DNA of 64,000 nt, from contig CBDCVA010000002.1 in NCBI GenBank assembly GCA_965222935.1, positions 434,001 through 498,000 of the forward strand, given 5' to 3'. Both the position numbers and the translations under genes were made by a program. Shown in pieces: positions 1 through 64,000 of the stretch; position 1 is the first letter of the stretch; each line of letters starts with the position of its first letter. The stretch is from CBDCVA01 sp965222935 [NCBI: Candidatus Latescibacterota bacterium] (lineage in GTDB: Bacteria; Latescibacterota; CBDCVA01). A model generated the notes under the pieces. The model was given only the letters and a program-made list of their open reading frames with translations. It was not told where the DNA came from and ran no database searches.

Positions 1-86
1 ATCCGGATGAAGGAACGCCCAGCCATTGCGGCAGTGGATGGCCATTACGCCAGCACTTCAAGGCCACCACTGACCCGCAACGATAG

Positions 87-116
87 TTGCACGAACGTAT
101 GCTAGATTCCTACCAT
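87..116 (+). promoter_or_regulatory. weak candidate sigma70 promoter upstream of obg
   Basis: A TTGCAC hexamer and a TACCAT hexamer are separated by 18 nt, in an AT-richer patch of the otherwise GC-rich leader before obg. Both hexamers deviate from consensus. The remaining leader from base 1 contains no convincing gene. Confidence 0.25.
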
Positions 117-201
117 ATTAGGCCTATTTTCCCATCCTGGACCCTGAGGCCTCTCCGAGACTCGAAGGATGGCCGGAGGGCGCGGTCGGGGTGACGTGGC
201 C

Positions 202-1194
202 ATGTTCATTGACGAGACAGTCGTTGAAGTCCACGCCGGCGCCGGCGGGGATGGTATCGTGAGCTTCCGGCGCGAGAGGTTCGTGCCGCGCGGCGGTCCC
301 GACGGCGGCGACGGTGGAGACGGTGGGGACGTAGTGATCGAAGCGGCGACGAACCTGCGGACGCTCCACGACCAACGTTACCAGCCCCTCCTTCACGCCG
401 AGCGGGGTGGCAAGGGGTCCGGCAAGAAGATGACGGGACGACGCGGCGCCGACTGCACTATCCGGGTGCCCGTGGGCACGCTCGTGTGGGATACGGAGAC
501 TGACGCGCTCCTAGCCGATCTTGCGGAACCCGGTGCGCGCGTCGTCGTCGCGGGAGGAGGCCGCCGAGGCCGCGGGAACGCGCGCTTTGCGACCGCCACG
601 CGCCAGGTGCCGCGACGGGCGGAATCGGGCGCTCCCGGAGAGGCGCGGAGGCTCCGCCTCGAACTGAAGCTCCTGGCGGATGTGGGCCTGGTCGGCTTCC
701 CCAACGTGGGGAAATCCACGCTCCTATCGCGCCTCTCGGCGGCACGCCCCCGGATCGCGGACTATCCCTTCACGACCTTGGGCCCTCACCTTGGGATCGT
801 CCCCGCCGGCAGGTTTCAGAGCTTTGTCATGGCGGACCTTCCCGGTCTTATCGAGGGTGCGGCCCAGGGCAAGGGGCTGGGCCACCGCTTTCTGCGGCAC
901 ATCGAGCGCACGCGGCTGTTGCTCTTCTGCCTCGAAGCCACGACCCCCGACCCAGCCAAAGAGCTCGCGGTCCTGCACGGAGAGCTAGCCGCTTACAGCC
1001 CAGAACTCGCACAAAAGCCCGCCCAGATCGCCCTCACCAAGGTCGACCTGATGCCCGAGGCACCGGTGGGTGTGATGATAGACGGCGGGCGGGCGCTCCC
1101 CATCTCGGCCGTCAGCGGGGCAGGTCTCGAGAAGCTCGTCAGGAGTCTCGCCGCGGCCCTCGGCCTCGATGCTGACCCGGGAGCCAACCCATGA
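202..1194 (+). CDS. obg: GTPase Obg/CgtA
   Basis: Ribosome-associated GTPase of the Obg family, involved in 50S maturation and stress control. The N-terminal glycine-rich Obg fold is followed by a G domain with G1 GFPNVGKST (about residue 164), G3 DLPGLIEG (about 211), G4 TKVD (about 278) and a G5-like SAVSG. At about 330 aa it has no C-terminal OCT domain, so it is a short-form Obg. An in-frame ATG 33 nt upstream would add MAGGRGRGDVA, but the family's conserved beginning (MFIDET) supports the ATG at 202. The stop codon overlaps the dprA start (ATGA), which implies translational coupling. Confidence 0.95.
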   Translation: MFIDETVVEVHAGAGGDGIVSFRRERFVPRGGPDGGDGGDGGDVVIEAATNLRTLHDQRYQPLLHAERGGKGSGKKMTGRRGADCTIRVPVGTLVWDTETDALLADLAEPGARVVVAGGGRRGRGNARFATATRQVPRRAESGAPGEARRLRLELKLLADVGLVGFPNVGKSTLLSRLSAARPRIADYPFTTLGPHLGIVPAGRFQSFVMADLPGLIEGAAQGKGLGHRFLRHIERTRLLLFCLEATTPDPAKELAVLHGELAAYSPELAQKPAQIALTKVDLMPEAPVGVMIDGGRALPISAVSGAGLEKLVRSLAAALGLDADPGANP

Positions 1195-2345
1195 TGAGCG
1201 ACGCCGAGCTCCGCGCCCACCTTCAGCTCCTGCTCACGCCGGGCGTTGGGCCGCAGCGGCACGCGGCACTGGTGCGGCGCTTCGGCTCGGCGGCCGGGGC
1301 GGTGCGCGCCCCACTCGCGGATATCGCCGCACTACCAGGCTTCGGTGGGGAGATCGTCCAGGCGGTTGCGGCTGGGGTAGACGCCGCGCGGATCGCGGCG
1401 CAGCTTGAGGCCATCGAGCGTTATGACGTGGCCGCTCTTCCCTTCACCGATCCGGCCTACCCCGACCGTCTGCGTCAGACCTACGCCTTCCCGGCACTCC
1501 TGTTCGTACGTGGAGACCCCGCGCATCTCTCGAAGCCGGCGATCGCCATCGTGGGAAGGCGACGGGCTACCGCGTACGGCCGCAACGCCACAAGGATGCT
1601 AGCGCAGGAGCTCGCCCAGCGCGGGATCGTGATCACGAGCGGTATGGCGCGCGGGATTGACTCGCAGGCGCACGTCGCAGCGCTCGAAGCGGGCGGCACG
1701 ACCGTCGCCGTCCTGGGTTCGGGCGCCGATGTCCCCTACCCGACGCAGCGGCGCGACCTCTACGGGGAGATCGTCGCGCGCGGTGCGGTGGTCTCGGAGC
1801 TACCGATGGGGACCAAGCCCATAGGGCAGCATTTCATCATGCGCAACCGGATCATCTCGGGGCTCTCGCTCGGCGTCATCATCGCCGAGGCCGGCGAACA
1901 TTCGGGGGTCTTCCACACCGCGCGCTTTGCCCTCGACCAGAACCGCGAGCTCTTCGCGGTGCCCGGAAACATCACCCAGAGCACGAGCAGAGGTGCCAAC
2001 CGACTGATCCAGCGCGGGGCGAAGCTGGTGCAGACCACTGACGACGTGCTGGAGGAAATCGCGGCATGGCTCCCCGGGGTGCTCACCCTGCCAATACAAG
2101 CGCCAGTACCGCCCGCGGCATCCGAACCGGAGGGGGAGGCCGCCGTCCCCGAGCCACTGGCCTTGCCATCGCCCACTGACCGGGCACTCCTTGAGTACCT
2201 GACATCGGACCCGACCCACATCGACCAGATCTGCACCGATCTGGAGCTGGGGCCCGCCGAAGCCCTGGCGCGTCTCCAGATGCTGGAGCTGACCGGCCAC
2301 GTCGCCCAGCAGCCGGGTAAGCTCTTCACCCGACGTGTCACCTGA
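1191..2345 (+). CDS. dprA: DNA-processing protein DprA
   Basis: DprA/Smf binds incoming single-stranded DNA and loads RecA during natural transformation. The 384-aa protein shows an N-terminal SAM/HhH-like region, then the Rossmann-like core with SGMARGIDSQAH, GSGADVPYP, SELPMG, RNRIISGLS and AEAGEHSGVFHTA, and a C-terminal winged-helix (DprA DML1-like) segment ending near TGHVAQQPGKLFTRR. A Pro/Glu-rich linker of about 35 aa separates core and winged helix. It overlaps obg by 4 nt, and the glycosyltransferase starts 12 nt after its stop, so the three genes probably share a transcript. Confidence 0.95.
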   Translation: MMSDAELRAHLQLLLTPGVGPQRHAALVRRFGSAAGAVRAPLADIAALPGFGGEIVQAVAAGVDAARIAAQLEAIERYDVAALPFTDPAYPDRLRQTYAFPALLFVRGDPAHLSKPAIAIVGRRRATAYGRNATRMLAQELAQRGIVITSGMARGIDSQAHVAALEAGGTTVAVLGSGADVPYPTQRRDLYGEIVARGAVVSELPMGTKPIGQHFIMRNRIISGLSLGVIIAEAGEHSGVFHTARFALDQNRELFAVPGNITQSTSRGANRLIQRGAKLVQTTDDVLEEIAAWLPGVLTLPIQAPVPPAASEPEGEAAVPEPLALPSPTDRALLEYLTSDPTHIDQICTDLELGPAEALARLQMLELTGHVAQQPGKLFTRRVT

Positions 2346-2357
2346 CCCCTCAACCCT

Positions 2358-3515
2358 GTGCAGGCCCTTTCGGTCCTCTTCCTCAATAGCATCGCCGCTG
2401 ACGTCTGGGGCGGTGGGGAAAAGTGGATGGTCGCCGCAGCGCGCGGGCTCATGGCGCGCGGGCATCGTGCATGCTGCGTCGGTCGCCCGGGTGCGCGATG
2501 GCTCCTGGCCGCGCGGGAGGCCGGGGTCTCGACGGTCTCCATGCGCATCCGGGGTGACCTCGACCCGTGGACCGTCTGGCAGTTCCGGCGCCTGTGCACT
2601 CGCGAGCGGGCCGATGTCGTGTGCGCCAACTTCGACAAGGACGTGCGGCTCGGCGGGCTTGCAGCGCGCTGGGCGGGCGTCCCGGCCGTGGTGGCGCGCA
2701 AGGGGCTGGCACTCCTGTGGGACCGGGCGCGCTTCCGCGCAAGCTACGTCCATCTCACCGACGGTATCATCACGCCCTGCCACGCGATCAAAGAGACGTT
2801 TCGCCGCTTCACGTGGCTCCCACAAGAGCGTGTCCATGTCGTACACAACGGGGTAGACATCGAAGCATACTCGCCCGCGGTCTCGGCCGACGGCGTCCGC
2901 GACGGCCTGGGCATTCCCCCGGAGGCACACCTGGTTGTGGCGGCGGGCCGGCTGGTGAGTCAGAAAGGCTACCCGGACCTCATCGCCGCAGCAGCGCTAT
3001 TGCGTCCAAGGTTCCACGACCTGCGCGTTCTCATCGCCGGTGATGGGAAGGAAGAGAACGCCCTGCGTGCTCTGGTTGATGCGCAGGGCTTGGGTGAGTG
3101 TGTGACCTTCGCCGGCTTCCGAAGCGACGTGCAGCGCTTGGTGCGCGCGGGTGACATCTTCGTCCAGGCCTCGCACTTCGAGGGTCTACCCAATGCGGTA
3201 CTCGAAGCCATGGCGCTGGGTCGGCCCGTCGTCGCGACAGGCGTCGGGGGGACTCGCGAGCTCGTCGCAGACGGCGAAACCGGCTATCTCGTCCCCGCAC
3301 GCGATCCGAAGGCACTGGCCAACCACCTCGCCGCCCTACTTTCCGACCCGGATCGCCGCGAGAGGATGGGTGCCGCGGGCCGCGCCCAAGCGGAGGCGCA
3401 TTTCAGCCTTGAAGCGATGGTCTCAGGGACCGAGCGCGTCTTTCAGACCCTCGTCGCCGAGGCGCGAGATGTGCCCTCCGCTCGGCGATCCGCCACGATG
3501 GCGGCGACCCTCTGA
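2358..3515 (+). CDS. GT4-family glycosyltransferase
   Basis: A 385-aa retaining glycosyltransferase of the GT-B fold, CAZy GT4-like, probably acting on a cell-surface glycan or lipid-linked sugar at the cytoplasmic face. The N-terminal half begins with a GGGEKWM nucleotide-domain loop. The C-terminal half has VVAAGRLVSQKGYPDLI, the donor-binding E-x7-E region (HFEGLPNAVLEAMALG) and GVGGTRELVADGETG. The GTG at 2358 is chosen because translation then begins directly with the first beta strand and lies just after dprA. Its 3' end overlaps the convergent GT9 gene by 73 bp. Acceptor and donor cannot be read from sequence. Confidence 0.9.
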   Translation: MQALSVLFLNSIAADVWGGGEKWMVAAARGLMARGHRACCVGRPGARWLLAAREAGVSTVSMRIRGDLDPWTVWQFRRLCTRERADVVCANFDKDVRLGGLAARWAGVPAVVARKGLALLWDRARFRASYVHLTDGIITPCHAIKETFRRFTWLPQERVHVVHNGVDIEAYSPAVSADGVRDGLGIPPEAHLVVAAGRLVSQKGYPDLIAAAALLRPRFHDLRVLIAGDGKEENALRALVDAQGLGECVTFAGFRSDVQRLVRAGDIFVQASHFEGLPNAVLEAMALGRPVVATGVGGTRELVADGETGYLVPARDPKALANHLAALLSDPDRRERMGAAGRAQAEAHFSLEAMVSGTERVFQTLVAEARDVPSARRSATMAATL

Positions 3516-4540
3516 AAGGTGGTATCGGGATCGAGCCGGGTCATGCAGATAAGCTCGTTGGGGCAGCCACGCTTGAGGCCGCAACGCGCGCACGGGACAT
3601 CGACCCGAAGGGCTGGGTGGCGCACGGCGTCGGGCGGGTTCATGGTGCGCTCGTCGGTCGGGCCGAAAATGGTCACGGTCGGCGTCCCTGCGGCCACGGC
3701 CACGTGCTTGGGCCCGTTGTCGTTACTCACGAGGACGTCGCAGCGCGCTAAAAGCGCCGCGAGCTGGCCCAGGTCCGTCGGCGGAACGAGAGTCGGTTCC
3801 GTCCCCATCTGCGACGCGACGGCCAGAGCCCGATCGCGCTCGCCCGGTCCCCACAGCAGGAGGATGTGCGCGCCTATCTCTCTGGCTACCCGATCGGCGA
3901 CGGCGGCGTAGCCCTCCGGCATCCAGCGGCGCGTCTCCATGATGCTCGTAGGTGCCATCGCCACGAGAGGTCGACCGTCCGCAAACCCCGCGCTCCGGAG
4001 GTAGCCCTCGGCCCAGGTCCCCGCCGCATCAGGGATGCTCAGGCTGAGATTGAGGTCCTCGGGCTCAGCGCCCAGCACCCGGCCCAGATCGCACTTGCGG
4101 TCGGCGACGTAGCGTTCGCGCCCGCTGCCGCTCACGACGTGTGTGTACGCCCACTGGCGCGGTCTCCCCGCAAAGCCCACGCGCCATCGCGCCCCCGAGA
4201 TGAGAGCCATCAGCGCCGTCTTCTGGTTGCCTAAGAGGTCGATGATGCAGTCGTAGTGGTTGCGGCGAATGACACGCAGCGCGTCGAGCGAAGCCTCGAG
4301 GTAGCCCCCTAGGCCCCGCCAGCTACGCCCTCGCCGGGGGTCATAGGCGATGACGCGGTCTAGGTCGGGATGTCCCTCGGTGAGCGGTGCGAAGGGACGC
4401 TCGACCAGGAACGCGATGTGTGCGTGCGGGAAGGACCGCCGCAGAGCACGCACCAGCGGCGTCGCAAGGAGGCAATCGCCGAGCTGGCGCAGTGCTACGA
4501 TGAGGATGCGGCGCGGTGTTCCCGGGTACGGTCGAGACAT
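3443..4540 (-). CDS. GT9 heptosyltransferase-like glycosyltransferase
   Basis: A 365-aa GT9 family protein, related to LPS heptosyltransferases that add heptose to the lipid A-core on the cytosolic side of the inner membrane. It has the family's start (ILIVALRQLGDCLLATPLVRAL), the donor-side block VSNDNGPKHVAVAAGTPTVTIFGPT, and a Cys-containing tail (CARCGLKRGCPNELIC) typical of GT9 proteins. Its start codon lies 46 nt inside the preceding GT9 gene, so the two are coupled, and its end overlaps the convergent GT4 gene. The exact sugar is unknown. Confidence 0.88.
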   Translation of the reverse strand: MSRPYPGTPRRILIVALRQLGDCLLATPLVRALRRSFPHAHIAFLVERPFAPLTEGHPDLDRVIAYDPRRGRSWRGLGGYLEASLDALRVIRRNHYDCIIDLLGNQKTALMALISGARWRVGFAGRPRQWAYTHVVSGSGRERYVADRKCDLGRVLGAEPEDLNLSLSIPDAAGTWAEGYLRSAGFADGRPLVAMAPTSIMETRRWMPEGYAAVADRVAREIGAHILLLWGPGERDRALAVASQMGTEPTLVPPTDLGQLAALLARCDVLVSNDNGPKHVAVAAGTPTVTIFGPTDERTMNPPDAVRHPALRVDVPCARCGLKRGCPNELICMTRLDPDTTFQRVAAIVADRRAEGTSRASATRV

Positions 4541-5670
4541 GCGCAGGCGAGAGCGACGAGGCGGTCGAAGTCGAGGTCATGCAGGCAGGCGAGCTCGGGC
4601 GTGACGTCGCATTCTCGCTTCCAGCAGGGACGGCACCCGACATCGGCCCAAAGCTTCGCGCCTCGCCCGAACAGATCCACCTCCTGCTCACAGGAGAGGC
4701 CGAAGTGGACGACGACCCGCTTTTTCAGGGCAATGGCCGCATGCATGGCAAAGGTGTCGCCGGTGATGACGACATCGCACAGGTCGATGAGTGCCATGCC
4801 CATCCGCACGCCCCGATCGGTGGGAGTCTCAAATACCGGGGCGCGGGTTCGCTCGGCGATGGATGCGTTGCGCTCGATCTCGTCCCGGCCCCCCAGAAGC
4901 AGGATCGCCGCATCGGGTCGCGCCTTCGCCAGTGCATCGCAGACGGCGATCTGCTGCTCGATGAAAAGCTTCTTGTTGGGATACAGCGGCGAGCAGCCCG
5001 TGTTAAAGCCCACGATGGGCGTATCGGCGGCGATGCCCGCCTCGCGGCGCCATGCGGCCGCAGATTCAAGTTCCGTCTCGCTCAGAATCAGGATATATTC
5101 TTCCCGCCGGTAGTCGAGCCCGAAAGCCTCAGCCAACAGGCTCTGCCCCGTCCGCCTGTTGACATGAAACTTCAGGCGGTCGTCGAGGCCCAAGGCATAG
5201 AGATGGTGCGCCTCGGGGTTGAGAGGGCGAATCGCCCCCTGGGGTGACAGGCCGAAGCCGCGCTTGATCGGGGCGCGGACGCGCTCCGCTAGGTTGGCGG
5301 ATGAACGGCTCTTATCGGCGTTGAGAAGGACGTCGAACGCCTCCCCCTCGAGGGCATAGACCTCGTCGAAAACGAAGGGCACGACGCGGTCCACCAGAGG
5401 GTTATGCCCCAGAATCGGGGCTGCGCTCGGACCGGTGACCCAGGTGAGATGACTCTCGGGCCAGGCGCGTCGGATGGCGGGCAAAAGACACGTCGTTTGG
5501 AGCACATCGCCCATTTGATCGAGATTGATCAGAAGGATGCGCGCTCCCCAGGACCGGAACTTGGCGCAATCGGGCGTGCAGACCATGCCCGGCTCGCAGG
5601 GCTTGTAGCCGTTGAAGAAACGGCAGTCCGGGCGGACGTACGGTTCCCCGCCATTGGAGAGAGGGTTCAT
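4495..5670 (-). CDS. GT9-like glycosyltransferase with N-terminal Cys motif
   Basis: A 391-aa GT9-type protein that starts with a Cys-rich segment (CRFFNGYKPCEPGMVCTPDC, residues about 16-35) before the Rossmann start ILLINLDQMGDVLQTTCLLPAIRRA. The acceptor/donor block ITGDTFAMHAAIALKKRVVVHFG and a second Cys cluster (CRPCWKREC) follow. The four N-terminal Cys could bind a metal; such a preface is known in some GT9 proteins of envelope glycan clusters. It overlaps the next GT9 by 46 nt, and a 13-codon ORF ending ATGA precedes it. It diverges from the methyltransferase gene. Confidence 0.85.
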   Translation of the reverse strand: MNPLSNGGEPYVRPDCRFFNGYKPCEPGMVCTPDCAKFRSWGARILLINLDQMGDVLQTTCLLPAIRRAWPESHLTWVTGPSAAPILGHNPLVDRVVPFVFDEVYALEGEAFDVLLNADKSRSSANLAERVRAPIKRGFGLSPQGAIRPLNPEAHHLYALGLDDRLKFHVNRRTGQSLLAEAFGLDYRREEYILILSETELESAAAWRREAGIAADTPIVGFNTGCSPLYPNKKLFIEQQIAVCDALAKARPDAAILLLGGRDEIERNASIAERTRAPVFETPTDRGVRMGMALIDLCDVVITGDTFAMHAAIALKKRVVVHFGLSCEQEVDLFGRGAKLWADVGCRPCWKRECDVTPELACLHDLDFDRLVALACACLDRTREHRAASSS

Positions 5671-5705
5671 GGAAGCTGGGGGTCAACCTCGCAGGGCTTG
5701 TAGCC
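5593..5705. repeat. 18-bp direct repeat encoding GYKPCE
   Basis: The 18-mer ctcgcagggcttgtagcc occurs at 5593-5610, inside the GT9 Cys motif, and again at 5688-5705, in the divergent intergenic region. The copies are 95 bp apart and read in the same orientation. On the minus strand both encode GYKPCE. This looks like a small local duplication. Confidence 0.7.
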
Positions 5706-5708
5706 CAT
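5667..5708 (-). other. possible 13-aa leader ORF before GT9
   Basis: The minus strand carries ATG followed by codons for GYKPCEVDPQLP and a TGA that overlaps the GT9 start as ATGA. Its first half duplicates the GYKPCE of the GT9 Cys motif. It may be a coupled leader peptide or simply a by-product of the local duplication. No strong Shine-Dalgarno motif is visible, and its start overlaps the start of the divergent methyltransferase. Confidence 0.3.
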
Positions 5709-6501
5709 GATGGACGCGCGCCCGCCCAACAGGCCGCTCGACCCTGACGACTTGAGGCGATCCGAGTACCGGACCATCGTCGAGACGATGCACGCGATGA
5801 TGGGCATCAACGGCACCAAGCGGGGCTTTCGGTCCTGCAAGGGGAACCACCTACTGGAGATCGCGACGTTCATGCGAGCACACATCCAATCGCTCAAACA
5901 CTGGGATTACCCGTGGGCAATCCTCCACGCCGATCTCGAACCTCGCTCGCGTGTCCTGGATGCCGGCAGCGGTCGCGGTGCTCTCCACCTCTACCTGGCC
6001 GCGCAAGGCCACCATGTCACCGCGCTCGATTGGGCCGCCTTCGCGCCACGCTGGATCAACCGCCTTTCGCAGAGCCAGCCGTCTCGCTGGTGGGCGCGGG
6101 CGATGGCGCGCGCCTATGACGTCCACATCCGCTACGAGCCGGGCGACATCCGTGAGCTGCCTTTCACCGAAGCCACCTTCGACCGCGTCTTCTGCATTTC
6201 CGTGCTCGAGCACCTCGCTCCCGGCGACGATACCCGAGCGATGCGGGAACTCTTGCGCGTCTGCGCCCCCGAAGGCCGCGTCGTGGTCACCGTAGACCTG
6301 GCGCTCGACGACACATCCGACGGGTACACCGCAGAAGCCATCGAAGAGCGCCTGGTCGAACCGACGGGCGCGACCGTCATCGGCGCGAAAGACTACCGGA
6401 TTCCCGATCGGACGGCCTACGCGACTCAGGTGTGCGCTGCCTTTGACAAACAACACCTCCCGGCAACCTCGGCCGGCCTGGTCCTCACGCCGGAGAAGTA
6501 A
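5707..6501 (+). CDS. class I SAM-dependent methyltransferase
   Basis: A 264-aa methyltransferase with motif I VLDAGSGRGALHLYLA (about residue 80), an acidic strand end ALDW, and a post-motif block PFTEATFDRVFCISVLEHL, as in Methyltransf_11/25 proteins. The substrate is unknown. The divergent GT9 genes suggest a role in surface-glycan modification. Tandem ATG codons at 5707 and 5710 are both possible starts. The last 30 residues are polar and not part of the core fold. Confidence 0.85.
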   Translation: MMDARPPNRPLDPDDLRRSEYRTIVETMHAMMGINGTKRGFRSCKGNHLLEIATFMRAHIQSLKHWDYPWAILHADLEPRSRVLDAGSGRGALHLYLAAQGHHVTALDWAAFAPRWINRLSQSQPSRWWARAMARAYDVHIRYEPGDIRELPFTEATFDRVFCISVLEHLAPGDDTRAMRELLRVCAPEGRVVVTVDLALDDTSDGYTAEAIEERLVEPTGATVIGAKDYRIPDRTAYATQVCAAFDKQHLPATSAGLVLTPEK

Positions 6502-6730
6502 AACCATCAAGAAAAGAAATCAATTTCTGCCGCGCATGCAAAGCGAACAACGGATTGAGAACCCTCCGCCCATCGAAGGGTCGAAAAGAAGCGCAGGATG
6601 GCCAAGCTATTGCGTACCTGAAGCAAAGGATGCTCATTGATATGGGTTGCCTTGCGACTTCCGCTTTGGGGACGACTTGACACGACGATGGCGGTTTTGG
6701 AGGTTTCCACGTCTTTAGGAGCTTGATCCC

Positions 6731-7738
6731 ATGGCTAATTCAGATCCTCCTCGCCCACGTTCCGCGCAACCGGCGCAGCAGGACGGCTACTTGCTTGAAT
6801 TCGAGAAGCCCATCGTCGAGTTGGAGCGGAAGATCACGGAGATGCGCGCCTACGCCGACTTGGAGGGCCTCGAGGTCGGTGACGAGCTTCATGACCTTGA
6901 ACGTAGGGTCGAACGACTAAGGCGCCAGACTTATTCGAAGCTCACGCGATGGCAGCGCGTCCAGATCGCCCGCCATCCCCAAAGGCCCCACACGCTGGAC
7001 TACATCGCGCAGCTCATGTCCGATTTCTTCGAGCTCCACGGCGATCGAGCTTTCTCCGACGACCCATCCATCGTCGGAGGCATCGCGCGCTTCGAAGGCA
7101 CACCGATCGTGGTCGTCGGCCACCAGAAAGGACGGGACACCCGGGAGAACATCGAGCGTAACTGGGGCATGCCGCACCCGGAGGGCTACCGCAAGGCCCG
7201 ACGGCTGTTCGAGCTCGCGGAAAAGTTCGGGCTTCCCATCGTGACCTTGATCGACACGATGGGCGCCTACCCCGGCATCGGCGCCGAGGAGCGCGGCCAG
7301 GCGGAGGCCATCGCCCGTAACCTCATGGTTATGAGCCGGCTTAAGACGCCGATCCTGGTCATCATCATCGGGGAAGGCGCCAGCGGCGGTGCACTGGGGA
7401 TCGGCGTCGGCGATCGGACGCTGATGTTCGAGCACAGTTGGTACGCGGTCATCGCGCCCGAAAGCTGCTCGACCATCCTCTACCGTTCTCGCGACAAGAA
7501 GGAAGAGGCGGCGGACAACATGAAGGTCTGCGCGGAGGACCTGTTGGCGCTCGGCATCGTCGATCGAATCATCCCCGAGGCCACCGGCGGCGCCCACCGC
7601 GATCCCGAGACGGCGGCGGATAACTTGCGCGTCGCGCTGCGCGAGGAGCTTGCGTCGCTCTTGGAGATCCCCACCGAACAGCTCATCGAGCAGCGGGCGG
7701 AGAAGCTCGCCCGAATAGGAATCTGGGAGGAAGGTTGA
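6731..7738 (+). CDS. accA: acetyl-CoA carboxylase carboxyltransferase subunit alpha
   Basis: Alpha subunit of the carboxyltransferase that moves CO2 from biotin to acetyl-CoA, giving malonyl-CoA for fatty acid synthesis. At 335 aa it has normal AccA length. Recognisable blocks are [14 protein letters not shown] at the N-terminus, the [22 protein letters not shown] domain start, [27 protein letters not shown], and the oxyanion region [22 protein letters not shown] precedes the ATG. No accD is fused or adjacent. The next gene overlaps its stop by 4 nt. Confidence 0.97.
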
Positions 7739-8163
7739 ACACAACGAGGCCCGCGAGCGAGACGACCATTCGTGTGCGCTACGCCGAGACCGATCAGATG
7801 CGCGTCGCTTACCACGCGCGCTACCTGGAGTGGTTCGAGGTGGCCCGGACGGACCTTCTGCGCCACCTCGGGTTTCCCTATCGCCACCTGGAGGAGCAGG
7901 GCTGGCTTTTGCCGGTGATCGAGGCCCAGGTCCGCTTCATGAAACCGGCTTTTTACGACGACATCCTCACGATCTCCTGCGCGCTTGCGCAAGAGCCCGG
8001 CTCGACCATCGCCCTGAACTACGATGTCCGGTGCAACGGCGATTGTCTCGCGCAGGGGCGCACTGTTCACGCCTTCGTCCGACCGGACAGAACGCCGACC
8101 CGGCCCCCACGAGACCTGCTCGCCGCCTTGCGCGCCGTTGAAGGAGCGAAACCCGATGCTTGA
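7735..8163 (+). CDS. acyl-CoA thioesterase, YbgC/FadM (4HBT) family
   Basis: A 142-aa hotdog-fold thioesterase that hydrolyses acyl-Co[32 protein letters not shown] contains the 4-hydroxybenzoyl-CoA thioesterase signature with the catalytic-type Asp/Tyr (ETDQM, YH..Y). The TTG at 7735 overlaps the accA stop and is the first start in frame, with AGGAAGG just upstream. The accA coupling suggests fatty-acid or acyl-CoA turnover. Confidence 0.88.
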
Positions 8164-8524
8164 CTCGATGCTCCTGGAAATTCTGGCCTGCCCCAAGTGC
8201 AAGGGCCCGCTGGAGTACAATCCCGAGGCGGGGACACTAACGTCGTGGCAATCCATGCTGCGATACCGTATCGAGGACGACATCCCCATCATGCTCATCG
8301 AAGAGGCACAACAACTCACGGCGGACGACCTCGCCCAGCACCTGCTCGCCAGGCTCCCCACCGATGTCGAGTGCCAGGCGCTCCGCGATGCCACCGACGC
8401 CGCATCATTGCGTCAACTCCTGGAGCAGTACCAGGAGACCCTGGGGCTCGCCGCGACTGAGTGGCTTGCCCGCTCGGACGAGAAGCTGAGCGGACTCGCC
8501 GAGAGCCTTCGGGCGACGCCATAG
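8156..8524 (+). CDS. Trm112-like zinc-finger protein with C-terminal extension
   Basis: The first 60 residues match the Trm112/UPF0434 (YcaR) family: LLEILACPKCKGPLEYN, then a hydrophobic strand and RYRIEDDIPIMLIEEA. Only the first CxxC is present; the second zinc ligand pair of the family is absent, which is usual in the bacterial short forms. A C-terminal extension of about 60 mostly helical residues is unusual for this roughly 60-aa family. The ATG at 8156 overlaps the thioesterase end by 8 nt. Confidence 0.8.
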   Translation: MLDSMLLEILACPKCKGPLEYNPEAGTLTSWQSMLRYRIEDDIPIMLIEEAQQLTADDLAQHLLARLPTDVECQALRDATDAASLRQLLEQYQETLGLAATEWLARSDEKLSGLAESLRATP

Positions 8525-8565
8525 ACCGCAGTTTTCTGGGCAACTTCCCCCAAGGAGGCCGATCG

Positions 8566-9348
8566 ATGAAGCTCGAAGGTAAGGTCGCCATCGTCACGGG
8601 TTGCGCCCACGGGATCGGTGAAGCCACAGCGAAGCTCTTTGCCCGGGAAGGCGCGAAAGTCTGCGGTTGTGACGTTGCCGACGAAGATGGCCAGGCCACC
8701 ATCAACGGGATCGTGGCCTCGGGCGGCGAAGCGGCCTACTGTCACGGCGACGTCTCGGCCGACGCCGACTGCAAATCGGTCACCGACTGCGCGGTGGAAA
8801 ACTTCGGCGGACTCAACATCCTCATCAACAACGCAGCCATTGCCAACTTCATTAAAATCACGGATATGAGTGAAGAGGAGTGGGATCGCCTTATCAACAT
8901 TAACCTCAAAAGTTGTTACCTGATGAGCCGCCACGCCATCCCCCACATCAAAGATCGCGGCGGCGGTGCCATCGTCAACATCGCTTCGGTCCACGGCATG
9001 GCGACTCAGGGCAATTGCACGGCCTACGCGGCCAGTAAGGCCGGCGTGATCGGCTTCACGCGCAGTCTAGCCCTGGAGCTCGCCCCCGAGGGCATCCGGG
9101 TCAACTGCGTGCTGCCCGGCGCCATCCAGACGGCCATGTTCATGTACGATATGGAGCGCAACGCCCGAGAGAAAGGGACGACGGTCGAGCAGGAGGTCGA
9201 GAACGCGGCCAGGATGGAACCCATCGGCCGCATCGGGCAGCCCATCGAGATCGCGAAGGCGCTGCTGTTCCTCACCAGCGACGACAGCTCTTTCGCAACG
9301 GGCTACCCCTTCGCCGTCGACGGCGGTCTGCTCGCCAGCCTGTGGTAA
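8566..9348 (+). CDS. SDR-family oxidoreductase
   Basis: A 260-aa classical short-chain dehydrogenase/reductase using NAD(P)H. It has the TGCAHGIGEA nucleotide loop, NNAA motif (ILINNAAIANF), catalytic Ser in IASVHG, catalytic YAASK and a PG motif (VLPGAIQTAMF). AAGGAGG lies 8 nt before the ATG, which supports this start over the in-frame ATG 105 nt upstream. The substrate is unknown. The protein ends DGGLLASLW, as in many FabG-like members. Confidence 0.93.
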   Translation: MKLEGKVAIVTGCAHGIGEATAKLFAREGAKVCGCDVADEDGQATINGIVASGGEAAYCHGDVSADADCKSVTDCAVENFGGLNILINNAAIANFIKITDMSEEEWDRLININLKSCYLMSRHAIPHIKDRGGGAIVNIASVHGMATQGNCTAYAASKAGVIGFTRSLALELAPEGIRVNCVLPGAIQTAMFMYDMERNAREKGTTVEQEVENAARMEPIGRIGQPIEIAKALLFLTSDDSSFATGYPFAVDGGLLASLW

Positions 9349-9375
9349 GGCGACTGCAGTGGCGCTACGGCTTCG

Positions 9376-9543
9376 CTAGTCGCCGCGCAATGCGCGGAAA
9401 ATGAATAAGCCGAGCGCGATGGCGATGCCGAGTTTCATCACCAAGACAATAATCCCGGCGAGCATGCCCAACAGCCAGCCCAACAGCCAGAAGAGTGCGG
9501 CGGCGATCACGATTGCGACGGGAGCTGCGAGCCACGGGCTCAT
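9376..9543 (-). CDS. small hydrophobic membrane protein
   Basis: A 55-aa protein made almost entirely of two hydrophobic segments (VAIVIAAALFWLLGWLLG and IIVLVMKLGIAIALGLFIF) with a charged RALRGD tail. It is probably a two-TM hairpin of the inner membrane. A clean GGAGG Shine-Dalgarno sits 6-7 nt before the ATG. No family was recognised. It is divergent from the diheme lipoprotein, with only 46 nt between the starts. Confidence 0.6.
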   Translation of the reverse strand: MSPWLAAPVAIVIAAALFWLLGWLLGMLAGIIVLVMKLGIAIALGLFIFRALRGD

Positions 9544-9589
9544 CTCTGACCTCCGATCGGGGTGTCTGAATCGACGGAAAGGACTACGC

Positions 9590-9871
9590 ATGATACGACG
9601 AGGGGACGACCGCAGAGGTTCCCTGCGGCTGCGGCGGATGGCGTGCATCGTGCTGCTTGCAGCAGCGAGCCTGGCCGTTGGCTGCAGCGAGAATAAGCCG
9701 CCGCCAAAGATCAATGCCAGCGAGGTGCATAAGCCGCTTCTGAAAGCCGATGCCAAGACCTGCATGATCTGCCACGTCGACCCCGTCAAAGCGAAACAGC
9801 TAGGCAACGCCCCGGTGATGAAACACCCTCCGCGGCCCAACTGTATCTCCTGCCACGTCGCCCCCAGATGA
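9590..9871 (+). CDS. small diheme c-type cytochrome lipoprotein
   Basis: A 93-aa protein with a basic N-terminus, a hydrophobic stretch (MACIVLLAAASLAVGC) and a lipobox Cys, so it should be lipid-anchored outside the inner membrane. Two CxxCH heme motifs follow: CMICH at about residue 61 and CISCH near the C-terminus. An intervening MKH and the HV after the second site could supply distal ligands. This is a minimal diheme cytochrome, probably an electron-transfer protein. GGAAAGGA lies ahead of the ATG. The partner is unknown. Confidence 0.75.
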   Translation: MIRRGDDRRGSLRLRRMACIVLLAAASLAVGCSENKPPPKINASEVHKPLLKADAKTCMICHVDPVKAKQLGNAPVMKHPPRPNCISCHVAPR

Positions 9872-9882
9872 GCTAAACTCGC

Positions 9883-10914
9883 TTGACCATGGTATATCGC
9901 ATCGTCATCACCGACCACTGGTGGACGAGCCTCACGCCGGAGCGCGAGGTGGCGAGTGTCCTGGGTAGCGTTGAAATCACCGACGCTGGCTGTGAGACGA
10001 CCGACGAGGTCAAAGCCGCCATCGTCGGTGCCGACGCCATCATTCACACCACGCACACGTTTACCGCCCTCACCCTGGACGCCGCGACGCACTGCCGTGT
10101 CATTACCCGCTACGGCACGGGTATGGACACGGTAGACATCCCCGCCGCGACCGAGCGCGGGATCGCCGTCTGCAACGTGGTGGACTATTGCACGTCGGAG
10201 GTCACAGAACAGGCCCTATCACTCTTGTTCGCCGCCGCCCGAAAGGTGGTCGAAGGCGAGCATCGCATCCGCGCCGGTGACTGGCGGGAAGCACGCGGGG
10301 CGCACCTTCTGGGTGAGGAGCAGACCGTCCGCGCGATAGCGCCCATCCACAGAATGGAGGGACGCACGCTGGGCCTGCGCGGCTTCGGCCACATCGGCCA
10401 GGCGATGGCGCGCAAGAGCCACGGCCTGGGGTTTCGCGTCATCGCTCACAGCCCCTCGGTCCCATCCCACATCTTCGATGAACTGGGCGTCGAGCGTGTC
10501 AGCTTCGAGGACCTCTTAGCACAATCCGATTTCCTCTCCGTCCACATCCCCCTCACCGACCGAACGCAAAACCTCTTCGACGAAGCCGCTTTCCGACGGA
10601 TGAAGCCCTCCGCCATTTTCATCAACACGGGTCGCGGCGGCGTGGTCGATGGCGCGGCGCTCGCGCGAGCGCTGCATGAGGGCTGGATCGCGGCCGCGGG
10701 ACTGGACGTTATGGCCGTCGAGCCCATCCCACCCGACGACCCGCTGCTCAGCGCCCCCAACCTCGTTCTGAGCCCGCACATCGGCTACTACAGCGAAGAA
10801 GCTCTCGCCGAGCTCCAGCGCCGCACCATGCAGAACGTCGTGGACGTGCTCGGGGGCCGCCGCCCCGAGACGCTCCTCAACCCCGAAGTCGCCGACAGCC
10901 TGGGCCTGCGCTGA
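9883..10914 (+). CDS. D-2-hydroxyacid dehydrogenase (CtBP/SerA-like)
   Basis: A 343-aa NAD-dependent D-isomer-specific 2-hydroxyacid dehydrogenase. The NAD loop LRGFGHIGQAMA, catalytic Arg in NTGRGGVVD, Glu in DVMAVEP and His in SPHIGYYSE are all present. VVDYCTSEVTEQALSLL is characteristic of the C-terminal-binding-protein-like branch. TTG at 9883 and ATG at 9889 are both plausible starts. The substrate is undetermined; no serine-biosynthesis partner is adjacent, so a phosphoglycerate dehydrogenase role is not supported. Confidence 0.9.
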   Translation: MTMVYRIVITDHWWTSLTPEREVASVLGSVEITDAGCETTDEVKAAIVGADAIIHTTHTFTALTLDAATHCRVITRYGTGMDTVDIPAATERGIAVCNVVDYCTSEVTEQALSLLFAAARKVVEGEHRIRAGDWREARGAHLLGEEQTVRAIAPIHRMEGRTLGLRGFGHIGQAMARKSHGLGFRVIAHSPSVPSHIFDELGVERVSFEDLLAQSDFLSVHIPLTDRTQNLFDEAAFRRMKPSAIFINTGRGGVVDGAALARALHEGWIAAAGLDVMAVEPIPPDDPLLSAPNLVLSPHIGYYSEEALAELQRRTMQNVVDVLGGRRPETLLNPEVADSLGLR

Positions 10915-10995
10915 TTGCGCAGAGCGCGTCACCGGAGCGGCCGTGGGAACCTCGTCAGAGCCTGCCACGTTCTCCAGAACGTGAGTTCTCACGCT

Positions 10996-11748
10996 ATGGC
11001 ATCTTCTCAGCCCCCCCGGCGGCGGCGCGGTCAGCTCACCCCCCTTTCGACCATGCCACGGTCGTTCCGCGATGGCTGGATCGGGCTTGCGGCGTCCATC
11101 GTGGTGCACCTAGCGCTCTTCGTGACCTGGCGGTCGCACGTGATCCCCGATCCGCGCTTCGAGCCCGACCGTACCTGGCAGTCCCTCAGGGTGACCTTCA
11201 TCCAACGCGCGCCGCGACCGGACGACGTCTACATCCCCGAGCAAAGAGTGGAGGTGCCTCGGACCCGCCGTCCCACGCCGCGCCGCTTGCGGTCTCTCCA
11301 CCGCCTGACCCCGGACTTCGAGGTCGTCAAGCGAGAGAAGAAGGCGCTCCAAGAAAGGCTGAACCTGGAGGGCCTCGCTGGCAAGCTCGTCCTCCAGTCG
11401 GGTAGCGACGATGTGCTCTTGGGGGACGACCTCTTCGAACCGACCATCCTCGGCGACTGGTTGCGCCGTCGGCGTTCGCAGCGCTCGGGCGAGGTGGTGG
11501 TCTGCTCCCTGCGCATCTACAGCAATGGTACCTGGACCTATCGAGAACGTGCACGGCGCCTGACGCTCCGGGAACGCGGGGTTTACAGACGCTTCGGCGA
11601 CACGCTCTTCGTCCACACCCGCGATTCGACCGAACCCGGCCGCATCGGTCTCGCCGGACGCGTACGCTACGAGGTCGAAGGGACCCGGCTGGAGCTCAAG
11701 CCTCTGCCTTCGGGAAGTGTGGATTTCGCCTGGTTGCGGTTGGAGTGA
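10996..11748 (+). CDS. TonB-like membrane-anchored protein, unknown function
   Basis: A protein of about 250 aa with a basic N-terminus, one TM segment (WIGLAASIVVHLALFVTW, about residues 25-42), then a Pro/Arg-rich stretch (VPRTRRPTPRRLR) and a compact C-terminal domain. The HLALFVTW-type anchor plus basic linker resembles TonB/TolA-like proteins, but no ExbB/ExbD and no canonical TonB C-terminus are present. The C-terminal 80 residues look beta-rich. The ATG at 10996 is chosen because it gives a typical anchor; an upstream in-frame start is possible. Confidence 0.6.
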   Translation: MASSQPPRRRRGQLTPLSTMPRSFRDGWIGLAASIVVHLALFVTWRSHVIPDPRFEPDRTWQSLRVTFIQRAPRPDDVYIPEQRVEVPRTRRPTPRRLRSLHRLTPDFEVVKREKKALQERLNLEGLAGKLVLQSGSDDVLLGDDLFEPTILGDWLRRRRSQRSGEVVVCSLRIYSNGTWTYRERARRLTLRERGVYRRFGDTLFVHTRDSTEPGRIGLAGRVRYEVEGTRLELKPLPSGSVDFAWLRLE

Positions 11749-11775
11749 GGCTCGCGCTCGACGGAGCGAACGACT

Positions 11776-12624
11776 CTACGGCGATCCTAGCTCGTCCGTC
11801 TCGGCGAGGGCCTCCTGAACGACTTCCAGGACGCGCGGGTGCATCCGGGGTGTGGCGCAGATGACGGGGTAGCGGTAAGGTTGCTCCAGATGGCTGGCGA
11901 TTTCGTCCATATCCTTGGGGAAATGGGGTTTACCCTCATGGTCGGTGAGGAGTGCCCCGGTGCGCTCAGCGAAGATGCCCGCATGGGCGAAGTCCCATAA
12001 CGCCAAGCCCATATGGACGTACGCCTCCGCATTTCCGGCGCAGACGTACGCCAAGCCGAAGCCGCCCCCGATATGCCGCGTCTTCTGGAAGACCGCATCG
12101 CACTTCTCATGGAGCAGCGTATTGGTCCTGGGCGTGCGCGATGCGTGTTCCAGCAGGATGAGCGCACGCTTGGGATCGGTCACGCTGCTGGGCCGGCAGA
12201 TCTTGCCATCGAGCGTGAACGGCGTCTGCCTCGAAGCGGCGTAGAGGGCACCCGTTTCAGGGCTTAGGGCCAGACCCAGGATGGGCATCCCATCCCCTAG
12301 AAGCGTTAGAAGCGTCGCGTAGCCCGGCAGGCCGTGCGCATAGTTGAGCGTTCCGTCAATCGGGTCGATGATCCAGACGTAGGGCCGGTCCAGCCCTTCG
12401 CCCGCGCCCTCTTCGCCCAGGATGCCGTCGCCCGCGAAGTGGACCCTCAGCCCCTGGCGGATATAAGCTTCGGCCGCCAGGTCAGCCTCGGTGACGACAT
12501 CGTGCGGGCGATCGGGACTGCTCTTGGCCTTTCCGGTACGGTCACTTACACCCCGGATCACCTCGGCAGCCCCGCGCACGATGCGCTCGGCGGTTACGAG
12601 ATCACGGAAGAGGTCGCGGGGCAC
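11776..12624 (-). CDS. inositol monophosphatase family protein
   Basis: A 282-aa Mg-dependent sugar/inositol phosphatase of the IMPase superfamily. Metal-binding signatures are DVVTEADL, EEGAGEG, WIIDPIDGTLNY and the late ALWDFAHAGIFAERTGA, where WD supplies a metal ligand. The family includes inositol-1-phosphatase, fructose-1,6-bisphosphatase and CysQ; I cannot decide among them. The neighbouring minus-strand hypothetical ends 61 bp before its start. Confidence 0.9.
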   Translation of the reverse strand: MPRDLFRDLVTAERIVRGAAEVIRGVSDRTGKAKSSPDRPHDVVTEADLAAEAYIRQGLRVHFAGDGILGEEGAGEGLDRPYVWIIDPIDGTLNYAHGLPGYATLLTLLGDGMPILGLALSPETGALYAASRQTPFTLDGKICRPSSVTDPKRALILLEHASRTPRTNTLLHEKCDAVFQKTRHIGGGFGLAYVCAGNAEAYVHMGLALWDFAHAGIFAERTGALLTDHEGKPHFPKDMDEIASHLEQPYRYPVICATPRMHPRVLEVVQEALAETDELGSP

Positions 12625-12685
12625 GAGAGAAGTTCACCTACATGGGCTACACGAACGCAGCATGTACTCAAGCTACACACAGATG

Positions 12686-13582
12686 CTACGTCGATGCCCA
12701 GACAAACTGCTGGCGCAGCGCTCTCACATTTTCAGGTAAGGGCCTGTTTAGCAAATGATATCCAAGGTTGATCGTATCATGAGCGAAGCCAATCGCGATA
12801 TTTAGAGTACGACAGAAGCGCGCTAGACGTTGCTCTTCAGGAGGATCACTGGCTTGCAGGGGATCCCAGTGTGTGTAAGCTGACAGCAACTTGAGGTTCT
12901 TATAGTACGGAGCGTACTTGAGATTTGCGACATCCTGAACAGCCGTCTCTGCACGTCTGCAACGTGCATGCCACTTTACGTCCTTTACGTCGCCTATGAG
13001 CTCGGGTAGCGCACGCCAATTTTTGTCCTGTTCGCGCCTTAACTGAGCAGCAGCATTGGGGTCAGCAAAGGCGTATCCTGCGACCAGTCGCTGGGCCTCT
13101 TCAATTTCCCTCTGAAAATTAGCTGGATCAAAGAAATCGCCCAGGAATGTATCATCGAGTAACACCTTTTGTGCTGCCCGAGCCTCCTCCAAGAAGGCTT
13201 TCGCACCGAACTTGAAGAATCTATCCGCCAGTGCTTCGCCATCCTTCGGGTCCTGTGCGTAGAAGCTATAGAGCCAGAAGAGGTCCATGACAACCTCGGT
13301 GAGGTCTCGAAGAAGGCTGTTGGCTTCGTGATCGTAGGGAGATAAACGCCGAATCGCCATCAGCTTTCTACCAATGGCTTTCAGACTCCACGCAACGTAT
13401 CTCTGGAATGGGCGATGTTTTCTGAGATGATTGGCCAGTCCGATCTCCTGGATAAGACGCCACAACTCCTTGTACGTGTCGCTGACCACTTCCTTGAGGG
13501 CGTCAAGAGTTGGGCGCGGGAGTGCAGTTTTGTCTAGTCTCTGAAAATCGGTGATAATTCTAGGCATCTCAGAGTTCGCCAC
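12686..13582 (-). CDS. hypothetical helical protein, DUF5677-like at best
   Basis: A 298-aa soluble, mostly helical protein. A segment SLLRDLTEVVMDLFWLYSF followed by FGAKAFLEEARAAQ recalls DUF5677-type proteins, but I am not certain. No enzymatic motif was recognised. Base composition is clearly less GC-rich than its neighbours (many A/T third positions), suggesting recent acquisition. It stands alone between an IMPase and a PhyH gene. Confidence 0.6.
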   Translation of the reverse strand: MANSEMPRIITDFQRLDKTALPRPTLDALKEVVSDTYKELWRLIQEIGLANHLRKHRPFQRYVAWSLKAIGRKLMAIRRLSPYDHEANSLLRDLTEVVMDLFWLYSFYAQDPKDGEALADRFFKFGAKAFLEEARAAQKVLLDDTFLGDFFDPANFQREIEEAQRLVAGYAFADPNAAAQLRREQDKNWRALPELIGDVKDVKWHARCRRAETAVQDVANLKYAPYYKNLKLLSAYTHWDPLQASDPPEEQRLARFCRTLNIAIGFAHDTINLGYHLLNRPLPENVRALRQQFVWAST

Positions 13583-13645
13583 GCATAATTGCCAAAGCGA
13601 ACCAAACTGTCACACTGACACTCGCATGGCTTTGACTCATTGCCC

Positions 13646-14395
13646 TCAATCGACCCACGGCTCCTCGATCAGCTTCCGCTGGGGCTCGGTGATGCGAGCC
13701 TTCAGCGCGTCCGAGAAGGTGAAGCCGTGGCCGCGCCAGATGTGCATGTATTCCACGCTGTAGGCGTAATAGAGCGTGCGGCGGGGCTTTCCGCTCTCAT
13801 TGACGGTCGAGCCGTGGGTCAGCGCCTCGGTGAAGATGATGACGTCACCGGCTTTCGCCGGAACGGGTTGCAATACCGGTACATCGCGTGGGTCGCGCCC
13901 GAAGGGATTGGGGACGTTCGCCTTGTGGCTTCCGGGGATGACGGCGAAGCACCCGTCTTCAGGGGCCTGATCGGTCAGGCCGATGACCACCTTGACCAGA
14001 GTCGAGTAGAAGCGCCCGTCGGCGAAGCGGTATTGGCAGGGCGCTATCACCGGCGTGTTCGCCATGTGGAGTCCGGTCCAATCGTCACCGTAGCGGAAGA
14101 TGGCGTAGGTGTGGTTGAGGCGGTAGGGCGAACCGACCATCTCCACAACATGAGGTAGGAAGGCGGGCGCATCGATAAGCCACTGGAATGGCTTGCCCGC
14201 CTCGGCGATGTTGGTGATGTAGCGGTCCGTGCCGCGATCGGGCATGACGCGCATGGGCGGAGGAAACCCGTCGGGCGGCAGATGCTCCAGTTCGTCCAGC
14301 CGCGCGTTAAGCTCAACAATCCAGCCATCGTCGATCGCGCCGGGGATGAGCAGATAGCCCTGAAGGTCAAAGAGATAGCGTTCTTCGTCGGTCAT
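13646..14395 (-). CDS. phytanoyl-CoA dioxygenase (PhyH) family protein
   Basis: A 249-aa cupin-fold protein of the PhyH superfamily of Fe(II)/2-oxoglutarate oxygenases. DLQGYLLIPGAID at the start, FAVIPGSHKAN and AGDVIIFTEALTHGS are family landmarks. The canonical HxD metal motif is replaced by LHMANTP, so the first two Fe ligands are not canonical; a His in THGS remains. GGGAGG 8 nt before the ATG at 14395 decides this start, although an ATG 21 nt upstream also has a Shine-Dalgarno-like AAAGGA. The luciferase-like gene ends about 40 bp away on the same strand. Substrate unknown. Confidence 0.8.
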   Translation of the reverse strand: MTDEERYLFDLQGYLLIPGAIDDGWIVELNARLDELEHLPPDGFPPPMRVMPDRGTDRYITNIAEAGKPFQWLIDAPAFLPHVVEMVGSPYRLNHTYAIFRYGDDWTGLHMANTPVIAPCQYRFADGRFYSTLVKVVIGLTDQAPEDGCFAVIPGSHKANVPNPFGRDPRDVPVLQPVPAKAGDVIIFTEALTHGSTVNESGKPRRTLYYAYSVEYMHIWRGHGFTFSDALKARITEPQRKLIEEPWVD

Positions 14396-14436
14396 GGCAG
14401 GCGCCTCCCTCTGCATGGGGATCGTCCTTTCGCGGG

Positions 14437-15561
14437 TCAAAACGCCCCAGCGGTCGTCCCGCTGACCTCCCGATTGAACGCGGGCATCACCTCGCGGGCG
14501 AAGAGCTCCAGGCAGCGCAACCAGCTCGCTTTGTCGTCCCAGTCGAAGCCCTGGATGACGAGCGTGCCGAAGGGACCGGTCTCCTCTACGAGCGCAACCA
14601 GCCTCCGCACTACTTCGTCGGGGTCTCCGGCGATGATCTGATCGTTCATGTAGTAATCGATATCCACCTCGTGATCGGGCGTCGCTGGGTCGCGCTTAAG
14701 GAGTTCTCGCCCAGAAGGCGTGCCGTCGAGCAACTCGCCGATATACTGGTAGCAGTGGGCCACAGAGCCGTTGCGCGCTCGGTCCTGTGCCTCCCGGGTC
14801 GTCTCGGCAACGAAGACGCTGCGAGCGACGTGCCAGTCGCTGCGCTTGGGCTGGTGACCCGCCTCGAGCGCGGCGGCCTCGTAAGTTTTCCAGATATCGG
14901 CGATCACGTCGGAAGTCACCATAGGGTTGGGGATCGTCAGAAACCCCCGCTCTCCCGCGGCCTTCGCGGTGCCGGAATTGCGGCTGGTGATGGGCATGAA
15001 GATGGGTGGGTGGGGCTTCTGCAATGGCCTATGGACATGGCCCGCCCCGATCTCGGGACGGACCCATTCCTCCAGCCGCAGGTTCCAGAACTGACCCTGG
15101 AAGTCATAGGGCGGGTCGGTCATCCACAGGAGCATGATGATCTCCAGCGCCTCGGCCACCATCGCGGCGCTCTGACCGGGATCGATGCCGTAGAACTCCA
15201 GATCGGGACGAAGCGCGCTGGGACCGAAGCAGATGTTGAGCCGGCCGTGCGAGAGGTGGTCGAGGAAGGCGAGGCGGCTGGCGACGTGCCCGGGATGATG
15301 GTACTGGAGGCAGACCGGCGCGGGCCCTATCCGGATGGTCTGGGTCATCGCCAGCGCCTTGGCGATGAACAGCTCGGGCATGACGATGGTCTCGACGGAC
15401 GAGGTGTGATGCTCACCGATCCAGAACTCGCTGAAGCCCAGTTCCTCGGCCAGGACGACGAATTCCAGGTCCTCGTCGAGGCTCTGCTCCAACGGCTTCT
15501 CCGGAGGGTGGACCGGCATGATGAAGACGCCATACCGGATGGGTTGTTGCTCTTGATGCAT
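14437..15561 (-). CDS. LLM-class flavin-dependent oxidoreductase
   Basis: A 374-aa bacterial-luciferase-like TIM-barrel monooxygenase using FMN (or F420). GFSEFWIGEHHTS, RIGPAPVCLQYHHP, FLDHLSHGRLNICFG and PHPPIFMPITSRNSG match the family. In this group the active-site His and the phosphate-binding loop lie in the EHH and SHGRL regions. GAAGG precedes the ATG at 15561; a longer form starting 36 nt upstream lacks a comparable site. It may share a transcript with the PhyH gene, and the two could act on the same small molecule. Confidence 0.85.
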   Translation of the reverse strand: MHQEQQPIRYGVFIMPVHPPEKPLEQSLDEDLEFVVLAEELGFSEFWIGEHHTSSVETIVMPELFIAKALAMTQTIRIGPAPVCLQYHHPGHVASRLAFLDHLSHGRLNICFGPSALRPDLEFYGIDPGQSAAMVAEALEIIMLLWMTDPPYDFQGQFWNLRLEEWVRPEIGAGHVHRPLQKPHPPIFMPITSRNSGTAKAAGERGFLTIPNPMVTSDVIADIWKTYEAAALEAGHQPKRSDWHVARSVFVAETTREAQDRARNGSVAHCYQYIGELLDGTPSGRELLKRDPATPDHEVDIDYYMNDQIIAGDPDEVVRRLVALVEETGPFGTLVIQGFDWDDKASWLRCLELFAREVMPAFNREVSGTTAGAF

Positions 15562-15669
15562 TGTGTCGCACCTTCTTTCAGAATGTATGGCGATCACTCA
15601 TACGCGTTGCCGGCCCAGCCGTGAATGAACGGCTGGCGCACTCCAGAAGGGAGGACGAAGCCGAGTTGC

Positions 15670-16575
15670 CTATACGTGCACGAACTTCTTGAAGCCGTCC
15701 TCGACGAGAACTTCAGCGCAGTAGATATCGCCGTTGGAATCGACCCAGATGCCGTGCGGCGCGCCCTTGAAGTGCCAGGGCTCGTCCCCTTTCACTCCCC
15801 ACTGCGCCAGGACCTCCCAGTCCGCGCTCATCACGCTGATCCGCCCGTCCAGCCATCTGCTATCCGCAGGCTCAAGCTCAAACTCCGGCCCACGTTCGCC
15901 GCACTCGGTGATGTAGCGGGTGCCGTCGGGCGCGATGTACTGGTGGTTGGGATCGAGGAGCCCACCCTGCTCGCTCTGATATTCCCCCTCGGTGTTGAAG
16001 GTCTGGCAGCGGAGGTTGGTCCTGTCCATGATGTACACATGCCCCTCGGCGTCGAGCCGCACGTCGTGCGGCAACACGAACTGTCCGGGGCCCGTGCCCT
16101 CCTCGCCCCATGACAGGATCAGCTCGCCCGATGCCGTGAAGCGGTGCACGCGGTGCTGCCCGTAGCCGTCGGAGACGAAGAGGTCGCCCGATGCCGCCTC
16201 CACCACCTGAGTCGGCCTGTTGAAGGGCGCTCCAGGCGCGCCGGTCTCCCCCGGCGTCCCTATCGACATGAGAACCTTCCCGTCCAGCGTCGTCTTGAGC
16301 ACCGTGTGGGCGCCCATGTCGGTCAGAAAAACGTGGTCGTCCGGGCTGATCCAGATGCCGTGCGGCGTCGTGAAGAGATCATTGCCCCAGCGATCCACGA
16401 GACGGCCGTCCGGCTCGAAGACCAGCACCTCCGTCTGAGGCTCTCGTACGAAGACATAGACGCGGTCGTTGGAATCGCACGCCACGCCGCATGCTAGCCC
16501 AAAGGCCTTGATCTCTCCGTTCCGTCCCCAATCGGGGACGATGTCGTACTGGTAGTCACCTTGTCCTACGCGCAT
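15670..16575 (-). CDS. NHL-repeat six-bladed propeller protein, PAL-like
   Basis: A 301-aa beta-propeller resembling peptidyl-alpha-hydroxyglycine alpha-amidating lyase/SMP-30-type propellers. Repeating units are GVACDSNDRVYVFVREP, GIWISPDDHVFLTDMG, DLFVSDGYGQHRVHRF, HDVRLDAEGHVYIMDRTN and GIWVDSNGDIYCAEV. No signal peptide is evident. GGAGGAG before the ATG at 16575 and alignment with the paralog (M-VG-G-YQY) support this start. It is a tandem duplicate of the next upstream gene, 56 bp away. Confidence 0.85.
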   Translation of the reverse strand: MRVGQGDYQYDIVPDWGRNGEIKAFGLACGVACDSNDRVYVFVREPQTEVLVFEPDGRLVDRWGNDLFTTPHGIWISPDDHVFLTDMGAHTVLKTTLDGKVLMSIGTPGETGAPGAPFNRPTQVVEAASGDLFVSDGYGQHRVHRFTASGELILSWGEEGTGPGQFVLPHDVRLDAEGHVYIMDRTNLRCQTFNTEGEYQSEQGGLLDPNHQYIAPDGTRYITECGERGPEFELEPADSRWLDGRISVMSADWEVLAQWGVKGDEPWHFKGAPHGIWVDSNGDIYCAEVLVEDGFKKFVHV

Positions 16576-16631
16576 GCGTTTCTCCTCCATTTCGTGAGAG
16601 ACGACCGATGTCCCTCCCCCTCCCGATAGTG

Positions 16632-17486
16632 CTACACGCGTACCAGCTTCTTGAACTCGTCAAGTCCGATCGTGCTCCAGTAGATGTCACCATGGGAATC
16701 CACCCAGATGCCGTGTGTGCCACCGACATCCACACGCGCCAGGACCTCCCAGCCCTCGTTCAGGATGGTGATCCCTCCTTCGGCCATGTAGAAAGTCCCA
16801 TCCGGCGCGATGAACAGATCGTTGGGCGACAGAAACCCGCCGTGCTCGGCCTGATACTTCCCCTGAGCGTTGAACACCTGACAGCGCCCGTTCGGCCGGT
16901 CGAGAATGTAGACACGGCCTTCGCGGTCCACCGTCACGTCATGCGGCAACTCGAACTGTCCGGGCCCCTTGCCCTCTTCGCCCCAAGAGGTAACGAGATC
17001 ACCCGACGCCGTCAAGCGGTGCACCCGGTTCTGCCCGTATCCGTCTGAGATGAAGAGGTCCCCGCCCGGGCCCTCGACCGCCCGCGTCGGTTTGTTGAAG
17101 GGCGCTCCATGAGCACCGGGCGCTCCGGGCGTCCCCAGCGTCATGACGACTTCCCCGTCCAGCGTCAACTTACGGACCGTATGGTCTCCGGTATGCGTCA
17201 GGTAGATGTGATCGTCCGGGCTGATCCAGATGCCGTGGGGTCCCACCGGACCGAAGGTCTGACGCTCGTCGAGCGGACCGTAAAGGAAGTCCTTCCCCCA
17301 GCGGTCGAGAAGGTGGCCTTCCCGGTCGAAGACCAGGATCTCCCACTGGGGCTCTCGAATGCTGACGTACACTCGGTCCCCCGAATCGCAGGCCACACCC
17401 GTAGGCAGACCAAACGCCTGTATCTCCCCGCCGCGCCCCCAATCAGCGACAACTTCGTACTGATACGATCCCTCTCCTACGCTCAT
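16632..17486 (-). CDS. NHL-repeat six-bladed propeller protein (paralog)
   Basis: A 284-aa paralog of the downstream propeller, sharing the same blade order and wording (MSVGEGSYQYEVVADWGRGG, GVACDSGDRVYVSIREP, GIWISPDDHIYLTHTGDH, DLFISDGYGQNRVHRLT). It lacks about 15 residues in the fourth to fifth blade relative to its partner. The two are probably recent tandem duplicates serving related lactone or sugar substrates; catalysis is not provable from sequence. Confidence 0.85.
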   Translation of the reverse strand: MSVGEGSYQYEVVADWGRGGEIQAFGLPTGVACDSGDRVYVSIREPQWEILVFDREGHLLDRWGKDFLYGPLDERQTFGPVGPHGIWISPDDHIYLTHTGDHTVRKLTLDGEVVMTLGTPGAPGAHGAPFNKPTRAVEGPGGDLFISDGYGQNRVHRLTASGDLVTSWGEEGKGPGQFELPHDVTVDREGRVYILDRPNGRCQVFNAQGKYQAEHGGFLSPNDLFIAPDGTFYMAEGGITILNEGWEVLARVDVGGTHGIWVDSHGDIYWSTIGLDEFKKLVRV

Positions 17487-17594
17487 GCTCCTCGCTCCCC
17501 GCAGATGATGAACCCGACCCCGGCCGGACCGATGGCGTCCCGAAGGGACTGAAAGATATGCCGCCTCGCTTCCGAAGGGTAGGGCTCTATCGAA

Positions 17595-18221
17595 TCAGGG
17601 CTGCGCCAGAAGTTTCAGGATGGGGTGCTCGCGCAGATGACGCCCGGCCCACACGAGCGGGGTCTCACCATGGTCGTCGATGATGAGCCTGTCCGCGCCC
17701 GCGGCCAACAGCCGTCGAATGGTGGCCTCATCACCGTAGGCGGCGGCGCGGTGCAGCGGGGTCTCCCCAACCGTGGGGACACTGCCCTCGAAGTTGATGG
17801 AGGTGACGCCGACTTTTGTCTTACGGTTCGGGTCGGCGCCCGCCTCGAGCAGGAGTCGGATGCACTCGGCGTGCGCCGGGTCCGTCACGCGCTTTGCGAG
17901 GGCATGGTGAAGCGGCGTTTCACCGGAGTCCGGGCGGCCGATGTTCGGATCCGCGCCACGCGTCAGTAAGAGCCGAACCGCGTCCGGCCTCGCCATAAAG
18001 CAGTGACCGGGCAGCGCCGGCTTGGGACCCTCGGCACAGAAAGCGTTGACGTCGGCCCCATGGTCCAAAAGATACTCAAGGACACTCGCATCTGCGCTCA
18101 GGAGAGGGCCGATGCCAAAGCGGTTGCGGGCGTTAACGTCCGCACCGGCCCCCACGAGACGGCGAACCTCTCGAAGGTCGCCGCTCCCGGCGGCCTCGAC
18201 GAGTCGCTCGTTGACGTCCAT
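17595..18221 (-). CDS. ankyrin-repeat protein
   Basis: A 208-aa protein made of about six ankyrin repeats: NERLVEAAGSGDLREVRRLV, GADVNARNRFGIGPL, YLLDHGADVNAF, RLLLTRGADPN, ETPLHHALAKRV, ETPLHRAAAYGDEATIRRLL and a capping HGETPLVWAGRH. There is no signal peptide or TM segment, so it is probably cytoplasmic. The ATG at 18221 starts exactly at the N-cap repeat. It is one of three ankyrin genes in this 9-kb block. The binding partner is unknown. Confidence 0.88.
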   Translation of the reverse strand: MDVNERLVEAAGSGDLREVRRLVGAGADVNARNRFGIGPLLSADASVLEYLLDHGADVNAFCAEGPKPALPGHCFMARPDAVRLLLTRGADPNIGRPDSGETPLHHALAKRVTDPAHAECIRLLLEAGADPNRKTKVGVTSINFEGSVPTVGETPLHRAAAYGDEATIRRLLAAGADRLIIDDHGETPLVWAGRHLREHPILKLLAQP

Positions 18222-18351
18222 CTCACCGCTCACCGTAAGCCCCCTCCTCTCTGCAAACGTACTCGTCGAGCAGTCACCCGGGCGAGCCAACGTCGTCCGC
18301 ATTGATGACATCCATGAGCTGTCCAGCTTCCGCGGGAATAGCGCCTCTCTC

Positions 18352-18867
18352 TCATCGACCGGCCTCGTGCCCGGCCACGAAATCCCGCATCGTCTCCAGC
18401 GTTTTCTTCCCCAGACCCTTGATGCCCTCCAGCCGTCCATCATCCAAAGCCTCTGCCAAAGCCGCGAGGCTATCGATGCCGTGCTCCTGGTAGAGCGACC
18501 GGACGGTCTTCGCGCCAAGACGGGGGATAGCCGTCAGTTCGAGCACCGTCCTTGGTGTGTGCTCGGCCGTCTCCTCAATCTTGGAGCAGGTCCCGGTTTC
18601 TAGGTATTCCGCGATGAAGGAGGTAATAGTCCCGCCGATGCCGAGGATTTCACCCAAGCGGTTCTCCTGAGCAAGCTGCACGACCGATTCGGGATAACGG
18701 GAGACCGTGTGCGCGAGCCTTGGGTAGCGCGCGGCATGAGACTCGTCGTAGCCACTGATGATGAGGAAATCGCCGAGCTCTTTCAGCATCCGACCGACCT
18801 CGTCGTTGCGGCGCCAGCGCGTGCGGCTTTTGGCATCAGTGTAAGATGTATCGTTTGCATCGGGCAT
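18352..18867 (-). CDS. PolX-type helix-hairpin-helix protein lacking polymerase domain
   Basis: A 171-aa protein matching the N-terminal region of bacterial family-X DNA polymerases: an 8-kDa-like helical domain (NDEVGRMLKELGDFLIISG), then two HhH motifs (LGEILGIGGTITSFIAEYL and LTAIPRLGAKTVRSLYQEHG) and a third (LEGIKGLGKKTLETMRDFV). The polymerase and PHP domains that normally follow are absent; the stop comes right after the third HhH. GGAGG precedes the ATG. It should bind DNA non-specifically and may be a standalone repair accessory or a degenerate PolX. Confidence 0.78.
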   Translation of the reverse strand: MPDANDTSYTDAKSRTRWRRNDEVGRMLKELGDFLIISGYDESHAARYPRLAHTVSRYPESVVQLAQENRLGEILGIGGTITSFIAEYLETGTCSKIEETAEHTPRTVLELTAIPRLGAKTVRSLYQEHGIDSLAALAEALDDGRLEGIKGLGKKTLETMRDFVAGHEAGR

Positions 18868-18881
18868 GGATACAACCTCCG

Positions 18882-20507
18882 CTAGCGATACCTCACATGC
18901 ACTTCGAGCTTTTCGAGCGAGATTTCATCTCCGCCCTCAGGTGGCCGCCCCGTCACGCGCACCCCCACAAGATTGTCGCCGAGCGCAAACAGGCGCGGTA
19001 CTACGTCGAAGACCAGCCAGCCCTCTTCCACGGAAAGCGGCCCTATAAGAGCGCCGTTGAGCCGGAGCTCCACGTTCTCCAAGGTGCTCTTGGCAAGAGG
19101 GACCGTGTGTAACGCATCGTGCCGGTCCCGGTACACGGTGGGCCTGATCACGCCCGATCCGATGCATTCTCTCTCGGGCAGATCCTTCGCGGACAGATCG
19201 GAGAGCAGGACCCGCACGGTGAGCGCCTTGATGCAGTCGGCCTCAGCGTTGACATCATCACCCACAGCCACAGTCAAAAGCGTCTCGAAGCCGTCGTTGG
19301 CCAACGTCGCCGGCAGTGGCGCATGCATGTTCGAGTTGAAGTACATCAAATGCTGCACCCGTCTCTCTTCCGGGTAACCAAAGATCCACGGGTGCCCACC
19401 AGCGCGGCGCTGCACCAGGAAGATCTTGTTCTTGCGTCGCAGCGTCGCCGGGTCGCCGATTTCCTCGAACGCCTGCCGAGCACCTTTCCAGTCCGCCCGG
19501 GCTTCCGGGCTCTCGGTGCTGAAGTTGAAGGTCGTGATGCCGTCGGCGCCCTGCTGCAACCAGTTGGCGGCCACACCCCGAATCATCTCGACCGCCGCAT
19601 TCTTGTACCCGTCCGTCGCGTGGTGGTCGTCGTGGCAAGGATACAACCTGATGTGGGTGCCAGTCGTGATCCGACGGTAGGCGGCGATGTCCACGTCCAC
19701 GGAGCGGACGCCGGGGACGAAGATGTCCACCAGTCGCTCGCGCGCCCAGGTTTCGACGTCCATGCCGTCGAAGCGGCAGCCGGTGAGAGATTCCGGCACC
19801 CGCGCCGCCAAGAGGAAGGGGCGCCCGCGTTTCTCCGCCACCTCCAGCAGCATCTTACGGACCGCGCGTACGAACTTCGTCAGGTCGTCGCGGTGCTCCC
19901 ACTGGTGCCCGTGCGGCAGGACCGTGGGTATCCTGGCAAAATCCAGGCTGATGCCGTCGAAGTCGTAGTTTTCCGCCACTTCGCGAAGAATGCTCTGCTT
20001 GTAGTCCCGCACCTCTCCGACGGCGAAATTCCAGTAGCCATTGTGCTGCCGGTTCCAGGGGCAGCCGCGATCAGGCGGCCCGCCCGGGTTGAAATCGATC
20101 AGCCAGTCCGGATGGGCTTCCTTCATCGGTACGACATCCCCGGGAATGTCGTTGTCCGAGCCGTTGATCCGGTAGCTGAAGAAGGCCTCGAGGCCACGCT
20201 TCTTGGTTGCCTCCAGAAAGACGCGAACGGGGTCGATTCCGGCCTCAAACCACTTCTGGTACTGAGGGAAGTCGAGTTGCGGCAGGACCTTGCTCGGATA
20301 GCAGGCGAGATTGCCCTCGCACCAGTCCCACCAGATGCTGTCGGTCTGGTTCCCCCCACGGTCGATGAAGTCGAGCCTGCTCTCCACCACCCTGTCCAGG
20401 TCGATCTCCTCAAAAGCGAACTCCATGGCGGCTAAATCATATTGATGGATGATCCTCCGACGGCGCTCGGCAGCGGCGATGTGCTCTCGGGACAGTTCGG
20501 TGCTCAT
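18882..20507 (-). CDS. TIM-barrel glycoside-hydrolase-like protein (GHL10-type)
   Basis: A 541-aa cytoplasmic protein with a TIM-barrel like DUF4015/GHL10 hypothetical glycosidases. Features are a FFSYRINGSDND strand, the nearby PDWLIDFNP, the barrel strand YDFDGISLDFARIP carrying candidate acidic residues, and ADGITTFNFS near the barrel end. A C-terminal beta domain of about 130 residues follows (VELRLNGALIGPLSVEEGWLVFDV), like carbohydrate-binding jelly rolls. There is no signal peptide. The second ATG at 20507 has the better GGAGGAG spacing. Substrate unknown. Confidence 0.75.
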   Translation of the reverse strand: MSTELSREHIAAAERRRRIIHQYDLAAMEFAFEEIDLDRVVESRLDFIDRGGNQTDSIWWDWCEGNLACYPSKVLPQLDFPQYQKWFEAGIDPVRVFLEATKKRGLEAFFSYRINGSDNDIPGDVVPMKEAHPDWLIDFNPGGPPDRGCPWNRQHNGYWNFAVGEVRDYKQSILREVAENYDFDGISLDFARIPTVLPHGHQWEHRDDLTKFVRAVRKMLLEVAEKRGRPFLLAARVPESLTGCRFDGMDVETWARERLVDIFVPGVRSVDVDIAAYRRITTGTHIRLYPCHDDHHATDGYKNAAVEMIRGVAANWLQQGADGITTFNFSTESPEARADWKGARQAFEEIGDPATLRRKNKIFLVQRRAGGHPWIFGYPEERRVQHLMYFNSNMHAPLPATLANDGFETLLTVAVGDDVNAEADCIKALTVRVLLSDLSAKDLPERECIGSGVIRPTVYRDRHDALHTVPLAKSTLENVELRLNGALIGPLSVEEGWLVFDVVPRLFALGDNLVGVRVTGRPPEGGDEISLEKLEVHVRYR

Positions 20508-20533
20508 GGCCATCTCCTCCCCATCGAAGCAAC

Positions 20534-22222
20534 TTACCGTGCTCCGTGCTGCCGTAGGACCTCGGCTATCTCCGCGTGGCCCTGCCCCTCCGCCCAGGCC
20601 AACGGCGTCGAGCCCGGCGCGTCATCGGGGAGATTCGTCGCTGCGCCCCGCTCCAGGAGAAACTCGACGGACTTCCTGTGGCCGTAACGGGCGGCCCAGG
20701 CCAGCGGGGTGGCTTTCATCTCGCTGTCCCTCGCATTGACCTCAGCGCCGCCGTCGAGCAGCAGACCGGCGAAAGCGACCATCTCGTCGTCGTACTCGCC
20801 CGGAAACCTCGCCCAGTAGGACTCGGTGGATACGAGATGCAGCAGTGTCGCACTCCTATCACCCCGGCCGTTCGGGTTCACGCCGTATTCGAGCAGCAGC
20901 CTGACCACGGAGGCGTAGCCTTCCCAGTCGTTCCATCGGTTGTGGCTGTGCATCGCCTGTTGGAGCAGAGTGAAGTCCTCGCCGTCGCGCAGCTTGGGCT
21001 CACGCTGGAGACACATCTTGACCACGTTCGAGTCACCGAGCCAAGCCCCGAGCTCCAGGAGCGCCTGAGCGAGCGTCGGCTGATCTCCGCACCCAAGCGG
21101 ATCGCCCACGGGGTCATCCAGACACCTGTCCAGTATCTCGCCGATCAAAGGATAGTTCCTGGACCTGAGCCAGTGGCCCATTTGCAGCTTGCCCCCGCCG
21201 ACGATGATGCGTTCGAACAGCTCCCTGCTGCCACTCTCGTAGGCGTAGTCGGCGACGCCGGCGGCTGAGTCGAGGAAGCTATAGTCCACCCGGGCGCCTC
21301 GGTCCAAGAGCAAATGGGCCACATCGAAATGCCCGTGAGAGATGGCGAAGATCAGCGGCGCGCCGGACTCCTGCTGGTTCTCATAGGTATAGTGCGTGAT
21401 GTTCGCGGCGTCCGGATCTGCACCGTGGTCGAGGAGAAGCCGGACGACCTCAAGATGACCCCTGAGCGCCGCGATCGTCAACGGATAGACCGAGGCGCCG
21501 GGGTATGTCCTCGGCCCACTCTCAGCGTTTGCCAGCGCGGGGTTGGCCTCGAGCAGACGGCGGACGGCCTGCGCGTCACCCAAAGCGCTGGCGACCCAGA
21601 TGTCGCACTCCGCGCCGTGGTCAAGCAAGATGCCGGCCATGAGGAGGTCGGGCGGCTCGTACCTCAGAATGGGCCTCGGGTCGGCCATGTAGAGGGAGAT
21701 GTGAATCGGTCGCTGGTCCCGCTTGTTGCGCCGGTCCACCTCGGCGCCCCGGTCGAGGAGCTCGCGGACGAGCGGCCAGTGACCGTGGTAGACCGCCTGG
21801 TGCAGCAAGGTGTTGCCACTCTCGTCCACCCTGTGGAGCGCTGCGGGGTCCCCATCGAGGCGAGCCCGCATGTGCTCTTCGATCACCTGCACCACGTCGG
21901 CATGCCCGCGGTGGCGCGCGAGGGAGAGGGCACCCCGGACGAGAGTGTTCCGGTGGAACTCGGCCATGGGGTCAGCGCCCACTTCCAGGAGAAGGCGCAC
22001 GACCTCAGCGTGCCCCTCACGCGCCGCGACGTGGATGGGCTTAGTCTGCCAGTGCCTCTGCGCGTACTTCGGGCGGCCGACGTTCGCCAAGTCCGGTTCG
22101 GATTCGAGGATCCATTCGACCCGCCCCAAGTCACCCGTTTCGGCCGCGCTGAAGAGACCGACCGTGTTGACGAGCCCGTCGTCGCGCAAGGGAGCCTTTT
22201 CATGATGATGGTTCCGCGTCAT
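20534..22222 (-). CDS. large ankyrin-repeat protein
   Basis: A 562-aa protein with 12 or more ankyrin repeats spread over nearly its full length, for example TKPIHVAAREGHAEVVRLLL, NTLLHQAVYHGHWPLVRELL, YPLTIAALRGHLEVVRLLL, APLIFAISHGHFDVAHLLL, TPLAWAARYGHRKSVEFLL and TPLAWAEGQGHAEIAEVLRQ. A His-rich start (MTRNHHHEK) precedes the first repeat. There is no signal peptide or TM. The glycosidase-like gene begins about 26 bp downstream, so co-transcription is likely. Confidence 0.9.
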   Translation of the reverse strand: MTRNHHHEKAPLRDDGLVNTVGLFSAAETGDLGRVEWILESEPDLANVGRPKYAQRHWQTKPIHVAAREGHAEVVRLLLEVGADPMAEFHRNTLVRGALSLARHRGHADVVQVIEEHMRARLDGDPAALHRVDESGNTLLHQAVYHGHWPLVRELLDRGAEVDRRNKRDQRPIHISLYMADPRPILRYEPPDLLMAGILLDHGAECDIWVASALGDAQAVRRLLEANPALANAESGPRTYPGASVYPLTIAALRGHLEVVRLLLDHGADPDAANITHYTYENQQESGAPLIFAISHGHFDVAHLLLDRGARVDYSFLDSAAGVADYAYESGSRELFERIIVGGGKLQMGHWLRSRNYPLIGEILDRCLDDPVGDPLGCGDQPTLAQALLELGAWLGDSNVVKMCLQREPKLRDGEDFTLLQQAMHSHNRWNDWEGYASVVRLLLEYGVNPNGRGDRSATLLHLVSTESYWARFPGEYDDEMVAFAGLLLDGGAEVNARDSEMKATPLAWAARYGHRKSVEFLLERGAATNLPDDAPGSTPLAWAEGQGHAEIAEVLRQHGAR

Positions 22223-22400
22223 TGGACGTATCCCTTCATCCAGGCCATGTAGGTCTTAGGAGCCACTTTGCGCACATCTGAGCCTGGCCATCGAGCGGTG
22301 GCACCGCGCTCACGCACAAGTGTGGAGCGGTCTGGATGCGGAGCATCGCGCGAGCACGAACTGGAAGGTACCCGTCAACCGTCGGTGGACGGGCCGGAGG

Positions 22401-23219
22401 TCAACTTTGATAGCCGCTGACCTTTTCCCGCCCGCGCAGCTTCTCCACGCGAGATGTGATCCCCACAAGCGGAGCCACCATGCGCTGTATGCGCGGGCTG
22501 CGGTTCTCCAGCAACGCCTCATGCGGGGGAAAGATGCCCGAAGTCAAGGAATACCTGCACAGCGAGGCGAAGTGCGCGTCTGCGGTCGGCACCTCAGCGT
22601 ATTTCAGCGCAATGAACCGACGCCCGGCCCAACTGTTGAAGACGCCATGATAGAGCGTCTGATTGAAGAACACCACATCACCGGGCTGGGATTCCACCGC
22701 GTAGCCGGGCATGTCCGGCCCTTCCACACCGTAGAGCGAGAGGCTGGTGTCCGGCTGCTCAGCGTTGAGCGGCTGAAGGTCCTTGAAAAATGGCATCCGG
22801 TGGGAACCGGGAATGACGCGAAGGGCACCCCTTTCCTTCGTCGTCGGGTCGAGATAAAGCATGACCTTAATCCGCGTGTAATCGCAGTCCTCGACCTGCT
22901 TACGGTCGCAATGCCAGTGGTGCTCCTCGTGCAAGGTGATCTTGCCCTCGGAGCCGGCCCATATGAACTTCGGCCCCAGCAGGCCCTCGATCGTCCCGTA
23001 GATGCGGTCGTCTTCGATAAGCCACATTAGGCGTGGGCGACGCTCTACGAAAGGCACGATATGATGCCAGAATTCCCGCGACTGTTCATCCCCGGGGTGC
23101 CGTTCCAGCAGTGCGTCGAACTCGCGCGTGACCGCTTCGACCTCGTCGGGCGAGAAAGCTCCCCGCAGAACGATGAAGCCGAAGGTGTCGAAGTGTGCCT
23201 TCTGTGCCACTGTTAGCAT
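22401..23219 (-). CDS. phytanoyl-CoA dioxygenase (PhyH) family protein
   Basis: A 272-aa Fe(II)/2-oxoglutarate-dependent oxygenase candidate. Canonical facial-triad residues are visible: HWHCD supplies the HxD and LYHGVFNS the distal His, with ALRVIPGSHR, GDVVFFNQ and a C-terminal Arg in RRFIALKYAE as 2-oxoglutarate-side landmarks. GGAGGGG precedes the ATG. It ends 178 bp before the large ankyrin gene and begins 17 bp after the next PhyH gene, so the two PhyH genes form a pair. Substrate unknown. Confidence 0.87.
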   Translation of the reverse strand: MLTVAQKAHFDTFGFIVLRGAFSPDEVEAVTREFDALLERHPGDEQSREFWHHIVPFVERRPRLMWLIEDDRIYGTIEGLLGPKFIWAGSEGKITLHEEHHWHCDRKQVEDCDYTRIKVMLYLDPTTKERGALRVIPGSHRMPFFKDLQPLNAEQPDTSLSLYGVEGPDMPGYAVESQPGDVVFFNQTLYHGVFNSWAGRRFIALKYAEVPTADAHFASLCRYSLTSGIFPPHEALLENRSPRIQRMVAPLVGITSRVEKLRGREKVSGYQS

Positions 23220-23236
23220 TGCGTCCCCTCCGCCTG

Positions 23237-24415
23237 CTATTCCCAGGTGGTGATGAAGTCCTTAATCTCGAAGTCCTCGGGCATGACGACCTGCTCCGCA
23301 TCCAATTGGAGCCTCGCTTCCAGCACCGCAAACCGCTCACAGATCGCCTCGGCTTCGGGGGCCGAGAAGCGGGCGGCGAGGGCCTCATAATGGCCGAGGC
23401 AGTGCAGGCGGCTGCCAATGGCGTCGGCGCGCTCGGGCCGGGGAAGACCCACCACACCGGGATCCTTGAGGCTGCAGATCTTGTGCGCCATCTTGGACAG
23501 AAGCGCAACGCACACCATCCGCCCCACCTCGCCCGGGTGCAGAGCCTCCAGCGCGGTACCGAAGCGTTCACCGTTCCGATCCAGCATGGCGCGGAAGGCG
23601 GCCTCCACGCGGTCGCCCTCCCGTGTAGCGAGCTCACTATAGTGCTCGAAAGATGCGCGCCCCTCCGGCGACAGATGACGCGTGAAGCCCAGGTCCCAGT
23701 AGAAGCGCCAGAGGTAAGGAAAGATAGCCCCGCCGAAGGAGCGATAGCCGAGCTGGATAGCGCGACGCAGCGTGGCGCTGTAGTCGCTCGTCCTATGCAG
23801 CATCGTGTTGATGTAGACGACCCCATCGCCCGGGCCGAGCTCCACGCGAATCCCCCCCGGCAAGGGTGCGCTCGGGTCTTCGACCAAGACGCGATCCTCT
23901 TCGGGCGTGTTGAGGCGGAAATGGCTTCGCGGCACCACCCCCAGAACGTCGTCGTCATAGAGCGCGATGTTCCACTGCAGGAAGCCGGGTCCGTTCGCCA
24001 GCATGTCGGTCTGGAGACCCTCAAGCGGCGGGTAACCGGGATTGGTATCACGATGCCAGCCGCCGGGACCATGGTCGCGGACGGGATTGCACCTCAAGAA
24101 CATGAAGACAACCGCCGTCTCGGGCGCCCCCATTAGCCGGCGGCTCGTGCCCAGCGTGTTCTCATGCAGGCTGAACTCGACGGCGTCGGCGGTTTCGGGG
24201 TCCACCAACGTCTGGAACACGAGTAGCGGCTGCGCGTCGGTCTCCCAGACGCCGCCCGGCGGGGCATCCGGCTTCCGCTCGCGCGCCCAGATGGCCTTCT
24301 GCCGCTCGACGAGGACCTCGAAGCTCGCGCGCAGGGATTCCAGTTGCTCCGGCGGGATCACCTGCCGCAGGACGATGTAGCCATCGTCGAGCAATTGCCG
24401 GCGATCAACGTGCAT
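23237..24415 (-). CDS. phytanoyl-CoA dioxygenase (PhyH) family protein, long form
   Basis: A 392-aa PhyH-family oxygenase with GGWHRDTNPGYPP (HxD metal motif) and DGVVYINTMLHRTSDYS (distal His). The N-terminal LLDDGYIVLRQVIPPEQLE is typical. A C-terminal extension of about 120 residues is mostly helical and not part of the double-stranded beta-helix core. GGAGG before the ATG at 24415 is the better start. It is followed 17 bp later by the shorter PhyH gene. Substrate unknown. Confidence 0.85.
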   Translation of the reverse strand: MHVDRRQLLDDGYIVLRQVIPPEQLESLRASFEVLVERQKAIWARERKPDAPPGGVWETDAQPLLVFQTLVDPETADAVEFSLHENTLGTSRRLMGAPETAVVFMFLRCNPVRDHGPGGWHRDTNPGYPPLEGLQTDMLANGPGFLQWNIALYDDDVLGVVPRSHFRLNTPEEDRVLVEDPSAPLPGGIRVELGPGDGVVYINTMLHRTSDYSATLRRAIQLGYRSFGGAIFPYLWRFYWDLGFTRHLSPEGRASFEHYSELATREGDRVEAAFRAMLDRNGERFGTALEALHPGEVGRMVCVALLSKMAHKICSLKDPGVVGLPRPERADAIGSRLHCLGHYEALAARFSAPEAEAICERFAVLEARLQLDAEQVVMPEDFEIKDFITTWE

Positions 24416-24465
24416 GGGTCGTCCTCCTTGTGCTGAAGCCGGGCCCACCGGCTGCCACGGGGCCG

Positions 24466-24600
24466 CTATCGAGCGGCGCTCCGGGCGATGAGGTCCTTCA
24501 GACTATCAAGCCGTAAATCCAACGCAGCCGTCTGCGCTTCACCCCACCGCGGATTACAGGGTCGCGGGCAAGCGCGATCCGACTCGTCGACATCGCTCAT
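24466..24600 (-). CDS. possible 44-aa small protein
   Basis: A 44-codon ORF in the gap between the long PhyH gene and the third ankyrin gene. It encodes MSDVDESDRACPRPC followed by a short amphipathic, probably helical tail (AALDLRLDSLKDLIARSAAR). The ribosome-binding site is weak (GGACGAG). No family was recognised; it could be chance. Confidence 0.3.
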   Translation of the reverse strand: MSDVDESDRACPRPCNPRWGEAQTAALDLRLDSLKDLIARSAAR

Positions 24601-24679
24601 CTCGTCCAACCGTCATCCGCACCCTTGATGCCGTAGTGACTCCATCCTCATAGGAAGACGGCATGGATGGCGGCCTGGT

Positions 24680-26101
24680 CTAGAGGGCCCGAGCCTTCAG
24701 GTACTTGGCCCCCTTGCGCGCTACCTCGAACGGCGTCTTGCCCTTCCGGTTCCGTAGGGTCGTACTTGCGCCGAGTGCGATCAGCATCTCGGCCGCCTCG
24801 GCTTGACCTTCGTAGGCGGCCCGATGGAGCGGCGTCCGGCCCTTGGTATCCTGCGCATTCAACTCCGCGCCGTGTTCACTTAACAGCCCGATGGCATCCG
24901 TCGCCCCGTTTTCCGCCGCCAGGTGAAGCGGCGTGCGTTGGGTTGTCGTCATAGCGTCGGTATCGGCGCCGTGGTTGAGCAGCCACTCCATACATTGGAT
25001 CGAGCCCGCTCGGGCAGCCCAATGCAGGGGTGTCGTGTTCATTTCTCCCATGAGAAGGGCAATATCCGGCTGCCCTCGTGCCCACTCCCGCACTCGGTCC
25101 AGATCATCCAGGGCGCAAGCCGAGAGTACGTCATAGTGAGCGCCCAGTTCGATCAGCGCGCGTGCCACTTCGCGCTTTCCGCTGTTCCATTCGAGGCGTT
25201 GGCCAGGGGAAAGCGTCTCTTGCAAGACCGTGTTCCCTCGCTCGCCATTCCCCTTGACCCTCACTTCCGGGTCGGCACCGAATTCCAGGAGTAGCTTCGT
25301 AAGCGCCACACCGTCCCGGCCATCTACCGTACCGAAGTACGCAGGCCAGAACAACAGCGAGACGTTGTCTGGCCAGCCTGTGTGTGGATTCGCAGTGCCC
25401 GTAGCATCGGCGACACCTGATTCAAACAGCACGCGCAGATTGTCCGTACAGCCAGCCCATGCAGCTTCATGCACAACGTCGTACTCGTACCTCTTGCCTC
25501 CCTTCTGCCGGTACTCCTCTATCGAAAAAGGCACGTTGTGGTCGAGCAGATACCGTAGGGCGGAGGCACATCCGCGCGTGGAGAGCGTTATGTTGACCAA
25601 GGCCGGGCCTATGGATTCTAGCACGCTGGGTTCTTGCTGTACCAGCGCCTCCATTTGGGCCACGTCGCAGATAGCGTCCCATCTCCATCTGGTGTCCCCA
25701 TGAATCACGGCAGCCGCGACAAAGGCATCTTCGGCTGATGTCAGCGGCCTCTGTTGGTCCGACATAAAGGCTCGTCCCCAGAATCTGCGTGCCTGCTCCG
25801 CATCCATAGAGGGCTTAGTGGATGGAGGGCCGAAGCTTTCCTCTGAGGGGCCCGTCTCTACGCGATGTCTCAAAGTCGCCCAGCTCTCGAAACCATTCTC
25901 GCGCGCGATGACAAATTGGGCCTCCCGCAGCGTTAGGGCGTATGCGCGGACCTCTGCGTCGGTCGAGCGAGACAAGCGAGACAACTGATTCTGTATGCGG
26001 GTACACGCGGACGCGTTACCGGCGCGATGAGCCTCGCGCAGTTCCTTCGCCTGTAGCTTGAGCTGGGTAAGGTTGGGGCGTCGAGCGGCCTGAGCAGCCA
26101 T
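24680..26101 (-). CDS. ankyrin-repeat protein with ARPP-type N-terminal domain
   Basis: A 473-aa protein. The first 85 residues (LTQLKLQAKELREAHRAG, then TLREAQFVIARENGFESWATL) form the N-terminal helical module often found before ankyrin repeats in bacterial proteins. Ankyrin repeats fill the C-terminal 350 residues (TPLHWAARAGSIQCMEWLLN, TPLHLAAENGATDAIGLL, TPLHRAAYEGQAEAAEMLI). AGGAG precedes the ATG at 26101. There is no membrane signal. It is the third ankyrin gene of the block and is probably diverged from the others rather than a recent copy. Confidence 0.88.
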   Translation of the reverse strand: MAAQAARRPNLTQLKLQAKELREAHRAGNASACTRIQNQLSRLSRSTDAEVRAYALTLREAQFVIARENGFESWATLRHRVETGPSEESFGPPSTKPSMDAEQARRFWGRAFMSDQQRPLTSAEDAFVAAAVIHGDTRWRWDAICDVAQMEALVQQEPSVLESIGPALVNITLSTRGCASALRYLLDHNVPFSIEEYRQKGGKRYEYDVVHEAAWAGCTDNLRVLFESGVADATGTANPHTGWPDNVSLLFWPAYFGTVDGRDGVALTKLLLEFGADPEVRVKGNGERGNTVLQETLSPGQRLEWNSGKREVARALIELGAHYDVLSACALDDLDRVREWARGQPDIALLMGEMNTTPLHWAARAGSIQCMEWLLNHGADTDAMTTTQRTPLHLAAENGATDAIGLLSEHGAELNAQDTKGRTPLHRAAYEGQAEAAEMLIALGASTTLRNRKGKTPFEVARKGAKYLKARAL

Positions 26102-26494
26102 AGCGATCTCCTTTCCCAAAAAGAATTACCCGTTGTCCGCATCGATCGGGCGGAAAGAAGGATCGCATGACCTGTACTGCTGGTCAGTAGGTGAGACGCA
26201 GTCCCTTGCCGCGGACGGGAGGCTCCCCTGAGAGCACTGGAAGGTAATATAGAACAGCCCAGCGCCACAGCCAACTGTCCGATACGGTATTCGAAATACG
26301 GGCCCATTTCCCACGACGCGCGCGTTTATGCACGATGCTTCGCGACACGACAGAAATTCGATACGAGTACAAACGTCAAATTCAGACGTGCGCTGCCTGC
26401 GTCAGCATCCAGCCCGTTGTTATGCGGTCTTCTCCACGCAGGATATCGCCTTAGAGTCGACGGTCCCGATAGTGGTTCGCCGACGCAACCTGAT
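26102..26494. other. intergenic region, no convincing gene
   Basis: This stretch is less GC-rich than its surroundings. It holds a 13-bp near-palindrome GTATTCGAAATAC at 26287-26299 and no ORF with a plausible start and family features. It probably contains the promoter of the ankyrin gene that begins at 26101. Confidence 0.4.
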
Positions 26495-27661
26495 TCAGAC
26501 GTGGAGACCGCCTTTGTGGAGGTCCGTAGCCAGGTCGCGAAAGCTGCAAACGCGGTGGATGGTGCACAAATCCGCGTCGTGCTGATCGCCCGAATCGCGG
26601 CTTGTGCGCGAGAGCACAACCAGATCATCTCCGTCGACGACGGCACTCGGGTACATGAAACTGCGATGTACACTGTCAGGCTAGCGAGCCACACAGCCGG
26701 CAGGAAACCAGTTAAGGCAGTCGATGCCGTAATGGAGAAAGAGCCAACGCCGCTCGTTGCCGGGGCTACCGTGGTACCCTGTCTCCCGCATGCGTTCTCC
26801 CCAACCCAGCAGGTCCTGCGAGTTCGTCACCAGGTTGCTGAGCATCCAGTACGTCGTGTGGGGCTTGTCGTCGATAACGAAGAACTTGCACTGCCCGCCT
26901 GGCCAGGATATGAGCTGGGTGAAGCTCAGTTGATGGCGCTGGGGATCGTAATCCAGGACGCCCGCGATGTGCGCGGTCGCTTGCCGGTCGATCATACATC
27001 GAGTGAAGACGCGGATGTGTCCGCCGACGGACACGGTATTGGGCTCCAACCACGTCAGCGGGCGTCTTTGTCCATCGGAAGCCGGAAACAGATTCCTCGT
27101 CAGCGCATCGGGAACTTCGGGGGCGCGCACGACATTCGAAATGCTCCAAGCCTTGGAATCGAAGAGCGACGTCCTCCTGTCCAGGCGAACCATCACCTTG
27201 CCACTGTGCTTCTGGTCCGGCATGTCGTAGTCCATAGCCCAGTAGAGACTGTCAGGAAGCGCAAGCATGGCCGTCGAAATATTCCAGAGTGGGCCCTCGA
27301 TGACGGTTCGGGGCGGGGTCCAGGTACGACCGCCGTCGTTGCTGGACGCGATCTGGAAATCTCTGTGGCTTTTCTCCTGCACAAACATCAGCAACTGACC
27401 GTCGAGAACGAAGGGCGTGCCCTCTTCGAAAGGCAGTGTGGGCAAGTGCTCCCATGCTTCACCGCCGTCGTCGCTCCGCAGCATTCTCAAGCATCGCTGC
27501 ACATTCGAGCCATGACGTCCCCACTGCGGCGCGGCGATCAGTAGCGTGCCATCGTCGAGCCGGGTAAGGTTGGGGTCGTGGAAGAAGTGAAGGCTGGCGT
27601 CGGGCACCTGGGCGGCGACGACGAAATCCTCTGCGAGCGGTAGAACGTTGGGGTTGGGCAT
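26495..27661 (-). pseudogene. BNR/sialidase-like protein interrupted by in-frame TAG
   Basis: A sialidase-superfamily beta-propeller with Asp-box repeats (SDDGGEAW and SNDGGRTW) and family blocks FFHDPNLTRLDDGTLLIAAP, YWAMDYD, GGHIRVFTRCMID. A TAG at 26681-26683 follows GCVAR. The same frame then runs 61 more codons to a TGA at 26495-26497, and these encode the expected family C-terminus: SFMYPSAVVDGDDLVVLSRT, then SRDSGDQHDADL and FRDLA. Without the TAG the protein would be about 388 aa. GAGG precedes the ATG at 27661. Nonsense mutation, sequencing error or readthrough are possible; a recent mutation or error is likeliest because the rest is intact. Confidence 0.82.
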
Positions 27662-27948
27662 GAACCTCTTTCCGCCTCCAACAGTCGGCACCTGCCGCCT
27701 TTCAGCGGGATCCTGCGAGTGCTCATGCAGCACTAACGTGCCATATAACTGGGCGACTAGCGGCGGCGTAACCGTCCGTCTGCAGGGAACCCGTGAACGC
27801 GGGAAGCTCGTCTAGCCTTCTTGAAAGCTCCGATGGTTCGTACGCGGGGCCGAAGTCCCAGGTGTTGTCTCTAGCCCCTTATGGCTTCGAGCCTGTTGTA
27901 CCCCCGCGTCTTGTGAGAGTCGGCATAAGACGCGAATTGCCCCGACGC

Positions 27949-28983
27949 CTAGGCGTAGCGCGCCTCCCACGCGTCGCTTTCGGGCGTGAAATACGCGATG
28001 CGAGCCTTCTTGTACTCTTTGGATGACCAGAGCGCAGCATGCTCGGTGACCCTCGTCTTTCCGGCGATGGCCCCCAGCAGCGCCTCGCAATCCCCCTTGG
28101 TCCGACCGTGGACCATGGTGAAGATATTGTAGGGCCAGTCGGGGTAGGTCGGGCGCTGGTAGCAATGGCTGACGCCGCGAAAGCCCGACATCTGCTCGCC
28201 CACCGCCTCAATGCAGTCGGACGGCACACGCCATACGCCCATGACGTTCGACTTGAAACCCGCCGCCCGATGATGCAGTACCGCCGCGAACCGCCGCATC
28301 CGTCGCTGCTCGCCAAATCGCTCCGCCGCCTCCAGCAGCGTCTCAACCGGCGCACCCAGGACCTCCGCTGACCGGTCGAAGGGCCGCGGTACGATCTTGA
28401 GGTCTTTCTGAAGCTCACGGATGTAGCCGATCTCCTTGCTGGAGGGCACGCCATTGTCCACGCGGTCGGCATCGCTGAAGCTCTTCTCGTCCGTCCGGTT
28501 GGTGGGCGAACCGTCTCCGCTCATGTCCAGTTGCATGTTGATCTTGAAGAGCTTGAGCGTAGGCAAGAGCCTCAGAGCGTCCACCTCCGCGAGTTCGCCC
28601 AGGAGCTCGGCCGTCCGCTCCAGCCCCAGTACACTCGTCGGCCCGACGGCGATGGTGAACCAGAGGTTGAAGTCGTGCGTGCGCCGGTAGTTGTGCGAGA
28701 CGCCCGGATGCTCGTTGATCGCCCTAGCGGCCTCATTCAGCCGCTTGGGGACCACGCGCGCGGCCACGAGGCTCGAACGATAACCCAAGCTCGGACCGTC
28801 GAAAATGGCCGCGATCTGACGCACGACGCCACCCTCCTTCAGTCGGCGGATGCGGCGCAGGACTTCGCCCTCATTCAGCCCAACCTGCGCACCAAGTGCA
28901 GCGAAGGGCGCGGGCACGAGCGGCACCTCACGCTGTAGCGCGTTGAGCAGCTTCCGGTCGGTCGCGTCGAGCTCAGACCACAT
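27949..28983 (-). CDS. fused siroheme decarboxylase (AhbA-AhbB-like)
   Basis: A 344-aa protein made of two AsnC/Lrp-like modules, each with a winged helix and a ferredoxin-like domain, as in the AhbA/AhbB and NirD/L/G/H family that decarboxylates siroheme to 12,18-didecarboxysiroheme. Module 1 has LLNALQREVPLVPAPFAALG and PGVSHNYRRTHDFNLWFTI. Module 2 has LQKDLKIVPRPFDRSAE and GVSHCYQRPTYPDWPYNIFT. A Ser/Asp/Thr-rich linker of about 25 residues joins them. In most organisms the two are separate subunits. The product could feed heme d1 or the alternative Ahb heme b pathway. GAGAGG precedes the ATG. Confidence 0.88.
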   Translation of the reverse strand: MWSELDATDRKLLNALQREVPLVPAPFAALGAQVGLNEGEVLRRIRRLKEGGVVRQIAAIFDGPSLGYRSSLVAARVVPKRLNEAARAINEHPGVSHNYRRTHDFNLWFTIAVGPTSVLGLERTAELLGELAEVDALRLLPTLKLFKINMQLDMSGDGSPTNRTDEKSFSDADRVDNGVPSSKEIGYIRELQKDLKIVPRPFDRSAEVLGAPVETLLEAAERFGEQRRMRRFAAVLHHRAAGFKSNVMGVWRVPSDCIEAVGEQMSGFRGVSHCYQRPTYPDWPYNIFTMVHGRTKGDCEALLGAIAGKTRVTEHAALWSSKEYKKARIAYFTPESDAWEARYA

Positions 28984-29161
28984 GCTTACCTCTCACCGTT
29001 CAGTGCAACGTGCATCCGTAACGCTGCCAGACCACGCCTTTCCGATCATGACCATCGCCATTGTGGGCTTGCCGAAGGACAGGCTTTATCGAATTGCAGG
29101 TCATGGCCCGCACCCGATCCACCACGAAGCATCTCGCCCGGAGACGCCATCCTCAAGGTCC

Positions 29162-29641
29162 TCAGCCGCCGCCGATGACTTCGTATTCGGGCAAGGGCTG
29201 GCCCTCGGCGATGGCTTCCAGCGTGTCGTCGACGACCTCGGGCAACTCATCGGTCCCGCCAACGTACGAGCGAAGGACTTTACCATCCGCATCGGTGAAG
29301 ACCAGTGTGGGCACGCGGTCGATGGAGTAGGCCTTGGTGACAGCACGATCACTGTCGAGTGCGACGGGAAAATCCAGCTTAACCTCGCGGGCGTACTCGG
29401 CCACTTGCTCGGCCGACCAGCGCGTGGCGATGGCCAACACCTCGACGGGCCCCTTGGCGTGATTGCGATGAACGTCCCCGAACTGGGGCATCTCCTCCGC
29501 GCAGACGGGTCAGCCGGGGTTGAAGAAGATGTAGCACGCCGGCCGCCCCACGAGCGCCGAGGCCCAGGTCGTTCCCTCAGCGTTCACTAATGGCAGTGTG
29601 AACTCGGGCGCCTGGGCGCCGACATCAGGGGCGTTGGGCAT
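29162..29641 (-). CDS. redoxin/TlpA-like protein with in-frame TGA at active-site Cys; candidate selenoprotein
   Basis: Translation from the ATG at 29641 is open to the TGA at 29162-29164 except for one TGA at 29510-29512, codon 44. The context is YIFFNPG-TGA-PVCAEEMPQF, so the stop sits where TlpA/redoxin proteins have the first Cys of their CxxC. The N-terminal half (GAQAPEFTLPLVNAEGTTW) and the C-terminal half (DRVPTLVFTDADGKVLRSY, with the cis-Pro VP) belong to one thioredoxin fold of 159 aa. A UxxC redox centre fits known prokaryotic selenoproteins. AAGGAAGGTGAG precedes the ATG. Ordinary callers would split it at the second half (ATG at 29491). No sel genes are in the window. Confidence 0.78.
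29473..29512 (-). promoter_or_regulatory. candidate bacterial SECIS element after in-frame TGA
   Basis: On the mRNA, CCCC and GGGG arms enclose an AGUUC loop 22-34 nt after the TGA. The stem may extend through bulges by U-A and G-C pairs. Bacterial SECIS elements lie within about 16-37 nt of the UGA and carry a GU in the apical loop; both hold here. The stem is short and I have not folded it computationally. Confidence 0.45.
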
Positions 29642-29826
29642 AAAGCTCACCTTCCTTCTATACCACGAGCCGCAAACTTCGCCAGGACGCTATAGGCGGG
29701 TCCACGCGCCCGTGCCCTCAGGCCGTGACGATCCTCTTACCATCCGCACGCCTGCACATGGTAGGTGCAACACCAAAGACTGTCAAGCCGACGACGGCGC
29801 GGGATGATGTGGGATCCAGAAGCAAC

Positions 29827-29842
29827 GCCGCCGACTGGCGGC
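29827..29842 (-). terminator. GC hairpin downstream of ferredoxin-like gene
   Basis: A perfect 6-bp stem GCCGCC/GGCGGC with a GACT loop follows the end of the ferredoxin-like gene on the minus strand. No real U-tract follows, so it may be a weak terminator or attenuation hairpin ahead of the redoxin gene. Confidence 0.3.
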
Positions 29843-29884
29843 GAGTCGCAGTCGCCGATCGAGGTCTCGACCTGAGTTCGGACC

Positions 29885-30673
29885 CTAGACCTGTCCGCAC
29901 CTCTCGCGGATCACCCGGTGCGGTCCCTGAGGCATGGTGTCTTTGCCCGGCCCCACGGTGATCTCGATCCGCCCGACGCCCTTGATGTTCGTGCAGCTCT
30001 GAGCTGCATTGGGGAGCAGGAAGCGCAAGGGGCCGCCTTTGCCGCGCGGCAGAGGTCCCCCATCCAGCTTGTAAACGAGGAGGCCCCGCTCAGCCAGATC
30101 CGTCAGCGGCACGCTCGCCGCGAAGACGCCTTCGGCGGCGTGGACCGTGGCGTGCGTCGCCTCCGGGTTGGGTCCTGCGGCGTCGAGTAGCGCCCCCGCT
30201 TTGACCGCCGCGCCTTGACGATCGGGGATGATCTCGCCGACCTCGGCGATCTGCGCCTCCTCCGGCAGGTGATCGAGCACGCTATAGGTGTAGAGGCGCG
30301 TCTTCCCGACTGAGCCATCCACCACCAGCCGCAGCGGCAGTTCATCCTCGGGGGGAGGCGTCTCTGCCAGCAGGAGCCGCTCGACGATCTGGCCGCCGAT
30401 CAGATGCTTCTCGACGATCTCGTCCACATCCTCGGAGCGGACGCCACCGTACCAGACTGCCTCGGGGTAGACGACGATTGTGGGGCCGTACTCGCAGTAA
30501 TCCAGGCAGCCAGCGATGTTCGCGCGCACGCGGCCCTTTAGACCGCGCTTGCTCACCGCCAGCTTCAGCGCCTCGCGAACCTCGACGGAGCCTTTCTCGG
30601 AGCAGCAACCGCGGGGATGCCCCCCCGGACGCACGTTGGTGCAGACGAAGATGTGGCGTTCGTAGCCCGGCAT
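29885..30673 (-). CDS. [2Fe-2S] thioredoxin-like ferredoxin fused to molybdopterin-oxidoreductase-like domain
   Basis: A 262-aa protein. Residues about 1-95 match the NuoE-like/thioredoxin-fold ferredoxins (RHIFVCTNVRPGGHPRGCC and NIAGCLDYCEYGPTIVVYP), with Cys positioned to bind one [2Fe-2S] cluster. Residues about 160-250 resemble the sulfite-oxidase-type molybdopterin-binding fold (SVPLTDLAERGLLVYKLDGG, PLRFLLPNAAQSC). The C-terminal domain is short and lacks most of a catalytic Moco site, so cofactor binding is uncertain. GAGGG precedes the ATG. It lies upstream of the redoxin and siroheme decarboxylase genes on the same strand. Confidence 0.75.
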   Translation of the reverse strand: MPGYERHIFVCTNVRPGGHPRGCCSEKGSVEVREALKLAVSKRGLKGRVRANIAGCLDYCEYGPTIVVYPEAVWYGGVRSEDVDEIVEKHLIGGQIVERLLLAETPPPEDELPLRLVVDGSVGKTRLYTYSVLDHLPEEAQIAEVGEIIPDRQGAAVKAGALLDAAGPNPEATHATVHAAEGVFAASVPLTDLAERGLLVYKLDGGPLPRGKGGPLRFLLPNAAQSCTNIKGVGRIEITVGPGKDTMPQGPHRVIRERCGQV

Positions 30674-30795
30674 TAGGGACCCTCTTTCTCTAAGGTAACG
30701 TGATCCTCAATATGCGGCGCAAGCCCCGGTAGTCAAGCGGTAAGAGTGCCCTTCGCCTTGCCAACCGCCGCTCCTACCGCTACACTTATCTTGCC

Positions 30796-31242
30796 GTGGG
30801 AGAAGCCGCTTCCGAGACAGTGAAGATCCACGTGAAGGCCGAGGGCGATCCGCAACTCGTGGGTTACCGCTTTGCCAAGCAGTCCATTGTGGAGTTTCCT
30901 ATCGGGCCTGACGCGCCAAAGCATGAGAACGTGCTCCCCGATCTTTCGGTGGACTTGGCGACCGACCAGTACGGCCGCGCGCGGGGCGTTTTCTTCACCC
31001 AGCCATCGGCCGAAGGAAGTTTCCTGGCTGCGTTTGTGGACCTCGGTAAACGCCCGCTCCTACGCGTGAACGTCGTGCCGGAGGGGGGATACCGCGAGAT
31101 CATCAACCCCGTGGAGGTGGCCCACGCCTACGTCGTTAAGACGCACGAGGGGCGGGCAGTGGCGCTGGCGGTCAAGAGTGTGGCGCGTGCGCGCGACGGC
31201 ACTGCCGCCTCCGTGACTTTCGAGTGGGTCTACCTTGATTGA
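30796..31242 (+). CDS. hypothetical protein
   Basis: A 148-aa soluble protein that starts with GTG (GEAASETVKIHVKAEGDP) and has alternating short beta strands (RPLLRVNVVPEGGYREI, ASVTFEWVYLD). No family was recognised. It diverges from the ferredoxin-like gene, and another unknown gene on the same strand starts 49 bp later. Confidence 0.55.
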   Translation: MGEAASETVKIHVKAEGDPQLVGYRFAKQSIVEFPIGPDAPKHENVLPDLSVDLATDQYGRARGVFFTQPSAEGSFLAAFVDLGKRPLLRVNVVPEGGYREIINPVEVAHAYVVKTHEGRAVALAVKSVARARDGTAASVTFEWVYLD

Positions 31243-31291
31243 GCACTGTCATTGCTGTCATTTCAGTAAGGAATAAGGCCCCAGCCGACCG

Positions 31292-32125
31292 ATGAGCGAG
31301 GAAACTGCCTCCCGGATACCGCACCTTGTCGTCTTGCTCGAGGGCGACGGCATCCGCAGTGGACGGATCCCGGCCGCCGATCTGGTCCAGCTCATGGATA
31401 AGGTCCAGCAGTGCGTCCGCAGGATCGGTCTTGCGCTTACCGAGGGCGCGCCGAACGATGACCCGAGCGTTCTTCGAAAGGCGGTCGAAGCCGCCTGCAC
31501 GCTCGAGGTCCTGATGATGCGCTCAGCCGGGGGCTTCGAGATCGCTTTCGATTTGGCTCTGACGCAGGCCCGGGAACTCGATCTTCCCGACGGTGCCGGA
31601 ACGCTCGGTCAACGGGCCATCGCCGTGATGGTCCAGGGCATCGCCCTCTTGGGCCAGCAGGACCCGCGGCTTCACGATGCCTTCGACTACGGCGTCCTCG
31701 CGGCTCTACGAGACCTGACCCGTCTGCTTGATCGGGGAACCGACCGCATCCGCCTGCGTTCCGCCTGCGAGGGCAGCGCGGATCGCGAGGGGGCACTGGA
31801 CGCCGGGGTCCGGGATCGCATCCACGACTGCGCGCAGGGCGCGTCCAAGCAGGGCCTCAAGGTCAAGGGCTGGGTGCTCGAGGTGGATCTGGAAGGCCGG
31901 CGCTGTCGCGTTCGCCCGCCAGAAGGACCGCAGGTCACCTGCGTTTACGCCGAGCGAAACGAACCGATCTTCGCGGAAGTGCTCAATCGCTACGTCGTGG
32001 CCACCGGCGCGGCGACCGAGCGCTCACCCGACGGCCGCATCCTCAAACTCGAGGTGCACGATATCGAGATTGTAGACGAAGAGCTCTCCGCGCCCGATCT
32101 CATACCACCAGCCAGGCGTTTGTGA
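31292..32125 (+). CDS. hypothetical protein with OB-like C-terminal domain
   Basis: A 277-aa soluble protein with a first half that is helical (DLVQLMDKVQQCVRRIGLAL, GVLAALRDLTRLLDRG) and a C-terminal half that is beta-rich (KGWVLEVDLEGRRCRVRPPEG, VLNRYVVATGAATERS, KLEVHDIEIVDEE), the latter looking like an OB-like domain. I do not recognise a named family. The context gives no function. Confidence 0.55.
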   Translation: MSEETASRIPHLVVLLEGDGIRSGRIPAADLVQLMDKVQQCVRRIGLALTEGAPNDDPSVLRKAVEAACTLEVLMMRSAGGFEIAFDLALTQARELDLPDGAGTLGQRAIAVMVQGIALLGQQDPRLHDAFDYGVLAALRDLTRLLDRGTDRIRLRSACEGSADREGALDAGVRDRIHDCAQGASKQGLKVKGWVLEVDLEGRRCRVRPPEGPQVTCVYAERNEPIFAEVLNRYVVATGAATERSPDGRILKLEVHDIEIVDEELSAPDLIPPARRL

Positions 32126-32340
32126 TGCGAAACGCCCCGTGCAGCCATGCCCTGCCCGTGCTCACCCGCCACAAGCTCAACCCATCGGGAGGCATCCGTC
32201 TTGAGCATGGCATCCCGGGTGATCGCGGTCCTCTTCACCTCCTCAACGCCGGTCTTCATCGACCCCATGCGCGCGCGCTTTCCGGCGCTGTAGCCGCGCG
32301 TGATGAGAACGGTTGCCCCGCGTACTCGTGGTGCATTCAC

Positions 32341-34476
32341 CTACAACGCGTTGGAGCGACCGAAGGTTTTGACGAATTCCCGGAGCTGCTCGGGGTCATT
32401 CGTAGGTGGAGCACAGGATAGACCCGCACAGACGTATGCCTGGGGGCCACCGAGCTTCTGGCTGAAGGCGATCATGGGGCGCACGGTCTCCGGCAGGGTG
32501 GAGAGGTCCGCCTCGGCGAGGTCGTGCTGGACGACGAGCGCCCCTGGCCGGTAGGCGCTAAACGTCGCCTCGACCAGCGCAAGGGTCTCAGCTGCCCCGC
32601 GCGAACCGACGATCACGACCTGCGGCGGCGGATGAATATGGTAATGCAGTGCCAAGCCGTATGTCGCCGCGAAGACGCCAAGCTGGGGCGCGGAGCCCGC
32701 AAAAGCACGCAAACATGCCTCCGCGTGCTCGCGGTAGCGGCCCTCACCCGTGACCATGGCGAGCCGGTCAAGCGCGAGTGCGGCGATAGCATTGGGCCCG
32801 GGCGTGGGGGAATCCTGGATGGGTTTGCGCCTAGTCGCGACGCCGGGAATGGCCTTCTGGCCGGAAGCCCTATCAAAAAAGCCGCCGTCGGCCGGATCCC
32901 AGAACCGATCGACCAGAAGGTCTGCGAGGCTTCGGGCTGCCCTGAGATAGCGCGGCTCGCCACCGAGTTCCCACAGGGCCAACAGCGCCCGCACCATCTG
33001 AACCTGATCATCAAGTAGCCCCCAGATGCTTGGAACGCCTTCCGCCAAGCTGTGCGCGAAGCCCCTCAGAGGATCGTACCCCTCCGCGAGAAGCCGGTCG
33101 GCGGACTTGTGGGCCAGTTGCACCGCCCCTACGTCGCCCAGGACCCTGGCGGCCTCGCAGAAAGCGGCGATCATCATGCCGTTCCAGTTGGTGTAAAGGG
33201 CCTCATCCACGAAAGGCGCCTCTCGCCGCGAGCGAGCCTCCAGCATGCGGGCCCTCGCTCCTCCCAAGATCGCCTCCGCCTCCTCGACGCCCACGCCGAG
33301 CATGGCCGCGACCTCACCCATCTCCTTGGCAACGCACAGAACGTTCTTTCGAGGGTTGTGATGCATATCGCCGCGCTCAGCGACATTGTAGAAGTAGGCG
33401 ACAGCCTCGAACGCCTGGGAGTCCGGCAGCGCATCACTCAGTTCGTCGAGGGTCCAGGTGAAGTAATCGCCGTCGTCGTTCAGGCCGACATCGGCATCCT
33501 GGCTAGCGTAGAAGCCCCCGCGCCCGGTATCGCTCGCAACAGCCGAGACGTACGAGAGGATGCCCTCGGCTACCTGGCGGTAGAAGGCGTCGCCCGTGAT
33601 CTGGTAGGCGTGGAGGTAAGTCTCTAGGTGAGGAGCGTTGTCGTAGCTCATCTTCTCGAAGTGGGGCACGCGCCAGTGGGCGTCCACGCTGTAGCGGTGG
33701 AAGCCGCCGCCGATCTGGTCGTACATTCCACCGCGCGCCATGCCGTCCAATGTGCGCGTCGCCATTTGCAGAAAGCCCACCCCGTCTGTGAGATGCGCGC
33801 GTGCGAGCAGGAGCTCGATGACGCTCGAGTGCGGGAACTTGGGCGCCTCGCCAAAGCCGCCGTTGGCTGGATCGAACTGCTCGCGCGCGAAGGCGAGGAT
33901 CTCGCCGATGAGGCGGTCGGAGAGTTCGCCCTCGGTGGCCGTGAAGGCCTCGAAGCGCTCCATGCGCGTGAAGAGGTCCTGTGCGGTGGCCGCGACCTCC
34001 TCCGTCTTCGCGCGGTACTGATCGGTGACGGCGCCCAAGACCCGCTTGAAGCCCGGGCGCCCCATCGTGTCCTGTGGCGGGAAGTAGGTGCCGCCGTAAA
34101 AAACCTTGCCCTCAGGCGTCAGGAACGCGGTCAAGGGCCAGCCTCCCTGTCCCGAGATGGCGGCCACCGGCCCCTGATAGCGCGTATCCACGTCCGGGCG
34201 CTCATCGCGGTCCACCTTCACGGCGACGAACTTCTGGTTGATGATGTCGGCGATCTCGGGGTTCTCGTAGCTCTCGCCGTCCATCACGTGACACCAGTGG
34301 CACCAGACGGCCCCGATATCCAAGAGCACCGGTCGCTCCAGATCCTTCGCGCGGCGGAAGGCCTCCTCGCCCCAGGGATACCAATCTACGGGCTGATGGC
34401 CGGCGCTCCTCAAGTAAGCGCTCTTTTCAGTCGCAAGTCGATTCCTATGCGGCCGTTCTCCATGCGTTTCAGACAC
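32341..34476 (-). CDS. DUF255 thioredoxin-domain protein (YyaL/SPATA20-like)
   Basis: A protein of about 711 aa of the YyaL/SSP411 family. A thioredoxin-like DUF255 domain ([22 protein letters not shown], then [16 protein letters not shown] and [25 protein letters not shown]) is followed by a large alpha/alpha-barrel (six-hairpin glycosidase-like) domain ([25 protein letters not shown]). It retains WCHWC, so redox activity is possible; the physiological role is not established. The GTG at 34476 is chosen because it begins close to the conserved start; AAGGAG lies 12 nt ahead. An in-frame ATG at 34611 would add unrelated residues. Confidence 0.88.
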
Positions 34477-34713
34477 GAAGATTCTGGCTCCTTCTCGGCG
34501 TATTGTCCATATTGGTGGTCCCTGAGACAAGAAAGGTCGGGCGGGGACACGGGCAACTATTTCGCCGACACCAACGCAGATCGGACGAGCCACTCTTCTA
34601 TCCTCCGACAAGCGCAGGAGGCGAGATGAGGGCGAGGCAGTGGACGTGCATGCAGCGATAGTTTTTCGGCTCTAGGCGCAAGCGTCAGCGCCTCAACGCG
34701 GAGGAGAACGAAG

Positions 34714-36057
34714 ATGGCGGAAACGAAAGCCCCTGCCGCCTTAGCAAAAAACGCGCGAGCGCACGTGATCTACCCGTGGACGGCACAGCGTGGCGCCGAC
34801 CCGGTGACCGTCGTGACGCGGGGGGAAGGAGTCTATTTCTACGACGAGAGCGGGGTGCGCTATCTGGACTTCTCATCCCAACTCTTCAACGTGAACCTGG
34901 GCTATGGCAACCGGCAGATCATCAAGGCGATTAAACAGCAGGCGGATGAGCTGACGTACATCGGCCCCAACTTCGCGACGCCCGCCAAGCTGCGGCTGGG
35001 GGAGCTCGTTGCGGAGGTGACGCCGGGTGATCTCGCCAAGGCAGTCTTCACGAACAGCGGTAGCGAGGCCAACGAGGTGGCCTTCCAGGTCGCGCGGATG
35101 GTGACCGGACGCCAGAAGATCTTGGCGAAGTACCGCTCCTATCACGGAACGACCACGGCCACCCTATCGGTGGGCGGTGACCCCAGGCGATTGCGCGTCG
35201 AGCCCGGCGCGCCGGGCACCGTGCGGTTCTTCGACCCCTACTGCTACCGCTGTGACTACGGTATGACTTTTCCCGAGTGCAAACTGCACTGCCTGCACAA
35301 AGTCGAAGACCTGATCCAGATGGAGGGGCCCCAGACCATCGCCGCGGTTGTGGTTGAGCCGGTGGCGGGATCGAGCGGTGGGTTCGTGCCGCCAGGAGAC
35401 TGGATGCCCGAACTGCGCGAACTCTGCGACCGCTACGGAATCCTTTTGATCTGCGATGAGGTGATCAACGGCTTCGGTCGCACGGGCGAGTGGTTTGCGG
35501 TGGACCACTGGGGCGTGGTGCCCGATATCCTAGTCGTCGCCAAGGGAATCACCAGCGGCTACGTCCCGCTGGGGGCGGCGATCCTGCGCAGATCCCTCGC
35601 GGACCATTTCGAGGAGCGTCTCTACCCCGTGGGCCAAACCTACAGCGGTCACCCTCTGGCCATGGCTGCCGGGATCGCGACGATCGAGGAGTACCGCAAC
35701 GGAGATGTCATCGCGCACGCGGCGCGCATGGGCGAGTTCCTCATGCGCGAGCTCGAAGCGCTTAAGGCGAAACACCCATGCGTGGGTGACGTGCGGGGTC
35801 TGGGGCTACTGTGCACGGTCGAACTCGTGCGCGACCGGGGGACGCGGGCATCGCTCGTACCACTCCCGGATTCGGAGATCGGCGGTTCGGCCTGGAGCAA
35901 GCGAATCCTCGGCGAGCTGAAGGCGCGAGGGGTGCACACGAGCATGCGCTGGGGCAACCTCTTCATCTCGCCGCCCCTCATCATCACCGAAGCGGAGCTT
36001 CGGGAAGGACTCGACGCCCTCGACGATGTCTTGAGCCTGGTGGATGGCGAGATCTAA
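34714..36057 (+). CDS. class III PLP aminotransferase
   Basis: A 447-aa omega-aminotransferase-type enzyme using pyridoxal phosphate. It has the cofactor blocks FTNSGSEANEVAFQVARM, ICDEVINGFGRTGEWFAVDHWGV, the Schiff-base Lys in VVAKGITSGYVPLGA and GQTYSGHPLAMAAG. It contains an insert, YCYRCDYGMTFPECKLHC, with four Cys/His-type residues. The length and YHGTTTATLSVGGDP block recall taurine or 4-aminobutyrate-type transaminases, but the amine is unknown. GGAGG before the ATG. The AKR gene starts 29 bp later. Confidence 0.9.
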   Translation: MAETKAPAALAKNARAHVIYPWTAQRGADPVTVVTRGEGVYFYDESGVRYLDFSSQLFNVNLGYGNRQIIKAIKQQADELTYIGPNFATPAKLRLGELVAEVTPGDLAKAVFTNSGSEANEVAFQVARMVTGRQKILAKYRSYHGTTTATLSVGGDPRRLRVEPGAPGTVRFFDPYCYRCDYGMTFPECKLHCLHKVEDLIQMEGPQTIAAVVVEPVAGSSGGFVPPGDWMPELRELCDRYGILLICDEVINGFGRTGEWFAVDHWGVVPDILVVAKGITSGYVPLGAAILRRSLADHFEERLYPVGQTYSGHPLAMAAGIATIEEYRNGDVIAHAARMGEFLMRELEALKAKHPCVGDVRGLGLLCTVELVRDRGTRASLVPLPDSEIGGSAWSKRILGELKARGVHTSMRWGNLFISPPLIITEAELREGLDALDDVLSLVDGEI

Positions 36058-36086
36058 GGCAACGCCGCGAAGATCGGAGCGATGCG

Positions 36087-37037
36087 ATGGAGTATGTCGA
36101 ACTGGGGGCATCGGGATTAAAAGTCTCGAAAGTGGCTTTCGGCGCGTGGCCAATTTCGGGCCGCTGGTACGGAGTGACGGAGCGGGATTCGAAAGCGGCG
36201 CTGCAGGCGGTGTTGGATGCGGGGATCAACTTCCTCGACACCGCCCACATGTACGGCACCGAAGGCGAATCGGAGCGGCTTGTGGGAGAGACTGTCCGCG
36301 GCCGCCGCGATGAGGTCGTCATCGCCACCAAGGGCGGCTTGCACTGGGAAGAGGGGCGGGAGGGCGTTGTCAGGGATGGCTCACGCGCCCGCATCCTGAG
36401 TGAATGCGACAAGAGCTTGCGCCGCCTGGGCGTGGAGTATATCGATCTCTACTACATCCACTCCTATGACGACAAGACGCCCATCGAGGAGACGGCGCGA
36501 ACGATGGAGGACCTGAGGCGGCAAGGTAAAGTGCGTTTTCTGGGCGTCAGCAACTACACGCCCGAACAGATCGACCGCTTCCGACAGGTGGCGCCAGTCG
36601 TGGCTGTCCAGCCACCCTACCACATGCTCCGGAGGGAGAACGAACGCGAGCTTCTGCCTTATTGCAAACGCGAGGAACTAGCCGTCTGCGTCTATCACCC
36701 CCTTTATAGAGGGCTGCTTTCGGGGCGTTACGGCCGTGGGCACCAGTTTTCAGAGGACGACGACCGCAGGCAGGCTCCGGGCTTCCACGGTGAGGCTTAC
36801 GAGGTGGCGATGCGGCTCGTGGACGAATTGCGCCGGATCGCGGCGGAGCTCGGGAAGACCGTGCCCCAGGTGGTGCTGAACTGGACGGTCCATCGTCCGG
36901 GAGTCACCTGCGTCCTCGCGGGCGCACGTACGGCCGAGCAGGTCCACGACAACGCCGGAGCGACCGGCTTTCGCCTGAGATCGGAGCAAGAGGCGCGGAT
37001 CGAAGCGCTCTTGCCAGAGGTGGGTGCATGGCCATGA
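36087..37037 (+). CDS. aldo/keto reductase
   Basis: A 316-aa NADPH-dependent TIM-barrel oxidoreductase. The tetrad is visible: Asp/Tyr in FLDTAHMYG, Lys in VVIATKGG and His in YYIHSYD. MEYVELGASGLKVSKVAFGAW starts the family directly, so the ATG at 36087 is preferred. It overlaps the Nramp-like gene by 10 nt and lies 29 bp after the aminotransferase, which points to a shared transcript and perhaps reduction of the aldehyde formed by that enzyme (inference). Confidence 0.92.
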   Translation: MEYVELGASGLKVSKVAFGAWPISGRWYGVTERDSKAALQAVLDAGINFLDTAHMYGTEGESERLVGETVRGRRDEVVIATKGGLHWEEGREGVVRDGSRARILSECDKSLRRLGVEYIDLYYIHSYDDKTPIEETARTMEDLRRQGKVRFLGVSNYTPEQIDRFRQVAPVVAVQPPYHMLRRENERELLPYCKREELAVCVYHPLYRGLLSGRYGRGHQFSEDDDRRQAPGFHGEAYEVAMRLVDELRRIAAELGKTVPQVVLNWTVHRPGVTCVLAGARTAEQVHDNAGATGFRLRSEQEARIEALLPEVGAWP

Positions 37038-38515
37038 CGGGCGGTGATCCCATCGAAGGCCATAACGTCCCGGCCGGCCCAGTCGCCTTCCCCGAGCCAG
37101 AGGACGTGCTCGCCAAAGGCTGGTCCCCGCGCGGAATCTGGATGCTCCTGAAGAATTTCGGGCCTGCGGCCATCCTGGCGTCGTTCGTCATCGGCGCGGG
37201 GGAGACGGTCCTGGCGGTGCGCGTCGGATCGTGGGGCGAGTACCGGCTCTTATGGCTAATCGCGATCAGCGCCGTCACTAAGAGCGTCTTCGTCACCTAT
37301 CTCCTGGGCCGCTACACGCTCTTGACAGGCGAATCCATTGGCGAGCGTTGGCTGCGCGCACCCGGACCCAGGGGTTGGCTTCTCTGGTTCATCCTCGTCA
37401 TAGACGTCTCGGTCCTCCCCTTCGGAATTGCGGCGATTGCGGCGGCATGCGGCGACCTCGTGACGAGCATCGCGGCGGTCGGTAACGTGCGGCTTTGGGC
37501 GACGGTCTTTCTCGTCGGTGCGATGGGACTTGGCATGGGGGTGACGTACCATTCGCTGGAAAGACAGCAGCTCATCATCTGCGGTATTCTGGTGATCGGG
37601 ACACTCGCCGGCGCGATCCTGGCGGGCCCCGATCTTCTCAAGCTCGTCGGGGGCCTCGTCGGCTTCTGGCAACTGCCGGAGTACCCCCCGTGGCTCGCGA
37701 ACCACGAGGCGTTCAGCGATCGGCCCGTGGCGCTGGAGCTTACGACGACGTTTGGATACGTCGGCGGCACGATGGTCGCGTATGTCGTCTACGCCGACTG
37801 GGTGGCCGTGCGGAAGTGGGGGATGACCGCCCACCCGGAGCTTGCGGTGATCCGAGCGCGTGCGGCGGCGAGTATGCCAGCGGATTACCTCCCGGTGGAT
37901 TCCCAATCGCTCCGCCTGGCACGGCGCGCGCTGCTTCCGTTGCGGACCGATATAGTCCTCGGCGCGGTCGCGCTCTTTGTCGTCACGGGCGCCTTCCTAG
38001 TCGCGGGTGCGTCCGTGATGTACCCGCGGCATCTCTTGCCCGCCGGCTTCCGGCTTCTTTCGGAGCAACGGGTGATCTGGGCGGAGATTAACGCCATCAT
38101 GGTACCCATCTATTACATCACGATCCTGGCAGCGCTGTGGGGCTCGCTCAACGCGATTCCGGATATCTTCGCGCGGGTGACCCACCAGTACCTGGGGCAC
38201 TTCATCGGCGCGCTCCGTGCCAAGCCCTACCGCTGGACGCTTCGGCGCATGGCGATCTACCTGATGGTCGCCTCGACGGTCGTGGTCTGGACAGGGATCA
38301 AGCCGGTCACGATGATGGACATCCTGGCGACGCTTTCGACCAACTTGGGAGTCGCCATCGTCTGCTTGGGAGCGATTTGGCTCAATGCGCAGCTTCCGCC
38401 CGCCTACAGAGCGCATCGTTGGGTTCTGGTCGGCACGGTCGTCTCCGCGCTCATCCTGTGGGCGGTGACGGCCGTGTCGTTGACGCAGATGTGGGCGAAG
38501 TACTTGGGTGGATAA
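37028..38515 (+). CDS. Nramp-related membrane transporter lacking DPGN
   Basis: A 495-aa integral membrane protein with about 11 TM segments and LeuT-like architecture, related to Nramp metal transporters. In the first TM segment the canonical metal-binding DPGN is absent; the region reads LASFVIGAGETVLAVRVG. So it is an Nramp-related, possibly non-metal or altered-selectivity carrier, as seen in several bacterial subfamilies. Other blocks are GMGVTYHSLERQQLIICG and YYITILAALWGSLNAIPDIF. Translationally coupled to the AKR gene by a 10-nt overlap. Confidence 0.8.
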   Translation: MAMTGGDPIEGHNVPAGPVAFPEPEDVLAKGWSPRGIWMLLKNFGPAAILASFVIGAGETVLAVRVGSWGEYRLLWLIAISAVTKSVFVTYLLGRYTLLTGESIGERWLRAPGPRGWLLWFILVIDVSVLPFGIAAIAAACGDLVTSIAAVGNVRLWATVFLVGAMGLGMGVTYHSLERQQLIICGILVIGTLAGAILAGPDLLKLVGGLVGFWQLPEYPPWLANHEAFSDRPVALELTTTFGYVGGTMVAYVVYADWVAVRKWGMTAHPELAVIRARAAASMPADYLPVDSQSLRLARRALLPLRTDIVLGAVALFVVTGAFLVAGASVMYPRHLLPAGFRLLSEQRVIWAEINAIMVPIYYITILAALWGSLNAIPDIFARVTHQYLGHFIGALRAKPYRWTLRRMAIYLMVASTVVVWTGIKPVTMMDILATLSTNLGVAIVCLGAIWLNAQLPPAYRAHRWVLVGTVVSALILWAVTAVSLTQMWAKYLGG

Positions 38516-38555
38516 GGCTTCTTGATGCGGACCTCGCGATACCCATAGAAGGGAG

Positions 38556-39254
38556 ATGAGTATGATCCACCTCGTGGTCTTCGACATGGCCGGCACCACC
38601 GTCAAAGACGAGGGTCTAGTCGCGGCTGCCATGGGAGGGGCCATGGAGGCGAGCGGTTACGCAACCGGCCGCGAGACGCTCCTACCCTGGATGGGAACGC
38701 ACAAACTTCGGGCCTTCCAGCATCTGCTCAGGGCGCGGCTGGGGCCGGATAACCCGGAAATCTACCCGGAAGCGGAACGGATCAACCGCGCCTACGATGA
38801 GGCGATGCTAGAAGCCTGCCGAAAGGGGCCACTGGAGCGCATTGGGGGAGCGACCGAGACCTTCGGCGCTCTGCGGGAGATGGAGATCAAGATCGCGCTC
38901 ACGACCGGTTTCGGTCGAGACGTGCAGGAGGAGATGCTGGACCGCCTGGGATGGAAGGACGGCATCGTTGACACCTGGGTCAACGCGGACGACGTGTCCG
39001 CGGGCCGACCGGCGCCGTACATGATCTTCCGCGCGATGGAGGCTACTGGCATCGGGAACGTGGCTCAGGTCGCAAAGGTGGGCGACTCGACCGTAGACCT
39101 TCAGGCGGGAACCAACGCAGGAGCCGCTGGCGTCATTGGCGTGCTCACCGGGGTGCAATCCGCCGCCGATCTGGGGACCGTTCGCCACACGCACATCCTC
39201 CCGAGCGTCGCGGCGCTTCCAGCGCTGTTGGATTCCGCGTTCCGCAACCTCTAG
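38556..39254 (+). CDS. phosphonatase-like HAD hydrolase
   Basis: A 232-aa haloacid-dehalogenase-superfamily phosphohydrolase of the PhnX-like type. The nucleophile motif is HLVVFDMAGTTV (DxxGT), motif II lies in ALTTGFGR and motif III/IV in VAKVGDSTVDLQAGTNAG. The cap region has no clear Schiff-base Lys characteristic of true phosphonoacetaldehyde hydrolase, so it is better called phosphonatase-like. GAAGGGAG precedes the ATG. It follows the Nramp-like gene by 40 bp. Confidence 0.85.
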   Translation: MSMIHLVVFDMAGTTVKDEGLVAAAMGGAMEASGYATGRETLLPWMGTHKLRAFQHLLRARLGPDNPEIYPEAERINRAYDEAMLEACRKGPLERIGGATETFGALREMEIKIALTTGFGRDVQEEMLDRLGWKDGIVDTWVNADDVSAGRPAPYMIFRAMEATGIGNVAQVAKVGDSTVDLQAGTNAGAAGVIGVLTGVQSAADLGTVRHTHILPSVAALPALLDSAFRNL

Positions 39255-39317
39255 GCCTGGTCCAGGCCCCAATCCCCTATCGGCCAGCTTCCCAAGACCA
39301 AGGAGGAGTCGCGTCGG

Positions 39318-40421
39318 GTGATGTTGTGGCCGCTCGGCGTCAGGGGGAGCACTGATCTCGTGGCAACCGTAGAAGATAAAGACGTTCCCCTGACACAGGG
39401 CCTACTTCAGCGTCGGAGACTTTGGACCGGCCTGCGGCTCTTCGCCGCGCTGAGCGTTGCGGGGCTCTTAGCCGTGACGCTGTACACGGGCGCCGAGGAG
39501 AGCCTGCCCGCGCTTGGGAGGATTCGCTGGCTCCATGTTGTGCTTGCCCTAGGCTTTGCAACGGCGGACTGGCTCGCGACGGGCTTGCGGCTCTATCTGT
39601 TCGCGCGGCGACTGCACCCCGCCATCCGGTACTGGACCTGCGCTCAGGCGGGCCTGTCGAACACGTTCATGGGCGCCGTGACGCCGTCGCAGACGGGGGG
39701 AGGATTCGCTCAGGTCTATGTTTTGGCGCGCGCCGGCATGCCGGTCACTTCGGCCATCATGGCGAGCCTGGCGAGCTTCACGTGCACGGTGATCGCTATC
39801 GGTGCACTCACGACCGGAGCGCTCGCCACCCTAGAACCCGAGGTCTTGGAGTTACCCGGCGTCCGTTACTGGCTGTCTTACGCTGCACTGGCCTTCGGGA
39901 TAGTGGCGGTGTTCACGGCCTTGTGCATGCTCCATGCTACGGCGGCGGAGCGATTGGCACAGGGGCTGCTTGGATGGGTCGTCCGGTTGCGCGGCCACAC
40001 TAGAGAATCGCCCCCCGCTTGGGCGCGCCGCGCCTCGGCCTGGCTCTCGGGATGCCAGAAAGACCTGGCCGGCTACACGCGCACAGCCAAGGGCACCATC
40101 GCGGCCGGGGCGGGGCTTTCCGCATTCTCGTTCCTGGCGAAGTACATGATCGCGTACGTCATCCTTCTGGGCCTTAGTGCACCCGTGCCGCTGGAGCAGG
40201 TCATCCTCGTACAGATTCTGATCACCTTCGCAGCGTACTTCCTCCCGACGCCCGGCGGAAGCGGCCTGATGGAGGTCGTCGCCGCAACGCTCATGGGGCT
40301 GATCGCACCGGTCGACGTGATCCCCGTCTTCACCGTGCTATGGCGCTTCGCCACGTCGTACGTCAACGTCGCGCTCGGAGGGCTGGTCCTGCTGCGGGTG
40401 CTGAAGGTAGAAGGAGCCTAG
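39318..40421 (+). CDS. YbhN/UPF0104-family flippase-like membrane protein
   Basis: A 367-aa integral membrane protein of the lysylphosphatidylglycerol-synthetase TM / UPF0104 family with about seven to eight TM segments. GAVTPSQTGGGFAQVYVLARAG is the family hallmark (TPS.AGG-like) and TFAAYFLPTPGGSGLMEV a second conserved block. These proteins are inferred lipid flippases or scaffolds. AAGGAGGAG sits before the GTG/ATG pair (39318/39321). It ends 17 bp from the convergent indolepyruvate oxidoreductase gene. Confidence 0.87.
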   Translation: MMLWPLGVRGSTDLVATVEDKDVPLTQGLLQRRRLWTGLRLFAALSVAGLLAVTLYTGAEESLPALGRIRWLHVVLALGFATADWLATGLRLYLFARRLHPAIRYWTCAQAGLSNTFMGAVTPSQTGGGFAQVYVLARAGMPVTSAIMASLASFTCTVIAIGALTTGALATLEPEVLELPGVRYWLSYAALAFGIVAVFTALCMLHATAAERLAQGLLGWVVRLRGHTRESPPAWARRASAWLSGCQKDLAGYTRTAKGTIAAGAGLSAFSFLAKYMIAYVILLGLSAPVPLEQVILVQILITFAAYFLPTPGGSGLMEVVAATLMGLIAPVDVIPVFTVLWRFATSYVNVALGGLVLLRVLKVEGA

Positions 40422-40437
40422 CGAGGTGGGGGCGGCC

Positions 40438-43400
40438 CTATGCCGCCACGGGCTCCTCCTCGGGTTCGCGGGCGACGGCGGTCCGGTTCAGAGCGGCTTC
40501 TGCGGCGCGGCGGGCGGCGTCCATCTTGGGGTAGCGCACCTCCCGGTAGCCGCGGACCTCCTCGGGCGTCGCAAGCGCATCGACGTAGGCCCGGTAGCCA
40601 GCCTCATCCTCGTAGCGAAAACCGCGCACCAGATCCACGTACCAGGCGCGGAAGGCCTTCTCGCGCGTGTGCCAACCCGGAAGTAGGCGGCGCAGGAACT
40701 TCAGGTGCTTGAATAGCGAGAGCTGCCAATCGCGCGTGGTGATGTCGAACTCGATATTCTTACCGAAGACGGTGAAGCGAGGCCGGGTGAAATGACGGTA
40801 CGTGAGCCGGTCGCCGTTTTCAGGATCGACGCCGTAGCGGGCACGGTCGTGGGCGCGCTTCTCCTCGCTCGTCAGAAGATGGGCGACGTAGATCTCGTCC
40901 TTGATGACCATACACTTGGCGAGGTTCCAGATCACAGAACGTGTGGCGGCGAATCCATGCTCGGCGCTGTCGCGTTCATAGGTCTCACGAATGAGGTCCA
41001 CGTACTGGCGCGCGTAGTCCAGGCCCTCGTACTGCAAGCAATCGTAGATGCGCCTGGCGGCGTCGGCCCGCAGCGTGTCATCGAGGGCCGTGTCGTCCAG
41101 CGCCCCGGCGACGAGCAGCCGATACGCCGTCGCAAGCTTCTCCCCGCCCCACATCCTGCTGGCGAGAATCCCCCCCTTGCTCTCAACGGTGTCGGCATAT
41201 CCGAGTTGGGGCGCCGCGATGCTGAAGCGCTCGGGATCGTGCGCGACGGCTCGCCCCAGACGGAACGCCTTGAGGTTGGTCTCGCGGTCGCGGCGGCGCA
41301 CAGTGTTTTCGATAGCCCAGTGCAAGGCCTTCTCGGAAAGCGGCACAAGGCCCTTCTGCCATGCGATGCCCAGCAGGATGATATTGGCGTATAGCTTGTT
41401 GCCCAGGTGGGTCCCCGCGATGTCGAAGATGTCGGCACCGAAGTAGCGTGAAGCGTCCGTGTAGCGGCGCAGAAGACCTTCCAGCTCTCCGGGCGAGAAA
41501 TCCTCGTCGTCCATCAACGTGGAGATAGTGGGTGTCTTGGCCGTGTTGACCACGGCTGCAGTCCTCTCGGGTCCCCCAACGCGAAGCGTGCCCCTCGGAT
41601 CGAGGCCCCTGGCGGCCTCAAGGATATCCAGACCGAAAAGCAGGTTCGCCTTGCCGTATGGCGTGATCGGCGAGAGCACGCGATCGTCCTTGGCGAAGTT
41701 CAGATGGGAGTACACCGAGCCGTTGCGGATGGCGAGCCCCTTCTTGTTCGCGAAGTGCACGCTCAAGCCCTCGCGCGCCGCCGCCTTGGCCAGGACGGCC
41801 GAGACGAGGTTGATTCCCATGCCGCCGACGCCCGCGATGTAGCAGTACCAAACGTCGTCGAAGTCGTCGATCTCAGGCTCGGGGAGGTCATCGAGGGTGA
41901 GTTCGCGCTTCTTCGACCTCCCCGGCGCCGAACGGCGGATCGTCACCTCTTCGAAGGAGGGGCACGCCTTGAGTTTGGTGCAGGCGGTGTCCGCCACGCA
42001 GGTAGACAGGTCCGTCTCGATCTTGGGACCGTACGGCGTCTCGGTGACCGTCAACCCCGTACAGCCCGTCCCACGGGTGCACTCGAGACAGTACTCGCAC
42101 ACCTCCGGCGTGATGTTGATCTCCACCTTCTCGGGGAGATAACCGCGCTCGGCCGCAACCTTTGCGAGCTTCGCGCGCTCGCGCCTATGGAAGGTGATGC
42201 CGCATTCCTTATCCGCGACGATAACCTTCACGCCGTCACGCAGCATCGCGCTCTCCACGGTGCGACGGTAGTCCGCGCGGCCGGCCGGATCCATCCGCGC
42301 AAGCCACACATCGTCCTCCCCGCCCAGGCCGCGGACGATCTTTTCGATGTCCTGAGCGAAGGTGGGTTGACCCAGCACGTCGATGTCGATGCCGGGTGTC
42401 GGCTGGTGGCCCGTCATCGCGGTGGTTTTGTTGTCCAGGATAATGTAGGTGATGTCCTGGCGGTGCTTGATCGAGTCGGAGATGGCCGTCATCCCGCTGT
42501 GGAAGAACGTCGAGTCGCCCATGAAGACGACCTGCTTGTTGGTGATGAAGCGGTCGATCCCCGCGCCCGTGCCGCCGCCCAGCCCCATGCCCGATAGGTT
42601 GTGCATGAGCCGGCTGAAAGGCGCGTACTTGAGCATCGAATAGCAGCCGATATCCCCGTGAAAAACAAGGTCCACTGGCTCGAGACCGTGCTCACGCTCC
42701 ATATACTCGGGGTCCAAGAGATCATCGGTAACCTGCTTCAGGACGCTGGCGGAATCGCGGTGCGGGCAACCGGGACAGAAGGAAGGCGTGCGGCCGGGGG
42801 CGCGTATCTTCACCTCCGCCGTCCGGGCAACCAGGGCGCGCTCACGCTCGAGCCTCTCAGCATCCACGGGAACGGTCGGGTCGCGCAACGCCAACAAGAG
42901 AGGCGCCAGGTGGTCGATGAGGATGGAGGGGTTGAACCCGCGCGTGGAGGGAAGACCGCGCAGACCCTCGGGAAAGGCCTTGCCCCAGACGCGGTAGTCG
43001 CCCAGCTCGCCGCCCTGCCGAGCGGCACTGAGGATGGCGGTCACCTGCGGCTCGATGAACGCGCGCTTCTCCTCAACGACAACCAAGTCCTCGACCCCGC
43101 GGGCGAACTCGCAGATGATGGTCGGGTCCACCGGATGGGTGACGCCCAGCTTGAGGATGGGGATCGCGCCCAGAAGACCCAGCTCAGCGAGGGCGTGCTC
43201 CAGGTAGCAGTACGCCAGCCCGGAGGTGACGAAACCCAAACGCTTTCGGGACCGGCTAGGGTGGACGATGCGGTTGAGGCCGAATTCCCGCACCAACGCC
43301 AGTAACCTCGGGAAGCGCCCCTCGACGACCTCTATCTCCTTCCGGCCTGTATCCGGCGGGATGACGACGCGGTCATCAAGCGAGATTTGGGAGGTATCCA

Positions 43401-44010
43401 GCGTGACAGGGGCCCGGGTATTGACATCGGGGTAGCGGTTGGAAGCGCAGAGGACGGTGCCGCCGCCGTCGGCCTGGTTGGAGGTCACCAGGAAACCGAC
43501 ATAGAGCTTGGTTCGTTCGCTGAGTTCGAAGGAAAGGCCGAGCCAGTCCTTAATCTCCTGGAAGGTACTGGGCTCGACGACGGGCATGTAGAGGTGCTGG
43601 GACATGAAGCGGCTATCAGCGGGCACCTGGGTACCCTCGGTCCAGGTGTCATCGCCGAACACGCAGACGGCCCCACCACCGGGCGCAGGGCCCGTCATGT
43701 TGCTGATCGCCAGCGCGTCGGAAGCGACGTGGAGGCCGACGTTCTTCATCACGGCCATCGCGCGGATGTTGCTCATCTGCGAGCCGTTGAGACGCGCGGC
43801 GCTGAGCGCCTCGTTATTGGCGATCTGGGCGAGGATGCCTCGCTCGAGGAGCAGGTCGCGAATAGATTCGACGGTGTCGAAAACTTCCGCGACGGGCGAG
43901 CCTGGATACCCGGTGATGGAAGCAACTGCGCTTTCCAACCCGCCCTTGACGATCAACTCGTTGCCCGTGAAGATGCCCGTCCCGGCCTCTTGCAGAAATC
44001 GCTCATCCAT
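40438..44010 (-). CDS. fused indolepyruvate:ferredoxin oxidoreductase
   Basis: A 1190-aa single-chain enzyme that oxidatively decarboxylates aryl pyruvates to aryl-acyl-CoA using TPP and ferredoxin. The N-terminal part holds the pyrimidine-binding domain (TGYPGSPVAEVFD) and CPGCPHRDS; the TPP domain contains HGDIGCYSMLKYAPFS and GDSTFFHSGMTAI. Two Cys clusters (CEYCLECTRGTGC and CVADTACTKLKAC) should carry ferredoxin-type [4Fe-4S] centres. The C-terminal gamma-like domain begins YIAGVGGMGINLVSAVL. In the separate-subunit forms these would be IorA and IorB. GGAG precedes the ATG. It may serve amino acid fermentation or assimilation. Confidence 0.93.
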   Translation of the reverse strand: MDERFLQEAGTGIFTGNELIVKGGLESAVASITGYPGSPVAEVFDTVESIRDLLLERGILAQIANNEALSAARLNGSQMSNIRAMAVMKNVGLHVASDALAISNMTGPAPGGGAVCVFGDDTWTEGTQVPADSRFMSQHLYMPVVEPSTFQEIKDWLGLSFELSERTKLYVGFLVTSNQADGGGTVLCASNRYPDVNTRAPVTLDTSQISLDDRVVIPPDTGRKEIEVVEGRFPRLLALVREFGLNRIVHPSRSRKRLGFVTSGLAYCYLEHALAELGLLGAIPILKLGVTHPVDPTIICEFARGVEDLVVVEEKRAFIEPQVTAILSAARQGGELGDYRVWGKAFPEGLRGLPSTRGFNPSILIDHLAPLLLALRDPTVPVDAERLERERALVARTAEVKIRAPGRTPSFCPGCPHRDSASVLKQVTDDLLDPEYMEREHGLEPVDLVFHGDIGCYSMLKYAPFSRLMHNLSGMGLGGGTGAGIDRFITNKQVVFMGDSTFFHSGMTAISDSIKHRQDITYIILDNKTTAMTGHQPTPGIDIDVLGQPTFAQDIEKIVRGLGGEDDVWLARMDPAGRADYRRTVESAMLRDGVKVIVADKECGITFHRRERAKLAKVAAERGYLPEKVEINITPEVCEYCLECTRGTGCTGLTVTETPYGPKIETDLSTCVADTACTKLKACPSFEEVTIRRSAPGRSKKRELTLDDLPEPEIDDFDDVWYCYIAGVGGMGINLVSAVLAKAAAREGLSVHFANKKGLAIRNGSVYSHLNFAKDDRVLSPITPYGKANLLFGLDILEAARGLDPRGTLRVGGPERTAAVVNTAKTPTISTLMDDEDFSPGELEGLLRRYTDASRYFGADIFDIAGTHLGNKLYANIILLGIAWQKGLVPLSEKALHWAIENTVRRRDRETNLKAFRLGRAVAHDPERFSIAAPQLGYADTVESKGGILASRMWGGEKLATAYRLLVAGALDDTALDDTLRADAARRIYDCLQYEGLDYARQYVDLIRETYERDSAEHGFAATRSVIWNLAKCMVIKDEIYVAHLLTSEEKRAHDRARYGVDPENGDRLTYRHFTRPRFTVFGKNIEFDITTRDWQLSLFKHLKFLRRLLPGWHTREKAFRAWYVDLVRGFRYEDEAGYRAYVDALATPEEVRGYREVRYPKMDAARRAAEAALNRTAVAREPEEEPVAA

Positions 44011-44180
44011 TCGCCTACTCCGGATACGCCATGCGAACCCTAGCCGGCCGGAGAGGTCCGCGTGTCCCCATGGTGCAACCCAAAAGCCGCATCATGCCGG
44101 ACGGCCGTGCCATATCGTCTCCGGCACTTTTATGGCAAAGTGCTTTCTAAGATAGGCGATTTACGGGTGAGAGCAAACGC

Positions 44181-44316
44181 GTGATGAACCCGCTATGCGC
44201 CGCCCTCGCGGCCTCCGGGCGTGGGAAGCCTCGATGCGGTGAGCCGCGTGGTTCACGTTCTCGGCTGCGTCAACGCGGCGGTCGAGTTTGAGATCGTCGT
44301 CGAGGTGACAAATTAG
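44181..44316 (+). pseudogene. RidA/YjgF-like remnant
   Basis: Frame from 44221: GSLDAVSRVVHVLGCVNAA, which resembles the RidA-family block around its catalytic-pocket helix. A short upstream segment in another frame (NPLCAALAASGR at 44181-44220) would join it after a frameshift. The expected RidA C-terminus (VNGASDLLVEVFGE-like) is only faintly echoed before the TAG at 44314-44316. I read it as a decayed fragment overlapping the HTH gene's 3' end. Confidence 0.35.
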
Positions 44317-44546
44317 CCATCACCGCACCCATCGGCTTCCTCCAGCCGAGCTGCGAAAGCGTCGAGATTCGCGGTGTAGACACGATTCGGCTTCCGACCG
44401 CCCCGCTCCCACTCGATGACGGCCATCGGCGAGACCTCGAGCGCCTGGGCGAAGACGCGCTCCGAAAGCCCCGCGCGCTCGCGCAGATTACGGATCGCCT
44501 CAGCGGTCCACCGCCGCGATCCTAGCCTTCTCCCGTCCTCTGCCAT
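44313..44546 (-). CDS. small XRE-type HTH regulator
   Basis: A 77-aa DNA-binding protein with WTAEAIRNLRERAGLSERVF and ALEVSPMAVIEWERGGRKPN, the XRE/Cro-type helix-turn-helix. No toxin partner is next to it. Its length resembles MqsA/HigA-type antitoxin-like domains and phage repressors. A 13-bp inverted repeat 18-30 bp upstream of the start could be its operator. It is divergent from the aquaporin gene. Confidence 0.75.
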   Translation of the reverse strand: MAEDGRRLGSRRWTAEAIRNLRERAGLSERVFAQALEVSPMAVIEWERGGRKPNRVYTANLDAFAARLEEADGCGDG

Positions 44547-44563
44547 CGTCTTGCCCCCTAATG

Positions 44564-44576
44564 CTACACTCTGTAG
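44564..44576. promoter_or_regulatory. inverted repeat, candidate autoregulatory operator
   Basis: CTACACTCTGTAG: 5-bp perfect arms around a 3-nt centre, 18-30 bp from the HTH start codon. Its size and position fit a dimer-binding site of the XRE-type regulator. Confidence 0.45.
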
Positions 44577-44641
44577 AAAAAATACGCCAACCGCTCAGAA
44601 GGCAATCGTAATTCGGCGTCCGGGGATGGGGCGTGTCCCGG

Positions 44642-44716
44642 TTTGTATTGTATTTGTATTGGTACTTGACAGAGCCGAATGATCGTTTAGTGTATCTAGC
44701 GTTAGTATCTAGCGTT
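44642..44716 (+). promoter_or_regulatory. repeat-bearing promoter region of aquaporin
   Basis: TTTGTATTG occurs at 44642-44650 and 44653-44661 (11-bp period), right before a consensus TTGACA at 44666-44671. A TAGTGT at 44688-44693 would be a -10 with a 16-bp spacer. GTATCTAGCGTT is repeated at 44692-44703 and 44705-44716 (13-bp period) across the expected transcription start. The sequence is AT-rich compared with its surroundings. Confidence 0.45.
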
Positions 44717-44824
44717 GCTGAGTGAGGAAAGGACCGCCTCTTTTCCCTGTTCAACGACGCACCAGTGCTCAGCTGGACAACCGCCCATCCATTAGGGGGT
44801 GCCAGCGACACACGGGGGGACGCC

Positions 44825-45511
44825 ATGAGTGCAGCTTCAGAAGCAACCGCGGGCCAGGCATCAGCACCGGGGCTTTCCAAGAGGCTTGGTGCCGAGACGA
44901 TGGCCGCCTTCGCGCTGACCTTCGTCGGATGCAGTGCCATCATGACGGGCATGAGTCACGTGGGCGTGGCCCTCGCCTTCGGCCTCACGCTTGCTGTCAT
45001 GGTCGCCTCGACGGGGCATATTTCGGGTGGACACGCCAATCCGGCGGTGACCATCGGCCTGGCCTCCGTTGGGCGCCACCCGTGGCGAGAGGTGCCGGGC
45101 TACGTCATCGCGCAGTGTATCGGCGCTCTGATCGCCGGGGTGCTCCTGCGCCTCATCATCGGAACCGCCGCCGATCTAGGAACCAACGCGCCAGTGGGCG
45201 AGACGGCCTCGGGGAACGCGTTTGTCCTCGAGATCGTGCTGACGGCTATCTTCGTGTTTGTGGTCACCTCGGTCGCGACGGACGCGAAGGCTCCAAGCTA
45301 CATCGCCGGCTTCGCTATCGGCGGGACCATCACGCTCTTGGCCCTCGGCGGCGGCAACGTCTCGAGTGCCTCCATGAATCCCGCGCGCTCGCTCGGCCCT
45401 GCGCTCATCGCCGCCAAGGCAGGACACCTATGGCTGTACATCTTGGGGCCGATCATCGGGGGCATCATCGGCGCGTGGATTTCGAGGCTGGTAGGCACCC
45501 GAAACGACTAG
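44825..45511 (+). CDS. MIP-family aquaporin/AqpZ-like channel
   Basis: A 228-aa channel with six TM segments and both NPA boxes: HISGGHANPAVTIGLA and ASMNPARSLGPALI. The residue after NPA and the Arg in the second box (NPARS) match AqpZ-type water channels rather than glycerol facilitators; a long substrate list cannot be excluded. The ATG at 44825 follows AGGGGGTGCC-type sequence and avoids a non-membrane N-terminus from the upstream ATG. The promoter region with direct repeats lies 110-180 bp upstream. Confidence 0.92.
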   Translation: MSAASEATAGQASAPGLSKRLGAETMAAFALTFVGCSAIMTGMSHVGVALAFGLTLAVMVASTGHISGGHANPAVTIGLASVGRHPWREVPGYVIAQCIGALIAGVLLRLIIGTAADLGTNAPVGETASGNAFVLEIVLTAIFVFVVTSVATDAKAPSYIAGFAIGGTITLLALGGGNVSSASMNPARSLGPALIAAKAGHLWLYILGPIIGGIIGAWISRLVGTRND

Positions 45512-45627
45512 CGGGGTAAGAGCCTGGGTGGCGAGGCACTGCGCCATCCATCGAGGATCTCACGAGCTGCGCGCGGGACATCGGAGTGCTACGGGCGCTT
45601 GAAGGCTCATTGACGACAGGGGTGCAC

Positions 45628-45981
45628 ATGAGCGAAGAGGGGGTCGTCGGGGCGAAGCGGCAAAGCATAGCCGTCGTAGAGAAGTCCAGCCTGATCTACG
45701 GCACGCTGAGCGGCGTCGCCATCCTTCTGGCTATCGGGGCCTTGGGCCTCACGGCGTGGAGCGACATATGGGTGCTCTGTGGATTTATCGTCGGCTTGGG
45801 GCTCCTGTTCCTCTTCACGGCCTCGTCCACGGCGCTGATCGGACCGTGTCCCTCCTGCGGCGCCGAGATTCAGCAGGGCAAGCGCTCGGTCTTCACCTGC
45901 CGCCATTGCGAGGCAACGGTCGTGGGGAAGGCCGGGCGCTTCTACACCGCCGAGGCGGCGCGCGTCCGTGATCTTCTGTAA
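45628..45981 (+). CDS. membrane protein with C-terminal zinc ribbon
   Basis: A 117-aa protein. Two hydrophobic segments (GTLSGVAILLAIGALGLTAW and IWVLCGFIVGLGLLFLF) precede a zinc ribbon made of CPSCGAEIQ and CRHCEATVV, separated by 15 residues. The ribbon is likely cytosolic. The ATG at 45628 gives a compact N-terminus; an upstream start would add 14 residues. No family name was recognised. Confidence 0.65.
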   Translation: MSEEGVVGAKRQSIAVVEKSSLIYGTLSGVAILLAIGALGLTAWSDIWVLCGFIVGLGLLFLFTASSTALIGPCPSCGAEIQQGKRSVFTCRHCEATVVGKAGRFYTAEAARVRDLL

Positions 45982-45989
45982 CGCAAGAT

Positions 45990-46166
45990 TTACAAGAGTA
46001 GCCACACGACATCCCGCATCTTGATACGCTCGGTCAAGACGTCGGCCCTGTCACGGTCTATCCACGGACCGTGTTCGTACTCCAGGGTCGCGCTTCCGGT
46101 GTAGCCGCCGGCGGTGTCAAGGGCGCTATCCCGCGCCCCAACCTCCGCTGACCCGGGGCTCGCCCG
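45990..46166 (-). pseudogene. C-terminal remnant of sugar-phosphate isomerase/epimerase-like protein
   Basis: The minus strand is open from the Gfo/Idh stop codon to a TAA at 45990-45992. GGYTGSATLEYEHGPWIDRD resembles the last strand/helix of TIM-barrel sugar isomerases (GYxG...LEYE). No start codon is suitable. Such enzymes often sit beside Gfo/Idh/MocA genes, which makes a decayed neighbour plausible, but the match is short. Confidence 0.3.
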
Positions 46167-47210
46167 TCACTCGGCAGCGCGGACCTCCTCGCCCCGATCG
46201 GCCGAAACGTAGAGCGCGTCCATGATCCATTGAACGTCGAGCATCTGGCTAAAATGCACGGTCGGCACACGCCCTTCGAGTACGGATTGACAGAAATCCT
46301 GGAGGCTTGCTCTGAAAGCGCTTTCGGGGCCAGGCGGGAGCTCGGGGGTAACGTCCACGATGCGCGCGCCGTCCTCCAGTTCGATGCGGAAAGGATTGCG
46401 GGTTGCGACGCCCCAATCGCCCAGGATCACGACGGCACCTGGGGCCGTGTTCGGATGCGCCATCCAGTTGCTCGTGACCGTCATGGTAGACCCATCGGCG
46501 AAATGGACCAGACCGACGTTAAAATCCTCGATATCGCACTCTTCCAGCGCTCCCCGCCAGGTGATGACCGATTTCTTCATCCTGCTCACTTTCTGATAGC
46601 TCGCGCCAGAGGCCCGCACCGGAGTGGGGTTGCCGAGCACCCAGAGGATCGCATCGAGCTGGTGGACCGTCGTATGGAAGAGCGCCCCGCCCCCGGACAG
46701 CGCGCGCTTGTGAAGGGAGCCGTGGCCCGGAATCTCCATGATGTGACCGTGTGAGAGGTTCGTGTGGTAGACGTGCCCCAGCTTTCCAGCCGCCAGGAAA
46801 TCGCGCAGGGCGCGCACGTCAGGCCTGAAACGGTTCTGCAACCCCATCGAGAGGAATTTCCCCGCGCGCTTAGCCGCATCGACCATTCCCTTCGCCTGAC
46901 CGAAATTCATCGCCAGCGGCTTTGAACAAAGCACGTTGGCACCTGCCTCGAAGGCCGCCACCGCCGCGTCATGTACGGCCACGGTCGCTGTGGCTATGCT
47001 GACGACATCCAGCGCGTGGCGCTCTAGCATCTCGCGGTAATCGGCATAGTGGTGCCTGACGCCGAATTCCGCCGCCGTCTCGCGCGCACGCTCGGGGTCT
47101 AGGTCCCCAACGGCGATGATCTCCGCTTCGGGAATTCCGGCGTAACCCTTCACATGCCCATTGCGTCCGAACGCACCACAGCCGATCACACCGACCTTGA
47201 GTCTCTCCAT
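46167..47210 (-). CDS. Gfo/Idh/MocA-family oxidoreductase (copy 1)
   Basis: A 347-aa NAD(P)-dependent sugar or inositol dehydrogenase-type protein: KVGVIGCGAFGRNGHVKGYA (Rossmann loop), the KP motif in LCSKPLAMN, and the catalytic-side His/Asp in HTTVHQLDAILWVLG. MERLKVGVIGCG begins at the ATG at 47210, after GGGG. It is one of four tandem paralogs sharing block order and wording. Substrate unknown; reduction or oxidation of myo-inositol-like or sugar acids is typical. Confidence 0.9.
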   Translation of the reverse strand: MERLKVGVIGCGAFGRNGHVKGYAGIPEAEIIAVGDLDPERARETAAEFGVRHHYADYREMLERHALDVVSIATATVAVHDAAVAAFEAGANVLCSKPLAMNFGQAKGMVDAAKRAGKFLSMGLQNRFRPDVRALRDFLAAGKLGHVYHTNLSHGHIMEIPGHGSLHKRALSGGGALFHTTVHQLDAILWVLGNPTPVRASGASYQKVSRMKKSVITWRGALEECDIEDFNVGLVHFADGSTMTVTSNWMAHPNTAPGAVVILGDWGVATRNPFRIELEDGARIVDVTPELPPGPESAFRASLQDFCQSVLEGRVPTVHFSQMLDVQWIMDALYVSADRGEEVRAAE

Positions 47211-47260
47211 GTTTCCCCTTCCATTAGCGAGAGCCAACGTTGGTCCTCGAACCCTGCCCC

Positions 47261-48316
47261 TCAGTCGGTCACGCTGACCTCCTCACCACGCTCAGCCGAA
47301 GCGTAGAGGGCATCCATAATCCGCTGAACGTCGAGCATCTCACCCGGGCGTACGAGGGGTGGGCGTCCTTCCAGAACAGCGTGGCAGAACTCCTCGAGGG
47401 CGGAGAGAAAAGGGTCCTCGGGAGTAGGCGGAAGCTCGGGCGTGACGTCAATGAGATCTTTGCCATCCTCCAGCTCGATGCAGAGGGGACTATGGTAGGC
47501 AACGCCCCAGTCACCCAGGATCTCCACGCCTCCCTCGCGCTGTTTCGGCTGCTGGCGCGGGTGTGCGAGCCAATTGCTCGTCACCGACATGGTGGAACCG
47601 TCGGCGAAGTGCACCAGACCCGTGTTGAAGTCCTCGATGTCGTACGCCTCCAGGCCGCCCTGCCAGGTGATGATGGGTTCCTTCATCTTGGACATCTTCT
47701 GGTAGCTCATGGCCGAGACGCGAACCGGCTTGGGAAAGCCCAGCATCCAGAGCGTCGAATCGAGCGTGTGGACCGTCGTGTGGAAGAGGGGTCCGCCGCC
47801 GGATTTAGCGCGCGTATGGAAGCCGCCATGGTCGGGGATGCCCATGGTGTGACCGTGCCAGATCCTCGAGTGGTACACGTGCCCGAGCTTTCCCTCCGCC
47901 AGGAAGTCGTGCAGCGCGCGCACGTCGGAGATGAAGCGGTTCTGCATTCCCACGATGAGGAGCTTCCCTGCGCGTTCGGCCGCTTCGACCATCTCCTGTG
48001 CCTGAGCCAAGTTCAGGGCCATGGGTTTCGAGACCAGGACGTTCGCGCCCGCCTCCAGAGCGGCCACCGCCGCGTCTCGATTCGCGAAGGTCATCGTACC
48101 GAGGCTGACGATATCAAGCGCGTGGCGGTCCAGCATCTCGCGGTAGTCGGAATAGGGGTGCGGTACACCATGCTCCGCCGCCGCCTCACGCGCCCGCTCG
48201 GCATTCAAGTCAGCGACCGCAACGACCTCCGCCTCAGGTATCTTGACGTAGTTGCCCACGTGTCTCCTGCGACCGAAGCCGCCGCAGCCGATCACGCCGA
48301 TTTTGAGCCGGTCCAT
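47261..48316 (-). CDS. Gfo/Idh/MocA-family oxidoreductase (copy 2)
   Basis: A 351-aa paralog: KIGVIGCGGFGRRRHVGNYV, LVSKPMALN, and HTTVHTLDSTLWMLG. It shares the HADGSTMSVTSNWLAHP-type C-terminal beta-sheet sequence with the other three. AGGACGTAGC lies just ahead of the ATG. It is separated from copy 1 by about 50 bp. Confidence 0.9.
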   Translation of the reverse strand: MDRLKIGVIGCGGFGRRRHVGNYVKIPEAEVVAVADLNAERAREAAAEHGVPHPYSDYREMLDRHALDIVSLGTMTFANRDAAVAALEAGANVLVSKPMALNLAQAQEMVEAAERAGKLLIVGMQNRFISDVRALHDFLAEGKLGHVYHSRIWHGHTMGIPDHGGFHTRAKSGGGPLFHTTVHTLDSTLWMLGFPKPVRVSAMSYQKMSKMKEPIITWQGGLEAYDIEDFNTGLVHFADGSTMSVTSNWLAHPRQQPKQREGGVEILGDWGVAYHSPLCIELEDGKDLIDVTPELPPTPEDPFLSALEEFCHAVLEGRPPLVRPGEMLDVQRIMDALYASAERGEEVSVTD

Positions 48317-48427
48317 GCTACGTCCTCCCGCTTGCGACAGCTCACTGGCACAAAGAAGTGGGTGACAGTCGAGTTGTGCAGAGGCCGCATTCGCATCCTG
48401 TGCGGCACCTCGTTAGGTCGCTCGGTT

Positions 48428-48571
48428 TCACAGCTTTTGCTTCGCCCGCTCGCACTCGACCAAAACTCGTATGAGTTCGACGTCTTGGCCCGCGCCATCA
48501 AACTCCATATCCAGCCAAAACCTCATCTCTGTGACGCCTTCCGAGTCATGCAGGCAGTGAGGCCCGTCCAT
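48428..48571 (-). CDS. possible 47-aa small protein
   Basis: An ORF of 47 codons in the gap between Gfo copies 2 and 3, with AGGGG 6-7 nt before the ATG. It encodes MDGPHCLHDSEGVTEMRFWL, then DMEFDGAGQDVELIRVLVEC and ERAKQKL. The composition looks protein-like, with a helix-prone C-terminal half. No family was recognised. It may be a real small gene or a remnant of a larger one. Confidence 0.45.
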   Translation of the reverse strand: MDGPHCLHDSEGVTEMRFWLDMEFDGAGQDVELIRVLVECERAKQKL

Positions 48572-48601
48572 CCCAGCCCCTAGACATCGAGCCGCGGCCT
48601 C

Positions 48602-49645
48602 TCACTCCGCCACGGGTATCTCCTCCCCGCGCTCGGCCGCAGCGTAAAGGGCGTCCATGATGCGCTGGACGTCGAGCATCTCGCCGAAGCGCACAACCGG
48701 CAGGCGCTCTTCAAGGATGCTCCGGCAGAAGTCCTCACAGTAGTTGCCGACAGGGCTCTGGGAATCGGCCGAGAGCTGGGGCGTAGCGTCGATGATGCGC
48801 TCGCCATCCTCCAACTCGACGCGCAAAGGCCGCAAGCTCGCGACGCCCCAATCGCCGAGGATCTCGGCGCCGCCTGAGCGCGAGCGGGGGTGGGTCATCC
48901 AGTTGCTCTCGACGGTCATCGTGGAGCCATCGACGAAGTGCACCAGACCTACGTTGAAATCCTCGATGTCGCACGCCTCCAGGGGACCCGACCAGGTGAT
49001 GACGGGCTTCTTCATCTTCCTCACCTTCTGGTAGCTGGCCGCAGAGGCTCGCACGGGCTCGGGGTTGCCGAGCGCCCAGAGCGTAGCGTCGAGGATGTGG
49101 ACCGTCGTATGGAAGAGCACGCCGCCCCCGGCCAGTTCGCGCCTGGTCATGGTGGGCGCACCCGGGATGTTCATCACGTGGCCGTGCCATATCCTCGTGT
49201 GGTAGACGTGGCCCAGCTTCCCGTCCGCGAGGAAACCGCGGAGCGCGCGCACCTCGAGGGAGAAGCGGTTCCCCAACGCCATGGACATGCGCTTCCCTGA
49301 GCGCTTGGCCGTCTCGACCATCTCCTTTGCCTGGGCAAGGTTCATCGCCAGAGGCTTAGAGACCAGCACGTTCGCGCCCGCTTCGAACGCCGCCACCGCG
49401 GCGTCGCGATTGACCGCCGGAGGCAACGCGAGGCTGACGACATCCAGGACGTGGCGTTCGAGCATCTCATGGCTGTCGGTGTAGTAGTGCGGGACGCCGA
49501 AGGCCGCCGCCGCCTCGCGCGCCCGCTGGGGGTCGATGTCCGCGACGGCGACGAGATCCGCCTCAGGTGTCTCGGCATAGCCCCTTAGATGCCCACTGCG
49601 CCCATGGGCGCCGCAGCCGATCACGCCTACTTTGAGCCGATCCAT
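48602..49645 (-). CDS. Gfo/Idh/MocA-family oxidoreductase (copy 3)
   Basis: A 347-aa paralog: KVGVIGCGAHGRSGHLRGYA, KP in LVSKPLAMN, and HTTVHILDATLWALG. It is closest to copy 4 in its central MNIPGAPT/HSYYR-type segment. The ATG at 49645 matches the family start (MDRLKVG), 108 nt downstream of an upstream in-frame ATG. Confidence 0.9.
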   Translation of the reverse strand: MDRLKVGVIGCGAHGRSGHLRGYAETPEADLVAVADIDPQRAREAAAAFGVPHYYTDSHEMLERHVLDVVSLALPPAVNRDAAVAAFEAGANVLVSKPLAMNLAQAKEMVETAKRSGKRMSMALGNRFSLEVRALRGFLADGKLGHVYHTRIWHGHVMNIPGAPTMTRRELAGGGVLFHTTVHILDATLWALGNPEPVRASAASYQKVRKMKKPVITWSGPLEACDIEDFNVGLVHFVDGSTMTVESNWMTHPRSRSGGAEILGDWGVASLRPLRVELEDGERIIDATPQLSADSQSPVGNYCEDFCRSILEERLPVVRFGEMLDVQRIMDALYAAAERGEEIPVAE

Positions 49646-49697
49646 GTCTTCCCCTTCCACTGGCGACAGCAAACGCTCCGGCGCCCGGCCATCGCCT

Positions 49698-50744
49698 TCA
49701 GTCGGCGACGGCGACCTCCTCGCCGAGGGCAGCCGCCGCATAGAGCGCATCAATCACGCGATGGAGGTCCAGCATCTCACTGAAACGGATGAGAGGCAAC
49801 CGTCCATCGAGGACGGAACGACAGAGGTCCGCTATGCTGTCGCCGTAAGCGTCCGGTGGATCGGGCGGGATCTGGGGCGTGGCGTCGATGATGCGCTCGC
49901 CGTCTTCCAGTTCGACACGCAAGGGACTCCGGCTCGCTACGCCCCAGTCTCCGAGAATCTCCGCCCCGCTCCCCCGCGCGCTTGGGTGCTTGAGCCAGTT
50001 GCTCTCCACGGTCATGGTGGAGCCATCGGTGAAGTGTACCAGACCGATGTTGAAATCCTCGATATCGCACGCCTCGACGCCGCCCGGCCAGGCCACTGGG
50101 GGACTGTGCATCTTCCGCAGCTTGTGGTAGCTCGCGGCTGAGACCCTGACGGGCCTGGGGTTTCCGAGTACCCACAAGATCGCGTCGAGCATGTGAATCG
50201 TCGTGCTCATCAGTGCGCCGCCGCCAGCCCGGTCACGCCTGTAGTAGCTATGGTGTCCCGGTATATTCATGACGTGACCGTGCCAGATCCTTGAGTGATA
50301 GACGTGGCCCAGGGTGCCGGCACGTAAGACTTCACGCAAGGCGGGCACCTCGCTTCTGAAGCGATTCGGCAAAGCCACCGAGAGGAGCTTGCCCGCGCGC
50401 ACCGCAGCCTCCACGACCTCCCTCGCCTCGGCGAGGTTCATCGCCAGGGGCTTGGCAGCCATCACGTGCGCACCCGCATCGAAGGCCGCCAGCGCCGCAT
50501 CGCGTCGTCCGGCGGCAGGCGTTGCGACGCTGACCACGTCCAGCGCGTGGCGCTCAAGCATCTCGCGGTAGTCGGTGTAATGGTGCGAGCCGTCAAATTC
50601 CGCCGCCATCGCTCGCGATTCTTCGGCATCTTCGTCCGCGATGGCGACGACCTCGGCCTCGGGAATCGCCGCGTACGCTTGCAGATGAGCTCTAGGGTAG
50701 CCCCCGCCATTATGCCCGATCACACCGACTCTGAGTTGGTCCAT
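49698..50744 (-). CDS. Gfo/Idh/MocA-family oxidoreductase (copy 4)
   Basis: A 348-aa paralog with a slightly altered nucleotide loop (GVIGHNGGGYPRAHLQAYA), KP in MAAKPLAMN and STTIHMLDAILWVLG. It is the most upstream member of the minus-strand array. MDQLRVGVIG supports the ATG at 50744; the longer N-terminus (MRGSRP...) lacks family similarity. Confidence 0.9.
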   Translation of the reverse strand: MDQLRVGVIGHNGGGYPRAHLQAYAAIPEAEVVAIADEDAEESRAMAAEFDGSHHYTDYREMLERHALDVVSVATPAAGRRDAALAAFDAGAHVMAAKPLAMNLAEAREVVEAAVRAGKLLSVALPNRFRSEVPALREVLRAGTLGHVYHSRIWHGHVMNIPGHHSYYRRDRAGGGALMSTTIHMLDAILWVLGNPRPVRVSAASYHKLRKMHSPPVAWPGGVEACDIEDFNIGLVHFTDGSTMTVESNWLKHPSARGSGAEILGDWGVASRSPLRVELEDGERIIDATPQIPPDPPDAYGDSIADLCRSVLDGRLPLIRFSEMLDLHRVIDALYAAAALGEEVAVAD

Positions 50745-50983
50745 GTTCCTCCCACCGGTGACAGCCAACACGTGAGGGCTCGTCCACTGACCGGACGGCC
50801 TCGATCCGCGCATCTTTCGGCGCAGTCCTGATGCGACTCACAGGAATCTAAGCGCACAGGCCCGATCGGCAAGGGCGCTGTCGAAGGGGACGGGAGATCG
50901 GCCAGGCGACGCGCATCTCCGCCACCGGCGCGCTATGTTGCGTGAGACCGCGGCTCTGGGGCCAACCTTGAAAAACGGTCGTC

Positions 50984-51772
50984 CTACGCCTCGCGGCGGG
51001 CCATGAGCGAAGGCCGCTCCAGCCGATGCATGGCGAGAGTGGCCTCGTCTTCGAAGAGATCCTGAGGCGGGCCCTCGGCGACGATCCGCCCACCGTCCAT
51101 GAGCAGGCAGCGCTCGCAGACCTCCAGGACCATGTCGAGATCGTGGGAGGCGATGAGCAGGGTGGGCGAAAGGCGCCGGAGCAGTTCGATGAGACGGCGG
51201 CGGCCAGCCGGGTCGAGGCCGCTCGTGGGCTCGTCCAGTACCAGGAGATCAGGCTCCATCGCCAGGACCGTGGCGATGGCGGCCCTGCGCTTCTCTCCAC
51301 CTGAGAGGTGGTAGGGCGCGCGCGTCTCGTAGCCCACCAGGCCCACGTCTTCGAGCGCATGCGCGACGCGGTGGCGAACTTCATCCTCCGGCCAACCCAG
51401 GTTAATCGGCCCGAAGGCGACGTCATCGAAGACCGTAGGCATGAAGAGTTGGTCGTCGGGATCCTGAAAGACCAGGCCGACGCGGCGACGCACCTCGCGC
51501 AACGTCCCCGGCTCCACCTCGAGGCCGTTGACCCACACCTCGCCCACCTGCGCGCGCAGGATTCCGTTGAGGTGCAGCATGAGTGTGGACTTACCCGCGC
51601 CGTTGGGACCCACGAGCGCCACGGCCGCGCCGCGATGGATTTGCAGGTCCACGCCCTCCAGAGCAGCCGTGCCGTCGGGGTAGGTATAGCAAACGCCCCG
51701 CGTCCGGACCACGGAGGCGGCTCGGGAAGCCTCGCGCCCGTCTTCAGTCAGGCGAGCAGTTTCCATAGCCAC
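50984..51772 (-). CDS. cbiO: ECF nickel/cobalt transporter ATPase
   Basis: A 262-aa ABC ATPase of the energy-coupling-factor type. Walker A is GPNGAGKST, the Q-loop precedes DDQLFMPTVF, the signature is LSGGEKRRAAIA and Walker B LLVLDEPTSGLDP, followed by SHDLDMVLEVCER. The HRGAAVALVGPNGAGKST block and the FQDPDDQLFMPTVFDD region match CbiO/NikO ATPases. It overlaps the CbiQ gene by 25 nt. Confidence 0.93.
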   Translation of the reverse strand: MAMETARLTEDGREASRAASVVRTRGVCYTYPDGTAALEGVDLQIHRGAAVALVGPNGAGKSTLMLHLNGILRAQVGEVWVNGLEVEPGTLREVRRRVGLVFQDPDDQLFMPTVFDDVAFGPINLGWPEDEVRHRVAHALEDVGLVGYETRAPYHLSGGEKRRAAIATVLAMEPDLLVLDEPTSGLDPAGRRRLIELLRRLSPTLLIASHDLDMVLEVCERCLLMDGGRIVAEGPPQDLFEDEATLAMHRLERPSLMARREA

Positions 51773-52524
51773 GGGCTCATCAGGCCAAGTGCCACCAGTG
51801 TAACGAAGACGACATCCGAGGGGCGCAAGCGCAATACGGAGAGCGTCCGAATTTCCCCCGTAAAGCCGCGGGAGACCATGGCGGCATAGATACGCTCGGC
51901 ACGCTCGTAGGTGCGAATCAAAAGCACGCCGATCATGTTCGCCACGATGTGAAAGTCCCGCCAGGACCTAGCACCCACCGAGCGAGCATCGTGGGCACGT
52001 TTGAGCCGGGCCACCTCGTCGATGAGGATGAAGATATAGCGGTAGAGGAAAGCCAGGGTCACCAGAATGATTCGAGGCGCCCCGAAGCGCTCGAAGCCTT
52101 TGAGCAAATCCACGAAGCGCGTCGTTGAGACCAGAGTGATCGTCGCCAGGACGGAGATGGATGCCTTGACGAGTAAGTTCGCCAGGATCCACAGCCCCTC
52201 TCGCGTCACCGCCAGCACCAGGTTTCCCACGCGCACCGACCAGACGGCATCGCCCCCGCCGAGGAAGGGTAGGAAGACCGCCACAACCAGGACGAACGGA
52301 AGGATGAGGAGCGCGTGACGCAGAACGTAACGGACGGGCACGCGACTGACTGCAATCACCGCTGCCAGGACGCACGCATAGGCCGGGAAGTGCCAGAGGT
52401 TCTGGATCGGGGTGAGAACCGTGACGAAGATCAAGCCCAACAGCGCGACGATCTTTGCTCGCGGGTCGCGCCTATGGATCGGGCCGCCGAGATAGCTCAG
52501 ATGGTCAATGAGCTGATGGTGCAT
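51748..52524 (-). CDS. cbiQ: ECF transporter T component CbiQ
   Basis: A 258-aa membrane protein of the ECF T component, coupling ATP hydrolysis to metal uptake. It has HRRDPRAKIVALLGLIF, five predicted TM segments, and the cytoplasmic coupling helices with RLKRAHDARSVG and RAERIYAAMVSRGF (ARxG-type motifs). Genes overlap on both sides (20 nt with PDGLE, 25 nt with CbiO), typical of a translationally coupled operon. Confidence 0.92.
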   Translation of the reverse strand: MHHQLIDHLSYLGGPIHRRDPRAKIVALLGLIFVTVLTPIQNLWHFPAYACVLAAVIAVSRVPVRYVLRHALLILPFVLVVAVFLPFLGGGDAVWSVRVGNLVLAVTREGLWILANLLVKASISVLATITLVSTTRFVDLLKGFERFGAPRIILVTLAFLYRYIFILIDEVARLKRAHDARSVGARSWRDFHIVANMIGVLLIRTYERAERIYAAMVSRGFTGEIRTLSVLRLRPSDVVFVTLVALGLMSPWLWKLLA

Positions 52525-52849
52525 GAGGCGACTCCCGGTCGTCGGGTTGTGCGTCCTCTACCGGGCGGCCTCGTTGTCCCAAGAGCTTTCCGAGGCCTAG
52601 AAGCGCGCCGAATACGGCTGCCACGCCGATGACACCCGACAGACTCCCGCTCAGAAACCGACTCCCAAGGCCCGGCAACGCATAGTCGGGCATGACTTGA
52701 AGCGCCTTCTCCTTCGCCCGGCCCTCTAACCCAAGCCTCCCGGCGGCCCACTCGAACCCGTCGGGCGATGAGGACGCCCAGTGGGCGAGGGCACCAGCGA
52801 TGACGAACGCCGCGATCAATGCGCCCACATGGAAACGGTTCACAGGCAT
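52505..52849 (-). CDS. PDGLE-domain protein (CbiN/NikN-like)
   Basis: A 114-aa membrane protein with a TM anchor and the SSSPDGFEWAAGRLG hallmark of PDGLE-domain proteins, which serve as accessory small subunits of Ni/Co ECF transporters. A second TM segment (SGVIGVAAVFGALLGLGKLL) and a soluble acidic tail follow. It abuts the CbiM gene with no gap and overlaps CbiQ. Confidence 0.9.
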   Translation of the reverse strand: MPVNRFHVGALIAAFVIAGALAHWASSSPDGFEWAAGRLGLEGRAKEKALQVMPDYALPGLGSRFLSGSLSGVIGVAAVFGALLGLGKLLGQRGRPVEDAQPDDRESPHAPSAH

Positions 52850-53488
52850 CTATGCCTTATGGACCGCCAGAATATCCGGGCGAACCTGCTGCACATAGCG
52901 CAGGACAGCAACGGTGATCACACCCTCGAAAAGGCCGATGATGGCGTGAATGGCCACCAGGCCCAGCAGGATCGTGGTGAAGTTGGCCACCCCGGAAACC
53001 GCAAGCTCGATGCTGAGTGCCACGGCTGAGAGGACGACGGCAATCCAGCCGGCGGCGAACACCCCGGCGTAGCGCGCGCGATCGCTCTCACCCCCAAGGC
53101 GATGGATGCCCCGGTAGATGGGATAGCCCAGAAGGGTCGAGATCAGGCCCATGTTCAGAATGTTGACGCCGAGCACCGTGAGCCCCCCATCCTGAAAAAG
53201 GAGCGCCTGGATGATGAGCACGGACGAGATCACGATCGCTCCCGTGAACGGACCCAGCACGACGGCGGCGAGCACGCCGCCAACGATGTGTCCGGAAGCA
53301 CCGAAGCCTACGGGAAAGTTGAGCATCTGCGCCGCGAAGATGAAAGCACCCAGCACTCCCATCAGCGGCACGTTCCGTTCATCGAGCTGCGCCTCGACCT
53401 TCTTCACCGCCACGCCCAGCCCTCCGACCGCGACCACATCGAGCGTGACCCAGACGCCGGTGGCGATGATACCGTCCGGAACGTGCAC
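52850..53488 (-). CDS. cbiM: CbiM-type nickel/cobalt ECF substrate-capture subunit
   Basis: A 212-aa membrane protein with the diagnostic N-terminal MHVPDGIIATGVW, whose Met-His-Val metal chelate occupies the N-terminus of CbiM/NikM. VGFGASGHIVGGVLAAVVLGP and LLFQDGGLTVLGVNILNMG are other CbiM blocks. It is first in the CbiM-PDGLE-CbiQ-CbiO operon. The CbiM/NikM distinction (Co or Ni) cannot be made reliably here. A 17-bp inverted repeat lies 77-93 bp upstream. Confidence 0.93.
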   Translation of the reverse strand: MHVPDGIIATGVWVTLDVVAVGGLGVAVKKVEAQLDERNVPLMGVLGAFIFAAQMLNFPVGFGASGHIVGGVLAAVVLGPFTGAIVISSVLIIQALLFQDGGLTVLGVNILNMGLISTLLGYPIYRGIHRLGGESDRARYAGVFAAGWIAVVLSAVALSIELAVSGVANFTTILLGLVAIHAIIGLFEGVITVAVLRYVQQVRPDILAVHKA

Positions 53489-53564
53489 CGCGCCTACGCT
53501 CTCCTCCTCCGGGGCTTAGCGGCCATAACGGCCCCACACTGAGACACGTTTATTCTAGTATAAC

Positions 53565-53581
53565 ATCAAGCGTGTGTTGAT
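53565..53581. promoter_or_regulatory. inverted repeat upstream of cbiM
   Basis: ATCAAGCGTGTGTTGAT has 5-bp perfect arms (ATCAA/TTGAT) around a 7-nt centre, in an AT-rich 185-bp gap between cbiM and the NicO gene. It does not resemble a NikR GTATGA-N16-TCATAC site. It could be the operator of another metal regulator. Confidence 0.4.
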
Positions 53582-53673
53582 TTTTTAAATTCGTGCTCTG
53601 AAAGTCCTTTGTCAAGCAGTGCAACTGAGCGTCCGGCTCCGTGTGGTGTGGGTCTGAAAAAGGGCGATGCGGC

Positions 53674-55242
53674 TTATAGGTTGATGGTGATGATGCCGCC
53701 GGAGATAAGCGCCTGCATAGCGATGACCACGCCCAAGCCGCTGATCACGACCGCGCTGACCATGGGTAGAACCTGAGTCAGGCGCCCTGCGCGGCTCGTG
53801 AAACGATCCATGAAAGAGCGCGCCGTCACCATCAAGATCCCGATCGCGATCAACACAGCCGCCAACCCCACGCTGAAGGCAACGATGAGCGAGAGACCGA
53901 AGACGATGCGGTTGAGCGCGATGGCCGTCAAGAGGATGACCAACGCGCCGGGGCACGGCACGATACCGCCCGTGATGCCCAGGCCCAGCAAGCTCCCCAG
54001 GGTCACGCCGGAAGGCGGAGGCGGCACGTGCGAATGGCCGTGATGGCGGTGGCCCTCCTCCGCGACGGCCCCCTCTTCGGGTCCATGGTCGTGGTGGTGC
54101 TCGTGGCCGTGGTCATGCGCGTGCTCGTGATGATGACCGCCGGTGTCGTGGGTGTGAGTGTGCCCGATCTTGCCGGCGTGGACCCGCAGAAAAAGCCACA
54201 CGCCGATCCCCGTGATGAAGAACCCCGAGAGAAAGCCAATCCATGGAAAGAGCTTGGCGGGCATGATGTACTGGCTGGCGAACAGCGCGATAAGCCCAAG
54301 AATGATGACACTGATCGTGTGGGTGAAAGTTACGATTCCGCCCAGGTACAGCGCATGCCAGATCGTGTCGCGCGAGCCGATCAGGTAGGCCGCGACGATC
54401 GTCTTACCGTGGCCCGGCTCCAACGCGTGCACCACGCCCAAAAACAGCGCGATCGCGGCCGCGATCAGGACGAACTTCAGGCTTAGCTCCGGATTGACCA
54501 GGATCTTCTTGAGCCGCTTCTCACCCGTCAAACCACCACCCAGGCCGGCAAGCGCCGTCATTGCACCATCCTCGAAGACCGAGCGCACCGGTCGGCCCTC
54601 CGGTGATCCGAAGATGATCTGCACCGAGCGAGAGAGAGGCACGCCATCAGCGGGGTCCTCGACGAAACCGCCTACGTCCCAGTCCCACCGCTTGAGTACG
54701 GCCAGGCCATCTTCCATGCGGACCGTGATCTCGGGGCGCCCCTCCTCGGCTTGATACCCGTAAGCCCCCGCGATCTTGTAGTTGTGGTCGTGGTAGGCCA
54801 GCTCGTGCTCAGCATCGGGGTCGGGGAACATCGCGCGGAACGTGAAGCGGATGTCGAAGGGAAATGAGCCCTGCGACCGGCCCTCATGAGGATCATCCCC
54901 AGCAGGATCAAGGTTCACCCGTCCATTCTCGAGAACGATGGGTGAGGGCACGCCGTCGATTTCAAGGATGAGATTCTCCGCAAGCGCCGGGGTGGCCCTC
55001 TCGAGGTACTTCTCGATCTCCCCATCCGAGACCATGTAGTCGCTGTCCAGGTCCATCTCACGCCTAGGGCTGATCGCCGCCACGTCGCCAAAGTGGACCG
55101 CGTAGTCGCAGCGGATCTCGCTCCTGCCGATGACGAGATTGCTGATCCCGGCGACGCTTGTGCCCGTCAGGACGTGCGCCCAAACCGCACCACCCGAGGC
55201 CAACACACCCAGCGCCACGAGCGCCCACGTTCGGCCTCTCAT
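53674..55242 (-). CDS. NicO/RcnA-type nickel/cobalt transporter with N-terminal domain
   Basis: A 522-aa protein. A signal-like N-terminus (ALVALGVLASGGAVWA) precedes an extracytoplasmic beta domain of about 240 residues. The C-terminal NicO-family transporter has about six TM segments, with HALEPGHGKTIVAAYLIGS (metal signature), a long His-rich cytosolic or periplasmic loop (HTHTHDTGGHHHEHAHDHGH), and GITGGIVPCPGALVILLT. His-rich loops are typical of RcnA/NicO nickel/cobalt exporters. The direction of transport is not certain. The ATG at 55242 is chosen so that the hydrophobic signal starts near the N-terminus. Confidence 0.85.
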   Translation of the reverse strand: MRGRTWALVALGVLASGGAVWAHVLTGTSVAGISNLVIGRSEIRCDYAVHFGDVAAISPRREMDLDSDYMVSDGEIEKYLERATPALAENLILEIDGVPSPIVLENGRVNLDPAGDDPHEGRSQGSFPFDIRFTFRAMFPDPDAEHELAYHDHNYKIAGAYGYQAEEGRPEITVRMEDGLAVLKRWDWDVGGFVEDPADGVPLSRSVQIIFGSPEGRPVRSVFEDGAMTALAGLGGGLTGEKRLKKILVNPELSLKFVLIAAAIALFLGVVHALEPGHGKTIVAAYLIGSRDTIWHALYLGGIVTFTHTISVIILGLIALFASQYIMPAKLFPWIGFLSGFFITGIGVWLFLRVHAGKIGHTHTHDTGGHHHEHAHDHGHEHHHDHGPEEGAVAEEGHRHHGHSHVPPPPSGVTLGSLLGLGITGGIVPCPGALVILLTAIALNRIVFGLSLIVAFSVGLAAVLIAIGILMVTARSFMDRFTSRAGRLTQVLPMVSAVVISGLGVVIAMQALISGGIITINL

Positions 55243-55408
55243 GCCTCGGCCCTCAGCCACATCACTCTCGGAGTTTCCCGCACCAAAATTCGCCGCATTC
55301 TCGGCTCTTCTCGACGCCTTTAGAAAGCTTGGCTTCCGCCGCCCTGCGGCAGCCTGGAAGATATGCCCGCCGCCCACGGGCCGTCAAATCGCCTGCTCGA
55401 AAACGGGA

Positions 55409-55440
55409 AGGCCGCGGATCCGTCTCCGAGCCCGCGGCCT
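55409..55440 (-). terminator. intrinsic terminator-like hairpin
   Basis: A perfect 9-bp stem AGGCCGCGG/CCGCGGCCT with a 14-nt loop lies 27 nt beyond the stop of the activase-partner gene. On the minus strand it is followed by CCCGTTTT, a short U-tract. It separates that gene from the NicO gene downstream. Confidence 0.6.
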
Positions 55441-55466
55441 CCTGACATCCGTTGAAAGGACTGGCT

Positions 55467-57188
55467 TTACGCTTTCGCCAGTTCGTTCACCTTCGCACGC
55501 GAATCGGCGCCCGCGCGGTTTTCGAAGTCGAGGCTGTCGAAATCCACATCCTCACGGACGATTACATCATGCTTCGGCTTTTTACCCATCTTGCGGGCGA
55601 TTTCGATGGCGTAGTTCGCCGCCGTGCCCACGACATCGTGGCCGATGACGTGAGTCGCCTTCCCGTACTTCGGGTGTTTCTTGACGAACTCGCGGATCTC
55701 CTCGACCGTGATATCGTACGCATCCAGCACCTCGGCGAACTCCTTGCGCGCCTTCTGCTTTGCCTCGAAGAGCTTCATCTGGACGCGGCTTTTGATGTTC
55801 ACCTCGCCATCGCCGGATGTCTCGATCGGGATGTAGATACTCTTCGAGAAGTCGGAGATGACCTTGGACTGGACGCCGTCGGATACGGTCGACGGCATAC
55901 AGCCGAAGGGCTTGATGCTGACGACCATGTGGGATTTCTTCTGGACGACGGCGGCGATGTTCTTGCCGACCTCCATGAAGCCCTCGCCGCCTCCCGCGCG
56001 CGTGTTGTAGTAGCCGGCAGCGTAACGCGCGAGCCTGTCCATCTCGGGCAGCGGACCCGGTTTGAAACCCAACACAGCGCGATAGAGGTTCCACACGGCG
56101 TTCAGCATGTGCTTGGCGAGCTTGAGCTTCCAGCGCAGTGATGTGGCGCTGTACCGTTCCCGTCCCGCCTCATCGCCCACGATGATGCCGTGGCGGTCCT
56201 GCGCCGCCTGGTCCGCGGACCAGATCGTGTACTGGATCCACGTCCCGATAGGCTCGGTGATGGTCTCGCCGCCCTCCGTCTCCAGCCAGCTCGGCAGTCG
56301 GTAGCTCCCCTCACCCTCGGTGGTCTGAGCCCAGAACTCGCCCGTGATCTTGACCTTGGGCTTGACCTGGGTGAAGTCAACCTCGATCCCGTCGAACATC
56401 TTCCTCACCTTGCGAAGCGTGAACAAGGTGCTCTTGTCTTGCCTGAGGGTATCGCCGATGAGGACTTTCGCCTCTTCGAGGACCCGGTCCGCCTCGCCCG
56501 CGTTGACCTCGTAAGGGCGAATCAGGTAGCCCATCGTGTTGAGCATATCGCCGATCAGCATTCCCTTGAGCAGCCCGATGAAGAACTTGGGCGTCATGTC
56601 CAGGCCGGCCTTGCCGCTCGCCTGCGATAGCCCTCCGCTCTGCTGAAAGAGCAGGACGCGGAAGCGATCGAAGCCCGAATCCCGCAGCGCTTTACGGTAC
56701 TCGGCTTCGTACATCCCGAAGCGGCACGGTCCGCACGCACCGGCAGTGAGGAAGACGTACTTCTCCTCGATGTCCTTCGCGGACATCCCCTCTTTGTGCA
56801 TCTTCTTCAGGTGCTTGACCAGGTTGCCGACGGTATAATAGGTTGGGTTGCACTGGCCGCGATTGCCGAACTCCTTGCCGAACTGAAGGGCCTCGTTATC
56901 CGGGCACTCCAGGTAATCCACGCGGTAGCCCATCCCCTCCATCGCGGCCTTGACTAGCTGCTCGTGGGCGAGGGTCAGTCCGCCGAAAAGGATCGTGGTG
57001 CTGTCCCGCTGGTCCGCTGTGAATTCCAACTCCGCGGGCCGTTTGAAATGGCTGATCTCCTTCTTCTCGACGCCCATTTCGGCACGGAGTTGGGCCTCGT
57101 ACGCCTCCAGTTCCTTCTCTAGCAGGTCCAGCTTGACGGCGTCGTCATCCGCCTCATGACCTTCGAAGTGCTCGACGGGTCCGATCAT
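55467..57188 (-). CDS. acyl-CoA dehydratase activase-associated protein
   Basis: A 573-aa soluble protein of the 2-hydroxyacyl-CoA dehydratase-related family, typically the partner encoded after large BadF/BadG-type activases. YYTVGNLVKHLKKMH and FLTAGACGPCRFGMYEAEY carry the Cys (AGACGPCRFG, GNRGQC) suited to [4Fe-4S] binding; VVSIKPFGCMPSTVSDGVQ is another conserved Cys block. It probably works with the 1328-aa activase, which starts 34 bp upstream. The reaction is unassigned; canonical HgdA/HgdB subunits were not found nearby. Confidence 0.82.
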   Translation of the reverse strand: MIGPVEHFEGHEADDDAVKLDLLEKELEAYEAQLRAEMGVEKKEISHFKRPAELEFTADQRDSTTILFGGLTLAHEQLVKAAMEGMGYRVDYLECPDNEALQFGKEFGNRGQCNPTYYTVGNLVKHLKKMHKEGMSAKDIEEKYVFLTAGACGPCRFGMYEAEYRKALRDSGFDRFRVLLFQQSGGLSQASGKAGLDMTPKFFIGLLKGMLIGDMLNTMGYLIRPYEVNAGEADRVLEEAKVLIGDTLRQDKSTLFTLRKVRKMFDGIEVDFTQVKPKVKITGEFWAQTTEGEGSYRLPSWLETEGGETITEPIGTWIQYTIWSADQAAQDRHGIIVGDEAGRERYSATSLRWKLKLAKHMLNAVWNLYRAVLGFKPGPLPEMDRLARYAAGYYNTRAGGGEGFMEVGKNIAAVVQKKSHMVVSIKPFGCMPSTVSDGVQSKVISDFSKSIYIPIETSGDGEVNIKSRVQMKLFEAKQKARKEFAEVLDAYDITVEEIREFVKKHPKYGKATHVIGHDVVGTAANYAIEIARKMGKKPKHDVIVREDVDFDSLDFENRAGADSRAKVNELAKA

Positions 57189-57222
57189 CTCGGTTTCCCT
57201 CTCTATCTATGCCGCCCCGCAG

Positions 57223-60200
57223 CTATGCCAGGACAGCGGCTTCGCGACTGGACGAAGTCTGGATCTGGATGAGCCCTTCGCCGACGTGCTCCTGCTGAGG
57301 AGCGCGCTCCATCGAAAGTCCCAGTTGCGCCATCAGTTCGCGCTTTCTCGCTTCAAGCTTCTCCTGAAGATCGCCCTCCAGCGCATTCATGCGCCCCATA
57401 TCCTCCTGGTAGCGCTTGAGGAAGTAGTCCATCGTCTCCACACGGATCTTGATCGAACCGGTGGGTTTGTTCTCATCAATGTCGTGGAACGTGAAGTACG
57501 GCGTCCCGCTGTACTCCACCGTCGACTCCACCACGCTGTACATGGGGGCGTCGTGCCCGCACTTGAAGCTGGAGAGGTCGATGGCGACGAGGTTCGGATG
57601 ACGCGCGACGTACTTCGCCGCCCACACCTTTTGCGAGGAGTTTTCGCTATAGCAGTTCTTCCACACGTCGGTGACGTCCGTCCCGCTCACGATGTCGCCG
57701 CGACGGACGTCCTCGCCGAACAGCGGCTCCAGGCTCTCACCGTCGATGGGCAGCGACGCGATCGTAAAGACCGGGTACCCGAGCTTCTGGACCTGCTCGA
57801 GGATCTCGTGGTTCAGGCCAGGATCGTTATGATAGGGCCTTCCCAGGAGCACTACGCCGACCCGGTTCTCCCGCTCGAGCTGCTCGAGCACCTCGCGAGC
57901 GGGCACCCGCTGCAAGTCGTGGTGGAACTTGCGCATGGCTTCCCAGCCCTGCTCGATCGCTCGTTCGTTCTCGGCAGGCGTCACGCCGAGCCATTTGCTG
58001 AAGAAGTTGTAGCACTCGCGCTCGAACAGGCTCAACTCATTCATGTGGAAGGGCGGATCGTAGAACGTGATCCCGCGCTCGGCGAAGATGTCGCTCTCCT
58101 TCGTGAAAGCCGCTTTGCACACCGCGGGCGTAGCCTGGACCGTCGGGCACGCATCGTGCTTGAGCGCGTTGTCCAGCCACGACGGGAGGTTAATCACCGC
58201 GGGGAACAAGATGACGTCGATCCCTCTCTTCTTGAAGACCAGGTTGTGGATGTGCGCCACCGCCACCTTGGACGGGAAACACTGGTCGATGGAGCCGCGG
58301 CGCGACCCTTCCTTCCACATCTGCTCTTCAGTGTAGTCGCTCCACGCGATGTGATTGGGGCGAACCCCGAGGCTCTCCATGTACGCGCTCCACAACGGGG
58401 CGGTCGAGTACATGTTGAGCACGCGCGGCATCCCGACCTTCACCGTCTCTCGGTAGCGCATGATCTCACGGCGCGACCGCAGCCGGCCCCGGCTGAGCCG
58501 GTCCACGATCGGGTGGATCCTACTATCGGGCACAGCACTCTTCTTCACCGGAGTCTTCGGGGTGGGACGCGAAGCCTTCTTCGCTTGCGGCTTACGGTCA
58601 AAGGTGGCCCGAGCGTCGCCATTTTGCGGAGATGATGCCTTCTCGCTCACCGCCGGCGGAGCAGCCTTGGCCTTTGGTTTGGCTCCGTTGCCGTTGGCAG
58701 GGGCATTGCCATTGCCATTGAAGGCCGCCCTGGCTTCCTCGACCTTCTTAGTCGCCTCCTCGAACGACAGGCCCCCGTCCATCAGCTTCTGCACTTTTGC
58801 CGGCACCCGCTTCGGCTTGGCGCCGTTCCCACCAGCCGCCGCACCGTTGTTGTTATTCGCCGCAGGAAGCGCGGACGCTGCTACGTCTTTGGCGACAGCT
58901 TCGGCGGCGGTATCCTCCTCGAGCCGCCCTCGGCCGACCAGCCACTCGTTAAACTTCCCCAGCCAACCCTCGTCGGCCTCGTAAACTTTCTGGGGGTTGA
59001 AGCTGCGGAAGGCGGCTTTGGCCGCGACCTCGACGAAGTTGGGATTGGCCTTCTTGATCTGCTGGATCTCAGCCTTGATCCCCTTCATGTCATCGACGTT
59101 TTCGACGGTGCCCTTCTCGCACGTGGCGATGATGAACCGCCGGCTGCCGGCGCTGGTCTCGGTGTCGATAAACGTCCTCAAACACTTGTTTTTGCAGAAA
59201 TGACAGCGCGTGGATTCGTCGCGTTTGGCGCTGAAAGTCAGCTCCTGTGTCGCCTCGAGGCCGAGGTACTCGCTTTTCCCCTCGCGCTGCTTGACGACAC
59301 GGATCGCATCCAGCGCGGCGCCGATCGCGCCCGACTCACCGCAGTAGTCGTGTACGGTGATGTTGGCGCCCGGCACCTTCTCGCTGATGAAGTCGTACTG
59401 CGACTTTACGGCGGCGAGGTTGTGCTGCGTGCCGCCCTGGAGGATGAAGTTGGTCCCGAATTTCTGGAGGTTGGGCTCCTGAACGACGTACAGCCAGATG
59501 TTCTTCGGCAGGACCTTTGCCAGGCCCGCCATGATCTCCTCGGCCGACCAGCCCAGTTGCTGGAAGTTGACGATGTCGCTCTCCATGAACACCGCGCAGC
59601 CGTAGCTGAAGATCGGCAGCCGCTCCGCCTTGAAGGCGATGTCGGCGAACTCGGTGACATCGTAGCCGAACCTTCCTCCCGTGCTCTGCAGGAAGTATCC
59701 GTTGCCCGCCGAGCATTGCGTGTTCAGCCTGAAGTCTTTGACCTGGCGGTTGTGGAGGATGATGACCTTGATGTCCTGTCCGCCGACGTCCACGATGACG
59801 TCCACGTCTTCGTAATAGTGCAGAGCGCTCATCGTATGGGCGACGGTCTCCACGAGCGCGACATCGGCACCCAGGGAGTCCTTCAGGATGTCTTTGGCAT
59901 AACCCGTCGTGCCCAGGCCCTGGACACTCAGGGTCGCGCCCTGCTCCTCCACCTGAGTGCGAAGTTCGGCCAGGACCTCCTTGGTGTCCTCGAGCGGGTT
60001 GCCCTTGGAGAGCTGGTACGCCTTCGTCAGAAGCGTGCCGTTTTCGTCCATCAGGACGCACTTTGTCGAGGTCGAGCCCCCGTCCACGCCGATGAAGCCC
60101 TTCACCTCCTGGCCCGGTTGGAACTTCACCGGCTCGAAGGGCTTCTTGGTGAACTTCTCGATGAACTCCTGGAGCTCCTCCTCGTTCTTGCTCAGGCCCG

Positions 60201-61209
60201 AGTCGCCCGTCGCCTCGCGCAGCTTAGCGCGACCGACCTTGATGTACTCTTCCAGCGGTGCCTTGCCCTCGTAGCGCCCGATGTGCGCATCCTCTTCGAG
60301 GCCGTAAAGGACCGAGCCGATGGCTGCATAGTACTGGGCGTTGTCGGGAACGATGATGAGGTCCTGCGGATCGACGCCTTCGGGCAGAGCGACCTTCCGC
60401 TCCTCCCACACCTTGGGGATGTTGTGCTTCCAGGCATCCTGCATGGCGGGGATGAAGGTGCACGGCCCGCCCAGAAGGATGACCAGGGGCCGGAGCGTGT
60501 TGCCGCGCGTGAGTACGCTCAGGTTCTGCTGGACGATGGCTTCGAAGAGCGAGGCCATCAGCTCCTGCGAGGGCACGCCCTGCTTCTGGAGGCCGTTGAT
60601 GTCGGTCTCCGCAAAGACGCCGCACTTGCCGGCGACCGGGTGCAGCTTGACGCCAAAATAGTTCAGCGCCTGAAGCTGCTCGCCCGTGAGTTTGAGCTTG
60701 GCGTTGATCTTATCGATGACGGCGCCGGTGCCCCCCGCGCACTTGTCGTTCATACTGGGGAGCTTGCGCTTTTGGCCGCTCTTGGGATCCTCGACCCAGA
60801 TGATGATCTTGGCGTCCTGTCCGCCCAGCTCGACCACCGAACCAGCATCGGGGTAAGCGTTCTCCACCGCGAGGCTGACGGCGTTTACCTCCTGGACGAA
60901 CTTGGCGCCGATGTAGTCGGCGATCGCCCCGCCGCCCGATCCGGTGATGAAGATGCGAACCTTCTCTTTGGGAAACGGGAACTCCGCCTCAATGCGGTCG
61001 AGAAACTCGTTACACTTCTCGGGCTGTTTGGTCTCGTGCCGCTGGTAGTCGCTCCAGAGGATCTCCTTGCTCTTCGGGTCCATGACAACTGCCTTGACGG
61101 TCGTGGATCCCACGTCCATCCCGATGACGACGCCTTCGGGATAGGCGTCCACGGCGTTCCTAGAGGACTCGGCGCCCTCTGGAGCAGCTAGGTCCGGGCC
61201 TTTTATCAT
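57223..61209 (-). CDS. giant BadF/BadG-type CoA-dehydratase activase with DUF2229 domain
   Basis: A 1328-aa protein. Two ASKHA ATPase modules (GVVIGMDVGSTTVKAVVMDP near the start, KGFIGVDGGSTSTKCVLMDE at about residue 370) each carry GGQD (VVELGGQDAKIIIW and VVDVGGQDIKVIIL). The second contains NTQCSAGNGYFLQ, the Cys that bridges the activator [4Fe-4S] cluster. A CxxC...C segment (CHFCKNKCLRTF) lies near 660. An Asn/Ala/Lys-rich linker of about 130 residues (NNNNGAAAGGNGAKPKR) joins a DUF2229 domain (KVGMPRVLNMYSTAPLWSAYM). It should use ATP to drive one-electron transfer for a radical dehydratase or related enzyme. Confidence 0.87.
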   Translation of the reverse strand: MIKGPDLAAPEGAESSRNAVDAYPEGVVIGMDVGSTTVKAVVMDPKSKEILWSDYQRHETKQPEKCNEFLDRIEAEFPFPKEKVRIFITGSGGGAIADYIGAKFVQEVNAVSLAVENAYPDAGSVVELGGQDAKIIIWVEDPKSGQKRKLPSMNDKCAGGTGAVIDKINAKLKLTGEQLQALNYFGVKLHPVAGKCGVFAETDINGLQKQGVPSQELMASLFEAIVQQNLSVLTRGNTLRPLVILLGGPCTFIPAMQDAWKHNIPKVWEERKVALPEGVDPQDLIIVPDNAQYYAAIGSVLYGLEEDAHIGRYEGKAPLEEYIKVGRAKLREATGDSGLSKNEEELQEFIEKFTKKPFEPVKFQPGQEVKGFIGVDGGSTSTKCVLMDENGTLLTKAYQLSKGNPLEDTKEVLAELRTQVEEQGATLSVQGLGTTGYAKDILKDSLGADVALVETVAHTMSALHYYEDVDVIVDVGGQDIKVIILHNRQVKDFRLNTQCSAGNGYFLQSTGGRFGYDVTEFADIAFKAERLPIFSYGCAVFMESDIVNFQQLGWSAEEIMAGLAKVLPKNIWLYVVQEPNLQKFGTNFILQGGTQHNLAAVKSQYDFISEKVPGANITVHDYCGESGAIGAALDAIRVVKQREGKSEYLGLEATQELTFSAKRDESTRCHFCKNKCLRTFIDTETSAGSRRFIIATCEKGTVENVDDMKGIKAEIQQIKKANPNFVEVAAKAAFRSFNPQKVYEADEGWLGKFNEWLVGRGRLEEDTAAEAVAKDVAASALPAANNNNGAAAGGNGAKPKRVPAKVQKLMDGGLSFEEATKKVEEARAAFNGNGNAPANGNGAKPKAKAAPPAVSEKASSPQNGDARATFDRKPQAKKASRPTPKTPVKKSAVPDSRIHPIVDRLSRGRLRSRREIMRYRETVKVGMPRVLNMYSTAPLWSAYMESLGVRPNHIAWSDYTEEQMWKEGSRRGSIDQCFPSKVAVAHIHNLVFKKRGIDVILFPAVINLPSWLDNALKHDACPTVQATPAVCKAAFTKESDIFAERGITFYDPPFHMNELSLFERECYNFFSKWLGVTPAENERAIEQGWEAMRKFHHDLQRVPAREVLEQLERENRVGVVLLGRPYHNDPGLNHEILEQVQKLGYPVFTIASLPIDGESLEPLFGEDVRRGDIVSGTDVTDVWKNCYSENSSQKVWAAKYVARHPNLVAIDLSSFKCGHDAPMYSVVESTVEYSGTPYFTFHDIDENKPTGSIKIRVETMDYFLKRYQEDMGRMNALEGDLQEKLEARKRELMAQLGLSMERAPQQEHVGEGLIQIQTSSSREAAVLA

Positions 61210-61647
61210 GATGGGTCGTCCCCTATGCGATGGATATCAGTCTCGATGAGCATCTGCGCGTCGCTATAGATGATGTCCTCGAAGAAGCCGTGGACGGGGC
61301 AGAGCGATCAGGTTTTCCTGGGAAACTCGAGTTCTACCGGCCGATCGGATAGCTGGTGTACGTCGTCGCTGGCTGATCCACCGTATTGGGGTGGTTGTAG
61401 CCGAGCTTTGTGAGGTCACGACTTCCGGCTTGAGCCTCCAGACTCCTCACGATGGTGTCCCCCTTCCACGTAGAGCTTGGGCGCCAAACGCCCTAGTGCC
61501 GATTCAGAAGAGCTAGTCCTTAATTTTCTGATGTGACTTCGTTCTCTGATCTTGCAACGCGGCACCCGAGCCCTCCAGCCCTTGGACGGAGCCCGGCCGA
61601 AAAGTCGGTGCGGAAAGCCCTCCCCCTCTGCGCTCCAGGACCGACGC
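61206..61647 (-). other. intergenic region with decayed coding traces
   Basis: This 438-bp gap between activase and thiC has no intact gene. On the minus strand a 38-codon ORF (61334-61450, GTG start, GAAGGGG ahead) reads LTKLGYNHPNTVDQPATTY and ends TSYPIGR. A second frame runs from 61415 to a TGA at 61206-61208 overlapping the activase ATG and encodes CPVHGFFEDIIYSDAQMLIE, but it is broken by a TGA at 61308-61310 just before SLC. No TPP riboswitch was recognised. Confidence 0.4.
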
Positions 61648-63042
<1,395 letters not shown>

Positions 63043-63052
63043 TCATCCAGGT

Positions 63053-63499
63053 TCACCAGTCAGTCGGAGCTTGTAACGGCGGACGCTCTCGGGCAGCCTC
63101 CATGGTCTCAGCAATCGCGACACAATCCTTGCAGGCCTCCGATATACGGAACTGTGCCATGCACAGCGCGCAGTATCCATCCAGTTCGCGATAGTGCCGG
63201 CAGTCGTGCGCCTCGGTCCACGGCACCTCACAGCCGTGCCTGTGCTGGTCCGCCAATCTGGGCACAAAAGAGACGAAGCAACGTGCGGCATCCCTGAACT
63301 CGCGGACGCGATCCCAGTGATCTCGAAAGTTGTCCAGAACCTTTACATACAGCCCTGTGGGCGCGCGCTTGCCGCCTTCCCAGCGCACCAGGGTTCGCGG
63401 CGCAACGCACAACAGATGCGCCATGGCCTCCTGGGTTAACCCAGCGCGCTTGCGCAGAGCTCTGACCCGTTCGGGCGTCCAGTAGAAGCTACCGACCAT
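63053..63499 (-). CDS. XRE-type HTH regulator with Cys/His zinc-like tail
   Basis: A 148-aa DNA-binding protein. Residues about 5-60 form an XRE HTH (TPERVRALRKRAGLTQEAMA, then TLVRWEGGKRAPTG). The C-terminal half carries C-x-H/C clusters (HRHGCEVPWTEAHDCRH, YCALCMAQFRISEACKDC) that could bind one or two zinc ions. AGGAG 9 nt before the ATG, plus a plausible promoter. It may sense metal or redox state. It is divergent from the ArsC fragment; arsenic control is only a guess. Confidence 0.75.
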   Translation of the reverse strand: MVGSFYWTPERVRALRKRAGLTQEAMAHLLCVAPRTLVRWEGGKRAPTGLYVKVLDNFRDHWDRVREFRDAARCFVSFVPRLADQHRHGCEVPWTEAHDCRHYRELDGYCALCMAQFRISEACKDCVAIAETMEAARERPPLQAPTDW

Positions 63500-63528
63500 T
63501 GGCTCGCACTCCTCGCTTGGTCAGGTCA

Positions 63529-63558
63529 AATGTATTCCGCGATGTGGACCATTGTCAA
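63529..63558 (-). promoter_or_regulatory. candidate promoter of zinc-type HTH gene
   Basis: On the minus strand, TTGACA (63553-63558) and TACATT (63529-63534) are 18 bp apart; this would start transcription about 23 nt before the ATG. It overlaps the beginning of the ArsC fragment on the other strand. Confidence 0.5.
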
Positions 63559-63929
63559 GAGGGAAAATCGCCAAAGGGCAAAAAACCGCAGCAATGTGGG
63601 ACTCCAGCGCGGGCACCGAACCCTCCAGCGTCAACCCCCGCGCCATCGAGGTGATGGCCGAGGCAGGAGCCGACATCTTCGGCCACGTCTCGAAGAGCCT
63701 CGACGCGGTCTCCCTCGAAGATGTCGACGCCATCATCCCCCTCTGCGGCGACGCCGAGGAGCGATGCTCCAGCGTCCTCGGGCACGTCCATCGCGAGCAC
63801 TGGCCGCTGCCCGATCCTGCACGAGCGGCGGGGACCCATGACGAAGTTCTTGCCGTCTTTCGCAGCGTGCGCGACGAGATTACGCGGCGAGTCAGAGCCC
63901 TCTTCGCCGAGGCCTCACTCAACGGCTGA
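63552..63929 (+). pseudogene. N-terminally truncated ArsC/LMW-phosphatase fragment
   Basis: The encoded protein matches the C-terminal two-thirds of arsenate reductase/low-molecular-weight phosphatase: SSAGTEPSSVNPRAIEVMAE, IFGHVSKSLD, PLCGDAEERCSSVLG and HWPLPDPARAAGTHDE. The N-terminal catalytic P-loop (CxGNSCRS-type) is absent; the preceding codons (MSRGKIAKGQKTAAMW) are unrelated. It is probably a non-functional remnant, unless the missing part lies elsewhere as a rearranged copy. Confidence 0.7.
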
Positions 63930-64000
63930 CTTCGAACGCGTTGTCGCCAGGGCGGCTCATCCGTCTGCCTCGCGGTGACAAGGATGAGCCGCGCGAACGT

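What the first reader, a model, noticed from the sequence alone, without database searches (positions are those of the whole stretch)
29162..29641. Candidate selenocysteine redoxin (UxxC) missed by standard gene calling
Seen directly: a 159-codon frame is open apart from one TGA at codon 44, and the sequence around it is FFNPG-TGA-PVCAEEMPQF. The TlpA/redoxin family has Cys there. Both flanks translate in the same frame as one thioredoxin fold, with a good Shine-Dalgarno at the ATG. Established: prokaryotic thioredoxin-like selenoproteins use UxxC. Inferred: UGA is decoded as Sec. A standard annotation would report only a 109-aa truncated protein starting at 29491.
Basis: partly seen in the sequence, partly recalled or inferred. 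Interest (0 to 1): 0.92.

Follow-up and report, generated by a model that had tools for sequence, protein, structure and literature searches.

The report
Redoxin gene with active-site TGA
A small bacterial redox gene has one in-frame TGA codon exactly where nearly all the relatives we looked at have their catalytic cysteine, so it probably encodes a selenium-containing enzyme of an already known kind, although the host's selenocysteine machinery could not be checked.

Summary
On the minus strand a frame runs from ATG at 29641 to a stop at 29164-29162, broken once, by TGA at 29512-29510. The piece after the TGA is a Redoxin domain (PF08534, 4.6e-12). The piece before it resembles the matching part of relatives beyond all 200 shuffles. 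The TGA fills the first-cysteine slot of a CxxC motif (TGA-Pro-Val-Cys). That slot is cysteine in 77 of 78 places scored. The exception has TGA one codon later and resembles a known UGC-type selenoprotein family. Both pieces have normal codon usage, and TGA ends 8 of 19 window genes, which speaks against a changed genetic code. A SECIS-like hairpin is weak evidence: 157 of 1000 random TGA sites have one too. No genome is held for the window, so the selenocysteine machinery could not be looked for, and no close orthologue was found. Best reading (about 0.75): a selenocysteine redoxin. Its kind is already catalogued ('Redoxin family protein, PF08534, UxxC', PMC13188914). Main rival: a nonsense mutation or base error that happened to hit this codon.

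The parts
29650..29657 (-). Likely ribosome-binding site, 8 bases before the ATG at 29641
   Evidence: read directly from the 30 bases before the ATG
29513..29641 (-). Piece N: 43 codons from ATG to the codon before the TGA; N-terminal part of a redoxin domain (APEFTLP ... FFNPG); no signal peptide apparent by eye
29510..29512 (-). In-frame TGA at the slot of the first Cys of CxxC (candidate selenocysteine codon)
29471..29492 (-). SECIS-like hairpin: 8-bp stem with one bulge, 5-nt apical loop AGUUC at 29484-29480, 25 nt after the TGA; weak, near chance level
29165..29509 (-). Piece C: 115 codons, Redoxin/AhpC-TSA/ResA-like, begins Pro-Val-Cys, holds a V-P-T stretch
29162..29164 (-). Terminal stop codon, TGA
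27949..28983 (-). Downstream neighbour on the same strand: fused siroheme decarboxylase AhbA-AhbB
29885..30673 (-). Upstream neighbour on the same strand: 2Fe-2S ferredoxin-like part fused to an Oxidored_molyb domain

Best explanation
A 159-codon redoxin gene whose TGA at 29512-29510 is read as selenocysteine, giving a probably cytosolic UxxC thiol-disulfide oxidoreductase (or peroxiredoxin-like reductase). Inferred mechanism: SelB with charged tRNA-Sec inserts selenocysteine at the UGA, helped by a hairpin just downstream. The selenolate attacks a disulfide or peroxide, and the Cys three residues on releases it by way of a selenenylsulfide. Shown: fold family, position of the TGA, near-invariance of Cys at that slot in the relatives sampled, normal codon usage on both sides. 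Inferred: Sec decoding, role of the hairpin, chemistry, cytosolic place.
For: Piece C matches Redoxin 4.6e-12 and AhpC-TSA 5.2e-11, ResA subfamily 1.9e-14, and ResA structures, best 3.8e-9. Piece N scores mean 30.7 against 34 relatives upstream of the slot; 200 shuffles 19.1, sd 1.2, maximum 23.6; its APxF lies 33 residues before the slot, in relatives 32 (10 times) or 33 (3 times). Slot is Cys in 77 of 78 places scored out of 80 loci. Codon-usage log-odds 0.121 (N) and 0.269 (C), within the 0.071-0.300 of the 19 window genes on which the measure was trained. TGA ends 8 of 19 genes, against a code change. No other split gene stood out: 5 adjacent same-frame pairs were listed, of which I read 2 as consecutive genes and 3 as a gene followed by a frame without a Pfam match. 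A fold relative (L095) carries an in-frame TGA at its active site and its downstream piece matches NF041054 WAxxUGC. A hairpin within the published bSECIS limits is present.
Against: The host's selA/selB/selC/selD could not be looked for; the window itself holds no tRNA gene and no Rfam match at gathering score. None of 78 places scored has TGA at this exact slot. Hairpin energy is ordinary (z -0.02 and -0.34), the full stem forms in the 43-nt fold but not in the 50- or 60-nt folds, and 157 of 1000 random TGA sites pass the same test. The genome search printed no identity above 41%, so no selection test was possible.
Confidence: 0.75

Rival explanations
1. A recent nonsense mutation: an ordinary CxxC redoxin whose first Cys codon became TGA, now a young pseudogene with no other damage seen.
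For: One base change would do: the Cys codons TGC and TGT seen at this slot in relatives are each one base from TGA. No host Sec machinery is shown.
Against: 47 single-base routes to a stop exist at the other 158 codons, so with equal rates a random nonsense change lands on this slot about once in 48. The part after the TGA keeps its domain match and normal codon usage.
Confidence: 0.12
2. A sequencing or assembly base error at the Cys codon.
For: The window belongs to no held genome and may be a metagenome record; no reads can be checked.
Against: No other clearly split gene stood out in the window; same rough 1 in 48 argument.
Confidence: 0.08
3. TGA is a true stop and the 109-aa ORF from ATG 29491 is made as a shortened protein without the N-terminal part and without the Pro-Val-Cys.
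For: An ATG lies 7 codons after the TGA, with GGAGGAG before it.
Against: The GGAGGAG touches the ATG, too close for a usual ribosome-binding site (my judgement). The product would lack the redox motif.
Confidence: 0.05

Closest known systems
Redoxin family selenoprotein (PF08534, UxxC), catalogued in PMC13188914 and PMC9312934 (passages seen)
   Same: Same Pfam family and same UxxC layout
   Different: The listed example proteins were not fetched, so closeness in sequence is untested
Prx-like thiol:disulfide oxidoreductase selenoprotein (PF00578, UxxC/UxxU)
   Same: Piece C also matches PF00578 (5.2e-11); UxxC
   Different: Not compared directly
ResA / TlpA-type thiol-disulfide oxidoreductases
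   Same: Closest named families and structures
   Different: In the 66 relatives the slot is Cys in 65, preceded by WxxW in 53 and followed by PPC in 39; here FFNPG precedes the TGA and PVC follows. No export signal is seen by eye
ResA-like WAxxUGC family (NF041054)
   Same: Same fold, in-frame TGA in the active site (L095)
   Different: Motif UGC, not UxxC; piece C scores 21.1 bits against a cut-off of 300

Membership tests
Redoxin / AhpC-TSA superfamily | Match above the curated family score | tested here: met
   PF08534 46.4 bits (cut-off 26.6), PF00578 43 (26), piece C alone
Redoxin / AhpC-TSA superfamily | N-terminal part of the domain present at the right distance | tested here: met
   Piece N against 34 relatives beyond 200 of 200 shuffles; APxF spacing 33. 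Pfam finds no match to piece N alone
Prokaryotic UxxC selenoproteins | In-frame TGA aligned with a conserved Cys (Cys/Sec pair) | tested here: met
   Cys in 77 of 78 places scored
Prokaryotic UxxC selenoproteins | bSECIS hairpin downstream of UGA | tested here: inconclusive
   Limits met in the 43-nt fold only; 157 of 1000 random TGA sites also pass
Prokaryotic UxxC selenoproteins | Host encodes SelA, SelB, SelD, tRNA-Sec | not testable with these tools
   No whole genome held
Prokaryotic UxxC selenoproteins | TGA at the same slot in homologues of other organisms | tested here: not met
   None among 78 places scored, all distant relatives; one TGA one codon on (L095). A supporting filter in the literature, not strictly a definition
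WAxxUGC ResA-like selenoproteins (NF041054) | Score above family cut-off | tested here: not met
   21.1 bits, cut-off 300; a piece alone could hardly reach a full-length cut-off
ResA proper (NF002854) | Score above family cut-off | tested here: not met
   53.9 bits, cut-off 170, piece alone

The most novel reading that the evidence does not exclude
A selenoprotein subgroup of its own: a cytosolic redoxin with FFNPG-[TGA]-PVC in place of the usual WxxW-CPPC surroundings, in an unplaced, deep-branching high-GC bacterium, perhaps co-expressed with siroheme decarboxylase and a ferredoxin-molybdopterin fusion.
Probability: 0.25. Interest if true: 0.4.

Novelty: new member of a known kind. Interest (0 to 1): 0.3.

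Why it matters
If read as selenocysteine, it adds one UxxC redoxin to a catalogued group and marks an unplaced bacterial lineage as a likely selenium user. Ordinary gene calling would cut such a gene short. It does not change what is known of how selenocysteine is used.

Tried and rejected
Close orthologues: the search for related loci with piece C in genome contigs (298 stretches, none confirmed) and viral contigs (20 stretches, none); the two neighbours in viral contigs (none confirmed); DNA 28500-30700 in plasmids (no match). Plasmid tblastn with piece C gave 18 records, all below 60% identity; 11 of the 15 listed are annotated ResA.

Host placement: Obg (a capped list of the best 80) and a quick tree of 26 rows left the window without supported kin (best identity 55% in the tree); no phylum is claimed.

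A degenerate DNA pattern that keeps the TGA hit one viral contig (L120). Its pattern frame is full of stops and piece C finds nothing there: chance. Rfam at a loose limit gave only SNORD66 on the other strand, E 2.6, 15 bits against 32, taken as chance. Stops that the genome search counted inside hits of L085, L113 and L081 lie at the ends of their frames, and L118's lies inside its frame; none is at the slot.

Papers: a search for the name WAxxUGC listed 5 papers, none with the word. PMC13188914: abstract, outline, section 5 and found passages. PMC9312934 and PMC12013277: found passages. Others: listings only. No claim is made that this gene is absent from print.

Full report
What is there. 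On the minus strand, ATG at 29641 (with AAGGAAGG 8 bases before it) opens a frame that ends at the TGA at 29164-29162. It holds one further stop, TGA at 29512-29510. That makes piece N (43 codons from the ATG; P0002 starts 3 codons earlier, at GTG 29650) and piece C (115 codons, P0001). Piece C starts Pro-Val-Cys.

What it is. Piece C alone matches Redoxin PF08534 (4.6e-12, 46.4 bits, cut-off 26.6) and AhpC-TSA PF00578 (5.2e-11), the NCBIfam ResA subfamily (1.9e-14; 53.9 bits, under its cut-off of 170) and StoA, and ResA structures (best 3.8e-9). Piece N alone matches no Pfam family, and in the PDB only weak rows appear: best an archaeal peroxiredoxin (E 0.12, residues 8-44 on chain 5-42), then two CD200 receptor chains (E 0.18 and 1.2) that are surely chance. 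Held against the part of relatives just before their CxxC it scores well above chance: 34 of the 66 relatives had at least 40 open codons in the DNA held, mean score 30.7, 200 shuffles 19.1, sd 1.2, highest 23.6. The APxF motif is 33 residues from the slot, in relatives 32 (10) or 33 (3). The two pieces are therefore most likely the two sides of one domain.

The slot. 80 loci were taken (L081-L119, L121-L161). With piece C, 66 gave a local tblastn hit, and the codon before the match is TGC 40, TGT 25, TGG 1. The 14 without a tblastn hit were dropped there; 12 of them were later read from the places that the genome search had given, and all 12 are Cys (9 TGC, 3 TGT). Two were not counted: L083, where the contig ends before the slot, and L122, which is L097 again. 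So 77 of 78 are Cys. The TGG case, L095, has TGA as the next codon, followed by Gly-Cys; its downstream piece matches NF041054 'WAxxUGC' at 5.4e-30 (104.9 bits, under the cut-off of 300). The window's TGA thus stands where the catalytic Cys is nearly invariant in this sample. The sample is of distant relatives (at most 39.6% identity): loci that the searches returned, one plasmid record, and 40 places picked from the upper part's list.

Not a new code, no visible decay. Of 19 window genes with a family match, 8 end in TGA, 8 in TAG, 3 in TAA. Codon-usage log-odds are 0.121 for N and 0.269 for C, against 0.071-0.300 for those genes, which also trained the measure; shifted frames are negative and the best opposite-strand frame is 0.077. 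A scan for same-frame neighbours split by one stop listed five pairs. Two are consecutive genes; in the other three the frame after the stop has no Pfam match, and at 9883-10914 the gene before it is a complete 2-hydroxyacid dehydrogenase match. The scan did not list the redoxin itself, presumably because its upstream stop-to-stop piece includes non-coding bases. From the 158 sense codons there are 47 single-base routes to a stop, 6 of them to TGA, so with equal rates a random nonsense change would land on this slot about once in 48. That is weaker than '1 in 159 codons' suggests, and it is an argument after the fact.

SECIS. The published bacterial limits are: loop 3-9 nt, stem 4-16 bp, G in the first two loop positions, 16-37 nt from the UGA, energy at most -7.5 (PMC13188914 section 5). 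The 43 nt from the UGA fold with an 8-bp stem, loop AGUUC, spacing 25, -8.9 kcal/mol. In the 50- and 60-nt folds only a 4-bp stem at -5.7 remains. The same test is passed by 157 of 1000 random TGA sites, 25 of 116 Cys codons and 192 of 1000 random codons of the 19 genes; with GU or GG early in the loop by 71, 7 and 97. Fold z-scores are -0.02 and -0.34. The hairpin is compatible with Sec and proves nothing.

Relatives. Piece C in genomes: 11 of 20 and 61 of 82 matched at 1e-3; 5 of 249, 0 of 149, 3 of 68, 3 of 247, 0 of 132 and 0 of 52 at 1e-10; 6 of 299 at 1e-11 (which gave the same six genomes, being draws from one phylum); 1 of 192 and 0 of 198 at 1e-9. The best identity printed was 41%. 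No close orthologue was seen, so neither conservation of the TGA nor selection after it could be tested. The host is unplaced and its genome is not held.

Setting. The gene lies between a ferredoxin-molybdopterin fusion (29885-30673) and an AhbA-AhbB fusion (27949-28983), all on the minus strand, with gaps of 243 and 178 bases. Co-expression is possible but not shown.

Verdict. Most likely a selenocysteine redoxin (0.75), of a kind already in the catalogues: 'Redoxin family protein, PF08534, UxxC' and 'Prx-like thiol:disulfide oxidoreductase, PF00578, UxxC, UxxU' (PMC13188914; PMC9312934). About one fourth of sequenced bacteria used Sec in an early survey (PMC9312934 passage), so the prior is fair. 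A nonsense mutation or base error remains open until the host's machinery or the reads are seen.

Noticed in passing
27949-28983 (-): Siroheme decarboxylase subunits AhbA and AhbB fused in one 344-aa protein, both halves above the family cut-offs.
   Followed up: partly
29885-30673 (-): Ferredoxin-like N-terminal part (NCBIfam matches below cut-off) fused to an Oxidored_molyb C-terminal domain (above cut-off).
   Followed up: partly
L095, minus strand, TGA between 1741-2490 and 1129-1737: A ResA-like gene split by an in-frame TGA before Gly-Cys; the downstream piece matches NF041054 WAxxUGC. Probably a selenoprotein of the known UGC type.
   Followed up: partly
46167-47237, 48602-49753, 49698-50813 (all -): Three Gfo/Idh-type dehydrogenase relatives close together.
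   Followed up: no
57223-61209 (-): 1328-aa protein with acyl-CoA dehydratase activase matches in two stretches.
   Followed up: no
10915-11748 (+): A 277-aa open frame that starts directly after the TGA of a complete 2-hydroxyacid dehydrogenase match (9883-10914), with no Pfam or NCBIfam match of its own.
   Followed up: partly
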